Of a stretch of 64,000 nt of DNA, positions 1 to 64,000 are shown in pieces. This DNA is from Cytidiella melzeri. Its lineage: Eukaryota > Basidiomycota > Agaricomycetes > Polyporales > Irpicaceae. Positions within the stretch are counted from its first letter, which is position 1. Each line of letters begins with the position of its first letter. A program made the translations under genes and the position numbers. The notes beneath the pieces are model-generated. The model worked only from the letters and a program-made list of their open reading frames with translations, made no database searches and had not been told where the DNA came from. The stretch spans positions 1-64,000 of the forward strand of contig JABYQR010000237.1 in NCBI GenBank assembly GCA_022592445.1. The letters are read 5' to 3'.

Positions 1-139
1 TCTTCTAATGCCCACATAATGGCAAGAAGTTCCTTGTCATGGATGTCGTAATTCTGTTCAGTTACGGTCATCAACTGAGAGAGATATGCGCAAGGGTGCC
101 AATGTCCCATTTCATCTTGCTGGGATAACACCGCTCCTG
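1..139 (-). pseudogene. Gypsy A pol, RNase H segment (separated by insertion)
   Basis: Read on the minus strand this encodes the start of a Ty3/Gypsy RNase H domain ([15 protein letters not shown], then a [11 protein letters not shown] stretch), with the conserved acidic DKELLAI motif. It directly continues the reverse transcriptase sequence that breaks off at 2190: SSYAT on one side and GAVLSQQD on the other rejoin once the element at 140-2189 is removed. The window edge cuts the rest of RNase H and the integrase. It is part of a dead element (see 2190-4142). Confidence 0.85.
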
Positions 140-303
140 TTACAATTCCTGAAGAATGAAGAAGAATTGTTCCAGTGTGCTCCAGCACATTGATGCCTTT
201 CCAGATGTGACCTTTTTGTCCCCAAAAGTGTGGGAATCTGATGGCAGAATACAGAAAGTAACAGTGTCAATAACAAAACAATGAATACAGCTGATGGCAT
301 CAC
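133..303 (-). other. Short ORF with signal-peptide-like N-terminus inside HX
   Basis: A minus-strand ORF of about 55 residues begins [20 protein letters not shown], a strongly hydrophobic start like a signal peptide, followed by HQIPTL and a basic stretch. Nearly the same reading frame is preserved in HX copies at 50789-50950 (+), 51683-51919 (-) and, more diverged, 54069-54293 (-). A divergent ORF starting MASHWPCYQP begins close to the same point in other copies (50586-50798 -, 51910-52122 +, 40642-40854 +). Preservation may simply reflect recent copying. No function can be assigned. Confidence 0.25.
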
Positions 304-739
304 ACTGCCCTTGTTGTTAGCCCTTTATAACTTTGTATCAGATCACTTTGCAATTGAAATACAGTTTTGGATTATTACAGACTGCATATGGGTATAACGC
401 TGTACATATAAGACACCATTGGATAGCCCTATCTTGTGGCAACATCCTGGTACAAACATCCTGTCAATTAAAGAGGTATTGAGCAAGTTATGGCCAGTCT
501 ACTGAAAAATGTCATCCAGACTCAGATTCAAACTCCACTCCTGCTGGCAAATGATGTCAAATTCTGGTCAGGTACATGTGCAGCAATCTACAGACATTGC
601 TTGCTCTCTGAACAAGGAATACAATAAGAAGACATGCCACACACAGCATTGGCTTTGAGCAAGAACTACCAGTACTTTGGAAGCTCACTACAAAGTCTCA
701 ACCCCTACATTCTTGGACAATGTAAATTTGTGGCTGCAT

Positions 740-1400
740 CAGCAGTGATTACTGCATCTGATTGATCCACAAAGTTTTGCACCTGTTAGTTGCTCTCTAA
801 GCAGCAGTTACAATCAGAACACAGCCTGTGGCAGTTCCAATGGGGGTGAGGCAGTTCAGACATCAACAGGACATGGTTGCATCAGCAGCAAGCACTGTGT
901 CAGATTGTTGCACAAAGTTTCACAACCATCAGTGGCTCTATCAGCAGGAATGACAACCAGAACACAGCCTGTGACAGCTCTGATAGGGGTGAGGCAGTGC
1001 AGACTTCAACAGGACATATGTAACATGTTCTAGCAATTGATCTAAAGCTGTGGCAGTTTCAAGGGAGGTGAGGCAGTTCAGACATCAACAGGACATAATT
1101 GCATCGCCATAGAGCACTGTCTTTGATTCTTTCATACAGTTTCACAACCACCAGTTGCTCTATAAGCATGAGTTACAATCAGAATACAACCTGTCGCAGT
1201 TCTAGTGGGCTGATGCAGTTCAGACATCAACAGGACGTGGTTGCATCACCATAGAGCCCTGCCTTTGATTCTTTCACACAGTCTCACAACCACTAGTGGC
1301 TTGATAAGCAGAAGTTACAATCAGAACACAGCCTGTGGCAGCTCCAATGGGGGCAATGCAGTGCAGACATCAACAGGACACATGTAACATGTTCTAGCAA
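740..1400 (+). repeat. Internal ~140-bp tandem array of HX copy A
   Basis: Five spaced recurrences of CATCAACAGGAC-type cores (about 863, 1003, 1083, 1223, 1368), each preceded in the fuller units by an ACAATCAGAACACAGCC-like segment. Full units are 140-147 bp; one unit is shortened. The same unit recurs at 41080-42160, 48010-49470 (inverted), 52340-52920, 53870-54040 and 54600-54850. Confidence 0.8.
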
Positions 1401-2001
1401 TTGATCTCATGAGACACCCTTAAGCCCTTCATTCTTGAAGCACGTAATTTTCCAGCATCAGCAGTGAACACTGCACAAGATTAATGACACAACAATAGAT
1501 GAAGCCCCTGGCTACCATTGGTTACTACCTTCATGAATGTATGGCTCCTTTCCCGCAACCAAACTTATCAATTCTGGTACAGTCACTGTATCCCAGATCA
1601 AGTTGCCTATCAAAGGTGTCACCAATAGCAAAATGCCTGTAATACAGTCAATATTCATGACCAGATGGCTTGGCAATGTCCCTACCAAGAACAGAGTTGT
1701 TTACTGGGGTTATTTTGGTTGGGGTTCTTTTTGGTAACAAAATCACAGGTGCAATTAACTATTCCATGCTATATGATTTATTCAATTTGCTATCAATAAC
1801 ATAATCACTTATAAACCTGCTCCTGCAGTTTACCATATTGTATCTAGATTATGTAACATAGTTTAACACCATTAAGAAGAAGACGCATGTCAAACACTTT
1901 TTATCTCCATGCCCTACTCCACAAGTTTGTTTCAATTCTGTACTCACACCCATCATTGCAATTCAAACAATACAGCACAGTCCCTCTTATTTCATGAATG
2001 A

Positions 2002-2189
2002 TTGTGTGCTCCAGTGAAGACAAACCACCAACTTACTATACATTACTCATTGCAGAAGCTATTCCCAACAAAACTACTTGTTCAGGCTGCTACCAGCACC
2101 AAGTTTACTTACAAATCTGGCTCAAAAAGTAATATTTCATTCAGTCTTCAGGAATTGTACTCGCTGCTTGCCGGCCTTGCTAATGCTAG
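2002..2189 (+). other. Short conserved ORF at the 3' end of HX
   Basis: An open frame starting MCAPVKTNHQLTIHYS runs through the 3' inverted repeat to the element end. Equivalent frames lie at 47261-47455 (-) and 53520-53774 (+). The encoded segment is Ser/Lys/Thr rich with no known domain. It may be fortuitous, because the end sequences are conserved for transposition anyway. Confidence 0.2.
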
Positions 2190-4142
2190 TTGCATAACTA
2201 GACACATCGGTTTCCACACGGAATAGTTTGCTCATATCAGGCATAGTCAGTAGTGGTGCACTACAGAAGACTCTTTTCAATTCGTTAAAGGCAATCTGAC
2301 AGGTTGACGTCCAGTCCCATACAGTTGTTTTCTTGGTCAGATGGTACAATGGCTGCGCTATGTTGGAAAAGTTGGGGATAAACCGTTGATAGAAGTTGGC
2401 GAACTCAAGAAATGATTGGACTTCTTTGACTTTACGAGGTATTGGCCAATCAGCCACTGCGGAAACTTTACCCGGGTCCATCTCTAGGTTGTTGTAAGAT
2501 ACAATGAGCCCAAGGTATTCAATGTGTGATTGTGGGAACATGCATTTCTCCGGTTTCAGGAACAAATTGATGTCCTTCAGCTGTTGTAGCACCTGTTTGA
2601 TGAGGGTGTCGTGCATTACTCAATCTTTGGTAAAGATGAGGATGTTGTCCATATAAACTAACATGTGCCCAGTGTCAATAAGATCTACAAAGATCTCGTT
2701 CATCATGGATTGGAACGTTGCTGGTGAATTGGTAAGCCCAAAAAACATGACTGTCGGCTTGAACAGGCCGAGATTGGTCTTGAAGGCCGCTTTCCACTTG
2801 TTGCCCTCTTTGATGCATACATTGTTGTATCCCCATTGTACATCCAGTTTCGTGAAGATCTTTGCACCTTTGAGTTTATCAATGAGTTCTGGAATCAATG
2901 GTAATGGGTATGTGTTCTTCTTTGTCATGGTGTTTAGAATTCAGTAGTCTTGTATTGGTTGCAATGAGCCATCCTTCTTCTTGAGAAAGAATAATGGAGA
3001 AGCCATTGGAGATTTCGAGGGTTGTATGTATCCTTTCCGCAGGTGTTCTGTGATGAAGTTGTTGAGTTCGACCTGTTCTGGTTGTGACAGCGGGTAAACT
3101 TTACAGTTCTTCGTTTATGCTCCTGGTACAAGGTCTATTGCATGATCCCATTTCTTTTGTTCTGGTAGTTTTTCTGATGCATACTTCTCAAGCACAAATC
3201 AGAATCCCAAGAATTCAGCTGGTACAATGTCTTCAATAGTTTGTTCGGGCTTCTCCTTGTGCTGCGCTTCGGCCACTTGTTGAGACACATTGTGTTTGAC
3301 CCGGATGTAGATGAGATCTTCGCCCCCCGCTATTGATCAACGCTCTCTTCGTGCCATAGATAGTCCTTGGCCTAATAGAGCAACTCTTCTTGTTTAGCTA
3401 CCCATTTCGGAGTGACTGAGATCTTTGAACGTGTAATATAGTCTGCAGTGGGTGAAGTATTTGCAGGCATTTCTTTATGCATCGTGGGATGATCATGGTC
3501 CCACACAATTTCTTCTGGGGGTTGGGATATTGGTTCCATGATATGGGCGGAGTGTGAAGGGAGCTTTTCTCAGGTGTAGGTCAGGAATACCTTGACTTCT
3601 TCTACCACGGATGAACGTTTCTTTGTCAATGGAGTTGATGCGGGTTTGTCAGTTGTTGTGAACTGTTTTGCAGGGGGCTGCATCAACTTGATTGCTTGAA
3701 TGATCTTTATTGTAAGGGGATCTTGACAATGGACCTTGTTGCTGTATTTGAATTGTATGCATTTGGTCTTCCAGTCTATGGAGGGATTGTGCTTCTTTAA
3801 CCAAGTCATTCCTAGGATGACGTCGTCTCGACCGAGGTTGGTTACATAAAATAGTTCATGGTGGATCCTTTGTCCCACCACTAATGGAAGATATATGCCA
3901 TGAGTAATACGTCGTGCCGCATTGATGGTACCATCAACGTTCTGAACTCCAAACGGTTTAGGTGTTGGGTTTGTCTCCCACTTGTTATGATTGAGGACTT
4001 TTTCATGGATAAAACAATGTGTTGCACCACTGTCAACCAAGACTTGAACTTTGACAATTTCATGATTGTGTGTGATTTTGCCAGCAAATGATATTAAAAG
4101 GTCACTAGCTGTTACATGGTTTGCCTTGAGTCTGATACACAT
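2190..4142 (-). pseudogene. Gypsy A protease-reverse transcriptase relic
   Basis: Minus-strand Ty3/Gypsy pol. From 4142 downward it encodes a retropepsin (DSGATHCF, then a DVILGMTWLKKHNPSIDW segment), a linker, and the reverse transcriptase: [17 protein letters not shown], then DYx[24 protein letters not shown], and a catalytic box reading YMDN instead of YMDD, followed by the connection domain down to 2190. It is one reading frame over the RT part, with stops TGA at 2620-2622 and 2941-2943; further stops (TAA near 3113, TGA near 3193) lie upstream. Each is one C-to-T change from CGA or CAA. Gag and most of the 5' region are missing: protease abuts an LTR fragment at 4149. The element is inactive. 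Confidence 0.88.
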
Positions 4143-4148
4143 TCAGGA

Positions 4149-4445
4149 TGTGGGATAAACTAAGATAGACGGGGTTAAGCCCAATGGAATGGTAACAGAG
4201 GTATGCAAAGGCCGAGGGTTGAACGAAGGCAATGGTGACCAATTGGAGTTAGGTCCGAGGTTTGAATGGACACAAGGAGACAACCAATGGCATAATAGTT
4301 TGTGTTGAACGGAGGCAATGTGGATCAGGGAATAAGGGAGGAAGGACGAGTTGGATCGTCAAGGCAAATGTAAAGAAGATTATTAGTAATCAGGATAATT
4401 GAAGAAGTGAAGAAAAATAATAGGGTGTGAAGACCGTTTGTAACA
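4149..4445 (-). mobile_element. Gypsy A 5' LTR fragment
   Basis: Reading down from 4445 it starts TGTTACAAACGGTCTTCACA and is closely similar for about 290 bp to the LTR that starts at 34955 (TGTTGCAAACAGTCTTCACA). Only the 5' half of the LTR remains; an internal deletion has joined it to the protease gene. The 5' TG is at 4445. Confidence 0.75.
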
Positions 4446-4497
4446 GTCTGCTGCGAGCGGTTTCTTGCTTCTTCCCTGCGTCCTTCCCTTCACAGTT

Positions 4498-5480
4498 CAC
4501 TATGGCTCATCTCTCTGATGGTCAGCGTGAAATTGTGGCTGTAACCATAGCTGCTGCTGCTGCTGCTGCTATGGCTTTGGCCGAAGAGCGGCAATGTAAT
4601 CCGGAACCGTATCATCACTAGGGCGTATATGGGTGCAAGTGCTGATCCAAGGCCATCCGGAGCGGATGAAAAACTCACTAGGGCTCAGAAATCCTGTATT
4701 TATGGAGCTCTGTCAGCAGCTATGCGCTATCTCAGGTTTGTCTGACTTGAGCCACATTGATTCGGAGGAGAAAGTCACGATATTTCTATATCTTGGTCAG
4801 AGGAATAGTGGACATCGAGATGTTGCAGAGTGTTTTCAGCATAGTACGGACACGTTTTCAAGGTGTGTCACAGCACTTATATTCAACAAATCTATACTGA
4901 CATGAGATAGAACAATCAATGCTGTTCTTGATGCAGTCACAAATCCAATGTTCATACAATCTGTGATCCAACTTCCAGACAACACAACTCCTATCTCTCC
5001 CTTTATGTGCAATAATCCAAATTTCTACCCATTCTTCAAGCAGGCATTAGGTGCTATAGATGGGACGCACGTTAATGTGTTTGTACCAGCAGCGCTAAGG
5101 GCACGGTACAGGGATCAAGAAGGGAATATCTCTCATAAATTCATTGCCGCATGCACATTTGAGATGATATCCTGTTATCTTCTCCTTGGGTGGGAAGGAA
5201 GCGCTGCAGGTAGCTTTCTGTTTGAGCATGCACAGGAATCTTCCTTTGTACTTCCAGAAGGATGCTACTTCATGGCGGATGCAGAATTTGTCTCTTGCAA
5301 CATTCTTTTAGTACCATATTGTGGTGTTTGTTATCACTTACGGGAGTGGAGAGCTGCCAATTATGGTCAGTGTTCAGTATTAGTTGGCACTATGTTCACT
5401 CACTATTATTTAGACCTCAGAATTATAACGAGCTAGTCAATCTCCGTCACACACAGGCACATGACGTGATTGAGCGTTGA
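4498..5480 (+). pseudogene. PIF/Harbinger-type transposase relic
   Basis: Encodes most of a DDE_Tnp_4 family transposase. Features in order: an Ala-rich start (a CTG repeat near 4550), a helical N-terminal region with FMELCQQLCAISG and GQRNSGHRDVAECFQHS, the first catalytic Asp in GAIDGTHVNVFVPA, the second in CYFMADAEF, and a C-terminal ELVNLRHTQAHDVIER segment with the family's conserved Glu. A frame change near 4620 and a TGA at 4903-4905 break it; an intron of about 55 nt probably lies around 5368-5420. It ends abruptly at the TGA after VIER, lacking the usual IFGVLK-type end. No terminal inverted repeats were found around it. Confidence 0.8.
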
Positions 5481-7472
5481 TACACCCAGAAAACAGCTAG
5501 GCGCGGAGACACGGCAGCATCCAGCCATTTTCCCGGCCCGCGTCCTCCTGAGTGGCAAATCCCTCCACTTTCCCAGCGCCGCAGGCACGAGTGGTTCACC
5601 GAGGCTACAAGGAGTGCGCCAAGGATCCGAGGACTTGTCAAGGGGCAGTGACCCGCCAGAAACATCCGAGGCCAGGAACTTGCACTGGACTCTAGCTTGC
5701 AGACACGTACTCTTCGCATCGGAGTAGGGGCCGGCCAGCCACCAAGTGTTTCAGACGCGGGTCAGACCAACGATAGAAGAAAATTGACTTGCGGACCCTG
5801 TTTCAGGAAGGCTCCTATCACGCCACGCAGTGCGACTCTTGGATGGCGCCTCATCACCTGCTCGCAACGGTTGGCACCCCTTCAGTCGTAAGGGCGCGCG
5901 CCGCTTCTCCGTCTTGACCAACGCTGTGTCCTGCCGGGCATCGATTCACTGGTCACTTTGGCTCTGTGGACGTAAGTACTCTGCCACAGTGTTTTCTTGC
6001 TCTCGCGTTTGGGTTTAAGACAAAGAACGAAAGGTTTAGGAGAGGGGCTTAGGTATATAAAAGGTGTTGTCAGTACTGCGTAGAGAATCAATCAATCCCC
6101 ACCCCAGTTTTCAGAGTTCCCTTCACATTTTGCGCTCGCGTTGAGGGAGTCTCTTCGCGCCAAAAAGCTGTAGCATCTCCTGTGTTGCTCCATTGCGTCC
6201 TTCTCTACGTTTATGTCCGCTGCGCCTACCATTGACAAACCACCTTGTGTTTGCCGCTATTGTCCAACCGTTCCCAGACAGTCGCTGCCCATACCACCCG
6301 TGCCGCTACCCTATCATTCCCACACCCACGCTGCCGCCTGAACCCTGAGTAGCGCCTACTGTCTCCCCCGAGAGATCAACTCCTAAATCCCCTTCGCCAG
6401 CGTTGTCTGTTGCCTCAGTTGCGGACTCACTTGACAATTGCTCTTACTGCAACACTCAGAGCGACCACCCAATTCCCCTGCGCTCCGGACCTTTTGTTCC
6501 ACTCAACTGCAATTGCCCGCACGCGCCGCATTCAGACTGTTGGCTTTTGCCAGACTTTCAAGGCAAAAACCACAAGTGCGAACTTATCCAGCTCAATCTC
6601 ACAAGCTCCGCCAACGTTGTTGTTGGCCACGCATTTGTTTGCAACACGCATCGCCGCTCGGTAGGAGTTGTTCTTCACTATTGCTCTTGCGACCAGTTGA
6701 TTGAGTCGAATTGACTGCGGTCTTGCATAGCCTTACATGGCGTCTCGCGCCCCAATAGTTCATCTTTTGTTTGAGACTCTTTTGTTTTCATTGCGCTGCA
6801 TCTATTTCTTACCTGCGTTACTTTACTGCGTTATTGCGTCTGCGTTTCATCTTCACTGTGTCAAGCTTACTGCGTTTACTTTTACCGTGACCGCGTTTCA
6901 CAGCAACCACTTTCATCTTCATTAGCAACCGCGTTTTGTGTTTGAGATTCATACTGCGTTCGCGTTTACTGTTCACAACTTTCTGCGCGCTGTCTTTACT
7001 TTGAGACTCAACGTCTCGCGCGTGTTCTCTTTGAGCCACGCTAAAAACACTTTCGCTTTCACCGCGCCGCCCATCCCCTTTTGCCCTACGCGTGGTACCT
7101 TGCCCTCCTAGCTCAATTTAAACAAAACCTTTATTATCACAAACCTCACCACTCCTTACAGCACAGGTAAACTAGGACTCTAAAGACCACCTCGCACACT
7201 TTTGCACTGCCGCGCTCCCACGCCCTTACACTCCTATTGCCACTTTATGGTTGGTAGTGTTGTCTTTGGGGTAGTAATCAGTTTCGGAGCGTATCTCAGT
7301 GTTTCAGCATATCTGTGGCATATGCAAGCAACAATTTCCTGTTCTCGGACAGGCCTGCAAGTGCAATCTGCCCACACAAGTTTGCATCTGGCTTGCATTC
7401 ACCGCAATTTCCAACTTCACACTTAGTCAATGAAGATGTACAAATGAGAACAATGAAGCACGGCAAAGGATG
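5481..7472. other. Unassigned region with a TATA-like promoter and GCGTT-rich tract
   Basis: No recognisable protein. The base composition shifts to more GC-rich sequence right after the Harbinger relic. A TATA-like box is at 6054-6062, followed by pyrimidine-rich sequence; from about 6815 to 6970 the sequence repeats short TGCGTT/CGCGTT words. ORFs of up to ~100 codons overlap in several frames, and none resembles a known family. It could be an LTR plus untranslated leader, or a decayed gene. Confidence 0.3.
6054..6062 (+). promoter_or_regulatory. TATA-like box
   Basis: TATATAAAA preceded by a purine-rich stretch; a pyrimidine-rich segment begins about 45 bp downstream. No gene can be tied to it. 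Confidence 0.25.
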
Positions 7473-7590
7473 TTACAATTTCTGAAGAATGAAGAAGAAT
7501 CATTCCAGTTCGCGCCAGCGCATTGATGCTTTTTCAGATGTGACCTTTTTGTCCCCCAAACTGTGGGAATTTGATGGGGTAATACATGCG
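7473..7590 (+). repeat. HX 5'-end fragment
   Basis: About 115 bp starting TTACAATTTCTGAAGAATG and matching the 5' end of HX copies A and B, then diverging. Preceded by TG, as in most copies. Confidence 0.75.
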
Positions 7591-8793
7591 GTAAAAATTT
7601 TGTAACAGTGTGGTGTAATGATTTGATGGTGTTTCATTTGCTTTGTTATTCACTCTACAAATGCGTGTGATGAGCTGAATCTCCCATCAAAAATCTGTTT
7701 TTGTATTTTGTATTGAACACATGTACATGAATAGACACAAATTTTACATCATCAGATAGTCCTGCCCCTCAGCAACACACAGACATAAAAATCTTTTTGG
7801 ATGAACCCAACGTTGGGGATATACAGTCGATATACTGATAAAAGTTGCTCAGACTCCGTTTGGAACCCCGCTGATCTTTTTCTTGCAGGTTATCACATGA
7901 TTTTTGGCTATCTGGTTTGTACCAATCACATAGTTTGCAAGCAGCTGCCGCCGCATTGGGCTGATTTCCCCTCTTACTGATGGCAAAACCTGTAATGGTC
8001 AGTGGGTGACGCTCTGCCAACTTCACCCCAGAGATAAACCTGATTTAGGGAAATCAGAACTTCCAAATGTCGCAACCTTGTGAAATTTGTGTTTGTCATC
8101 CACTCTGCAATTTCAAGTACACTTGGCCAGCTTACAGGCAATCTTCTTGTGTTGCATGCGTGACTCAGTGGTTATTTACTCAGTGGCAATATTGTCGAAG
8201 CGTCCAGAGTACTCATTGTGGCTGACCTAGAAAGTCTTCGCATTTGGAGTTAAACAGATGCTATGACCAGCAATGTATGTGCAGTTGTAGTAAGTTCTAC
8301 TAGTTTTGGTTTAAAGCATAGTATTTGGATGCTAGTTTGTAATCTTCTGTGTACAGTTCTGAACAACAGCATCTATGTGTAGTCTGTTAATGATCTCCAA
8401 ATACGGCATCTGCCGAGAAGGTCTTATATTAGTGAGGAAAGCGTTTACAGCCAATTTGGTTTGTCACAGCCATGACTTCCATTCACGGTTAGACACTGGG
8501 GTTGCTGACCCTTCAGCAATGTCCTGCAATTGTTGCTGAAATCATTCCTCTGCCTCCTGAGACCAAAATCCTACATTAAATCCAGCGAAGAAGGCAACGC
8601 TGCAGGCACAGCATAAGTTGCTCAAGAGCCTGCCACTGCCATTGCTTAGCAGGCTTGAGCTGATACATCTGGATTGGCGCCCCCCCTCCCCCCCCCCCCC
8701 CCCCCCCTGCATCTTGCTCTACTTCTACGGCAAAGGGTGATATACAGCTGAGCCTAGGGCCATTGCCTTGTGGTTGGAGGGTTGAGAAAGAAG
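7591..8793. other. No recognisable gene; contains a long C homopolymer
   Basis: Nothing coding could be supported. A run of about 20 C residues sits at 8688-8707, preceded by shorter C runs from 8679. The best minus-strand frame (7769-8026) is Ser/Ala/Lys-rich with no family resemblance. Confidence 0.4.
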
Positions 8794-9110
8794 ACTACGG
8801 AGGGAAAGGGAGTTTTGCGAGGCTAACGAGGACAGGGTGTGCACTCTTGGTGTAGTTGTCAAGAGCCACTCTTTTGCGAGGGAGGATGGTGTTGGGGAGT
8901 TTCAAAAATGCTTTGCAGGTGTTGCTTGTAGAGTATGCAAGTTGTGTTCATGGCCAGCGAGAAAGTTACTCTGGCCACAGAACCTCAAAAGACATGCAAA
9001 GTCGTCATACTTATCCTTGCAATTGGGATGAAATATATATATCACTCTATGCTATGGATAGGTTGCTCGAGGTATAACCCACAATACTCTACATGATAAT
9101 CTAAACAGAA
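8794..9110 (+). pseudogene. Duplicated 3' end of the phytase gene
   Basis: Contains the last codons of the histidine-acid phosphatase found at 9950-11479 (EFCEANEDRVCTL, ending VVVKSH) followed by the same 3' flank (GCTTGTAGAGTATGC, GATGAAATATATATATCA, CTACATGATA). About 50 bp of coding sequence just before EFCEA is deleted relative to the other copy. It marks the left part of a tandem segmental duplication. Confidence 0.75.
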
Positions 9111-9144
9111 CTAGCGCATAACAAAGTGGAATATGTGTGCGAGG

Positions 9145-9690
9145 GGTAGAGGCTGTTAAGCTTCGAAGATGAGTCTTATTATTCTTGCTGCTTCAGCAGC
9201 TCTGCTTATATACATGTCTGTATCTACTTATGTAAGCGACTACTATACATGTCTACTTCAGCTATTCTACTGTACTACTAAGTGCATAACTCATTCATGA
9301 CTCATGCTATGAGTGCATGACTCATGCATGACTCATTGTATGACTAGGCTCAGCACTTGTACCAGAGGCGTACATAATGAGTAAATGACTCATGCTAGTA
9401 CTTGTCCTCAGATGTATGCTTTAGGCATCCTCTGGAGTCATATGTGCTTTCCATGTCATTTACTATGCTACTAGAACACAGGCGTACATATATGTATAGT
9501 ACTACTACAACCCATATCTGTACGTCTCAGCTAATGTGATGGTTACTACTAGAGTTTCCATATACGGCTGCATAATTCCCATACTAAGACTGTGGGAACT
9601 CTGCTACCTAAAGTGTCCTTATAATAAGGCGTGGGAAACTACATATCATATCATATCATATTATATGTAGTTTTAACAGCGCAATTGTTG
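9145..9690 (-). mobile_element. LTR-like insertion in the duplicated flank
   Basis: This stretch interrupts the phytase 3' flank, which resumes at about 9682. The end near 9170-9230 (GTCTTATTATTCTTGCTGC, then ATACATGTCTGT) is similar to the reverse complement of 13270-13320 inside the chitinase relic, so the two are probably solo LTRs of one family. It carries four TGACTCA words (9298, 9318, 9329, 9386) and an ATCAT microsatellite near 9645. Exact ends were not fixed. Confidence 0.4.
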
Positions 9691-9925
9691 TGTCCGGGCG
9701 TCATCAAGTCGTTGCAGTGTCGTAACTCGTATGTTGTGCAGGTATAAGCATGATTCATGGTTGTTTGTATAAGAATGGAAAAGATCTACTTGCCCAGAGC
9801 TAAGAATTGACCCCAAACATTGTAGTTCCTTGACAAATAACATTCCATTAGCTTGATATGTTTCTATGACTTGCTTCTACTCACATGATGCTGATGTAGC
9901 TCAGCTGTGCTGCTTGTGTTTGCAA
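9682..9925. pseudogene. Duplicated flank and chitinase exon fragment
   Basis: 9682-9800 matches 11762-11875 (the phytase 3' flank), and 9795-9925 matches, on the minus strand, the chitinase exon/intron region at 14075-14200 (an NYNVWG-type exon and the adjacent intron). The two blocks are joined directly here, whereas in the right-hand copy they are separated by element X and the rest of the chitinase. This is a deletion-scarred left copy of the locus. Confidence 0.7.
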
Positions 9926-9949
9926 TGTCTGTTCCCCAACCTGTCACAC

Positions 9950-11479
9950 CTATCCTCCCGTTAACAGAAAGAGAGCAACTAGAATGGGCCCAGTTCTCGC
10001 CCTATTTTGCTTGAGCTGTGTACAAAGAGCCTCCTAGTGGGTGCCAGATTGACCAGGTTTGTCGGATCGGTTTACTACTATTCAAACTTCACGTTCTTAT
10101 TCACTGAACTAGGTCAACGTTGTTCGTATTACATCGCTCTCTCAGAGAATATGAGACCACAAAGTAAACCAAATTCTGTTTTAGCTCCAGCGGCATGGTG
10201 CCAGATTTCCTACCTCTGGCGCTGCGACAAAGATACAAGCAGCCCTCGCCAAACTCCAAACCGTGACCAAGTTCACAGACTCTCGATTGGACTTTGTGAA
10301 GAGTTTCACGTTTAACCTGGGTACGGACAACCTAGTCAAGTTTGGCACTGATCAGTAAAGCAATATCTCTTCTCATGTTCTTCATGTGCCTTTTATTGAC
10401 GAGGTGTGGCTATTGATAGGTCCTTCGATGCTGGTCAGGAGGCCTTCATTTGTTACTCGAAGCTCTTCGACGGGAACAACATTCCCTTTGTGCGTTCGGA
10501 TGTCAGCGCACATGTGGTCGCTTCTGCCAACAACTGGACCGCAAGGTTTGCGTTTGCAAGCCAAAACGTCTTTCAACCCCATCTCGCTGTCATCCTTGGT
10601 ATCGGGGCAAGTGTTCCAGCCATGACATTGTTTCTTCTTTCTGACCCTCGATGCCTGTACTAGACAAATGACACTCTTGATTATAGCCAGTGTCCTGACG
10701 CTGGCGACTCAACCGAGGAGGTCTCTGCCTGGGAAGCAGTCTATGCCACCCCTAATGCAAAACGTCTAAACACCGCCGCTCCTGGTGTGAACCTCACTAC
10801 CACCGAGGTCTTCAACCTCATCAGCCTGTGCCCTTTTGACACAATCTTCAACTTCAAAAAAAGCCCGAGGTGCACTCTCTTTGAACAATTCCTGGTTGCT
10901 CTACCTGGGTTTGCCTGCAACGGTGACTTGAACAAGTTTTATGGTACAGGGTGAGTAGTTGTGTTGTGTTGTGTCACACATCCGTTCTTCAAAGTCTCAT
11001 GATGTAGCAGGTACGGCCAACCTCTTGGCCCCGTCCAAGGCGTCGGATACATCAACAAACTCTTCTCCCGTCTCACCCACTCTCCAGTCCACGACTCGAC
11101 GCAAACAAACCGCACCTTAGACTCTTCCCCACTCACCTTCCCACTCACCCGCTCTCTATACGCCAATTTCACACAAGACGACGAAATTGCCGCTATCGTC
11201 TCTGCCATGGGCTTGTTCCGCCAACCACGTCCCCTCAATCCGACAAACCCCAATCCGGGCAGGACGTGGAAAGCTAGTACGATTGTGCCGTTTTTGGGTA
11301 GGGTTGTTGTTGAGAGGTTGGCTTGTACAGCGCGTACTGGACCCGGCGTCCTGGGGTTGAGGAAGAGGACTGTGGACGGAAAGGTGTGTGTGCTTGTGCA
11401 AGACGAGGTACAGCATATGGAGTTTTGCGAGGCTGACAAGGACGGTGTGTGTACACTTGATGCGTTTGTCAAGAGCTAG
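9950..11479 (+). pseudogene. Histidine-acid phosphatase (3-phytase-like), decayed
   Basis: Phytases release phosphate from phytate; fungal ones are usually secreted. Exons inferred: ~9950-10056 (PPSGCQIDQ), 10113-10121, 10185-10354 with the active-site motif RHGARFP, 10420-10606 (SFDAGQEAF), 10664-10950, and 11011-11479 (YGQPLGPVQGVGY to VKS stop). Introns are 56-65 nt; the one at 10607-10663 has a GC-AG border (GCAAGT...TAG). Defects: a TGA at about 10013 in the exon 1 frame (SPYFA-stop-AVYKEPP), no start codon or signal peptide (chitinase-derived sequence lies upstream), and FTQDDE where the family normally has an HD proton-donor pair. All later exons join in frame, so decay looks recent. 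Confidence 0.82.
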
Positions 11480-11890
11480 TATTTTGTGAGGGAGGATGGG
11501 GATGGAGAGTTTCAACAATGCTTTACAGGTGTTTCTGCTTGATTGGAAGGAGGTAGAGTGTTGCGCTTGTAGAGTATGCGAGTTGTGTTTATGACACAGC
11601 AAAAAAGTTACTCTGGCTGCAAAACCTCAGAAAGACATGCAGAGTCATCGTACTGGGATGAAATATATATATCATCCAGATCTCACTCTACGCCACAAAT
11701 AGGTCACATGAAATATCAACCATAATAATCTACATGATATTCTAAAGAAACCTGATGCGATTGTTGTCTCCGCGTGTCATCCAGTCGTCGCAGTATTGTA
11801 ACTCGTATGTCGTGCGGGTATAAGCGTGATTCATGGTTGTTTTTATGCGCATGGAAAAGGTCTACTTGCCCAGAGGTTTTCTGATCACAG
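11480..11890 (+). other. Phytase 3' flank (second copy)
   Basis: Non-coding. It is similar to 8860-9110 plus 9682-9800, minus the LTR-like insertion. A duplicated TATATATATCA word and a GCGGGTATAAGCGTG segment anchor the comparison. Confidence 0.6.
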
Positions 11891-11894
11891 TCTG

Positions 11895-12690
11895 TGTCAC
11901 GGAGACAGAGCTCGACGTAGCAACTAGGGACACGGAGTGGAAGACGACAACGAGGTGGTGGCAGGCATATAGCACAATGCTCTCACCAACTATAAACCTT
12001 ATACAGGTATCTAGCCCAGTAAAGACCAAGTTAGTATTGGGTACTACCAGCTATGTAGTACAGAGGGGGTTTGCTTACCTAGCCCAGTAAAGACCAAAGG
12101 TCGAGATGGGGGCTAGGAGCGTACATGTAGCAGTATATATAGACTTCAGGGACCTGCGCACAGACCATGTTGAGGGCAGGCTTTGCAAGAAGCCGTGTGA
12201 ACGAAGAACAAAAGAACTACCTAAAGGAGAACAATAGCTATTGTCTAGACCTTGCCAAGAACTCTACCCGTGAGAGAATCTATCTAAAAGGAGACCAACT
12301 ATTGTATTCCATTCCCACACCTGTGAGAACATCCTTCCATAAAGAGAACAATAGGGAAAGAACAAAAGGAGCCCATGTGGACGGTATCTATGACCTCAAA
12401 CCCTAGCTATGGGCTGAGCCATGTGCCTGTAGCCATGTGGTCTTACTTAAGCTAAGTCACATGCCAGTGTGACGTAGTAGCAAGTAATGTGACCGTGTGG
12501 AGCGTCTAAGCCACGTGATACGGGCGCTTAATAGACGTGCAAAGGGAGTTTATGCAGAGAAGGTTGCAGCTGAGCTGCAGCCCGGAGTTTTACAGATAAA
12601 AACAAGAGGTAAATTGCGAAAATTAAGGGCTAGTCAGGCCATCCATGACAGTCTGCAAGGTATAACCATTGTCCTGTGGTTAATAGAATT
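11895..12690 (+). mobile_element. Element X, copy 1 (LTR-like)
   Basis: About 0.8 kb that recurs inverted at 35880-36650 and, diverged, at 39470-39950. It contains two copies of TAGCCCAGTAAAGACCAA (about 12008 and 12080), then a TATA-like GCAGTATATATAGAC at about 12131, GAACAATAG words and a conserved CACGTG-containing part. Promoter-like structure and size suggest an LTR, but no TG...CA ends or target duplication were established. It replaces the 3' end of the chitinase gene at its right edge. Confidence 0.45.
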
Positions 12691-12730
12691 TTGAGTTTGG
12701 CAGCGGAATAATTGAAAGTGGAGATACTGC

Positions 12731-15028
12731 TTACTTGATCTAGCAACCAAATCATTGTGCCAGCCATACCGGCCTGCTTGGCGTAGGCGGCCTTGTTGTT
12801 CAAGGAGTACGTGTCATTGTATGGGACAACAGTCCGATGAGAAGTTGTCAAAGCGAGATTGTATTGCTGATTATCGGACATCAGATCTATGGACAATGTA
12901 GATTAGATATGTAGATAGATAAGATCAGATAGTACATAGCATGTGATTCCACCATCCTTATGGTCACACACGATGCAATACTTGCACCATATGGCATCGT
13001 GTTCCAGTAGTTTCCATGACTGAATAGCAGAAGTACCATGAGGCTTCTGCATGACTCAAATCTCATATACCAAATGTATTGAGCTTACTAAAGGCTCAGT
13101 CAGCACCATTCAGTTATGTAGAGTGCTCAGTCATCGCTTACATTCTCTATTCAGTAGTATTAGCAAGCAGGACTACACATTACCAATACTTACTCATAGG
13201 ATTACCAATCCTTACCAATCCTTACTCATATGACATTACTGTAGCATTAGTAATCTAGTTACAGACATGTATCTATACCGCTCCTAGAGAGCAGAGAAAT
13301 AATAAGACACTTACTCCCAGAGTTAGTTGACCTTCCAAGTCATCCCCTACACTCGTAACTTTCAAACAGAAGTGTTGAACAGGAACTACAACACGGAGCT
13401 GTTAGGACAGGTAAGTCGTCACGAACGGTCACTCACTGGAGTGTCACTGCAGTCATCCCAGCCTATCCACAAAATAAAAAAACTGTTGTGAGCACACACG
13501 CTACATCATCTCAGCCAACACACGTTACCTTCGGTGTATCCATTGGCTTGCACATATGTGCCGCTCGAGAGTTTTGTCAACAACGCGCCGAGAGCGACGA
13601 TCTGGTTAAACACAATCTGTTGTCCATAATAACTGCTCAAATCTCCATTCCCCGCTTCGACCTCGATTGTCTTTTGCTTCTGCTTTGTTCTGTCGTGCTT
13701 CCCCTCGAGAAAATTCGGTTTCTCCTTGAACGCCTCCCAAACCAGAGGGCACATAGGTACAGGGTTCCTTGTGGGCACTCCAAGTACATGTTCCATGTAT
13801 TTTTGGATGTTGAACCTAGGTGGTGGGATTGCTATGCCTGTCAAGGTTGTTGCTGTACTCTCCGCCACGTACCTGTAGAGTGGAAGACCGAGGAGCATCT
13901 TGTTGGCTGGGAACCCAGCAGCTGTCAATTGGGCGAATGCTGCTTCGGCACTGACCTGAGGCTGTTGAGACGTCCCGCACAAGTTTCCCAGGGGCGCGTT
14001 GGGTCCAGGAGTAGAAGATGCACCTGGGTAGATAAGGATTATTGTTAGTGACCCGTTCCTTAAGCCGCTACTGCTAAAGTGATCTTAGAACTGACCCCAG
14101 ACGTTGTAGTTCCTTGACAAGTAACATCCCGTTAGCTCGATGTGTTTGTTGGAACTGCTTCTACTCACATGATGTTGATGTAGGTCAGCTGTTCTGCGTA
14201 TGAAGCTACGTTTGTCAGTGGACTACCATTCACTCCTAGGAAAGGCTCCTGCGTGACCGCTGCAGAGATGATCTTGGATGACCCGAGCGCCGAGCGAGAG
14301 AGGTCAAGAAGGTTAGGAGGTTTGCAGAGTCTGCTGTGGAGTGTAAATTTCCTGCACCCTCGGAATTCAGGTATTCCTGTAGCTCGTGTCAGACCGGGGC
14401 TGGAAAGAATCCCAAAGTATGTCCTTACCCAGTTGATATCGATGCATACAAGATTACGTCAGCGGTTTGTTGATGCTCACCGTCCAAGCCATAGGGATTC
14501 ACAGCACTGACAGCCGCGTTGACGAACATAGAATGGTTGTAAGCACTGCTGACAGCCTGAGAGAAGTAATAGCTGCCTCCCCATCCTCCTGTGAATATTA
14601 ATAGTGAGTCCCTGTTGAATCACACTCTATGCCACGCGCAATGCAAGCTTATCGATGGACAAGACGACTTTTGTGCCTTTGCCACTGTTGTGCGCAGCAG
14701 TGACGAGTCTCTGCAGGATAGACGTCGAGCCGCTGTCGTAGCTAATACCGGATGAGACGCTGGGCGTCGCAAAGGCTTTATCATCATGTAGGTTTTTCAT
14801 ACAGGACGTCCTGGCTTTTTGGTGCTCACCAAAGAAGAGGATGTTAAACTTGGAGTAGTCCAAGCTCTCAGGCAGCCAACTGTCTGCCGACCAATCTGGA
14901 TAATACACAGCGGCGATGGGGGTACTAGCGGCAGCGGCAAGCTTCAATTGGACTTCTAAAGCAGCCTTACGCGACAGTGTTGACGGAAGGGCGTCCTTGA
15001 GGTGGAGCTCCTTGGCAGAGTTGGACAA
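12731..15028 (-). pseudogene. GH18 chitinase, disrupted and truncated
   Basis: Glycoside hydrolase 18 cleaves chitin. Exons, minus strand: start to 14830 (AVYYPDWSADSWLPESLDYS), 14775 down to ~14647 (ATPSVSSG to KVVLSI), 14590-14481 (GGSYYFSQAVSSAYNHS), a short exon with DGIDINW, 14376-14169, 14112-14096 (NYNVWG), 14023-13529 (FPANKMLLGLPLYRYV), 13462-13437 (WDDCSDTP), and 12896-12731 (YAKQAGMAGTMIWLLDQ). Defects: the donor after KVVLSI reads AT not GT; no AG precedes the IDINW exon; one base is missing near 14290, shifting frame between FLTSL and RSALGSSK; an LTR-like insertion lies at 12905-13330; and the 3' end is replaced by element X. The catalytic motif has N where DGxDxDxE has its third Asp. 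Confidence 0.85.
12905..13330 (+). mobile_element. LTR-like insertion inside the chitinase relic
   Basis: Lies between two chitinase exons that are normally adjacent or separated by a ~60-nt intron. AT-rich, with repeated ACCAATCCTTAC words near 13200 and an end resembling the inverse of 9170-9230. Probably a solo LTR of the same family; ends not fixed. Confidence 0.4.
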
Positions 15029-15157
15029 TGAAGCTTGTCAGGGCGGTATGGTGTTAGTGTTGTGGCGATGCGAGCAAGTTGTTGAGGTATGTAGTGAGCC
15101 CTAGCTTGCGTTCCGCAATGAGGCTGTCGTCTGCCCAGGTGGAGGGGATGAAGGAGG

Positions 15158-15835
15158 TTACAAGGATGCGCTATAAAGGCAGCTTCTTGTTGTCTGCGAG
15201 TGTGGTGTGCAAATCGAGGAACTATGTGACGTAGGTGAGTCGGCCGGTATGGTTATGACGAGGTGGCTGCTTACATCAGAGTACCGCTTTGCAACACGAG
15301 TGGTCTTGCCGTCTGCTGCTACAGCGTTGACGAGGTATATAACGTGAGGACGAGGGCTTGATGCAGTGGTGTGGTCGTTGATAGTGATCATGACACTGGT
15401 GAAAGCCATGTTTCTTGACCATGAAAGGAGGGGAGCAGTTCATTGAGAGACAACAAAGCCCGACGTCAACTGGTCTCTATATGATTTTGCTCCATATGAT
15501 TGTATTGCAGATGAAGTGGGACTAGCCTGATTCCGTACGCGAGGTGTGCCGCTAAGTGAGCCCCTTGGCCTTTTTCTTGGCCTCCCTCTCCCTCTTTCCG
15601 AGTTGGTTTGCAATATCTTGAACCCTGTCCTCGTCTCGAGGCGTACTGACTTCTTCACCCTCCTCTGATCCTTTGCTTCCCTCCTCACCGCCCCGTCAAT
15701 CTTGTTTTGCTCGACTTCCTCCTCTGCTCTTTGCGTTTCCAAAATTGGATCTATTGCAATGTCGGCGAGGGCAACTAGTAGATGGGTGGGTGATGCAGAG
15801 AGCAGCTTAGCACAGTAAGTTGTGTATATTGTCAT
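15158..15835 (-). CDS. Possible short gene with AT-hook-like motif
   Basis: A minus-strand frame at 15440-15835 encodes 131 residues: a fairly hydrophobic start, an acidic/basic middle (EEEVEQNKIDGAVRREAKDQ) and GRGRPRKRPRGS, which fits an AT-hook (GRPRKRPRG). A second minus frame at 15158-15409 could be a following exon or unrelated. No known family; position just upstream of the chitinase relic does not clarify it. It may be fortuitous. Confidence 0.2.
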
Positions 15836-15929
15836 TGTTGGCTCACCTCATTGACATCAGAGCGCGCGTAATCACACTTACATTCTCTTCTGACAATGGC
15901 GCACAGAGCTGCGCGCCTTGTTCAAAAGA

Positions 15930-16033
15930 GGATGTAAGCACTTTCCTGTCAGCACCAAGTTACGCTTTGTGGCGCATGAGGACAGAAACACTTTCTTGTC
16001 AGCACCGAGTTACACTTTGTGGTGCATGAGGAC
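15930..16033 (+). repeat. ~54-bp tandem duplication
   Basis: Two adjacent copies of a segment containing CACTTTCTTGTCAGCACCGA, GTTACACTTTGTGGTGCATG and AGGACAG, differing at a few positions. Confidence 0.7.
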
Positions 16034-16263
16034 AGTGCTCCCTCTGTTTGCCACTCCCCTCTCACCTCCATACACATGAACTCTCACCTCTATATCTCAC
16101 TCATCAATCCTCAAGGTCAGCTTTGTACTTGGTCTTGAAATGACAGAACCAGTGAGTACATGTTTGTTCCTATTGTTCTATACACGCAGGGCTATATTTG
16201 GTCATATGATGCGACAGTTGTGGCATTGTGCAATACCACATTGCTCTTGTGGTGTTGTGTAGG

Positions 16264-16500
16264 TGTTAGGGCTTGATACATGTGCACAAGCACTACCTGA
16301 TGTGCAAGCATCCTGTGGCCAGATCAGTAGATCTGGCCTTTTACTTGTACTGATTAGATAGCGGGCCAGCGCCCATCGTGAGAAAATAGCATACCGAATA
16401 TAGTAGTACTACGCAGTAGCAAATCTCAGTATTTAGGACTGAGATCTGGTAGATTTAGAAGGCATCTTTTTATCTTGTACACACGTAGGTTCTGAATACA
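16264..16500 (+). mobile_element. Probable 5' LTR of Gypsy B
   Basis: A 237-bp segment starting TGTTAGGGCTTGATACATG and ending CTGAATACA, followed after one or two bases by TTGGTCATACTTACC, which could be a primer-binding site. It lies about 190 bp upstream of the gag start. The matching 3' LTR is absent because the element is truncated near 22555, so the ends cannot be confirmed by comparison. Confidence 0.4.
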
Positions 16501-16685
16501 TATTGGTCATACTTACCTTGTGTGCATCCAAGAAGACACCCTTACACTTTTTTAAGTACCCGAATTCTACCTACATACATTCTACTCCAATCACACTCTA
16601 CTCCACAACTCCCTACAACACCAAGTTATCTACGCGCCCATAAAAGCCAGATCCCGAGACACCGGACATACCCTGAAGACCCCGG

Positions 16686-19600
16686 ATGTCGGACGCGAAG
16701 AAGAACCCAAAATCGCGCAAAACCTCCAATTTGCGACTAACGACCCACGGCCAATCCATATCTGCCGTCAGTCACGCGACCAGCGAGGCCGACGCCAAAA
16801 ACGTGGCCATCATGCTCAAGAGTGAGCACGAGGCTGAAGAAGATCCATCGCAGGCCCAAAAGGGCGACCCTGACGAGCCCAAGTCGGTGGGTCGGACGAT
16901 CACTGAAGTCCGAGATGGGTGGCGAAGCGAGAAAGCGCACACTCAATCTTCTTCGAACAAGACCACCACCACGAAGGTGGCTGCATACGAGGGGAAACCC
17001 TCAGCAGTCACCGGAGTCCTCACAGACGCAATGGAGGCACAGCAACAGCTGAAAGCCCCACACGCGCAAGCGCAAGAACCTCCCAGTGGGGACGGGGCAA
17101 CTCGCCCCCCACTGAAGAGCCCCTTCAGTAGCACCGTAGACAGATGTAGGGACCTTGTAACACCGAAAGGTGACCCACAAGAATCGGCGAAAAGCCAAAT
17201 TGAATCAGTTCGAGAAGAACGAAGGGCTGAAGGCCCATTAGACCCAGAGCTCGCTAGCACAATGCTGCAAACTTACGAAGGTCTGAAGAAGAGCAGGACC
17301 GCATACAGAGAGTTGAGACACGAGCGAAGAGCTCAGGAGGAAAGGTTCCAGCGGGTTGAAGACTGGAACCACAAGCTCATACGCGGTCTACATAACGTCT
17401 TTGAAGCGTTCGATATGGACGCACTTGACAACAAAGCAAGCCGCCGCAAGGCGGCCAAAGAACATGTTGGGCAACCAACACCAGTAGAGGTACCCTCGAA
17501 GGGCCCTATCACAAAGATAGACAAAAACCCAGAGATGATGGGTGCCAAAGTAATTGCCACAAGCGACGAAGAGGCATGGTACACCAATCCCAAAGAACAC
17601 GCTCGTCGAACAATGACGGAAGATAGGGCAATGCCTGCTCGTGCAGGGAAAGACCAAGCCACTCGACTTAGAGAGGCTGGGCTAGCAGCAAACAGAAACG
17701 CGACCGCGGCAGACAGCCCAGCACCAAGGGAAAGGTCGCCACACACACATACCATTCAACGTCACACGCGTTCAACGAGAAGTCAGCAGCAAACCGGTAC
17801 ATCCAATTTCCCAAGAGATGGAAACGACGGTAGCGAAAGCTCCGACTCGTACTCGCGCGCAGGGATCCCAAGGGGTCCTCCCCCAGACCCCACGTCACGA
17901 AGGGAAAGAGCGAGGACCCTCCCTCCCGGCATACCTATTAGAGGGGTCAACCCTCGATACTTCGTTTCTGCTCCAGCAGTGCGAAACAGACCACAGCCGG
18001 TAACAGCACACTCTGTATCCGCCTACAGAGCGGTACCTACCGCGAAAGCGAAGCTGAATAACAGCAGCACGGAATATATCCTCTGACAACTCAAACAAAT
18101 AATGGAGGTCGAGCCGGAAGACCTGCCTCAGTTAAGCAAGCAGTTTAAGGCGACAGCCCCAGCTGTGTATGGCGGGGAAGACGACATCGAGATCTTCCAT
18201 CAATGGCTGAAGAACCTGGTGAGGTACTTCTGGATCACCAGGCTCGTAGGTTTATCCAACGACTACGCGAGAGTTATGGTACTAGGAGAGTTCCTCAAGG
18301 GAAGCGCTCTCACCTGGTACAACTCAGAGATTATGGACCCGTTCAGTAATTGAGATGACTGGACGTTCACAGAAGTGATTATGGAACTTCACACACGCTT
18401 TGTACATCAAGCAACTATACAAATCGCGACCGAAAGGTACAAGCGGGTACAGTACCGAGCCAGAAACGGCGTATCAGGGCTTTACTCAGACATGCTCAAG
18501 TACGCCAAACAGATGGTGGAACATCCTAGCGACTATGAGTTCCGACACAAGTTCCTTAGGGAACTACCAGAAGATATCTCCACCGCCATAATGTGAAATA
18601 GCAAGATGACCACCGAAGGAACGGTCATAGAGGAACTCCTAGCGGAGGCTCTATCCATTGAAAGCGCAGACAAGACTGCCCGTTTATTCCAGAGGCAGAG
18701 GAGTGCTCGCACCCAACAGAAACCAAGTGAGCACCCCTCGAGGCCAAGCGGGGGAAACCCCCATGACCATCGGACCAAGGAAAAAGGGCAGCCCGCCTCA
18801 TTCGGTCAGAGACATCCACCCAGACGTCCGAAAGGACCCCCACCGCGTCGTGCAGAGCACACGAATCGGTCGGGTAACCGACCCACTCAACGCCCCATCC
18901 AGGGCGCAGGAGTCGGAACATCTGCTAGCACGGGACCGACCCGAACCACAAGTGCTGCAGCACGGCCGAGCCACAGAGGGGAAAAGAAACCTCCAATGGA
19001 TCTGTCCAAGGTTCAGTGCTACAGATGCAACAAATACGGTCACTATGCGAGCAATCACGACAAACCCGGATTTTGCGCTATGGACGCCGTAGGAGAAGAA
19101 ACAGAGGAGCAGAAGGACGAAATTGAGTTGCAGGACCAAACAGACTCGAACACAGACGAACTGGGGGACAACCCCAACACAGAACAATATGACTCCAACA
19201 AGGAGGCTGCTGGAGAAGAACACGACCTCCTCAACGACGACTACGGCTCTGACTCGGACGACGGACGATTCACAGGCATGAGATTGTATTCTCAGCACGA
19301 CAAACAGGACAAAGAGCAGGGTCCCGAACCAGGACAAAGTAACCTTTCTCAACCACTTCCCATACCAGCTGCGAAAGCGGCACAGGCGCAAGCCTCCCTG
19401 ACAGCCAGCAGTGCAGCTAGCCTCAACTTACATTTGCTACAATCAACGATAGAGCACCTCATCACTGGGCTTACAGTGGTGCGATCATCAGACGATCTAG
19501 TGACAAATGAGGACCGAGAATCAATAGACTACCTCTGGCGAAGGATACTCCCAGGCCGACCACGGCCCACGTCGCGAGAAGACCACGCGCAAATAGAACG

Positions 19601-19709
19601 ATTACTCAGTATATACAGGCAACTACTCAAAGAAAACCACGCTATGCGGACAGACATGGCCATTGTCAGCCGGGCAATAAACCCGGCGTCGCCTGTGACA
19701 GAACTTTAG
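16686..19709 (+). pseudogene. Gypsy B gag
   Basis: One reading frame of about 1,000 codons interrupted by TGA at 18084, 18351 and 18594. Residues 1-466 form a long polar N-terminal extension with charged, possibly coiled-coil parts (around residues 190-250) and a low-complexity Arg/Ser/Pro end. From 18102 comes a retrotransposon gag domain (VYGGEDDIEIFHQWLKNL, GSALTWYNSEI, RYKRVQYRARNGVSGLYSDM). Near 19015 a zinc-knuckle-like CYRCNKYGHYASNH has His where the last Cys is expected. Acidic sequence follows. Each internal stop could come from CGA by C-to-T. The frame continues past the TAG near 19709 and a TAA near 19908 to about 20135. Confidence 0.82.
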
Positions 19710-20238
19710 AGGGAAACCTCAATAGCGTCGGTACTGGCTCGAGAGCGTACTCGCCACAAACAATGGGACGGTATGCTCGAAAGAGTTCGACCCTCCCCGG
19801 GTGAAATGGCCGTACAGGCTGCCAGCAATCTTCACAACCTGACGAGTAATACTTGTCAACAAATTGATGAAGAACAATTACCTGACCTGATACCAATGTC
19901 AGTAGATTAACCCCTCGACAACAGGGTGTTGATGGTCTCGGAATACACCGACAACATTGTCCAATATACCCTCCAGGAGGACACCGCTAATGGGGGGTAC
20001 TACGACGACTGGTACGACGAAGGGGATAACTATCCCGACCCGGAAACGGCATTTGGAATGCGAGTGATACCTACCACGGGGGAAACCCTTTTTCGTCTTG
20101 CAGACGAGCACGGACAACGAGACAATAACGCGTAAGTCCATGCGGGAGCGAAAGCTCACACCCAAACCTACTAAAACGGATTGACTATCGAAGGGCGCAA
20201 GCCCCCCACCAACTGCATCAGAGCTGGACTCTATAGCG

Positions 20239-22578
20239 GTGCAAGCAGCGAGCTCAACACGTGAACGTTTCCACAATATCACTCTACACAGGCCGAAAGG
20301 CCCTCCTGAATTGTCCGAAAAGGACCTACCCCACCTGAGAGCCCACTGGGCCTCAGACTATGCGGACATCATGTCCGGGGTACTGGAGAAACTACCTCCC
20401 ATACGTGAAATAAACCACACAATTCCCATTATTGACGAAAGTCATAAATACCGGTACCACCACCCAAGGTGCCCAGATGCACTCAAGCCCAAGCTGCTAG
20501 AGAAAATCGAAAGATACAAACGAGCAGGATGGTGGACATTCCAAAACGTCCCCCAAGCCGCGCCAATGCTCTGCCTTCCCAAGAAGGATGGCTCGTTAAG
20601 AACCGTATTTGATTGCCGTCAACGAAACGACAATACCGTACACGACGTGTCCCCGTTCCCTGACCAGGAACAAATCCGCATAGACGTAGCAAGAGCTAAG
20701 TACAGGTCAAAGATCGACCTCTCCGACGCGTACGAACAAGTGCGTATAGTCCCAGAGGACGTCCACAAGACCGCATTTGCTACAGTGTATAGCACAATGC
20801 TCAGCCTTATTATGCAACAAGGAGATTGCAACGCACCATCCACCTTCCAGCGTCTCATGACGCACATCTTCCGAGACTACATAGGACACTTCGTCCATGT
20901 ATATCTCGACGACATGTTTGTCTTCTCAGACAGTATTGTCAAGCATGAGGGACACCTCAAACTTATATTTGAACACCTCAGGTCCGCCAAATTATATCTT
21001 AAGGCGTCCAAATGCAACCTTTACTCCGAAAGGATGGACTGTCTGGGTCATATCGTACACAATCGAGGCCTGCACGCAAGTGCTGATAAAATGGCCAAGG
21101 TGCGCGAGTGTCGCACACCCAGGGACTACGGTGACATCCAGAGGTTCCTCGGACTAGTGCAATACCTAGCACAGTTTATGCCTGACGTATCTTCATATAC
21201 TGGACCCCTCGCCAAAATTTTGCGGAACGGCCACGTCTTCCATTGGAAGGCCCTGCACGAGAAGTGCTTTCAGTCCATCAAGGAGCTCGCGTGCAGGGTG
21301 CCTATACTCAGGCCGATAGAACCCAGGCTCAAGGAGCCCATAAGGGTCATATGCGACGCATCCATCTATGGCGTTGGAGCCGTATATGGGCAAGGTCCCG
21401 AATGGCATTCGTGCAGGCCAGCCGGATTTATGTCGAAGAAATTCACCGTGGCACAACATGCTTACAGCGTATTCGAGATGGAAACCATAGCCATACTCGA
21501 AGCCCTACTGAAATGGGAGGACAAACTCATGGGTCACCCCATCAACATAGTCACAGACCACGAAGCGTTAGAATTCTTCAAGACACAGCCTAACTTTTCT
21601 CCACGGCAGACTCGCTGGATGGAGTACCTCGAATGTTTCGATTACAAAATAATTTACGTGAAAGGTGAACTAAATAAGGTGGCCGACTGCCTATCTCGCT
21701 ATTACGGGAATGACAACCCTGGAGAAACCCACCCGTTCGACGACTATGTCAATGCCGACATCCGCTTTGACCCAGAGGGTCATGAACTACCCAAGGAAAG
21801 GAAGGCAGAACTCCGATCTGCACGAGTGGGGAAACCCTCGACTAAGTATTGTTCTCGCGAGGAACTTGAAGAACGCAACGCAGAAGCCGATGAACTTGCA
21901 GAGCATCGCAAAGACCCAGCTGCCATAGAGCCCAGCGAGGACATTGCACCACTATCCGAAAGGATGAAATTACTTGATAATTTCGAGGACATTATCCGTT
22001 CAGGATAAAAATCCGACCCAACACTCTCGAAGGTTGAAAAGGCACCAACGGAATACTGTGCGTCCACAGAGCGCAATGGATTCCTCTTTACCAAGAACTG
22101 CTTCGGCAACGAAGTACTTTGTATCCCCAGGATCAAACTTGAGCGGAGAACGCTCGTCGACATCATCATCAACAATGCCCACCTTACACTGGGGCACTAT
22201 AGCCATCGAAAGACGGCAGGGTACATCAGGAAACTGTACTGGTGGCCTACGCTGGGGAAGGATGTGATTAAGTTCTGCCTCAGCTGCGGACTCTGCCAAA
22301 CGACGAAGACCAGTAACACGCTACCGGCAGGGCTACTTCACTCGTTGCCTGTACCGGCGTACCCTTGGCAGTCCATAGCGATGGACTTCTTGGGGCTGTT
22401 CCCTAAGTGTCAAGGGCTAGACTACTTTTGGGAAGTACTTTTTAGACTCATGTCTAATGTACACTTGATTCCAGTCACTACGAAGATTAAGGCTAGCAAA
22501 CTTGCATGGCTCTATGTGAAGGACATAGTCCGACTACATGGTGTCGCCGATGTTGCGGAGCGACTGCTGCTATGCTGA
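20239..22578 (+). pseudogene. Gypsy B pol (RT, RNase H, partial integrase)
   Basis: Reverse transcriptase: PMLCLPKKDGSLRTVFDCRQ, KIDLSDAYEQVRIVPEDVHK, NAPSTFQRLMTHIF, and an intact catalytic YLDD near 20910. RNase H: RVICDASIYGVGAV, EMETIAILEALLKW, NIVTDHEALEFF, the last two keeping the acidic residues. After a TAA at 22006-22008, in the same frame, comes the integrase zinc finger (GHYSHRKTAGYIRKLYWWP, then CLSCGLCQ) and the first catalytic Asp (SIAMDFLGLFPK). The core is cut off near 22555, before the second Asp, at a junction with unrelated A-rich sequence. No clear aspartic protease was found between gag and RT. Confidence 0.88.
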
Positions 22579-23040
22579 TAAACCCTAAACAGGGGTGAAG
22601 AGGAGAGGAAGTGGAAGTGGAAGTAGATCTCCAACGACGACAACAAGGTCAAAGTCGATGATAAGCAGGCAAGCAGGCACAGAGGCCGGATACTAGCAGT
22701 GCAAATGACAAAGTTAATAAGGGATGATACTAAGTTACATGCAGTAACTCACCTAGCAGTGCAAATGACAAAGAGGTCAAGATGCAGAGCTAGGGAGGGT
22801 AAGAGCTACTATATATACTGTGGCTGGGTGGTCTGCGCACAAGTTCCCACACTAGGGACTGGAGTAACTGTGGGGCTGGAGTAACAATAGAACAATAAGG
22901 AACCAGGGTAACTGTCAAGGACCAGGGTAGCTGTCAAAGACCAGAGTACGTAGAACAATAGAGCTAGAACAATAAGACAATAGAACAATAGAAACTGGAA
23001 CAATAGAACAATAGAAACTGGGGGAATCCCTGGGGAATTC
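22579..23040. repeat. A-rich region with GAACAATAG repeats
   Basis: Non-coding. Around 22940-23025 the word GAACAATAG and variants repeat seven or eight times. A TATA-like TATATATACTG at about 22812 resembles the promoter-like part of element X. It lies between the truncated ends of Gypsy B and Copia A and may be a remnant LTR. Confidence 0.4.
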
Positions 23041-26000
23041 CTAACCAGTGATGTTCGCATTTGGCGGTGGGATACAGTATTCCCAAGGGCCAAGTTGTTC
23101 GAGGGTATCAACCTCAGTTTTCATTGACTTGAGCCAGTCGATATTGAGTGGGTGGTTAAGTACGTCTTTGTAAGTAACTGGATCACCAACATCTTCAGCG
23201 TAGTATGCGTTGACTTCAGTCAAGTAGAAGGCAATGTTTGTATCGACTTCATCATAGTTTAAGCCTCGAGCTTTGCGCGAAGGCTTACGCTCTCTAGTGG
23301 TACGCCTAGGACCAGAAGGGTCAGTCTCGTCGATGTCCATGGGTTCAACATGAGGATTACCCTCAAGTTCAAGCTGTTTTACAAGAGTAGGTTTTTCAAT
23401 ATTTGGTTCTTTCTCCCCTTCAATTTGTGCCGTAGAGTCAACAAATTGCAAGTTTCGTTCGACGCCTACGCGTGTTCCGAAGTAAACGTAGTGGCCTTTG
23501 GAATATTCAGCAAAGCCTATCCAAACGGCGCGCTTGCCTTTTGGCGCGAGGTTATTGGTTCGGTATTCATCGTATACGATACACGGTTGACCAAACTTTT
23601 GAAGTGCATCAAGGTTTGCTTCAGCACCATAGCGTTTAAAGTAAGGAGTTTTATATTGAAGAGGAGCACGAGGAGTGCAATTATAGAGATAAACCACATG
23701 AAGCGCAGCGTACCACCATAACCGGTTCGGTAAAGCAGCTGTATGTAGGTTTACACGAACCAAGTTCATAATAGTCTGGTGAGTGCGCTCAGCAACACCA
23801 TTTTGTGCAGGAGTATTGTGCACAGTAAGCCGGGGTATAGTACCTTGTGACTTCAAGTAGTTTGTCATATTTGCACCAGTGAATACGCCATCGTTGTCAA
23901 ATTGAAGAATCTTAATGCGAATATTGTATTGCGTAAGAAGCTCAGTAGAGAAGATGACCCATTGAGTGAAGGCATCATCTTTTGTTTTTAATGGCGCAAG
24001 TGTTAACCATCAAGTTGAGTTGTCGACGATAGTCAACCAGTACAGATAATGACCAGTAATTGACGCAGTGGGTAGTGGCCCAAAGATGTCGATGTGAAAG
24101 TGATCACCAAAGGAAGTAGCCAATGGCGAAGTACAAGCTTTGGGGACTGGAGTACGATGAATATTATTCAAGATACAGTCCTTGCACGGAGTTTCTGTGC
24201 GGTCAGTGATATGAGTAGTAATGATAAGCTTGGACGTTTCAAGTAGTTTGTTTATCTGGAAATAACTGATGTGACCGAGTTTTTTATGACGTTCAAGCAT
24301 CGTTATACCAGGCTTATGCACGCTTGCTAAAGAAGTCACGCGAGTAGAGTTAAGTGAATATCAATTGTGTATTTTCCGTATCACAGCTACACAAGACGCG
24401 TTCGAGTCATATATAGTACAAGTATTTGAGAAGAAAGTGAAGCGATAGTCAGCGTCCAATTTTGAAACACCGATAAGCGTGAAGGGTAGTTGTGAGTTGT
24501 AGTGGACATTCTTTAGCATGAGTTGATTATGCGTACCATTTTCTTGTTCAACCTCCAGTACCATGTCGCCAGCGAGTTTGAGACTTATTTGCTCTGAGTT
24601 GGCAACAGCAAGTAAAATAGTTGGTACAGAGTGAACGTTGAAAAGTAAGTCACGATATGGCGTACAGTGTATAGTAGCACCAGTATCGATGACATGAACA
24701 CACTTGTCAGACAACGAAGTTGCGAACAGTGAAAGTAAAGTAGAAGAAATGGTACGAGTACTTACGTGCATCGTTACGTCCGAGTTGGACAGAGACTTAA
24801 CCCACGCGCTTTGACCAGTGAAGCCACTGCCTGTGGCGTAGTTGAAGACGGGCACGGAGTGAGGGTGCTCGAGGACCTCGTCGTCCGAGTCAGCAGTGGT
24901 GGTGACATTGGCCATGAGGCCAGTAGCAGTTGAAGAGCCGGCAGCAGCGGACTCTTTCTTCTTGCCTTGAGCGGCGACGGCAGCGGATTTGTGAGTGATG
25001 CCCTTCTTTTTCATCGCAGCTTTGGACTTTTCAGTCCAGGGCAGAGGGCAAGTCGGCGTCATGTGGCCAGGCTGACCACAGTTGAAGCAGTTGCCCTGAC
25101 CAGAAGTGGAGGGCTTGCTCGACAAGTAGGGAGCTGCGGCTGCGCGAGCAGTAGTGGTAGTTTTGGTTGAGCATTCGACCGCGGCCTTGCCCTTGGCATG
25201 CAAAGCCGAAGGAGCGTGAGCTTTGTCCTTTGGGACGAAAGTGGTAGGCTCCTTAGACTCGGAAGTCTTTGGGGGGTGCATGAGTTGCCAGTTGGTGAAC
25301 TCGCGACAAAGCTCAGCGATGAGCGCGTTAGGCCTGTAGCGGAACTTCTCTCCAGCCGTAGCAGAAGAACGCACGCCGACCTCGTAGTTCTGGCACGTAG
25401 CGGCGTAGGCAGGAGGGATAATCCCAACGATGGCTGCGTAGAAGATGTGGTCTGGGATGTCAACGCCAGCAGCAATAAGCTTGCTGCAGATGTTGGTAGC
25501 GTCGTCGAGCAGCTTGTCCATCTCATAGATTGGACGACAAAGATGGAACAGCTGGTAAATTTTGTTCGTGTCAGACACAGTGGTCTTCGGATCGTAACGT
25601 TCACGCAGCTTGTCCGTGAGTACGTGGGGCTTGTACTCATTAAGATAGTTGGCCATGACCGAGTCAGAGATATAACCGGTCAAGACGTTGAAGACAGCCC
25701 GCGTAACCTCTTGAGGAACGGTCAGGCCACCTCGGAGTGTGCGGAACTCCAGTATAGTAGACATGGCAGTCTCGACACGGAACTTCCACATCGGCCAAGT
25801 GTCTGCCCCAGTAAGTTTGCCAACATCAGAGAAGGCTTTGTTAATGTCGCTGAGTGACATAGTAAAGTTGTTGTCGTGGCCAGGTGGCACAGACAGAAGT
25901 TGTGACACTTCACGTGTCGACCTAGTGCCTATGGAGCTAGGCGGAGGCGGCGGCAGCGAGCCACCAGGAGAGCTGCCCAAAGGAGGGAGAGTTGTTGGAC

Positions 26001-26482
26001 GCCGAGCAGGACGCTTCTTGCATCGTTGTCTAGGCCTCTCATACTCATCCATATGGTCGTTGTCACTGTCATTGTCTCCTCCATGAGTGACAACGGTGAT
26101 CATCATCACAAAGAGTGTCGAAGGGGGTGCAACGGCAATCAGCTGGGGGAGCAGAGACCTGGCGAGCACCTGGGATTGCTTCACGATCCTCAGAGCTAGA
26201 AGAGTGGTTGTCGTTGTTACTGGGTTGGGGTTTGATGTCAGGAACATTAGAGTTGGATGGTCCAGCTGAGGGAGCATCAGTTCTTGTAACAGTAGTGGAA
26301 GACATCGAGGGAGGAGGTGTAGTAGGAGCAGGAGAGGGAGTAGGAGTGAAAGTGGGAGTTGTCCTGCGGGTGGTTGTTCTTTGGCGGGGTTGAGCTCTGG
26401 TGCCCCTAAGGAAGTTGGTTTGGTGTCGCTCTCTAGTGAAACGACAAAGTTGAGCTTGATCAGCGAGATCAGAGCTCATCAA
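23041..26482 (-). pseudogene. Copia A gag-protease-integrase relic
   Basis: Ty1/Copia polyprotein on the minus strand. Start MSSDLADQAQLCRFTRERHQ at about 26479; a frame change near 26070-26150; gag with NKIYQLFHL and YEMDKLLDD; an intact zinc knuckle CFNCGQPGHMTPTC near 25090; protease DTGATIHCTPYRDLLF near 24680; GAG-pre-integrase with HKKLGHISYFQ and CKDC; integrase Asp residues in HIDIFGPLP and FDNDGVF and the Glu in NGVAERTHQTIMN near 23790; an Arg/Lys-rich C-terminal linker; and the very start of reverse transcriptase (DWLKSMKTEVDTLEQLGPWE). From gag onward it is one frame with TGA at 24361-24363 and 24010-24012. The RT and RNase H are missing, cut at 23041. Confidence 0.87.
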
Positions 26483-26524
26483 CAGAGAGGAGTAGATGAA
26501 GAAGTATAGTAGAGGAAGGAAAAT

Positions 26525-26720
26525 GAGCTTAGGCGGGGCTCATAACCTTTTAACAAGGTATTAGTTGAGTTGAGAGCGTTAAGAGAGAAGACTGAGGTGG
26601 TGGTCAGACAGAGAGTTGGGGATCAAAAGCGATAGAAGTGCATTGATCAAAGTAAGACTTATATACGGTAACTACGGCGCTAAGCGCGCGCTAATTACGA
26701 AGACAGAATAGTGAAACATA
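26525..26720 (-). mobile_element. Copia A leader and LTR fragment
   Basis: Upstream of the Copia A start. On the minus strand GGTTATGAGCCCCGCC lies about 45 bp before the start codon, in a position suitable for a primer-binding site; the same word precedes Copia B. TATATAAG near 26665 (minus) would be the LTR TATA box. The outer LTR end could not be fixed. Confidence 0.5.
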
Positions 26721-26907
26721 TTAACACTCATTTAATTATTGAATAATACTTGACGGACATGCAAAAATTACACAATGCAGTGGGATTCAATAACATAGCA
26801 GCCTAAATGCAATTTTGATACACACATTGAGTAAGCAGCCGTGCAATATGTGAGGTTTTGTTGAATGTTATTTAAAGCATTCTTACCATATTCTGCAGTC
26901 TATTATA

Positions 26908-28506
26908 CTACTCTGTACCCAGTGGATGGATATTGTTGAGTAAACAGTCCTCGCACGGAGTTTCAGTATGATTGGTTATAATTGACGAGGTTTGAAATAG
27001 TTTCTCAATCATGAAGTAACTCAAATGACCAAGTTTCTTATGTAGTTCAAGTAAAGTAATGCCAGTTACATGCACACTTGCTAAAGAAGTCACTCGAGTT
27101 GATGATAGCGTGTATAGATCGTTTGATTTTTCTAACTACAGCCACACAAGTCGAGTTTGAGTCATATATAGTACAAAGATTGTGATAGAAAGTAAAACAA
27201 TAATCAGAGTCCAGTTTATCAACACTGATTAAAGTAAAAGGTAAAGTTAAGTTGAAGTATACATTCTTCAGCAAAATTTCCGGTATGCTTACCGTCTTCC
27301 TGTTCCACTTCAAGTACCATGTTGCCGGCTAACTTCAGAGCGAGTTGTTCTGAGTTGGCAACAGTAAGTAATATAGTTGGTACAGAGTGAACGTTGAAAA
27401 GTAAATCATGATACGGTGTACAATGTATAGTAGCACCGGTATCAAGAATATGAACGGACTCGTCCGTTGACGTAGTCGCGTATAATGGTAGTAGAGTGGA
27501 AGAAGAAGTAGTTGAAGTACTTATGTGCATGACCACGTCCGACTCAGATAGAGCTGAAACCCATGCACTCTGGTTGAGGAGAGCACCTTTGGCACCACCT
27601 GTGGCGTAGTCAATGGTGGCTTGCGAGTACTTGTTAAAAGACGTGTACTCGGTCTCTTCGTGCAACGCGTAAGGGTTGACAACCTTAGTGGTAGCGGCCA
27701 AAGGCACATGAGTAGTAGTGGTCGACGGGCCAGCGACAGCCGGAGTGGCAACGGCAACGGCAACGGCGGCTTTGGCAGTCTTCTCCTTGGCTGCAGCGGC
27801 AATCGTCTTCCTAGTGAAGCCCTTCTTCTTCACCGCCTCTTTGGACTTCTCCGTCCAGGGCTGAGGGCAAGTGGGCGTTGTGTGGCCAGTCTCGTTGCAG
27901 TTGTAACACTTCATCTTCAAACTGTCACAAATGGACTTCTCCTTGAAGTAAGGGGCAGCAGCGGTGCGGGCAGTGTGAGTGGATTTATCCAACTTGTTCT
28001 TGCCTTTGGATGAAGAAGGAAGATGCGTGGCGGGTCTGTCACGCAAATCAAAAGTTGGGGATCCTTTGGACTTGGAGTGGTCCACCGGATGAGTGAGGCG
28101 CCAGTTGTCAAACTCGCGCTTGAGCTCGACCATGAGAGAGATCAGCTGATAGTCGTATTTCTCCCCTCGAGGAGTAGTGGCGCACACACCGGCCTCATAG
28201 CTGGCGCGGACGGAGGCGTAGTGGAGAGGAGTGATGCCAAAAATGGCAGCGTAGTAGACCCAGGAGAAAAGAACAATACCCTTTGCAGCAAGACGAGAGA
28301 CAATGTTTTGAGCATTGTCGAGTAGTTTGGCCATCTCGTAGACTAGATAGTGAAGGTGGAAGAGGGAGTAGACCTCGTTTGCATCCGAGACAGTTGTCTT
28401 TGGGTCAAAACGCTCAGAGAGCTTCTCCATCAACTTGTGAGGATAGACCTCGTTCAAGTAGTTGGCCATGACATTGTCGGCGATGTGCCCTGCCATGACA
28501 TTGAAG
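26908..28506 (-). pseudogene. Copia B, 3' part (gag C-term, protease, pre-integrase)
   Basis: A second, related Copia element. From 28506 downward: gag (DNVMANYLNEVYPHKLMEKL, EMAKLLDNAQNIV), an intact zinc knuckle CYNCNETGHTTPTC near 27900, protease DTGATIHCTPYHDLLF near 27430, a frame change near 27290, and pre-integrase (LHKKLGHLSYFMIEKLFQTS, CEDC) ending near 26930. The integrase core and RT are missing. The 5' part of gag continues at 33774 on the far side of the hAT insertion: QKACFNV and MAGHIADNV join across one copy of the 8-bp duplication. Confidence 0.85.
28499..28506. repeat. hAT target-site duplication, left
   Basis: CATTGAAG, repeated exactly at 33774-33781. The Copia B reading frame is restored when one copy and the element are removed. 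Confidence 0.92.
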
Positions 28507-28692
28507 TAAAGCATAGCACGGGTGCAAGTTACCTATAGGTACTCATGGGTTAACCCTCACAACAACCCACGGGTATATTGACTCATGGGTAGCACATACC
28601 TGTGGTGCAGGTTGGCTACAGGTGCGGGTCAGCCATCTGAGAAGTATGATACCTGCGGGTCGACCCGCGGGTAAGCAAAAGAAAGAATGAAT

Positions 28693-31601
28693 TTAATCTT
28701 CGACAACATGTACATCAGTATCTACAGCGATAGCCTTCTCTTTGCCCTTCTTTGGCCGTTTGTTTTTATCTTGAAAGACCTGTAGTATCTCCTCCTCAGG
28801 TATGACACCCGGAATAGAAGCCCATGAACTCAGAACAGTTGCAGCACGAGTAGACTCATCGTTCAGAGAATGACGCCGTTTCGAGACAGTGAGGCCACCG
28901 CGCGAGAAAGCACGCTCGACATCGGTTGACGAAGCCGGTGCAGACAAGAAGTCAATGGCCATTTGCGCAAGTGCCCGCTTGTGCGTATTGTTGCTGGACA
29001 CTAGAATGCCATTCCAATGCTGCAAAGGATTGTCGACATCAATGAGGCACGACGACTGAAGATAGTCATCGAGAACATCGATAGCATTGCTATTTCGCCC
29101 GTATTGATCGAGTTTTGCAAAGCGATCGTTTGGTCGTCGACGTCCGGGCTACAGAAAGATCCAACAAGTCAATTCCAAGTCCTCTCAAATATTGAAAACG
29201 TACTGGAGCAGCCCGAACTGCCGGCGTTGGTTGCAAGGCGTCACGGCTATCCAATGCTGGGTCAGAGGGCCTATAGTTGCTCTGCCACTGCTCCCGCAGA
29301 AGGTCCTCTGCCGTGCGAATCCATTCAGCAGGCCAATTCATATCTCGGAAATACTTTGTCTTGTACCGAGGGTGGAGCACTGCAAGGAAAACACAATTAG
29401 AAACAGCTAATAAGAAACATCTGACTCTCCGAGGTACTCACTCATGGCCAGGCGATACATTACAGAGTCATCAGTTTTGGAGTAGTACTTGTTCAGCACC
29501 TGAAGGCCTCGAGCAGCTGCCAAGCGGACAACACCTGATGCAGACATGTTCTCCGCCATGTCTTCGAGTGCCACGGTAAGTATGTCTATGACCGGGATGA
29601 CTTCATGCAAGAGAGGTGTATTGGTTTGCGATATGCGGTTTGTTGCGTCGAGAAAATCCTGCGGGTGGCTGACTTAGTCGTAGCATCATAATCTGAAAAT
29701 GGTACTTACGCCCAGCAGCACGCTAAGCTCACTCAATAGAGCCCACTCGTTTACAGACAGTCGCTGATGCTGTAGCCCCTGCTTCCCGTCCTTGTCCCAT
29801 TTAGCCATGCCAAATAATTTCTCCAATGCAGGTCGCAGCTCGAGAGCTCTGTCAATAGCGCCAGCGAGAGAATTCCACCGCGTGTCGATAGCACGGATTG
29901 GAAGCTTGAAAGGTATCTCCACACGTTTGCAATTCATCTTGAGGTCTTCTCGCAAAGCCGGCGAATGGAATATACGCTTGGGAAGTTCCTTGAGATGTAT
30001 AAGCACCTTGTGAGTTTCTCGTGCCATGATGAGACTCGAGCCAGGCTATATAGCTCTGTACCTTTGTTACCGCAAATCTTCCCATTTCTTCTTCGTCATC
30101 ATCAAGAGCGAATCGACTCTCAACAGTGTGGTTGATATCTTCGATCTCTTCCTGGTCGGCAGCTTCGCGCACCGGGTCAAGCTCATCCTCCTCGGTGTCA
30201 CTGTCATCGTTGCTGTCATCAGCACCGTGGTCGCCCTCGCTTGCCTCGTCTAGATTGTCTTCTTCACCGGCTATTGTGTTGACATCCACCTCACTGGTAG
30301 GATCTTCGGAGTGACCGCTTTTAGTCTGTTTTCGTGCGAATCCTGAAATGATGGCCTGCGACATATAAGCAACTGTCCATGGTATATAGAATATGCTTAC
30401 TTTGACTACAAGGTTGAGGATGTGCGCGAAGCACCTCACTCGAGTTTGCGCTGAGTTTAGTCCGCCGAGGGACTCAAGCTCTGATATCATGGTATCATTG
30501 TTTGACGCGTTGTCACACGTAATTCCCAGCAGCTTTTTTGATCTGTTAAGCGTCGAAACAATGTGGCGGGTTATCAATACAATGCTTACCTTCTTCTCAA
30601 TACCGAGAGACTTCAGACAGCTTGTGAGCGCCTCTGCGAGATACACGCCAGTGTGACCTTTCGTCAGCCTGAATCCAACCTATCAGTCCTGATTTGGGCG
30701 CAGCGGAGTATAAGAAGAAATGCATACCGGATGAAATCAAGTACAAACGTGGCTACATTCCCTTCAATGACACGATGGACGGTAACACCAAGGAAAGAGT
30801 AGACGTTGGGTGACGTCCATCCATCGAGGCAAAGGTGAAGGCGGCCAGGATAGTCTTGCAGCATCTTGCCAATATGCACGCGCGTGAGATTGAAAATCTC
30901 GCGCACGTCCCGCGACACAGTACTGGGGCCCGGAACTTCGGCTTTGGCGTACAACATTGATATGATGGCGAGGAATTCGGGATCCTTGACGATCTTGAAG
31001 GGGCGATGGCGACGAGCAACCCATAGAGCTACGAGAAAGCGCAGTTGTGGTTTGCTATATGCCGTACCATGAGCGAACACTGCAATGCTCTGATCAGCAG
31101 GAGTGACCGCTGGTGAGCATGACTGTATGTGACGGCTCAAGTTTCCAGTTGACGTGTCGGTACGGCGTCGCAAAACTGAGATTGATGGACTGTGTTCTCG
31201 TCAATTGTCGCCGGTTTGCGTAGAGATTAGAACGAGAGTACATACTTTAGCTTGCAGACAAATTTGTACTTGACATCGCCTTTCTCGACAACGATCTCAG
31301 GATGCCGGAAATGTGCGTACAAATTGGACTCCCAAGTTTTACTTTGTGCGGCTACATTTCTCGTTGTCAGATGCTATGTGCGTGTGTCAGTTCAATGAAT
31401 GAACTCACCAAGAACCTCTTCATTGGTGCGCTCAGCCACCTTCCATTTGAGGTCGAAGGCGGACTGCTTCTCAACCACAAGAGACTCAGGGCTTGAAGTC
31501 CTGCCTATGGCGTTGGTCCCAGCTGCATCCTCGTCGTCACTTTTGCTATCGGCTGTTCGAGCTCGTTTGCGGGGCCTGGTCTGCTTGTTTGAGCGCGGCA
31601 T
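28693..31601 (-). CDS. hAT transposase, multi-exon
   Basis: Exons from 31601 down. N-terminus with a basic NLS-like PRKRARTADSKSDDED; a BED-type zinc-finger region (KYKFVCKL, then TGNLSRHIQSC); an RNase H-like core with LHLCLDGWTSPN, LGITCDNASNND and CFAHILNLVVK; an acidic insert (residues encoded at 30100-30290); IRAIDTRWNSLAGAI; and the C-terminal dimerisation domain AIDFLSAPASSTDVERAFSR near 28930 with the conserved Glu region. Introns are inferred at about 31340-31407, 31190-31240, 30671-30720, 30560-30600 and 30345-30400, all with GT-AG borders. Frames do not join cleanly near 29060-29090, so it may carry a one-base defect or an unrecognised intron. Confidence 0.85.
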
Positions 31602-31799
31602 GGCAGGCTATCGAGTCGAGCGTAGCGGGGAAAGACAAAGTGTGAAGCTGACGGTGCCCGAAGCTGGCCGTGTGTATAGGTGGTCTTGATGCCATTTTTA
31701 TGAGAGAAAAAGTTGCCCCGTTGAGCGACAAATAGCGAGAGGGCGGAGGCAAATTTGAAGGGAGTGAGGAGGTCATGGCACGCGGTATCAGGCGCTGGT

Positions 31800-32115
31800 C
31801 ACCAGGGTGGTTTGAAGGGCCGCGCCGTGTTATGTTGCTCAGGCAGCAGCCTCTATGCACCTCCTTGTCGGTGTGCAATGAAGGTACGTAGGATGTCGAA
31901 CCGCCTCTCATCAACGCAGCGAATGCATTCACTGGCGAGAGATCAAGAGTGGTGGTGCCGGTGTTGCAAGATGCAACTCGAGGGCTAACTTGGGCCGCCT
32001 CTCTCCGTTCCATAACACCGCCGAGGTGGTTTGAGGGGCCGCGCCGTGCTATGTTGCTCAGGCAGCGGCCTCTATGCACCTCCTCGTCGGTGTGCAATGA
32101 CAATACGTAGGTGAA
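31800..32115. repeat. Duplicated ~90-bp block inside the hAT
   Basis: Two copies (about 31806-31900 and 32028-32115) sharing GGTGGTTTGA, GGGCCGCGCCGTG, TATGTTGCTCAGGCAGC and GTCGGTGTGCAATGA, about 222 bp apart. Non-coding as far as can be seen. Confidence 0.7.
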
Positions 32116-32189
32116 GCGCGCTATGCCACCGACTCACGAAATCGGCAGCGTAGGCGCTCTTACCTTCACGCCGTGTGCACCCCCATCAC

Positions 32190-32262
32190 GACTACCACCA
32201 CTGCGACCACCACCACTGCGACCACCACCACTGCGACCACCACCACTACCACCTCTACACCG
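32190..32262 (+). repeat. 15-bp minisatellite, ACCACCACCACTGCG type
   Basis: Four consecutive units near 32200-32255. Translated in the plus frame they give Thr-rich repeats; this appears to be low-complexity rather than a conserved protein. Confidence 0.7.
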
Positions 32263-32618
32263 TGGACTGTGGCTTGCCGGACTGGTGTTAGGAGGCAAAA
32301 GAGTAGGATTGGGGGGAGGAGAGGACGGAGAAGGAGAAGGAGAAGCCGGCCGGAGTTCTCGCCTGTGCGTCCTCCCCGCACACATGTCGACATTACTGAC
32401 TTCTGGGCACCAGCAGCACCCATTCCTTTCGTGACCAACCATCCGCAAACACAACAACAACAACAACCGGCCAGTCCTTTTGTGTCCCCTCCAACTCCTC
32501 CCAATATCTCAGCCAGTCCTTTCTCGCCCCCGCCTCCACCCCATTCATTCAACTTCACTCTCCCCGATATCCCTCCCTCAACCTCACGAAGTCGTCCCGG
32601 AACTGGATCTCACAGCCG

Positions 32619-33024
32619 TCCTACTACAGCATCCTCCGGAACTACCACTCTCCCGCCCATCTCTGCCGTCGTCGCCTCATCCCTCTCTTTGCCGCATCCA
32701 CCACCCTCGCTCCTCTTCCCGCAGCAGCGTGAGCAGCAGCAACAACAACACCACGGCGGTCTCGCCTACCACTTTGTCCAGGCTCGTCATTGGCGCGGAG
32801 CAACTCGCTCTCGACGATCCGTCCTACTACAGCATCCTCCGGAACCACCACTCTCCCGCCCATCTCTGCCATTGTCGCCTCATCCCTCTCTTTGCCGCAT
32901 CCACCACCCTCGCTTTCCTTTCTGCAGCAGCGTGAGCAGCAGCAACAACAACACCACGGCGGCCTTGCCTACCACTTCGTCCGGGCTCGTCATTGGCGCA
33001 AAGCAACTCGCTCTCAACGCTCCG
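32619..33024 (+). repeat. ~203-bp tandem duplication inside the hAT
   Basis: Two consecutive copies beginning TCCTACTACAGCATCCTCCG (32619 and 32822), including GAGCAGCAGCAACAACAACA and CACCACGGCGG, ending GCAACTCGCTCTC. A few per cent divergence. Just upstream of the captured CFT2 exon. Confidence 0.8.
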
Positions 33025-33029
33025 AGGTC

Positions 33030-33520
33030 CTCTTCCTGTACGCTTATGCTTATTCCAACTGGGGTCTCACAGCCCATGCGTACACTACGTTGCCGGTGCA
33101 AGCCATGGCGCGCGTGGCGGCTACGGAGGACGTCGAGGGCGTATGTGAGCAAGAGGCTGTTGACAAAGATACACCCTCCTCTCGCTTCACAGCCCTCTGC
33201 CTCACTAACTTCTCTCTGCGTCTCTTCCAGGAAAATGTCAAGGCTTGACAATCATCCCCTTCAATGCCGGACACACTCTCGGAGGCACAATCTGGAAGAT
33301 CCGCTCGCCCTCGGCCGGCACAATCCTGTACGCCGTTGACATGAACCACATGCAAGAGCGGCACCTGGACGGGACAGTGCTGATGCGCCAAGGGAGCAAC
33401 GCGAGCGTGTTTGAGACACTGCAACGCCCCGATCTGTTGATCACAGACGCGGAGAGGGCGAATGTGACAACGGCGAGGAGGAAAGATCGGGATGCGGCTT
33501 TACTGTTTACTGTTCTTGCG
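33030..33520 (+). pseudogene. Captured CFT2/CPSF100 exons within the hAT
   Basis: Two exons of the fungal cleavage and polyadenylation factor subunit Cft2 (CPSF100), a metallo-beta-lactamase/beta-CASP-fold protein of mRNA 3' processing. Exon one, to 33140, encodes LYAYAYSNWGLTAHAYTTLP and MARVAATEDVEG. After a 90-nt intron-like stretch (GTATGT at 33141, TCTTCCAG ending 33230) exon two encodes CQGLTIIPFNAGHTLGGTIW, YAVDMNHMQERHLDGTVLM and RPDLLITDAERA. The join as it stands puts exon two out of frame, and it runs out near 33520. The protein N-terminus, the beta-CASP domain and the C-terminus are absent. It lies in the opposite orientation to the transposase. Confidence 0.82.
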
Positions 33521-33773
33521 TATCTAGTGTCAGTGCTATCTATAGTCTAAGAATTACTGTCTGTTCAACAGGCTCCTAGCTACCACATGTATATCCTAAA
33601 TGAGTAAGTAGAATTCTACCTGTGGGTGACCCGTATGTGGTGGGTACCTGTACCTGCGGGCCAGGTACCCGGCGCTAACTTACCTGCGCGGCTCTGGGTA
33701 GGAGGATTGGTGCACCACATACCTGCGGGTACGGGTGCGGGTTGATCCGCAGGTGCACCCGTGCTATGCTTTA

Positions 33774-34503
33774 CATTGAAGCAGGCCTTTTGGACCTCTT
33801 GGGGAATGGTAAGACCACCCCGGAACGAGTAGAATTTGACAATGGTCGTCATTGCCGATTCAAGGCGGAATTTTCACATTGGCCAACTGTCAGGGCCAGT
33901 AAGTTTGCCGACATCAGCAAAGGCCTTGTGCACATTGCTGAGTGACATAGAGTAATCCTCATTTTGACGAGGAGGGACAGAGAGAAGGGACGACACAGTG
34001 CGTGCTGAGTCTGTAGGTCCAGATGGCGAGGGAGATGGTGGACGACAAGATTTGGGCAGTTTGCCCTTGCTCTTGGAACGACTCTCCTCATTGTCCATGC
34101 TAGAGTTCTCATCATCCACCGACGCCTTGGCAGTGTGCCTTCAACGTTTGTAGTCACCATGCAGTACCACAAAAGGAGATTGATGGTGATCATCAGGAGG
34201 TGCTGATACTCGCCGAGAGATCGATTCTAAGCTGTTGTGAAGCTCGGTGTTGCCATGAGTTACACCAGATGGTCCAAGAGTTGGTGCAGGAGACTCGACA
34301 GGAGAGTTGGGACAGGAAGCACTAGGTACCATCCATACAGCTGGCTGAGTAGTAGGAGGAGGAGTACGAGTAAGAGTGAATTGAGGAGTGATCCTGTGAG
34401 TATGAGTAGGCCTGGAGGTAGTAGTACCTTGGTAGAAGTTGGTTTGGTGTCGCTCTCGGTTAGAACGACGAATTTGGGCTTGATCAGAGCAATCAGAGCT
34501 CAT
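33774..34503 (-). pseudogene. Copia B, 5' part (gag N-terminus)
   Basis: From 34503: MSSDCSDQAQIRRSNRERHQ, closely matching the Copia A start, then Pro/Thr-rich sequence; after a frame change near 34140, the gag N-terminal segment MSLSNVHKAFADVGKLTGPD and, after another, RGGLTIPQEVQKACFNV at 33781. The 5' leader with a GGTTATGAGCCCCGCA word lies at 34545-34575. Inactive. Confidence 0.82.
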
Positions 34504-34544
34504 ACAGTTGTTGAGAGTAAGAGTAGAAGGTACTGTGAGTGAAG

Positions 34545-34716
34545 TAGAGTACTCATGCGGGGCTCATAACCTGTTAGAAGGCTACAAGAGTTGAGTAGAG
34601 CGTTGAGAGTGAGTCTGAGAGAGAGATCACACAATGGGAGTTGAGGATCAAAGTGAGTTATCCTTATTGATCAAGTAGGAAGTCTTATATACGGTAGTTA
34701 CTAGCGCTCGGATCAT
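34545..34716 (-). mobile_element. Copia B leader and LTR fragment
   Basis: Similar to 26525-26700. It contains the leader word and TATATAAG near 34685 (minus). It is cut at about 34716, where it meets the 3' end of a Gypsy element. Confidence 0.55.
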
Positions 34717-34943
34717 CATTTGATCCATTGGAGCTTCTAGTTACAGTTGAACATTGCATGACTCCACCCACTCCCACACCACCTCCGAGACCACCAGCTC
34801 CTACTCCTGCCAACGCTCCGTTGACCAGACTAAGGACAGTGCCTGCCCTTGTTGAAGACAATGATACCACACCGGAGTCTCCTCCTTTACCCTTGACTCC
34901 ACTTAGTGACGACAACGCAATACTTGCAAACAACGAGTCTTAA
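34717..34943 (+). pseudogene. Gypsy C, C-terminal end of polyprotein
   Basis: The last ~70 codons: a Pro-rich segment (PPTPTPPPRPPAPTPANAPL) and an acidic end finishing ILANNES and a TAA. Then AAAGGGGAGG, a polypurine tract, sits just upstream of the LTR. Upstream pol is lost; Copia B sequence abuts it. Confidence 0.65.
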
Positions 34944-34954
34944 AGGGGAGGTAA

Positions 34955-35630
34955 TGTTGCAAACAGTCTTCACACCCTCTTATGTTCCTTCAATTCTTCG
35001 ATTATCCTGATCACTAGTTATCTTCTTTACATTTGCCTTGACAAACCAACTCGTCCTTCCTCCCTCATTCCTTGATCCACATTGCCTTCGTTCAACAAGG
35101 ACTATTATGTCATTGGTTATCTTCTTGTGTCCGTTCAAACCTCGGACCTAACTCTGATTGGTTACTGTTGCCTTGGCTCAACTCTTGGCCTTTCCATACC
35201 TCCGTGACCATTCCATCAAATCCAACCCTGTCTATCCCCTGTTTGGGGCTCAACCCCTTCTCTATTCATCTTCGCCTCATGGTCCATCTTTCTATTGTCC
35301 CTTGTTTCTGTGCCTTGACGGTCTTTCCTCCCATTGGGTTTCCAAAGTAGCTATTGTTCTCTGTGTATTGTTCTTTCTTTCTATTCCTCCGATTTTCTAC
35401 CACTGCTTTTGGACCAGTCCAAAAGTAGTCAGGTCAACATGTATGAATAGCTGCTGGACATGGGGCTAGAACCTCAGTCTATTCACTTCATATCAATATT
35501 CCTTCTATCAATCCATCATCTGTTGACAGCGACCGCGCGGCCTAGACCATCATTTGACCTTGTGTGTAGTTACACCAAGGGGTTCTGACTCTATATATTA
35601 CAAATAAAAGATAGTATTATTACTACTACC
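34955..35630 (+). mobile_element. Gypsy C 3' LTR
   Basis: Starts TGTTGCAAACAGTCTTCACA after a polypurine tract, and its first ~290 bp match the LTR fragment at 4149-4445 in Gypsy A, so both belong to one family. TATATATTAC and AATAAA lie near the end (35592-35608), consistent with a polyadenylation region. The right end is estimated from the change in sequence near CTACTACCA and is not confirmed. Confidence 0.65.
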
Positions 35631-35880
35631 ATGGCCCACAACAATATTAGTGCCCAATATGGTAATCCCCTGCCACTTTTTCCCCTCTTGATGTGTCCGC
35701 TCCAACGCACTTCTTGGCATTGTGTCACTTCTTGCCATCACCTCCAACTCGTCCTTGCCCTTGTTGCCCTCCTCCTCGCCACTCATTGTTCAGTACACGC
35801 TTGTGGTGTGCTACCGACTCAACACGCCTGTGGCGTAGTCACAAACCGCATTGAGCAGTCTGACGACACTCGTTCGCTGG
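35631..35880. other. No recognisable gene
   Basis: An 88-codon plus frame exists but resembles nothing known. A CTTGTGGTGTGCTACCGACTC-like block is repeated imperfectly near 35810-35840. Confidence 0.3.
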
Positions 35881-36650
35881 TGTCATGGATGGCCTGACTA
35901 GCCCTTAATTTTCGCAATTTACCTCTTGTTTTTATCTGTAAAACTCCGGGCTGCAGCTCAGTTGCAACCTTTCCTACATAAACTCCTTTGCACGTCTATT
36001 AAGCGCCCGTATCACGTGGCTTAGATGCTCCACACGGTCACATTACTTGCTACTACGTCACACTGGCATGTGACTTAGCTTAAGTAAGACCACATGGCTA
36101 CAAGCACATGGCTCAGCCCATAGCTAGGGTTTGACGTCATAGATACTGTCCACATGGGCTCCTTATTTGTTCTTTCCCTATTGTTCTCTTTATGGAAGGA
36201 TGTTCTCACAGGTGTGGGAATGGAATACAATAGTTGGTCTCCTTTTAGATAGATTCTCTCACGAGTAGAGTTCTTGGCAAGGACTAGACAATAGCTATTG
36301 TTCTCTTTTAGGTAGTTCTTTTGTTCTTCGTTCACACGGCTTCTTGCAAAGCCTGCCCTCAACATGGTCTGTGCGCAGGTCCCTGAAGTCTATATATACT
36401 GCTGCATGTACGCTCCTAGCCCCCCATCTCGACCTCTTGGTCTTTACTGGGCTAGGTAAGCAACCCCCTCTTGTACTACATAGCTGGTAGTAACAATACT
36501 AACTTGGTCTTTACTGGGCTAGGTACTTGTATAAAGTCTGATAGCTGGTGAGAGCACTGTGCTACACGCCTGCCACCACCTCCTCGTTGATATCCACACT
36601 GTGTCCCTGTCTGTCACGTCGAGCCCCGTCTCCGTGTCAGCTGGCTGGAC
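35880..36650 (-). mobile_element. Element X, copy 2 (inverted)
   Basis: Close reverse complement of 11895-12660: it shares GGGCTGCAGCTCAGTTGCAA, the CACGTG-containing part, the TATATATACTGC box near 36395 and two TGGTCTTTACTGGGCTAGGT copies (36439 and 36504). Boundaries are set by similarity only. Confidence 0.5.
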
Positions 36651-37093
36651 GTGAAGGAGGTCTTGTGAGGTAAGATTTGGATAGGATTGGGCAGGTTTTG
36701 GACCGCAGGTACATTGCCTTCTCATCTTCAGCCCTTGCCACGCTTTACCTAGCCACACAGCTGAGCCCCGCTTGTACCCACTTGAACGGTAAGTCGTGTC
36801 AGTTATCTTTCTCATTCCCTTTCTCCGTACAACATGTCTGTGGGAAGGTGACCTCACCCTTACTGCTGGTTTCACTCCTGCTTTCATTATCTCAGTTGTC
36901 GTAGACACCTGTATCGTTCTGGGACTGCTTGTGGCGTCCAATTGCTCCCACATCTTGTGTGACTGTGTCTCCAGAGCTGTTGTGTAAACCTGTGCAACTG
37001 TGTTGCCCAGCTGCATAAGTTGGATTGGCCAGACTCTGATATGAGTTCTGTCACGAGTTGCATACATCCTTACTGATGTCCATCTCCATCTAG

Positions 37094-37369
37094 ATGGTGC
37101 ACCACAGGCTCAATGAATGGGAGGCCAACCCCAATCCATACGTCAACTTCATTGTCCATCTGCCAGTTCGGGATGCAGCTGCCCAGGAGGATTCCAGACA
37201 GCTGCTCCGAGCCTTGATGGCGCAGGTCAAGCCTGTCATGAAGGCTCATCAACTTCAGGTGAACAGCATTGAGGAGGTATGTCCATGTCAGTTCAAGCGA
37301 CTACATGTATGGGGACTCTGACCATGTTATGTTCAGTACCAGTACAACTGTGCACACTGTATGTGCTAA
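37094..37369 (+). pseudogene. WLM-domain (Wss1-like) protein, first exon fragment
   Basis: WLM-domain metalloproteases act on DNA-protein crosslinks and SUMO conjugates. The first exon, 37094-37276, encodes a typical WLM start: RLNEWEANPNPYVNFIVHLP, EDSRQLLRALMAQVKPVMKA and VNSIEE, and ends at GTATGT. A 60-nt intron (37277-37336, ending TTCAG) is followed by YQYN, in frame and matching the family's EEYEYN, but a stop comes within 11 codons and the HExxH zinc site is absent. This is a truncated duplicate or captured piece; an intact gene presumably lies elsewhere. Confidence 0.7.
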
Positions 37370-38519
37370 TCCTATTATACAAAGATGGCGTATTGATGGC
37401 TAACACCTCTTCAGAACAAACAAATCAGACCATCTGGCATGTTCCGTCTGTGGTACACCTAGAGGTGAAAGTGACTGGGAAGGGGTCTCCGAATAACATG
37501 GCTTTTGTATTGTACTATGAGTGTTGAATTCACAATTTGTTTGTTTATGTAAATTGCTACTGAGAACCTAAAGGTCTTGCCTCAAGAAAGAAGTGGCATC
37601 CTTACCTGGTAAGCACAGCAAATCGACGTGGACTCTGAATGAACAGGTGCTCACAGCATTTGCATACTGGAGTAGCACCTTTATCTATGCGGTGATTGGC
37701 ATGTTTGGTCTTTCAACAGTCAATGTCAACAGATAATCAGCAAAGCATCAGTTCAGGTCCCAATACAAGTTGAAGAGATTGAGGTCATTCACATACTCAT
37801 GAATTCTTGGACTGTACCATTCACATTGTATGTGCACTTTTCCTTATCTACACACTGTATATTGTCTCGCCATGATCACACCACTCCACTACTCCCCCCC
37901 CCCCTCTCCCCCTCCCCTCTCCCCTTCTCTCGCTCTTTCTATGCCTCTTTCACCCTTGCCCATCCAGCCCCTTCCCCCACCTTTCCTGTCCCTATCCTGT
38001 CGTAGCCCTTGCCCCATCCCTGTATTTTCTACCTAGTGTGCCTGATGTGCCTGACTATCTCACATTTCAATCTATTCTTGTTGCTGTCTCAACCCAAAAC
38101 ATTTTTCTTTGCTGGGGATTTCCTTTTTGGTAACTAGTATTCTTCTCTGCATCATCATCTGTAGATAATACTATCTTTTAATTGTAAGCAGCTCTCTGAC
38201 TTGACAACTCGTCTTTTGACAATATTCGGTCTTAACACATCTGAGCAGTTGCCTGCACTGGAATGATTCTACTTCATTCTTCAGGAATTGTCAAGGTGCC
38301 CATATAGAAACTTTTGGAAGGGTAGTAGGAAAATCAATGTGCTGCCATCAATTCATGCATTACACAACAACAGCAATCGTTTATTGTTTTGAGTACATCA
38401 ATTCACTAGAAAGTATACCTACACCGTAAGCTTTTGTCACAACAAAATCTGGTACAATGCTATGAAATGAACTGGAACAATCACTTTACAGTAATTATCA
38501 CCATACAAGTATACTTGTC
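37370..38519. other. No recognisable gene
   Basis: Contains a C/T-rich stretch (37890-37990) and, at 38245-38300, a short inverted piece of the HX 5' end (ATTCTACTTCATTCTTCAGG). Nothing coding could be supported. Confidence 0.35.
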
Positions 38520-38551
38520 ATGAAACCCTATGTAAGTATCTATGGAACTGA

Positions 38552-39103
38552 TTATTTTTGTACTACATGGAAACCAACCCATTTTCGATCTACCCAACGC
38601 CAAAAGAACCCATCAGCTAGTTGCTTCTTCAGGCTTGGGCCTTTATCAAAATCAGTCTGTGATCCGTCGTCATCATGTGCCAAAACCCTGTGCAATATAT
38701 ACTCCATTGCTTTTTCCTCCACATTCTCAGCAAAATCATTCGGCCAAGCGTTGAGCATTCCTTTGTATGTTTTTTCCATCAACTCCAGATAATCTGGGCC
38801 TTCAACATGCTTTAAGATTTCAGCTGCTTCATCAAGAAGATCAATTGTTGTCGTACGCCAAGGCATATATGGTAATTCTTGCTCTTCTAGCTTAAAGACA
38901 CGTGGGCTGAATTGGTGAAAGGTGCCTGTACCTTGTGTGCCATCCAAGCTGTTTTGCTTGTCATATGAGTGTGCCAAATTACGGAATCCTGTACTGCAGC
39001 AGGGAGTAGCAGATACAGTCAACACATAAAATGTGCTGGCAACACCAGCAGCAAGCACATAGAGAGATGTGAAGATTTGCATGTTGTAGTATGGGAGTGA
39101 CAA
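38552..39103 (-). CDS. Hypothetical protein, possibly secreted (183 aa)
   Basis: Single minus-strand frame, MSLPYYNMQIFTSLYVLAAG and a hydrophobic stretch up to LTVSATPCCSTG, which resembles a signal peptide or a single membrane helix. The mature part is polar: FHQFSPRVFKLEEQELPYMP, DLLDEAAEILKHVEGPDYLE, ILHRVLAHDDDGSQTDFDKG, ending GFFWRWVDRKWVGFHVVQK. No family was recognised. It is the longest intact non-transposon frame nearby and lacks obvious mutations, though it sits between repeats. A shorter start at the eighth residue (MQIFTSL) would give a cleaner signal peptide. Confidence 0.45.
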   Translation of the reverse strand: MSLPYYNMQIFTSLYVLAAGVASTFYVLTVSATPCCSTGFRNLAHSYDKQNSLDGTQGTGTFHQFSPRVFKLEEQELPYMPWRTTTIDLLDEAAEILKHVEGPDYLELMEKTYKGMLNAWPNDFAENVEEKAMEYILHRVLAHDDDGSQTDFDKGPSLKKQLADGFFWRWVDRKWVGFHVVQK

Positions 39104-39469
39104 AAGGATGCAAGGCAGCTAGCTGTGAGAGCATTTTCAGTCTAGTGACCAAAGACAATTGCACAATGCACATACTGTTTGGAGCTGAAGCAACAGAGGT
39201 GTATTCAAGTGCAATATGAAAAGGTTGCAATAAGAACTTCAGCTGTAAGAACAGCATCAATAAATAGAGAACAAAGTGAAGTGGTTCATGGCAAGTGTAA
39301 CACAGATGAAAAACTGCTCACCAACAAGCGCTGAAGCAATGAAATGACCTGGTGGGATAGAAGTGTGTTGAGGTGAAGGGGATGATGCGGAGACAAGGGC
39401 TCAAGGCGGCAAACAGAGACACAATGTGGAGGACAACGAGGAGGCACTGGTTGGTGTGAAGCTTGATAT

Positions 39470-39950
39470 CTTCACCAGCAGAGTATTGTATGCAGATGTC
39501 TAGCCCAGTTAAGTACAAGTTGGTGTTGAACTACAATTGAGTAGTGCAAGAGAGTGTTGCTGACCTGACTGAATAAAGACTAAAAGGTTGAGATAGAGAG
39601 CTAGAAGCATACATGTAGCAGTATATATAGACTGCAGAGACCTGCACGCAGACCAGTCACCAGAAGGCTTGGCAAAGGAGCCATGTGAAGGGATTACAAT
39701 ATAACCATGTAAAGGAAAAGAACAATTGTTGTCATGGAGAGCATAGCCCTTGTGTTCTGGTCTCATACCTGTGAGAACAATCTTGATTTATTCATAACAA
39801 GGGCCAAAGAACAATAAAAGTCCATGGATGGTGGATATGAGGTCGCAACCCTAGATATGGGCTGAAACATGTTGTGGTTGCCATGTGGTTTTGCATAACA
39901 GCTACTGGGTCACATCCCAGTATGATGTAGCAGCGCAGTAGCCAGCATTA
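39470..39950 (+). mobile_element. Element X, copy 3 (diverged)
   Basis: Resembles copy 1 at GTCTAGCCCAGTTAAG, CATACATGTAGCAGTATATA, ACCTGTGAGAACA and GGTCACATCCCAGT-like parts, with many substitutions. No coding potential. Confidence 0.45.
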
Positions 39951-39954
39951 TCAA

Positions 39955-40488
39955 GGCCAGTATGTTACTGATAGCAAACCAGATGATTTATGAATACCAG
40001 TCAACAAATTTATCCATGGTCAATAACCTTGCCAAGTATCTTGATTATGGATAGTGACTTTGATAAGTGCATCTGCAACTGGTGACACCTTTGATACAGA
40101 ACTTGATGTAGAGTAAAATGACTGTGTTACAATTGATAGATTTGGTTGCTGTACAAGAAAGTGTATATTAATACAGGTGTTCACCATTGGTAGTAAGGGG
40201 CCTCATCAATCTTTTCATTAATCTTGTGCAGTGTTTACTGCTAATGCAAGATATTCTTCATACTCTAACAATCAAGGCACTGGGGATATCTTTGTTAGAA
40301 TCAACTTCAAAACATGTCACATGTGTCTTGTTGAGGTCTGAACTGCATGGTTCTCATTGGAACTGCCGAAAGCTGTGCTTTGATGGTGGCTCTGTCTCAG
40401 AAAGCAATTAACATTATAGCACTTTGTGGAACAATCAATTGCAGTGCCCACTTGTGATGCAACCAAAAATTACATGCTATAGGGGCTG
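39955..40488 (-). mobile_element. HX copy G, left part (older, inverted)
   Basis: Degenerate HX sequence in inverted orientation, including GTTACAATTGATAGATTTGG, a CTTTGTGGAACAATCA unit and TTACATGCTATAGGGG, which is an altered form of the sequence just 5' of the array. Copy B is inserted in it at 40489; it appears to resume after 51099. Confidence 0.5.
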
Positions 40489-41079
40489 TTACAATTCCTG
40501 AAGAATGAAGAAGAATTGTTCCAGTATGCTCCAGCACCTTGATGCCTTTTCAGATGTGACTTTTTTGTCCTGGAAGTGTGGGAATTTGATGGCAGAATAC
40601 AGACAGCAACAGTGTCAATAACAAAACAATGAACACAGCTGATGGCATCAAACTGGCCTTGTTATCAGCCCTTTATAACTTGTTATCAGATCACTTTTGC
40701 AATCAAAATGCACTTTTTGATTTTTACAGACTGCATATGGGTACAAATCTGTACATATAATACACCATTGGATAGCACTGGCTTGTGGCAACATCCTGGT
40801 ACAAACACCCTGTCAATTGAAGTGGAATTGAGCATGTTATGGCCAGTCAACTGAACAAAGTCATCCAGACTCAGATTCAAACTCCACTCCTGCTGGCAAA
40901 TGAGGTCAAGCTCTGGGCAGGTTGATGTGCAGCAATATACAGACATTGCTTGCTCTCTGAACAAGGAATACAATAAGAAGACATGCCACACATAGTGTTG
41001 GCTCTGAGCAAGAATTGCGAGTACTTTGGAAGCTAAGTACAAATTCTCCACCCCTACATTCTTGGACAATGTAAATTTG

Positions 41080-42160
41080 TGGCTGCATCAGCAGTGGGTG
41101 CTGCATCTGATTGTTCCACAAGTTTCACAACTGTTAATTGCTCTCTAAGCAGGAGTTACAATCAGAACACAGCCTGTGGCAGTTCCAATGGGGGTGAGGC
41201 AGCTCAGACATCAACAGGACATGGATGCATCAGCAGCAAGCACTGCGTCAGATTGTTACACAAAGTTTCACTGAGTTCTAAGCAGGAGTTACAGCTGTGT
41301 CAGTTTCAATGGGGGTGAGGCAGTTCAGGCATTCAATTGGTTCACAAGTTCCACAGTAACTACTCTCTATGCAGAAGTTACAATCAGAACACAATTTGTG
41401 GCAGTTCCAATAGGGGTGATGCAGCTTAGACATCAACAGGACATGGTTGCATCAGCAGCAACCACTGTGTCGGATTGTTGCACAAAGTATCACAGCCATT
41501 AATTGCTCTCCAAGGAGGAATTAAAATCAGAACATAGCCTGTGGCAGCTCTAGTGGGGGTGAGGTAGCGCAGATATTAGCTGGATGTGGTTTCATCAGCA
41601 GCCAGCACTGCATTCAATCAGTCCACAAAGTTTCAATACTGCTGAGTTCCAAGCAGGAGTTACAGCTGTGGCAGGTTCAATGGGGGTGAAGAAGTTCAGA
41701 CATCCACACTGCATGGGTGCATTGGCAGCAAGCACTGCATTCAATTGGTCCGCAAGGTTTCACAACCACAACTCTCTAAGCAGAAGTTACAATCAGAACA
41801 CAATCTGTGGCAGTTCCAATAGGGGTGATGCAGCTCAGACATCAACAGGACATGGTTGCATCAGCCACAACCACTCCGTCGGATTGTTGCACAAAGTTTC
41901 ACCACCATGAGTTGCTCTCTAAGGAGGACTTAAAATCCAAACATAGCCTGTGGCAGTTCTAATGTGGCTGAAGCAGTTCAGACATCAACAGGATGTGGTT
42001 GCGTCAGCATAAAGCACTGCCTTTGATTCTTCCATACAGTTTCACAACCACCAGTTGCTCTATAAGCAGGAGTTACAATCAGAACACAGCCTGTGGCAGC
42101 TCCAATGGGGGTGAGGCAGTGCAGACATCAACAGGACACATGTAACATGTTCTACCAATT
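41080..42160 (+). repeat. ~140-bp tandem array of HX copy B
   Basis: Seven or eight units marked by CATCAACAGGAC cores at about 41209, 41428, 41837, 41980 and 42127 plus diverged units near 41330, 41568 and 41698. Spacing of adjacent good units is 140-147 bp. Confidence 0.8.
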
Positions 42161-42553
42161 GATCTCATGAGACACCCTCCAACCCTTCATTCTTGAAGCA
42201 AGTAATTTTGTAGAATCAGCAGTGAACACTGCACAAGATCAATGACAAGATGGATGAAGCCCCTTGCTACCATTAGGGGAGTTCAGAGTAGGTTGATTAC
42301 CAGTGATTCCGGGTCTGATTAAGTGGTGATTTTTCTTGCCGTCAATTTTCTTAATCAGACTATTAATCAGAGTGCACTCTGAACACCCCATCACACAGTT
42401 GCTGATTCTGCCTGATTCTCCAACACAACATAAGTAATTCACTCTAACACAACATAAGTAATTCCCTTATTATCTCAATTTGGTCTTTTTTTATTTATGA
42501 AAAAATCAATGTTATTGAACGTCGGCGGAGCCAGAGACGGTACAAACATAAAA

Positions 42554-43150
42554 CTATACACATACTACTCTACGTGTAACAGGGAGACTCTTGAGCCCAG
42601 ACGCGCGAGACGCGCAAAGTAGTAATATAGAGCCTAAACTGGGAGGGTTGGTTGTGCGTACAGGGAGGGAAAGCAATGCCATGCGCAATGAAAACAGTAG
42701 AACGACAAGGCCGGATATTGCATAGGCGGCGTAGGCGAAGCACGTATCCCATAATGTCCTTGAGGCAGCGTGTGACGAAGGAAAGTACGAGGCAGGGACA
42801 CTGAGCCCATTCCGTCCTGACACTCTGTCGTATATCATGAACATCGTGATATTCCTGTTGGACGCGTCCGCGTTTTGGAGTGTGCTAACGGCCAAAGAGA
42901 CAGTGGCGAAGGAATACGTGAAATTCGCCTGGCGAAAGCGGACTCCGAGATGTTCGTAGAGCGCTATGAGCTGAGGATAGCAGCCTGAGATGAGTTCAGT
43001 ATGCTGCACGGGCGGTTTGGGGTTTGTGTACATACCGCCTTGGAAGGAGCGCATCGGTACGTCTATTCTTTTCTCCGTCGTTGAGTCTTGGCCGGGCAGT
43101 GTGACGTTGAACGAGTGCGAGTCCATCCCCAGCGACGCAGCCTGCGGATT
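42554..43150 (-). pseudogene. FAD-dependent oxidoreductase-like fragment
   Basis: Minus strand; a first exon encodes AASLGMDSHSFNVTLPG and RIDVPMRSFQG, then a GTATGT...CTCAG intron (about 42994-43045), then CYPQLIALYEHLGVRFRQAN and FTYSFATVS. This pattern (VPMR-F-GGYYP-LIALYEHLG) is typical of fungal flavin amine-oxidase-like or NAD/FAD-binding proteins. The Rossmann GxGxxG start is missing. The second exon runs on to RNITMFMIYDRVSGRNGLSV and a hydrophobic segment. A captured or truncated host gene. Confidence 0.5.
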
Positions 43151-43299
43151 CCAAAGTCATGGTCAGCAAGGGTCCTGTAACGCACAATTGACTCGCTGTT
43201 CATCTCGGCAAGCTTAGCAGTATGTGAACGCCAATTTCGGATTAGCCTCGCTGATGCTGCAACGCGTTGGCTAGACAGACCAGCAAATATTGCGTTGGA

Positions 43300-43786
43300 C
43301 TAAGCCACGTATGTATGCAACCAATGGAGAGCAAGTTCTGAGTGATAGAGTTGAGAAAGAGCTGTACGCACCTTTGCGAAAATGTGCACCTCAAACTCTA
43401 CGTCTCCCATGCAAGGTGTCTTGTTGTCGTCAGAGTTGACGTTGGAGGGGACAGCCGAGGCGGTGTATGGGAGGGAGGCGGTGGTGAATGAGGAGAGGGC
43501 GGCACGCTGGGCCCAGACAAGCTTGATGAGTTTGTCTTCAAAGTTGCGGCAGGTGGGGATGATGTTGTCGAGGTTGTAGGCCCAGACAACGAGAACCCGT
43601 TCGTCCCTCTGAAGGACGTGTGAGTGCGAGATACGAGCTGGGAATGAGAGACAGACGTACGATGAAGGTGCCACACTGCTCCTTGTCTGCGCGGGGCAGC
43701 CAGGACATGCTGTCGAGGACCTGGATACGATTGTCATTGTCCACGTAGATTGCGTCTGGTGGGATGTTGTACGGTGACGGTCTCAA
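43300..43786 (-). pseudogene. Unidentified host-like gene fragment (possibly glycosyltransferase family 2)
   Basis: Two exons join in frame across a ~63-nt GTACGT...TTCAG intron (about 43598-43660): IYVDNDNRIQVLDSMSWLPR and ADKEQCGTFIV, then RDERVLVVWAYNLDNIIPTC and RNFEDKLIKLVWAQR. The style resembles N-terminal regions of fungal GT2-type enzymes, but I am not sure of the family. It continues to CMGDVEFEVHIFAKVRTALS. It lies inside the TIR element next to the FAD-like fragment, so both may be captured. Confidence 0.35.
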
Positions 43787-44200
43787 CGGCGACGCTGCTC
43801 GTGACCATAGAGGGAGAATGGGGCGGTGGGGTCAACAGCGCGGCCTGGTTGAAGGTGTGTGTAACCTTCGTCGCCGTCGCAGATGAGGCCTGGAGCGGGT
43901 GGGATGTCGTGCGGTGACGGTCTCGACGGCGACGCTGCTCGTGACCATAGAGGGAGAATAGGGCGGTGGGGTCAACAGCGCGGCCTCGTTGAAGGTGTGT
44001 GTAACCTTTGTCGCCGTCGCGGATGAGGCCTGAAGCGGGTGGGATGTCGTACGGTGACGGTCTTGACGGCGGCGCTGCTCGTGACCCCGAGTATGTTGAG
44101 TGTGAGTGTAGGTGTTGTATGTGCCTACTTGCATAGAGGGAGAATGGGGCAGTGCGGTCAACAGTGCGGCCCCGTTGAAGGTGTTGAGCATGCTCAAGTC
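43757..44200 (-). repeat. 141-bp tandem repeat, about three units
   Basis: Units begin near 43758, 43899 and 44040 with GGGATGTCGTACGGTGACGG; each contains GCGACGCTGCTCGTGACC and GTTGAAGGTGTGTG. The third is longer through an inserted stretch. Open on the minus strand because of the repeat length (a multiple of three), not because of a recognised protein. Confidence 0.75.
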
Positions 44201-44803
44201 GTGAGTGGGTGGTTACACTGCGGAGTTGCCCCTGCACAGTAGAGGTATCTGAGAGAAACTCACCTGCAATCCCTGCGGCGCTGGTTTTCCTGATCTCTGA
44301 TATGTCGCGTTGCTCCCGCCATCCTTGGATCTGCAAAAGGAGAGGAGCAACAGGAGAGAGAGAGGCACAAGTATATGCACCATCAGTTGGTCTCGACGCC
44401 CTCGTTGTTCTCGCCATCCTTGTTGTCCTCGCCGTCCTCATTGTTTGGGCATCCATCTACAGTCCACTGCGTTGCCGTCCTCGTTGTTCATGCCAACCTT
44501 GTGGTACACTGTGTCGCTGACCTCGTTGCTCACGCCGTCAACGTGCAGTCCTCTCGGCCTCCAAGATGTCGCGTTGCTCCTGTCATCCTTGGATCTGCAA
44601 AAGGAGAGGAGAGAGAGGAGAGAGAAAGGCACAAATATACGTACCTTGTGTCTGCGAGCACTGTGAAGGTAGAGAGAAAGACAGAGAGGCGCTCGCATTG
44701 ACTGTTGTGCGGCGGTAGTGGTTCGGTAAGAGAAAACATGCGATTGAGCACTGTCTGCCAGAGAGACAGTTGAGAGCAATAACTACAAGTATGTATACCT
44801 CAG

Positions 44804-46437
44804 CTAGAAGCCACTATCGTGAGCACCGTTTGTGTTGTACATATGGGAAACTCCGTCAGGGAACTTGGATCCTTCACGAGAGAACTCGGAGTCAGAGCGA
44901 GAAAAGTGGTCCGTTGGACCTGCATCCACACTGAAGGAAGAAGGGCCGGGAGCGTTGAATTGCAGCTGGTCGGGTGCACTGGCAAACATCGGAGGTCCAT
45001 GGCCAGACTTCTGCTCGCGCTCGTACTTCAACCTCATCTTCATCATCTGCATCTCGTGTTCATGCTGCATCGCCAGGGTCCTTCGCCTCTCTCGTGCTTC
45101 CACCGCCGCTAACTTAGCCTTGAGCTTAGCCTTCTGTAAGTCTTTGTCAGCCTTGATCTTTGCTTTCTTGACCTCCAGTTGCCTCTGCGCCGTAACCTCT
45201 GCCGCCACACCAAGCTCGTTGAGTGCATCGACTCCCTTGAACCTCTTTGCTGCGGTAGGAGAAGATTTAGCAGGAGTTGCCACCGAGGTGCTGGGGCGAG
45301 CCGGAGTCCTTTTCGTGGACTTGACCTGCGGTTTGGTAGCTAGAGAATGTGAGTACATGTAGCAAGGTCAATTCTGGGTCGGAATGATTACATACCTTTT
45401 TCCGCATCACTGTCATCAGGTGCATCCTCGGTACGACGTTTCAATGGCACCACCGAGCTTGCGCCATGCTGCTCCTCTTCCTCCTCATCGGACGAACTCA
45501 TTTCAAAGTCATAGCAACTCGCGCTTTGGCTGGTGATATTGCCGGTACTCTCTTTGCGTCCATTGTGTTCCGCACCAGGCATGATGACGTTGAGGTCGAT
45601 TTTGGTATCACCATTTCCGAGACCCTTGCGCACTCGGTTAGGCCGCTCCTTGACAAGTTCTTTCATATCCCAGAGCCACGGGAATTCCTGCTTTATTTTC
45701 TCTGCATGCACGTAGACCGTAGAAATCTGAATGTTAGCATGTAGATGGAGCTCAGCACTATCATGTCACGTACCCCACTTGTTCACAAATTCGTTATCCA
45801 TGGTCATGTCTATCTCGTCCTCACGATTGATCCCTGCGCCCGTCTTGCCCATTGACTCCATGTGCATAGCATAGGTTGACTCAAGCCTGCACGAAACGTC
45901 AGTGTTCAAAAAGAAGCAGAAGCCAAGGTACAGTCTACCACTCACGAAGACAGCCGGTTCTTCACTTTAGTAGCCCAAGCCGACCTCTGTTTCAGATCCG
46001 CCTTTGCGCTCGTTATGAGCTTTTCGTAGTCAGGGTGGTCTCCAAAGACAAGGATGGCTAGCTGCCAGTGGTGCTCGGACTTTGTCTTGCCACCTCCATG
46101 GCTGGTAGAAACATTCCCACCCACAGAAGAGTATAAGCAGGACTTGATCTCAGTGTTGTCGAGAATGCTGCTGATAAGCTTGTCAGTGAGCATCGTATCC
46201 TTCGACCAGCTGTCAGATTTCTCAGTTTGTGCCTGTCTACATCTAGAGAACCATAGGAGACCATACTTAACAGCAATCTTGGCATCTGTGCCCTTTTCGA
46301 CGTTAGGTGTCTCTATGCCATTCTTGCCTTTTCCGGCAACTCCCTGGGCTTTCTTTCCTTTTTATAGGGCCTTGTCGCCAGCGGTCATGCTGGTTGGTGC
46401 GTGCAGGGTCAAATTCGGGGTCAACTTCTTTTTGGCC
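44804..46437 (-). CDS. Myb/SANT-like DNA-binding accessory protein of the TIR element
   Basis: Minus strand, several exons. Start MAKKKLTPNLTLHAPTS at 46437 followed by a TAA or frame change near 46362 and Lys-rich sequence; then a trihelix/Myb-like exon (45942-46193) with LTDKLISSILDNTEIKSCLY, HGGGKTKSEHHWQLAILVFG and ATKVKNRLSS, the pattern I know from helper proteins of fungal Harbinger-type transposons. Next exon 45388-45711 (FPWLWDMKELVKERPNRVRK, then an acidic SSSDEEEEEQ), and a last exon (44804-45345) with a long coiled-coil rich in Lys/Ala/Arg (RQLEVKKAKIKADKDLQKAK). It probably binds the element's ends; the early stop suggests it is damaged. Confidence 0.55.
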
Positions 46438-48009
46438 ATGGTGATAGCGGCGAGTGGTGGAGTGAGGATCAAAGAGGGGCGGCGGACAGTTGTTTTCAAA
46501 AGAGGGGTATACATGTTTTGTTATCATGGTAACTAAATTTGTTATAAGTAAGTACCAAGTAAGTACAGGAGAGCGAGAATCGAGGCTTGATTCTCGTCGT
46601 CCCTCCTCCAGAGGAGGGACAACAAGGGAGCGCGATTAAGCATGATTCCCGTTAATCGCGCGAATAATCACGGAGTAGGACCCCAGACCACCGCTGCAGA
46701 ATCAAACCAGAATCAGACCCAAGAATCAACCTTAATCGTCCACTCTGAACGGCCCTATTGGTGACTACCTTCATCAATGTATGGCTCCTTTTCCTGCAAT
46801 CAAACTTATCAATTGTAGTACAGTCACTTTATCCCGGATTCAGTTGCCTATCAAAGGTGTCACCAGTAGCAAATGCCTGTAATACAGTCAATATTCATGA
46901 CCAGAGTACTTGGCAGGATCCTTACTAGGAACAGAGTTGTTTACTGAGGTTCTGTTTGGTAACAAAGTCACAGGTGCAATCAACTATTTCACGCTATATG
47001 ATTTATTCAATTTGCTATCAATAACATAATCACTTGTAGCCCTGCTCCTGCAGTTTACCAAATTTTATCTAGATTCTCTAATATAGTTCAACACCATTAA
47101 GAAGAAGACGCATGTCAAACAATCTTTATCTCCATGCTCTACTCCACAAACTTGTTTTAATTCTGTGCTCACAGCCATTGTAGCACTTCAAACAATACAG
47201 CACATTCCCTCTTCTTTCATGAATGATTGTGTGCTCCAGTGAAGACCAACCACCAACTTCCTAAACACTAGTGTTAGCAAGGCCGGCAAGCATCAAGTAC
47301 AATTCCTGAGGATTGAATGAAATATTACTTTTTGGGCAAGATTTGTAAGTAAACTTGGTGCTGGCAGAAGCCTGAACAGGTAATTTTGGTGGGAGTAGCT
47401 TTTCCAATGAGTAATGTATAGTAAGTTGGTGGTTTGTCTTTACAGGAGCACACAATCATTCATGAAAATGAGGGACTATGCTGTATTGTTTGAAGTGCAA
47501 CAATGGGTGTGAGTACAGAATTGAAACAAGTTTGTGGAGTAGAGCATGGAGATAAAGAGTGTTTGACATGCATCTTCTTCTTAATGGTGTTGAACTATGT
47601 TAAATAATCTAGATACAATTTGGCAAACTGCAGGAGCAGAGCTACAAGTGATTTTGTTATTGATAGCAAATTGAATAAATCATATAGCATGCATTAGTTA
47701 ATTGCACCTGTGACTTTGTTATCACAAAGAACCTCTGTAAACAATTCTGTGCCTGGTAAGGACCTTGCCAAGCCATCTGGTCATCAATATTGACTGAATT
47801 ATAGGCATTTGCTATTGGTGACACCTTTGATAGGCAACTTGATCTGGGATAAAGTGACTGTACTACAATTGATAAATTTGGTTGTGGGAACAGGAGCCAT
47901 ACATTGATGAAGGTAGTCACCAATGGTAGCAAGGAGCTCCATCTATCTTGTCATTAATCTTGTGCAGTGTTCACTGCTGATGCTAGAAAATTGATTGCTT
48001 CAACAATGA

Positions 48010-49470
48010 AGAGCTTGAGGGTGTCTCATTGGATCAATTGCTGAAACATGTTACATGTGTCCTGTTGATGTCTGCACTGCCTCACCCCATTGGAGCTGCC
48101 ACAGGCTGAGTTCTGATTTTAACTCCTGCTTATAGAGCAACTAGTGGTTGTGAAACTGTGTGGAAGAATCAAAGGCAGTGCTCTATGGTGATGCAACCAT
48201 GTTCTGTTGATGTCTGAACTGCATCAGCCCCACTAGAACTGCCACAGGCTGTGTTGTGATTGTAACTCCTCCTTAGAGAGCAATTAATGGTTGTGAATTT
48301 TTGTGGAACAATCTGATGCAGTAGTTGCTGCTGATGCAACCACAATCTGAGCTGCATCACCCCTATTGGAACTGCCACAGACTGTGTTCTGATTGTAACT
48401 CCTGCTTAGGGAGAAGTGTTTGTGAAACCTTGTGACCAATCGAATGCAGTGCTTGCTGCCAACGCAACCATGCACTTTTGATGTCTGAATTGCCTCACCC
48501 CCAATGGAACTGCCACAGTTGTAACTCTTGCTTAGAGAGTAGTGGTTGTGAAACTTAGTGGACCAATTGAATGCAGCGCTGGCTGCTGAGAAAACCACGT
48601 CCAGCTGATATCTGCGCTACCTCACGCCCATTAGAGCTGTCAAAGGCTGTGTTCTGATTGTATCTCCTACTTGTGGAGAAACTGGTGGTTGTGAAACTGT
48701 ATGGGAAAATCATAGGCAGTGCTCTATGCTAATGCAACCACGTCCTGTTGATGTCTCAACTGTACCAGCCCCACCAGAACTGCCACAGGCTGTGTGCTGA
48801 TTGTAACTCCTGCTTATAGAGTAACTGATGGTTGTGAAACTGTATGGAAGAATCGAAGGCAGTGCTCTATGCTGATGCAACCACGTCCTGTTCATGTTTG
48901 AACTGCCTCAGCCAGATCAGAACCACCACAGGCTATTTTCTGATTGTGACCCCTCCTGAGAGAGTGATTAATGGTTGTGAAACTTTGTGGAACAATCTGA
49001 TGCAGTGCTTGCTGCTGATGCAACCATGTCCTGTTGATGTCTGAGCTGCATCACCCCCATTGGAACTGCCACAGGCTGTGTTCTGATTGTAACTCATGCT
49101 TATAGAGCAGCTGGTGGTTGTGAGACCGCATGGAAGAATCAAAGGCAGTGCTCTATGCTGATGAAACCACATCCTGTTGATGTCTCAACTGTATCAGCCC
49201 CACTAGAACTTCCACAGGTTGTATTTAGATTGGAACTCCTCCTTAGAGAGCAACCAATGGTTGTGAACATTTGTGCAACAATCCAATGCATTGCTTGCTG
49301 CTGATGCAACCATGTCCTGTTGATGTCTGAACTGCCTCATCCCCATTGAACTGCCACAGGCTGTGTTCTGATTGTAACTCCTGCTTTGAGAGCAACTAAC
49401 AGTTGTGAAACTTTGTGGAACAATCAGATGCAGTACTCACTGCTGATGCAGCTAGAAATTTACATTGTCC
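48010..49470 (-). repeat. ~140-bp tandem array of HX copy D
   Basis: About ten units, inverted (GTCCTGTTGATGTCTGAACT cores, e.g. near 48060, 48200, 48480, 48740, 48890, 49030, 49170, 49320). Units alternate in quality; some are shortened to ~125 bp. This is the largest array in the window. Confidence 0.8.
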
Positions 49471-49601
49471 AAGAATGTAGGGGTTGAGAATTTGTAGTTA
49501 GCTTCCAAAGTACTGGTGATTCTTGCTCAGAGCCAATACTATGTGTGGCATGTCTTCCAATCGTATTCCTTGTTCAGAGAGCAAGCAATGTCTGTAGATT
49601 G

Positions 49602-50498
49602 TAGTCTCGGAACCAGCCGTTCGCGTTTCCTCAATTGGAACTGCGGAGTTCCAAGAAAACAATGAGGCGAGAAAGGCAAACGTCTGGTGAATTTGGTATG
49701 AGGCGCGTACCGATCAATTGCGCGTGACGCGAATGAAGGCTTTCTCGAATCTGTTGACCTTATTAGTGCCCAATCTTGTTAACGCTGTTCTTTACTGCCA
49801 GTGTCACTTGGCAATACTACTGTTTTTGCACGAGTCATCTTGCGCTCCCTCATACAATTATGTCATGCCTTCCCCTCCGTTTGATGTACTCGACAATGGC
49901 GACGACGAACGTCACCCAGCAGAAGTTGACCCAATCTCAGAAGAGGACGCTGCGCGCATTGACGCGGACTTTAACAATCCTTGCAGCCCCCTAGAACAAA
50001 CGAACGCCTTAATAACTATAAAGAGAGGAGGAGAGGAGGAGAGAAGACAGAGAGGATGCAAGAGCTGGCACAAGAGTGGAAGCGGTCGGCCTAGGCGACG
50101 CGTTGTGGACGCGACCTGGTGGCATCGCTCGTCCATTAGCTCAGGCGCGGTGGGTACGAAGTGTAAATGAATATTGCTTTTCTCAGTTCTTATGCTACTC
50201 ACTCAAAACATGCATTCAAGAAAAGCTATGTACTGCAGCTACCTACGGAAATGCTGAACAGAGACAGTCATGAACGAATGGTAAGCTACATCAAGTTTCG
50301 TTTCGGGCCACGCTGTGTCGCTGGCCGCGACATTGGACTCGACGTGCGACCTGATTTGGTCACGTACGATTGATCGGTACGCACCCCATACCAATTACAC
50401 CAGACGTCCAGGCGTGCGGTCTCTTTGTCTTTTTGGAACTCCGCAAGCCTGGAAAAGGAAGGAGCGCGGCAACTTCCGAATCGTCTGGTTCGAGACTA
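49602..50498. mobile_element. 897-bp TIR element with 9-bp duplication (MULE-like)
   Basis: Ends TAGTCTCGGAACCAG and, inverted, TAGTCTCGAACCAG; flanked by TGTAGATTG at 49593-49601 and 50499-50507, present once in other HX copies. A 9-bp duplication is characteristic of Mutator-like elements; hAT would give 8. The interior is more GC-rich than the host sequence and has open frames (e.g. 49865-50170, acidic SEEDAARIDADFNNP) with no recognised domain. Non-autonomous. Confidence 0.8.
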
Positions 50499-51099
50499 TG
50501 TAGATTGCTGCACATGCACCTAACCAGAATTTGACATCATTTGCCAGCAGGAGTGGAGTTTATATCTGAGTCTAGATAACGTTTTTCAGTAGACTGGCCA
50601 TAACTTGCTCAATTCCACTTCAATTGACTGGATGTATGTACCAGGATGTTGCCACAAGCCAGGGCTATCCAATGGTGTATTATATGTACAGATTTGTACC
50701 CATATGCAGTCTGTAAAAATCACAAACTGCATTTTGATTGCAAAAGTGATCTGATACAAAGTTATAAAGGGCTGATAACAAGGCCAGTGTGATGCCATTA
50801 GCTATATTCATTGTTTTGTTATTGACACTGTTACTGTCTGTATTCTGCCATCAAATTCCCACACTTTGGGGGACAAAAAGGTCACATCTGAAAAGGCATC
50901 AAAGTGCTGGAGCACACTGGAACAATTCTTTCTCATTCTTGAGAAATTGTAATTACTCATTGAAGAAGCTATTCCCAACAAAATTACTTGTCCAGGCTGC
51001 TACCAGCACAAAGTTTACTCACAAATCTGGCTCAAAAAGTAACATTTCATTCAATCTTCAGGAATTGTACTTGCCACTTGCCGGCCTTGCTAACGCTAG

Positions 51100-51345
51100 T
51101 CAATGTATTGAGGAAATCAGTACCCAAACCATGGGTAATGGTTGCTGAAGACTGAATAATATTTGTGGATTGCTGTACATGTCTGAAATAGACTGTATTA
51201 TGCTGGCAATTGTTTTTCAGATCAATGTTGGTACATTTGTGTTGAGCAACATTCTTCAGTCACTGGTTTTAATTTGCTCAAAATCTACACCAAGTAAGTA
51301 ATTTCTTGAAGCAGGACATTGGCACAAGGTAGAGCTGTACAACAG
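51100..51345. other. Diverged sequence, possible right part of HX copy G
   Basis: AT-rich, non-coding. It contains a few HX-like words but cannot be aligned reliably by eye. Confidence 0.25.
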
Positions 51346-54190
51346 TTACAATTACTGAAGAATGAGGAAGAATTGCTCCAGTGTGCACCAGCACATTGAT
51401 GTTTTGTCAGATGTGACCCTCTCATCTCCAAATCATGGGAATATGATGGCAAATACAAAAACTAACAACTAATATCAAATCACCCAACAGAGTTGAAGGC
51501 ATTACACTAGCTTTGTATGAGATCACTTTCTGCAATGAAGAATACCATTCCTGATTTTGAGGGACTGTATGTAGGCACAAAGCTGGAAGCTTAGTTACAT
51601 CACCAGATAGCCTGCTCTTGTGCCAACATCCTGGGCCAGAATTCTTGTCAATTCATGTGGGATCGAGCAAGGTATGGCCAATTTACTGACACAAATCACT
51701 CTGACTCAGGTCAAAACACCACTCTTGTACTTGCTGACACCTAAGCAAAATGATGTTACAATTACTGAAGAATGAAGAAGAATTGTTCCAGTGTGCTCCA
51801 GCGCATTGATGCCTTTTCAGATGTGACCTTGTTGTCCCCCAAAGTGTGGGAATCTGATGGCAGAATACAGAAAGTAACAGTGTCAATAACAAAACAATGA
51901 ATACAGCTAATGGCATCACACTGGCCTTGTTATCAGCCCTTTATAACTTTGTATCAGATCACTTTTGCAATCAAAATGCAGTTTTTGATTTTTACAGACT
52001 GCATATGGGTACAAATCTGTACATATAAGACACCATTGGATAGCCCTGTCTTGTGGCAACATCCTGATACATACATCCAGTCAATTGAAGTGGAATTGAG
52101 CAAGTTATGGCCAGTCTACTGAAAAAAGTTATCTAGACTCAGATTCAAACTCCACTCCTGCTGGCAAATGATGTCAAATTCTGGTTAGGTGCATGTGCAG
52201 CAATCTACAGACATTGCTTGCTTTCTGAACAAGGAATACGATTGGAAGACATGCCACACATAGTATTGGCTCTGAGCAAGAATCACCAGTACTTTGGAAG
52301 CTAACTACAAATTCTCAACCCCTACATTCTTGATTTCTGGCTGCATCAGCAGTGAGTACTGCATCTGATTGTTCCACAAAGTTTTGCACCTGTTAATTGC
52401 TCTCTAAGCAGCAGTTACAATCAGAACACAGCCTGTGGCAGTTACAATGGGGGTGAGGCAGTTCAGACATCAACATTACGAGGTTGCATTGGCAGCAAGC
52501 ACTTCGTTTAATTGGTTCACAAGGTTTCACAACCACTACTCTCTAAGCAGCAGTTACAATCAGAACACAGTCTGTGGCAGTTCCAATAGGGTGATGCAGC
52601 TCAGAGATCAACAGGACATGATTGCATCAGCAGCAAGCACTGTATCAGATTGTTCTACAAAGTTTCACAGCCATTAGTTGCTCTCTAAGGAGGAGTTGCA
52701 ATCAGAACACAGCCTGTGGCAGCTCCAGTGGGGCTGATGCAGTTCAGACATCGACAGGACGTGGTTGCATCACCATAGAGCACTGCCTTTGACTCTTCCA
52801 TACAGTTTCCAAACCACTAGTTGCTCTATAAGTAGGAGTTACAATCAGAACCCAGCATGTGGCAGCTCCAATGAGGGTGAGGCAGTGCAGACATCAACAG
52901 GACACATGTAACATGTTCTAGCAATTGATCTAATGGGACACCCTCAAGCTCTTCATTGTTGAAGCAATCAATTTTCTAGCATAAGCAGTGAGCACTGCAC
53001 AAGTTTAATGACAAGATAGATGAAGCCCCTTGCTACTATTGGTGACCACCTATATCAATGTATGGCTCCTTTTCCCACAACTAAACTTATCAATTGTAGT
53101 ACAGTCACTTTATCCTAAATCAAGTTGCCTTTGAAAGGTGTCACCAATAGCAAATGCCTGTCATACAGTCAATATTCATGACCAGATGGCTTGGCAAGAC
53201 CCTTACCAGGAACCGAATTGTTTACTGATGTTTGTTTTGGTAACAGAGTCACAGGTGCTATGAACTATTTCATGCTATATGATTTATTCAATTTGCCCTC
53301 AATAACATAATCACTTGTAACCCTGCTCCTGCAGTTTACCATATTTCATCTGAATTATTTAACGTAGTTCAACACCATTAAGAAAAAGACTCATGTCCAA
53401 CAATCTTTATTTCCATGCTCTACTTCACAAACCTGTTTTAACTCTGTACTCACACCCATTGTTGCACTTCAAGCAATACATCACAGTCCCTCTCCTTTCA
53501 TGAATGGTTATGTGCTCCAGTGAAGACAAACCACCAACTTACTATACATTACTCATTGAAAAAGCTATTCCCAACAAAATTACTTGTTCAGGCTGCTACC
53601 AGCACCAAGTTTACTGACAAATATGGCTCAAAGAGTAATATTTCATTCACTCTTCAGGCATTGTCCTCGCCGCTTGCCAGCCTTGCTAATGCTAGGCTAG
53701 GCACTCAAGTGTATTGTAGACATGTAGGGCAATTTACACACATTGCTTGCTGGTTGCACAAGAATCACCATTAGAACCCAATGCACAAATATGAGGAAAA
53801 ATGACCATTATTGTGGGAGCAGATTATAAGACAATCCCAACTACTCTGCTCCTGGAGGATGAAAATTCTTGCTTGTATCAGCAGTGAGCACTGCAACTGA
53901 TTTTTCCACAAAGTTCCACAAACATTAGTTGCTCTCTGAACCAGGAGTTACCATCAGAACACAGCATGTGGCAGTTCAGATAAGGATGAGGCAGTTCAGA
54001 CATCAACAAGACACATGTAACATGTTCTGAGACCAGATCTTAGCATGAGATCTCCAACCCCTTGGTTCTTAGAGCATGTGCATTATGTTTTGCTCCAGCA
54101 AATGAGTGCTACGATTGAGTGTTGCATCAGCAGTAAACACTGCACAAGATTGGTGATAAGATATATGAAGCCCCTTGCTACCATGCTTTT
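51346..54190 (+). mobile_element. HX copy E (older), split by copy C
   Basis: Starts TTACAATTACTGAAGAATG; 51346-51755 is a diverged version of the HX 5' region (AGATGTGACC, AACATCCTGGGCC, GGTATGGCCA). After copy C it resumes at 53696 with GTAGACATG, ACATTGCTTGCT and array-like units at 53870-54040, ending near GCCCCTTGCTACCAT at about 54183. Confidence 0.55.
51756..53695 (+). mobile_element. HX copy C
   Basis: A 1,940-bp copy: 5' TTACAATTACTGAAG, array with four units (52340-52920), 3' inverted repeat CTTCAGGCATTGTC, and end GCTAATGCTAG. Unlike copies A, B and D, the base after CTAG is G. It is inserted in copy E. Confidence 0.7.
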
Positions 54191-55200
54191 TCAGATGTGA
54201 CCCTTTTATGCCCCAAAGTGTGGGAATTTGATGGCAGAATACAGACAGTAACAGTCTCAACATCAAAGCAATGATTGCAGTGGATGGCATCACACTGACT
54301 TTGTTATGAGCTCTTCAAAATTTCCCATCAGATCACTCTTGCAATCAAAATGCACTTCTTGATTTTTACAGACTGCATATAAGTACAAATTTGTGGAAAT
54401 TATACATTTTTGGATAGCCCTATCTTTTGGCAACATCCTAGTCCAAACATACTGTCAACTGAAGTGGAACTGAGCAAGTTATGGCCAGTCTACTGAAAGA
54501 AGTCACTCAGACTCAGATTCAAACTCCACTCTTGCTGGCACATGATGTCAAATTATGGTTGAATACATGTACAGCAATCTACTGAAGTTTCACCACCATT
54601 AGTTGATCTCTAAACAGGAGTCTCACAGCCTGCGACAGTTCCCTTGGAGGTGAGGCAGTTCAGACATCAACAGTATGTGGTTGCATCAGCAGCAAGCACT
54701 GCATCTAATTGTTCCACAAGGTTTGACAACCATTAGTTGCTCTCTAAGCAGGAGTTACAATCACAACACAGCCTGTGGCAGTTCCAACAGGGATGGAGCA
54801 GTTCAGACATCAACAGGACACATGTTACATGTTCTGGGAGTGGATCTATTGAGACACCCTCAGGCCCTTTATTCTTGAAGTAAGTAGTTTTCTGGCATCG
54901 GCAGTGAGTTCTGATGAGCACCACAAGTGATTGTTGCATCAGCAGTGAATACTGCACAAGATTAATGATAACATATATGAAGCCCCTCACTACCATTGGT
55001 GACTACCTTTATCAATGTATCGCTCTTTTTTCCGCAAGGAAATTTCTCAACTGTAGTACAATCACTTTATTGCAGATGAAGTTGCTTATCAAAGGTGTCA
55101 CCAATAACAAATGCTTTTACTACCATCAATATTCATGGCCAGATTACTTGGCAAGGTCCTTACCAGGAACAACTAGTTGTAGTGGGGCCGGCATGCAGCA
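54183..55200 (+). mobile_element. HX fragments F
   Basis: Starts internally (TTTTTCAGATGTGACCC), then runs through the TATGGCCAGTCTACTGAA block, an array of about two units (54600-54850), and the AATGTATCGCTCTTTTTTCC part, ending at about 55215 with ACAATTCCTGAA in an altered orientation next to ACTAGTTGTAGTGGGGCCGG. Rearranged and incomplete. Confidence 0.5.
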
Positions 55201-55790
55201 AATACAATTCCTGAACTTATCAACTTGTATCTTCTGCTTCACCTATGAAACTCTGAAGAAAGATAATGTGGCGGATTTGATTGTTTCATCACATATGTTT
55301 GAGTGAATCATTGTGCTATATTTACTTCCACAGTTCAGCTTTGTTTGACAACAAGGGGGCATATGCACAGCATAACTACAAGAGTTGTGTGGAGACTTAA
55401 TATATCTGTCAACATGACCTTATGGTGATCAATGGCACCTTGAAGATACTGTGACATTACAAATGTGCTTGGAGTCACCCACAACATCTGTTGTGGTTCA
55501 AAACTGTATTGACCTTGGAAATGAACTTTCCTAGTAACTTTCATAAGTAACATTCCTGATAGCACTCAGTCTCATAGACTACCTTTTCATTAGTGATAAT
55601 CCTATGACTGGCTGGATTGGTTGCAGTATCTTCTGTTGGTAGCTTGTACTGGAATGCCTGACTGCAAAGATACTGTTGTTACAGGTAGACATTGCCCAAT
55701 TTACTTTGTCTGGAATGTTCACTGCCAAAATTAACCTGCCTAGAACAATACTGGTATAATTTACTAGCAACAACTTCAACTTTCACAACC
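55200..55790. other. No recognisable gene
   Basis: AT-rich. Short open frames on both strands have no family resemblance. Confidence 0.35.
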
Positions 55791-57060
55791 AAAAATCCCG
55801 GAATACTTACTTTTACGAGTGCAATTTTGTTATTGGTAAGAACTTTTGTGACCTTATTATCCTTACCTTTATATGCAATCTTGCAACTGGTTAGAGCTTT
55901 TGTTGCTTACTTGGCCATAACATTTACTTCCAGAAGGAATTGTGAACCCTCACCTTTACAAGTCACTTTTTTACTGGTAACAGTTTTTGTTTCTGATTGC
56001 AAGATATACTTCTTTTTAAGCAATTCTGGTACTGGCAACAACTTTTCTGACTAGCTTGCCCAGAATAATAATTTAAACAATGTTTTTAAGCAGTATTGTT
56101 GCTGGTAACAGCTTTCATTGATAAAATGCACAGAATGTTCAATTTTCATCGATTTTTGATCTGTAATGTTCTTCAGAATTCTGACTGATAACCATTTTTT
56201 GTCTAATTTAAACAGAATAATGACTTGTATATTCTTCTTACCAGTAACAACTTTTTTTACTAACTTGCCTGGAATGGTTGAAGGTATCAGTATTTTTCCT
56301 GAGAACAGCTCCTATTACTACCTTGCCCACAATACTTAATTGTCTATCATTTCAGATTACTTTATCATTTGAGACAGCTTTTGTTACTAACATGACCAAA
56401 ACACTTAATGTTTGATAGTTTTGAATCCTCACTGTCATCAGTAGTTTGGGTACCAATAACCAATTTTGTTCTCAATTTAACTGGAATACTTACTTTGATA
56501 AGTCAATTCATCAGCAATGACAGCTTTCTCACCTAATTGCACAAAACACTGATTTTTTAGAAGTCAATTTGAACTCTTACCTTTGCAAGTAGTTTGGTCA
56601 GCAATTCTCACTTTTGTTACAAACTTGGGGGAAATACTTAATTTGATGAAGAATTTTATCAGTTTTTTACAGCTTGTGCAACTAACTGGCCCATATTACT
56701 TACTTCTATGATTGATTCTGAATTCTCACTTGTACTAGTAATGTATTGCTTATAATGCTTATCTACCAGGAATACTTACTTTAGGACGTGATTCTGGTAC
56801 TGGTAACAACTTTCATTAGTAACTTGCGGGACATACTTACTTTGATAAGTAATCTGTTACTGGTAACAACTTTCTTAGTAACTTGTCAGGAATACTTAAT
56901 TCAATAAACAATTTTGTTACCAGTAACAACATTCATGATCAACATGCTCAGAATACATACTTTGGAAAGTAATTTTGTTGCTGGTACCATCTTTCAATAC
57001 AATCATGCTCAGGAATAATGACACTCTCATGAGTAATTTTGTTAGTTGTAACTGATCTTG
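55790..57060 (+). repeat. Degenerate ~62-bp tandem repeat region
   Basis: Poorly conserved units of the form GGTAACAACTTT...AGTAACTTG...GGAATACTTACTTTGATAAG. The best-preserved units are near 56803, 56866 and 56928 (62-63 bp apart). Related sequence flanks the DDE transposon at 57750-57836 and 61416-61500, so the region once extended across that insertion. No coding potential. Confidence 0.6.
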
Positions 57061-57146
57061 CTACCATTGTGCCTGTATTGCAAAAATCAAATTATAACTC
57101 AGTGGGTTGCAAAGTCACAGTGTTGCCGGGCCATGTTTGTCATGCT

Positions 57147-57203
57147 GATGACCTGAGAAAGTGTCTTTTTTTTTTCTCAAAAAAGACACTTTCTCAGGTC
57201 ATC
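57147..57203. repeat. Near-perfect hairpin, 24-bp arms
   Basis: Arms 57147-57170 and 57180-57203 are exact inverted repeats (left arm starts GATGACCTGAGAAAGTGTC and ends in T residues), separated by a 9-base T/C-rich loop. Confidence 0.9.
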
Positions 57204-57250
57204 TGGCTTACTAAAACACCTGCAGGTGAGGGAGCTGACTGGTTTGAACC
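57204..57250 (+). promoter_or_regulatory. Pol III A/B-box-like pair
   Basis: TGGCTTACTAA at about 57205 resembles an A box and GGTTTGAACCC at about 57240 fits a B box (GGTTYGANNCC); spacing is about 35 bp. No tRNA clover-leaf can be folded. It may be a SINE head. Confidence 0.25.
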
Positions 57251-57359
57251 CTGCCATGCACATTTTTTTGCCCTGGCTGTTATGTTAAGTAGGCTTTGTG
57301 TAATTGTTACACACATACATAAGTGTTATTGATGGGAGTATGAAACTGCTGAGATATGC

Positions 57360-57755
57360 TTCACAAGTCTGTAACAAAAGGGATCAGCTGAGTTGCAATT
57401 TGACTTTGAGCAACCTTTTCCAGTAATCTGGCCATGAATTCCTCAATTCTGCACCAAATTGAAAACGTTTGTTACCAGTCCATTGACAAGACATAGGGCT
57501 ATCCAAAGGCATATGATTTGGACCCATATGTGCCCATTTTCCAGCTGTAGAATCAGAGACTGTATTTCGATTGAAAAAATGGGATCTATCACACACTTTT
57601 GAAGGGCTGGTAACAAAGCTAACATAGTTGCATCAATAGTGTATTCCTCATCAATTTCCACACTTTGTGAGACAGTTGCGCTACATCTACAGGGACATCA
57701 AAGCAGTCGCCTGCACTGGAACAATTCTACTTCATTCTTCAGGAATTGTAACTTT
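57360..57755 (-). mobile_element. Diverged HX 5' fragment
   Basis: Inverted: CTTCATTCTTCAGGAATTGT at 57728-57750 is the 5' end, followed outward by a degenerate version of the region around CCATTGACAAGACATAGGG. It ends at 57752 where the 62-bp repeat sequence resumes. Confidence 0.55.
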
Positions 57756-58049
57756 CATTACTAACTTCCCAGAAATACTTAATTCAATAAATAATCTTAT
57801 CACTAGTAAGTCACTTTCCAGGAATACTCATATTGCTACAGTGCGCTACGCCAAGAGCCGACACGCCTCGGGAGTGCTTGAAAAGTGTGATATCGGCTTA
57901 GAAATTTGAGATTTGGAAGGAAACTGACCAAACCGACCGTAAATCTGCATTCTTTACTTTTTGGGCGTCTATTCTCAATTTTGGACGAAAAATTTTAAAC
58001 TATTAGTCTGTAGCTACCCATTCACATCGGCCTGAGCATAATAATCTCT

Positions 58050-61000
58050 ATGCCTCTTGCGCGCAAAAAAGTTCGTCTCGCTCGATCACAGCGGTCTGCT
58101 GGGACACAGCACTTCAACGACGGCTTGCTTCTCGATATCGAAGCTCTTCATGTTGATCCAGATTACAATCCTCTCAATCTCGATGACATGAATGAGTCCG
58201 ACAGTGGGGACGACCGCGACATGGCAATAATGATGGAGAGCTTTACGGTCGACGAGAATGAGGCCGGCTCAGATTCAATCGACGACGAGTTGATGGAGCT
58301 CACGGATACTGATGGCGACAGCGCGGCGGAAGAGGAAGCTGCCCGCGAAGAAGCTGCAGTTTATGAGGCTGTGAGTCTGGCAAAAGACTTCTTAAAAACT
58401 GTATTGGATCAGGTGTGCAACAGCAGTCAAGCTGCAGCGGTTAGAAATGCTTACCTGCCTAATCAAACAGAAACAAGCTCATGGGCAACAAGGGCCGCGC
58501 CTCAAGGCTCGAGGAACCTATTCCGGAGGAGGAGCATCCACAGCATACCGGAAAAAAGCTGTCCTCAAGAAGGCTGCAGTAGGCTGTAGTCGCGTCGATA
58601 GTTATTTTCGTTCTCGAGCCCCTTCTCCTTCACCAGCAGTAGCCACGCAGCTTGATGTTCCCGGACCTCGGGCAGAACCTTTTCAGGCTGTGACAATGAA
58701 TGCGCAGGGTACGTTTGTTATGGAAAACATAACCCAAATCAGTGCTCACCCAACATTCTCAGGTCCAGCTTCGGAGCCAATAGTTACTGCGACGGCTTTC
58801 AGCACTACAGCAGCCGAGGTCACAACTACGACAGAGCCACGATCTGTGCCGCCTTTACAGAACCAGGGCTTAAATGCTTTGGATTTTCTTGATCCGGCAG
58901 ATGAAGATGACGAGAACTTTTGCGATGTCAACATTGACAAGACAGTTTCCGTGCGTCTCAGTAAACTGATCGACCTGGCGAAGAAGCACAAGTCAGCAAC
59001 AGCGTTATTCAAGCTGCATACTCTGAGAATGTACCTTGATCTTCACAGTCACATGAAAAGAAATCCCCGCATCAAGAATCCTGCTCAGCGTGCAAGTCTC
59101 AGCATTGCACGATCGGTCGGAAAGGGTCCTTACTTTGCCCGCCAACTTCGCCATCTCAAACATTACGTCTTTTGCTTCGGGACTCTTCCTCCCAGCCGAA
59201 AGGGACAACATTACGCTCACCCATCTCTGCTGAATAATGAGCATATTGCAATTGCAGTACGCCGTTATCTTACTGTTCTCGCTGACGGAGAAGTAAATTC
59301 ACTTTGTGTCTCACGAAAACCGTCACTGATGCTTACCTTTGAATGGCAGATCACTCCGCTCAATCTTGTGAAGCAAGTGAACGAAGTGATCATTCCAAAT
59401 TTAGGGCTAAACCTCAGTGGATCAAAAATCACTGATGCTGCTGCACGGCGATGGTTGCGGAAGCTTGGTTATGAACGGCGTCTCATCACAAAAGGAGCTT
59501 ATGTGGACGGTCACGAGCGACCTGATGTTGCAAAATATCGGGAGAAGTTCTTGAAAGAGATCAAGTCGCTTGAAAGGTATGTCTCATTTCAGCTGAATTC
59601 ACCGACCAGATTATTAATTGACAAATCTAGATATTGCACCCAATATGAAGGAAAGGAGTTAGATCCCATCCCACCCATGCTCAATGGTCCCACAGAGAAG
59701 CGTCACATTGCAGTATTTCAGGATGAGAGCATTTTTCACGTTGGAGATCTTGTCAAGTGGGCATGGGTACGCCAAGGCCGTACGCCACTGCGCAAGAAAG
59801 GCCAAGGTAGAGCCATTCATGTGTCTGATTTTATTATTGAAGACACCGGCCGTCTATGCCTCTCACCGGAGCAGATCGAATCGCAGATGTCACTCCCACC
59901 TGAGCAGCGATTACCAGGTTTTGATGCGCGCGAGATTATGTATCCTGGTAAGAACTATGATGGATATTGGACGGCAGACAAACTGCTCAACCAGGTAAGC
60001 AACTTGAAGGCAGTCAGTTAATAAGCCAACTCACGGAAACATTTTCAGCTGCGACGTGTCGTGAAGATCTTCGATTACATGTTCCCAGACTGTGTCGCCA
60101 CGTTCTACCTGGATCACTCGACCGGCCACGGAGCATACGCCCCTGACTCACTGAATGCACGCGAGATGAACGTGAATCCTGGCGGTAATCAACGGTCAAT
60201 GCACACGACAACAATTCCTATGGACAACCCTCACCCAGAGCTCCGTGGTCAGCCTCAAGACATGGTCTTTCCTGCTAGTCTGCCTCCGGACCACAGGTAC
60301 TACAACTTCCGTGGCCAGCCCAAGGGGATGCGAGTTGTGCTGGAAGAGCGCGGCTTGCACGACTGGATCCGCGAGAAGAACGGCGGCCGAAAACCGATCG
60401 GAATTTGCGAAAACTGCAAGTTGTCTCAGAAAGCCCGAGACAAAAAGGCACGCGAGGAAGCGGCTGCAAAAATCGGAGCAGACGACGACGACGATCAGTG
60501 GGAAGACGACGACAACTCCAAGGACTGCGACGTCGATCCAATCAACGACTCACCACACTGCTGCATGCTCCGCGTGCTTTCGATGCAGGCAGACTTTCAA
60601 TCGGAGAAGCCCATGATCCAACTTTTCTTGGAAGAAGCTGGACACAAGTGTTATTTCCTCCCGAAATTTCACTGTGAGTTCAACCCGATCAAGATGTACT
60701 GGGGCTGGGTGAAACGATGTGAGTCTTCAAACAAGTCTTACCCATTTACTCCCGTAGCTGATGCATAGAGCCAGGCTTCCGGTGCCTCACTGATGGCACA
60801 TTCAAGACCGGTAAAGAGCTGCTCCCGGAACTACTGAACTCATGTGAAGTAAAGACCATTCGAGCTTTCTTTTGAAAGTCGTGGCGGTACATGGATGCAT
60901 ACAGGTGCGCTGAATATGTCAGCTTACTCTTCCGTTGTTCAGTCCTCACTTACCTGTCTTCTCAGCAAGGGCCTCAACAACAGGCAGGTTGAATTTGCAG

Positions 61001-61077
61001 TCAAGAGATACACCTCACACAGGCGCATTCCAAACAGCATTATGATGGATTTAGGAATGCTCGACAACCCCAACTGA
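58050..61077 (+). pseudogene. DDE transposase, multi-exon, probably inactive
   Basis: Exons: 58050-58412 (basic start MPLARKKVRLARSQRSAGTQ, then acidic), 58471-59994, 60049-60718, about 60774-60915, 60966-61077, with introns of 48-58 nt (GT-AG) at 58413, 59995, about 60719 and 60916. The second exon has a Lys-rich stretch, a helix-turn-helix-like region (SGSKITDAAARRWLRKLGYE) and first catalytic Asp in FQDESIFHVG; the third has the second Asp in FYLDHSTGHGAYAPDSLN, a Cys cluster (ICENCK, HCCMLR), and LPKFHCEFNPIKMYWGWVKR, where the expected catalytic Glu of NPIE is Lys. The fourth carries a TGA at 60873 (AFF-stop-KSWRYMDAYR), one C-to-T from CGA. The final exon ends DLGMLDNPN. Confidence 0.82.
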
Positions 61078-61083
61078 GGGCGA

Positions 61084-61146
61084 TGAACGGTGAACGGTGA
61101 ACGGTGAACGGTGAACGGTGAACGGTGAACGGTGAACGGTGAACGG
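61084..61146 (+). repeat. Heptamer minisatellite, TGAACGG x 9
   Basis: Nine perfect units, followed by variants TATACGG and TGTACGG. Confidence 0.95.
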
Positions 61147-61413
61147 TATACGGTGTACGGGGTCGTGAAAAGTGTCCGGGGGGTATATTACCTTATTTAG
61201 CAATTAGACGCCTTCCTTAATAGGAAACTCTCAATTTCCTCCTGCCAAAAATTTCGGACGTCGAGCGGGAGGAAAGTAACGAGATAGCTCGATAGCTATA
61301 CGCTATCCTTATGCATTCCGTACACAATTGGTAAGTTTGATAATATTTTGGTGGACTAGATACAAAAATTGAAAACGGGGCGCCAAGAGGTCGGTTTTGA
61401 GCGTAGCGCACTG

Positions 61414-61720
61414 TACGTGATTTTGTTACCAGTAACAGATTTGATTATCAACTTGACTGGAATGCTCACTTTCCATATGCAATTCAGTTGCCAAAATTCT
61501 TGCACTTCACTCATTCTATAATTACAACTGCAGTAAATGAAGTTGTCATTATGCAGTACCAGACAAAACCGTGTTGCACCATGACCCCAACTTAAGCTGA
61601 TGCTGCCATGAACTGGTACAACTCAATTTTTGTCTCAAGCGGATAGAACAGGCAATAGACTCCTCCTTTACTGCTCAACTTGAGAGCCACACCATTGTCT
61701 GTGATGAAAGACATAGCATT
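61414..61720. other. 62-bp repeat remnant and non-coding sequence
   Basis: 61416-61500 continues the degenerate repeats interrupted by the transposon; beyond it nothing was recognised. Confidence 0.45.
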
Positions 61721-62342
61721 CATGATGTGGGCTCAGTGTTGGTGAACTTGCCATCCCAATTCTTGTCGGCAGTGTCCTGTGTGTTTTGCAACACAGCTCC
61801 AGCTAAGTTGTCCCACTTGAAGCAGTACAAGCTCACATCAGGAAGCTCAGTGATTGGAGCAACAGAGTGTTCTTCCTTAGAGCATGTTTCGATTGTTTCC
61901 ACAGGCTTTTTGACAATGGTGATGCTTGCGGTGATGGGTGACAGTAGAACCATAGAAACCTCTTGCTTGAGAGTAGCAGGGATGACAGGAGTATGTGGGT
62001 GAGGTGGTTGCCAAGGGAGAAAAGACAGGCTGTGTTTGCTGCAACAGGCAGTGCCGGCTCCCTTCAATTGAAATCGAACTTGTCTGCAATGGTTTGTGCG
62101 GAAACCTCATCCACAAGGTGCAGTTGGCTGTCTTTGATGAGGGGTATTGCAACAGTGTTGCTGCTCGTTGTAGAGCTCAGCCAAGCAAGGAGTATTGTCC
62201 CCCCTTCAACGCATGTCTGCGTGAAGGGGGGCTTAGATGTCGTTGATGATGCAGCCCACAGTTTCCTGTGGACGCAGGCAGGGATGAAGGGACTTTCAGT
62301 CAAAGGTGGCAGGAGGGGCTCAACTATTGTTAGACTGTGCAC
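61720..62342 (-). CDS. Possible unidentified protein fragment
   Basis: Two minus-strand frames might be consecutive exons: 62064-62342 (LTIVEPLLPPLTESPFIPAC, LPPLT- and Thr/Ser-rich) and 61720-62067 (FLPWQPPHPHTPVIPATLKQ, VSLYCFKWDNLAGAVLQNTQ). Overlapping plus-strand frames are also open. No family recognised. Confidence 0.2.
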
Positions 62343-62601
62343 TCTGCGGATTTTTCCCCCCTCTCAATCGGTGCAGCGTGCTGCTCTAGCCTCATTGTGT
62401 TATCAGAATAGTTCAGAGTTCATGCACTGATTTGCAACCGGCCCGATGGGCACTTAACGTATTTGGCAGTCACAGAGATGTAACACACCAACAATTGTGA
62501 TCAATTCTCTTTGCTTGCACTTCCTTGACCATTCTCAACCATCCTCAGCTATGCCTTACACTCCATATTGCACAGAGATCACTTGAGCATACCTCCGGAG
62601 C

Positions 62602-63102
62602 ATGTTGCTCTGGGAAATCATCAATTCTTCCGACGATTTAGAAGATGCTCTTATGCAGCTTCAAACCAATGTTGGCATTCTTGCTGCTGTCATTCCCAAC
62701 TTGCATCTTGCATGGGTGTATGCTCAAAGTCCTCACACTCACGACCGGTTTCAGAGCATGCTTCGAGTGGCTCCAAAGGTGTTTCAAACGTTTTTGAACT
62801 TGATTGACAATCATCCTGTTTTCACCAACAATTCCAACAATCCACAGGTACCAGTGGAGCTGCAGCTAGCTGTGACACTGTACTGTTTGGGATGGTATGG
62901 AAATGGTGGTTCAGTAGAGAACATTGCGAGAACTGTTGGGGTCTCAGAGGGCACAGTGGTGGTGTATAATCAATGTTGCTTTGATGCTATTGCTATATAT
63001 TACAAACTAATAGTATTACTATTACGATCGCCGCCAGTGGCAGCAATTTTTCATCCCTTTATGGTAACACGCGGCTTTCAAACATTCTTCCACATTTCAT
63101 GA
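62602..63102 (+). pseudogene. PIF/Harbinger transposase, N-terminal fragment
   Basis: Encodes HDRFQSMLRVAPKVFQTFLN, LIDNHPVFTNNSNNPQVPVE, LQLAVTLYCLGWYGNGGSVE and NIARTVGVSEGTVVVYNQCC: the helix-turn-helix N-terminus typical of fungal Harbinger transposases. It is cut soon afterwards (the catalytic GxxDGTH part is missing). It is a different subfamily from the relic at 4498-5480, whose N-terminus does not resemble it. Confidence 0.72.
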
Positions 63103-64000
63103 ATTAACTCAAATATCTAACATCATCGGTCCCTGGCCATCGTGCTCCTGTCCTCGCGCTCACCATCATCTCCCATCAATCACGCGCGGATTATCTCCGG
63201 CAATGTCCCCGCTCCCGCGCTCACTGTCTACAACGATGAGCGCTGTATAGCATAATTCCATGGCTTCCCCTTCGATTCACTTAGTTCTTTTTGACTATAT
63301 AGAGTAATAAAGTGTGTAGAATACGATTATGAAGTCAGATTTAATATTTACTTGATAGATCTCTCACTGTAGCCAGATCTGTAGTGGCCACAGGGGTGTC
63401 TGGCCCTCTGTATATACATGTACTGTTCCTAACGTCTAGTGGCTTTGTTAAGTTAATTTTGGATACATATGCGAAGAATTGGTGAAGAAACCATGTTATT
63501 TGAGACAAAGGAAAAGGTGCTATGCATTGAACATGGTGGAGAGTAGAGATGGGTGGCCACACATGGGATCATCTTGCACAATAAATTGCACACATAATTG
63601 AAAGTGTTTTCCCATGTATATAGACGTAAGATAATGTGCCCGATTGGCGGAATAGCGGCTGGGCCGATTGTAGTGCACCTGCTCCCCTCCTGCCTCCCAA
63701 AAGGTACAAAGCGCCCTCCCACCATGTACCCATTGAGCCCAGGCTTGGCGCACCTATCCAGTCGTTTAGAGCACCCTAAAAAGCAATAGTACAAGGTATT
63801 AGATCTCCCCCGCCGCTAATTCTGACGCTTCTAAGATGCTACAAAGGTGAGGAAAGGCGAAATTGACATGCTCCCAAGCACATATCTGCCTGTGGAGGTT
63901 CCTACAGGCTGGGGGACTGTAGAATTCATTCAGAATAATGTTTAACATACATGATTCAGTATGTACAATATTTTATTTGAAGGGGATCAAAGCCCTACAG
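63103..64000. other. No recognisable gene
   Basis: A 113-codon minus-strand frame (63453-63794) has Cys-rich parts but matches no known family. A TTGACTATATAGAG promoter-like word is near 63290. Confidence 0.3.

Follow-up and report, generated by a model that had tools for sequence, protein, structure and literature searches.

HX, a probable Helitron2-type non-autonomous transposon in the fungus Cytidiella melzeri

A high-copy family of repeated elements in the genome of the polypore Cytidiella melzeri, here called HX, inserts between (A/T)(A/G) and T without duplicating its target. With good confidence, HX belongs to the Helitron superfamily as a non-autonomous rolling-circle transposon, and its asymmetric inverted repeats are of the Helitron2 type. 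On the best reading it is a Helitron2-like non-autonomous element whose ends resemble those of the proto-Helentron of Phytophthora. The family was recognised in a stretch of 64,000 nucleotides (contig JABYQR010000237.1 of assembly GCA_022592445.1, positions 1 to 64,000), hereafter the window, and was followed through the rest of the assembly.

Structure and copies of HX

Copy A is 2050 bp long (140..2189, + strand) and sits in a Gypsy-type retrotransposon. Its 5' terminus, TTACAATTCCTGAAG (140..154, +), is at the same time its 5' asymmetric inverted repeat; the 3' subterminal inverted repeat, CTTCAGGAATTGTA (2146..2159, +), stands 30 bp before the element end, and the 3' terminus is CTAG (2186..2189, +), followed by a host T. 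The initial annotation had described this terminus, its inverse about 30 bp inside the 3' end and the CTAG end, and all three were confirmed at these coordinates. The distance of about 30 bp is kept by the 3' inverted repeat in all 24 aligned 3'-end variants. Copy A is non-coding: the longest start-to-stop frame wholly inside it has 66 aa.

The central array announced as ~140 bp consists of ~143-bp repeats (731..1380, +; segments 731-1017 and 1048-1380). It is imperfect, with about four units in copy A and from ~2.8 to 14.2 units across 30 copies, in which it starts near base 590 of the element, except in copy D, which carries an insertion. The array looks like passenger DNA, with a unit number that shifts between lineages.

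With up to two mismatches allowed, the 15-mer TTACAATTCCTGAAG matched the window 12 times, where 0.26 matches would be expected. With up to one mismatch, it matched the whole genome (49.69 Mb, 731 contigs) 819 times, and the reversed control matched nowhere; since this count pools 5' ends and 3' inverted repeats, it corresponds to about 400 elements if most have both. Copy numbers from the whole-element search are lower bounds, because 40 of 859 candidates were scored. No match to the HX 5' 20-mer was found in IMG/VR.

Four window copies, A to D, had been said to share their ends. The observation holds; copy B is incomplete within the window, and the CTAG of copy C precedes G and not T. Copy B is split by copy D into a left piece (46757..47267, +; HX 1378 to about 1903) and a right piece that reaches its 3' CTAG (50953..51099, +). 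Copy C spans 1940 bp (51756..53695, +); as GCTAGG comes after its CTAG, the precise position of its 3' end is less certain. Copy D lies on the opposite strand (47268..50952, -), with a span of 3685 bp that includes its inner insertion. A further copy, E, is also incomplete within the window, where its 5' part is present (40489..42274, +; HX 1-1380).

The copies are similar to one another: over the first 580 bp, the median pairwise identity of 29 copies (copy D excluded) was 0.93. The closest pair, L056 and L048, both 2796 long, reached 0.997 identity over 580 bp with unrelated flanks. Two copies 99.7% alike in different flanks indicate that copying has been recent.

Other repeats were seen in the window. 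Isolated HX-type 5' ends occur at 38293 (-) and 7473 (+), with ~57 and ~114 bp of similarity, and no 3' end was recognised for either. Tandem repeats at 32616-33024 (203 bp, 2.0 copies) and 43758-44086 (140 bp, 2.3 copies), with units 92-94% alike, were not HX-like on comparison with HX.

A second family, HX2, is represented by a 2579-bp element (55173..57751, -). Its 5' end matches that of HX over 38 bp at 97%, with one further stretch at 67%, and it has the same 3' inverted repeat and CTAG as HX; its content is mostly different, includes a ~61-bp repeat array and looks non-coding. Its flanks, TTAGTAATGAAAG and TTGTTCCTGGTA, resemble its own inner repeat (TTACTAATGAAAG TTGTTACCAGTA) and, read by eye, hold no duplication. 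Genome matches numbered 32 with the HX2 3' end and 41 with a similar end found on contig C448. A third set of 3' ends (L055 near 245, and L061, - strand, near 350) has the same inverted repeat with an extra T after it, and ends in GCAAG or GCATG before T.

Target preference and empty sites

From 62 genomic loci and the window we gathered 44 different 5' ends and 36 different 3' ends, which gave 30 pairs; the criterion for an end was similarity to HX, so that diverged ends are missed. At position -2 the host base was T in 21 cases, A in 21 and C in 2 (A/T in 42/44), and at position -1 it was G in 25, A in 14, T in 5 and never C (A/G in 39/44). Among the 35 3' ends with a full flank, CTAG was followed by T in 30, A in 3 and G in 2, and the next base could be any. 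Binomial probabilities against the window composition were 6e-10 (position -2), 7e-8 (position -1) and 4e-13 (after CTAG), for copies that are related and not fully independent. The second base of the 5' end was T in 43/44, among ends picked by HX similarity. Because G stands before T in 25/44 and A in 14/44, the target is R^T and not A^T. Bounds shifted by one base (TACAA...CTAGT) could fit the data equally well, and the same one-base boundary ambiguity is described for Fusarium elements (PMC5148889).

The comparison of ends with empty sites, recommended in the initial annotation, was carried out by aligning the joined flanks of the 30 pairs to all fetched sequence. For 17/30 pairs no site was present in that sequence, and 13/30 aligned over the junction. 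Ten of these 13 alignments were gap-free within 20 bases per side, one of the ten being only 72% identical. The other three comprised one with the terminal G lost, one ambiguous and one spurious. The ambiguous case (p16) is a true homologous site, locally diverged, and the filled site is 3 bases shorter at the junction.

The insertion of copy D into copy B (p29), read from the start as lacking a duplication, is one of the ten gap-free joins. For copy A, the joined 200-base flank matched related copies of Gypsy, with 81-88% identity in the best matches. After two self rows and one short non-crossing row were dropped from 40 rows, 37 crossed the junction, and query and genome were of exactly equal length in 26 of them, in agreement with the duplication-free insertion into Gypsy first suggested there; in the remaining 11 the length differed by -29 to +27 bases, and in 8 of these the difference was 1-3 bases. 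An exact pattern for the copy A empty site had 0 matches. Agreement between the two flanks over lengths 1-8 was close to that obtained by re-pairing (6 vs 5.17 at length 1, 4 vs 3.38 at length 2, and 0 beyond). Gap-free junctions, equal-length Gypsy rows and flank agreement as given by re-pairing thus all argue that no target duplication is made.

The ends of HX and known elements

In the description of Helitron2 by Bao and Jurka, the 5' inverted repeat lies 0-2 bp from the end, the 3' one ~20-30 bp inside, and a 3' hairpin comes just after the 3' repeat (PMC3627910). The inverted repeats of HX lie at 0-1 bp and 30 bp, within this asymmetric arrangement. Helitron2 further resembles HX in the T at the 5' end; it has a 5' hairpin using the repeat, to which a weak possible hairpin corresponds in HX. 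Unlike HX, the Chlamydomonas members insert after TTTT (PMC3627910).

Both terminal hairpins of HX are weak. The possible 5' hairpin of copy A (142..170, +; arms 142-148 and 164-170, 7 bp) uses the 5' inverted repeat and has a folding energy of -3.2 kcal/mol (z -0.92), which is not significant, as 41/200 shuffles fold as well. At least 5 perfect pairs were present in 43/45 HX-like variants, which is no independent test, as the variants were chosen by HX similarity. At the 3' end, copy A has a possible short stem (2163..2175, +; 2163-2166 with 2172-2175, 5-nt loop). The commonest HX 3' end can likewise form a 4-bp stem, closed by a loop of 5 nt and located directly inside the inverted repeat, with z -0.24 (+1.48 for copy A); the 3' fold suggested in the initial annotation thus returned a 4-bp stem with folding no better than shuffles. 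Over 24 distinct 3' ends, 92.7% of cells were paired and 3 cells changed on both sides; these ends include HX2, C448 and two of the third set, the filter required part of the stem region, and three were added by eye. The covariation score was reached by 30/500 shuffles, and a slide of -3 scores higher. The evidence for a paired 3' stem is therefore suggestive at best.

Among known elements, proto-Helentron-Pi of Phytophthora infestans has a 5' TT, a 3' CTAG and no target duplication, as HX does, and inserts between A and T, whereas the target of HX is R^T (PMC4067079). It differs from HX in being ~14 kb long, encoding Rep/helicase and belonging to an oomycete, and its section in that paper does not report a central array or subterminal inverted repeats, both of which are present in HX (PMC4067079). 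In the same source, the autonomous partner of HINEs is marked by an AP endonuclease domain, and the proto-Helentron by a Helentron-clade Rep/helicase that lacks the endonuclease.

At the level of kind, Helitron2-like elements are already described in fungi, of which the initial annotation was not aware: FoHeli1-5 and FoHeliNA1/2 in Fusarium oxysporum (PMC5148889) and Helitron2 in Agaricus bisporus (PMC12730594). The Fusarium elements share with HX the asymmetric terminal inverted repeats and the existence of non-autonomous forms, their 3' inverted repeat lies ~20-50 bp inside, and pre-insertion sites were reconstructed (PMC5148889). Unlike HX, they end in TCAG...ATTTT or TGCCT...CTCCTGT, FoHeli1/2 target TNAT^A, no central array is described for them in the text consulted, their non-autonomous forms are low in copy number, and the host is an ascomycete (PMC5148889).

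HELPO1/HELPO2 and helpo1.3 of Pleurotus ostreatus resemble HX in their basidiomycete host, 3' CT(A/T)G and AT target (PMC4289320). The non-autonomous helpo1.3 is ~1.5 kb long, and a satellite stretch, with a repeat number, and inverted repeats are indicated for it in the legend of Figure 4 (PMC4289320). In that source, as far as seen, HELPO elements have a 5' T(C/G), a canonical 3' hairpin, about a dozen copies and a captured gene, and their inverted repeats flank captured genes, in contrast to the asymmetric ends of HX (PMC4289320).

The HINE/DINE-1 elements and oyster Cg_HINE are, like HX, non-autonomous, with subterminal inverted repeats, central tandem repeats and no duplication (PMC4067079, PMC7492417); the most abundant Cg_HINE monomers are 140-180 bp long (PMC7492417). 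They differ from HX in inserting into TT or T-rich DNA, in a clear 3' palindrome and in their animal hosts (PMC4067079, PMC7492417). Helentron/HINE insertion occurs within TT (PMC4067079), whereas base -1 of HX is T in only 5/44. The Helentron-associated DINE-1/HINE reading first given to HX is thus partly supported: for its non-coding content, asymmetric inverted ends, central repeats and lack of duplication, though not as stated for the target, which is not TT, or for the 3' stem, which is weak. In its end structure and inner array HX is like elements known chiefly from insects and oysters, a kind that is already known; in the open-access texts and listings consulted, no fungal element combining asymmetric inverted ends with a 3-14-unit array was found.

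HX might instead derive from a canonical Helitron1, such as the RepHel element on contigs C201/C188 of the same genome, and use its enzyme, the inverted repeat being incidental. The 3' CTAG fits the CTRR of Helitron1, and R^T is near A^T. Nevertheless, HX begins with TT and not TC, its target is not A^T, and the 14-nt subterminal inverted repeat recurs in HX, HX2 and the third set of 3' ends, all of which makes such an origin improbable. C201/C188 looks like a canonical Helitron by its sequence, with a 5' TC after A; the region C201:106400-117800 has no HX end, and HX has no real similarity to the element (best match 19 bp, E 0.24). On these grounds it was also rejected as a partner of HX.

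Inverted repeats without a duplication could also belong to a terminal-inverted-repeat (DDE) element from a superfamily that makes none. This is very unlikely, given that the repeat reaches the terminus at the 5' end but stops ~30 bp short of it in 24 3'-end variants, and that the 3' CTAG and the R^T target resemble those of Helitrons. Movement by a tyrosine recombinase (Crypton-like), in which a circle would integrate where it shares a short sequence with the target, would account for the lack of duplication and the shared T at the junction, and is the least credible origin, since just one base is shared there and since Cryptons are not known to have subterminal inverted repeats or CTAG ends.

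Candidate partners and proposed mechanism

RepHel genes are present in the genome that carries HX: the Helitron Rep domain had 12 matches on 10 contigs. A Rep/helicase element sharing the ends of HX, whose search had been proposed at the outset, was not found around the Reps of C201/C188, C364 or C448.

C364, a member of the C364/C86/C57/C625/C605 Rep family, was set aside as a partner: C364:21500-34500 showed no convincing HX end, and the flanks searched shared no perfect inverted repeat of more than 10 bases. A Pfam scan of 1023 aa of its protein gave only DUF6570 and Helitron_like_N. From C364:26487 onward (L034), this RepHel carries DUF6570 and, ahead of the helicase, a stretch absent from the Pfam scan that we take to be chromodomain-like. 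Among the 120 relatives of the C364 protein listed, the 7 named by organism are Piloderma, Pleurotus, Athelia, Armillaria, Gymnopilus, Tricholomella (all Agaricomycetes) and one bacterial MAG.

On C448, a broken Rep is followed 6 kb downstream by an HX2-like 3' end of matching orientation; no PIF1 helicase match was found on the contig, nor a 5' end in the 2.5 kb read upstream of the Rep. A 757-bp stretch that the C448 Rep region has in common with the window belongs to a distinct dispersed repeat. This ~757-bp repeat, LTR-like by look, is at 11895-12650 and 35886-36640 of the window, precedes the C448 Rep and also follows the C364 helicase.

C45 and C610 encode both Rep and helicase. In Rep motif 2, the published residue is S for Helentron and L for Helitron (PMC4067079). 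C45 reads RYEWQDRGSGHVHG (RGS), C201 reads IEFQKRGLPHMH, and C364 reads VEQQGRLTLHMH, which fits neither Helentron nor Helitron cleanly. As C45 carries the published Helentron residue, we infer from this motif that the C45/C610 RepHel is the most likely partner of HX. An HX 5' end is present at C45:103532-103546 (-), ~6 kb from the C45 helicase; it was discounted as evidence of partnership, because ~0.3 matches to the 15-mer are expected in any 20 kb.

A RepHel provided in trans would nick HX at its 5' TT end, then peel off and replicate one strand. Copying would stop at the 3' signal, made of the inverted repeat, possibly the short stem, and CTAG; pairing between the two inverted repeats may also play a part. 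The freed strand, possibly circular, would then be joined to host DNA at a site with (A/T)(A/G) before it and T after it. No head-to-tail joined HX ends were found in the genome by exact pattern.

More tentatively, HX, HX2 and the third set could belong to a single fungal lineage in which features of Helitron1 (3' CTAG, R^T) and of Helitron2 (asymmetric inverted repeats) are combined. This lineage would be moved by the C45/C610 RepHel, which is of Helentron type, and would have gained HINE-like central arrays, with units of nucleosome-like length, independently of animals. Confirmation of the partner would place the HINE-like architecture in a mushroom-type fungus. HX would then represent a lineage active in recent times whose ends are intermediate between those of canonical Helitrons and Helentrons, and it could be tested which changed first among the ends, the inverted repeats and the choice of target. 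Arrays of ~140-180 bp recur in non-autonomous Helitron2 of animals and now in a fungus, which raises the question of whether the array has a function.

Elsewhere in the genome, on C86, an HX fragment (from HX 437 on) and a PIF1-type helicase match meet at base 54969 (C86:54445-54969).
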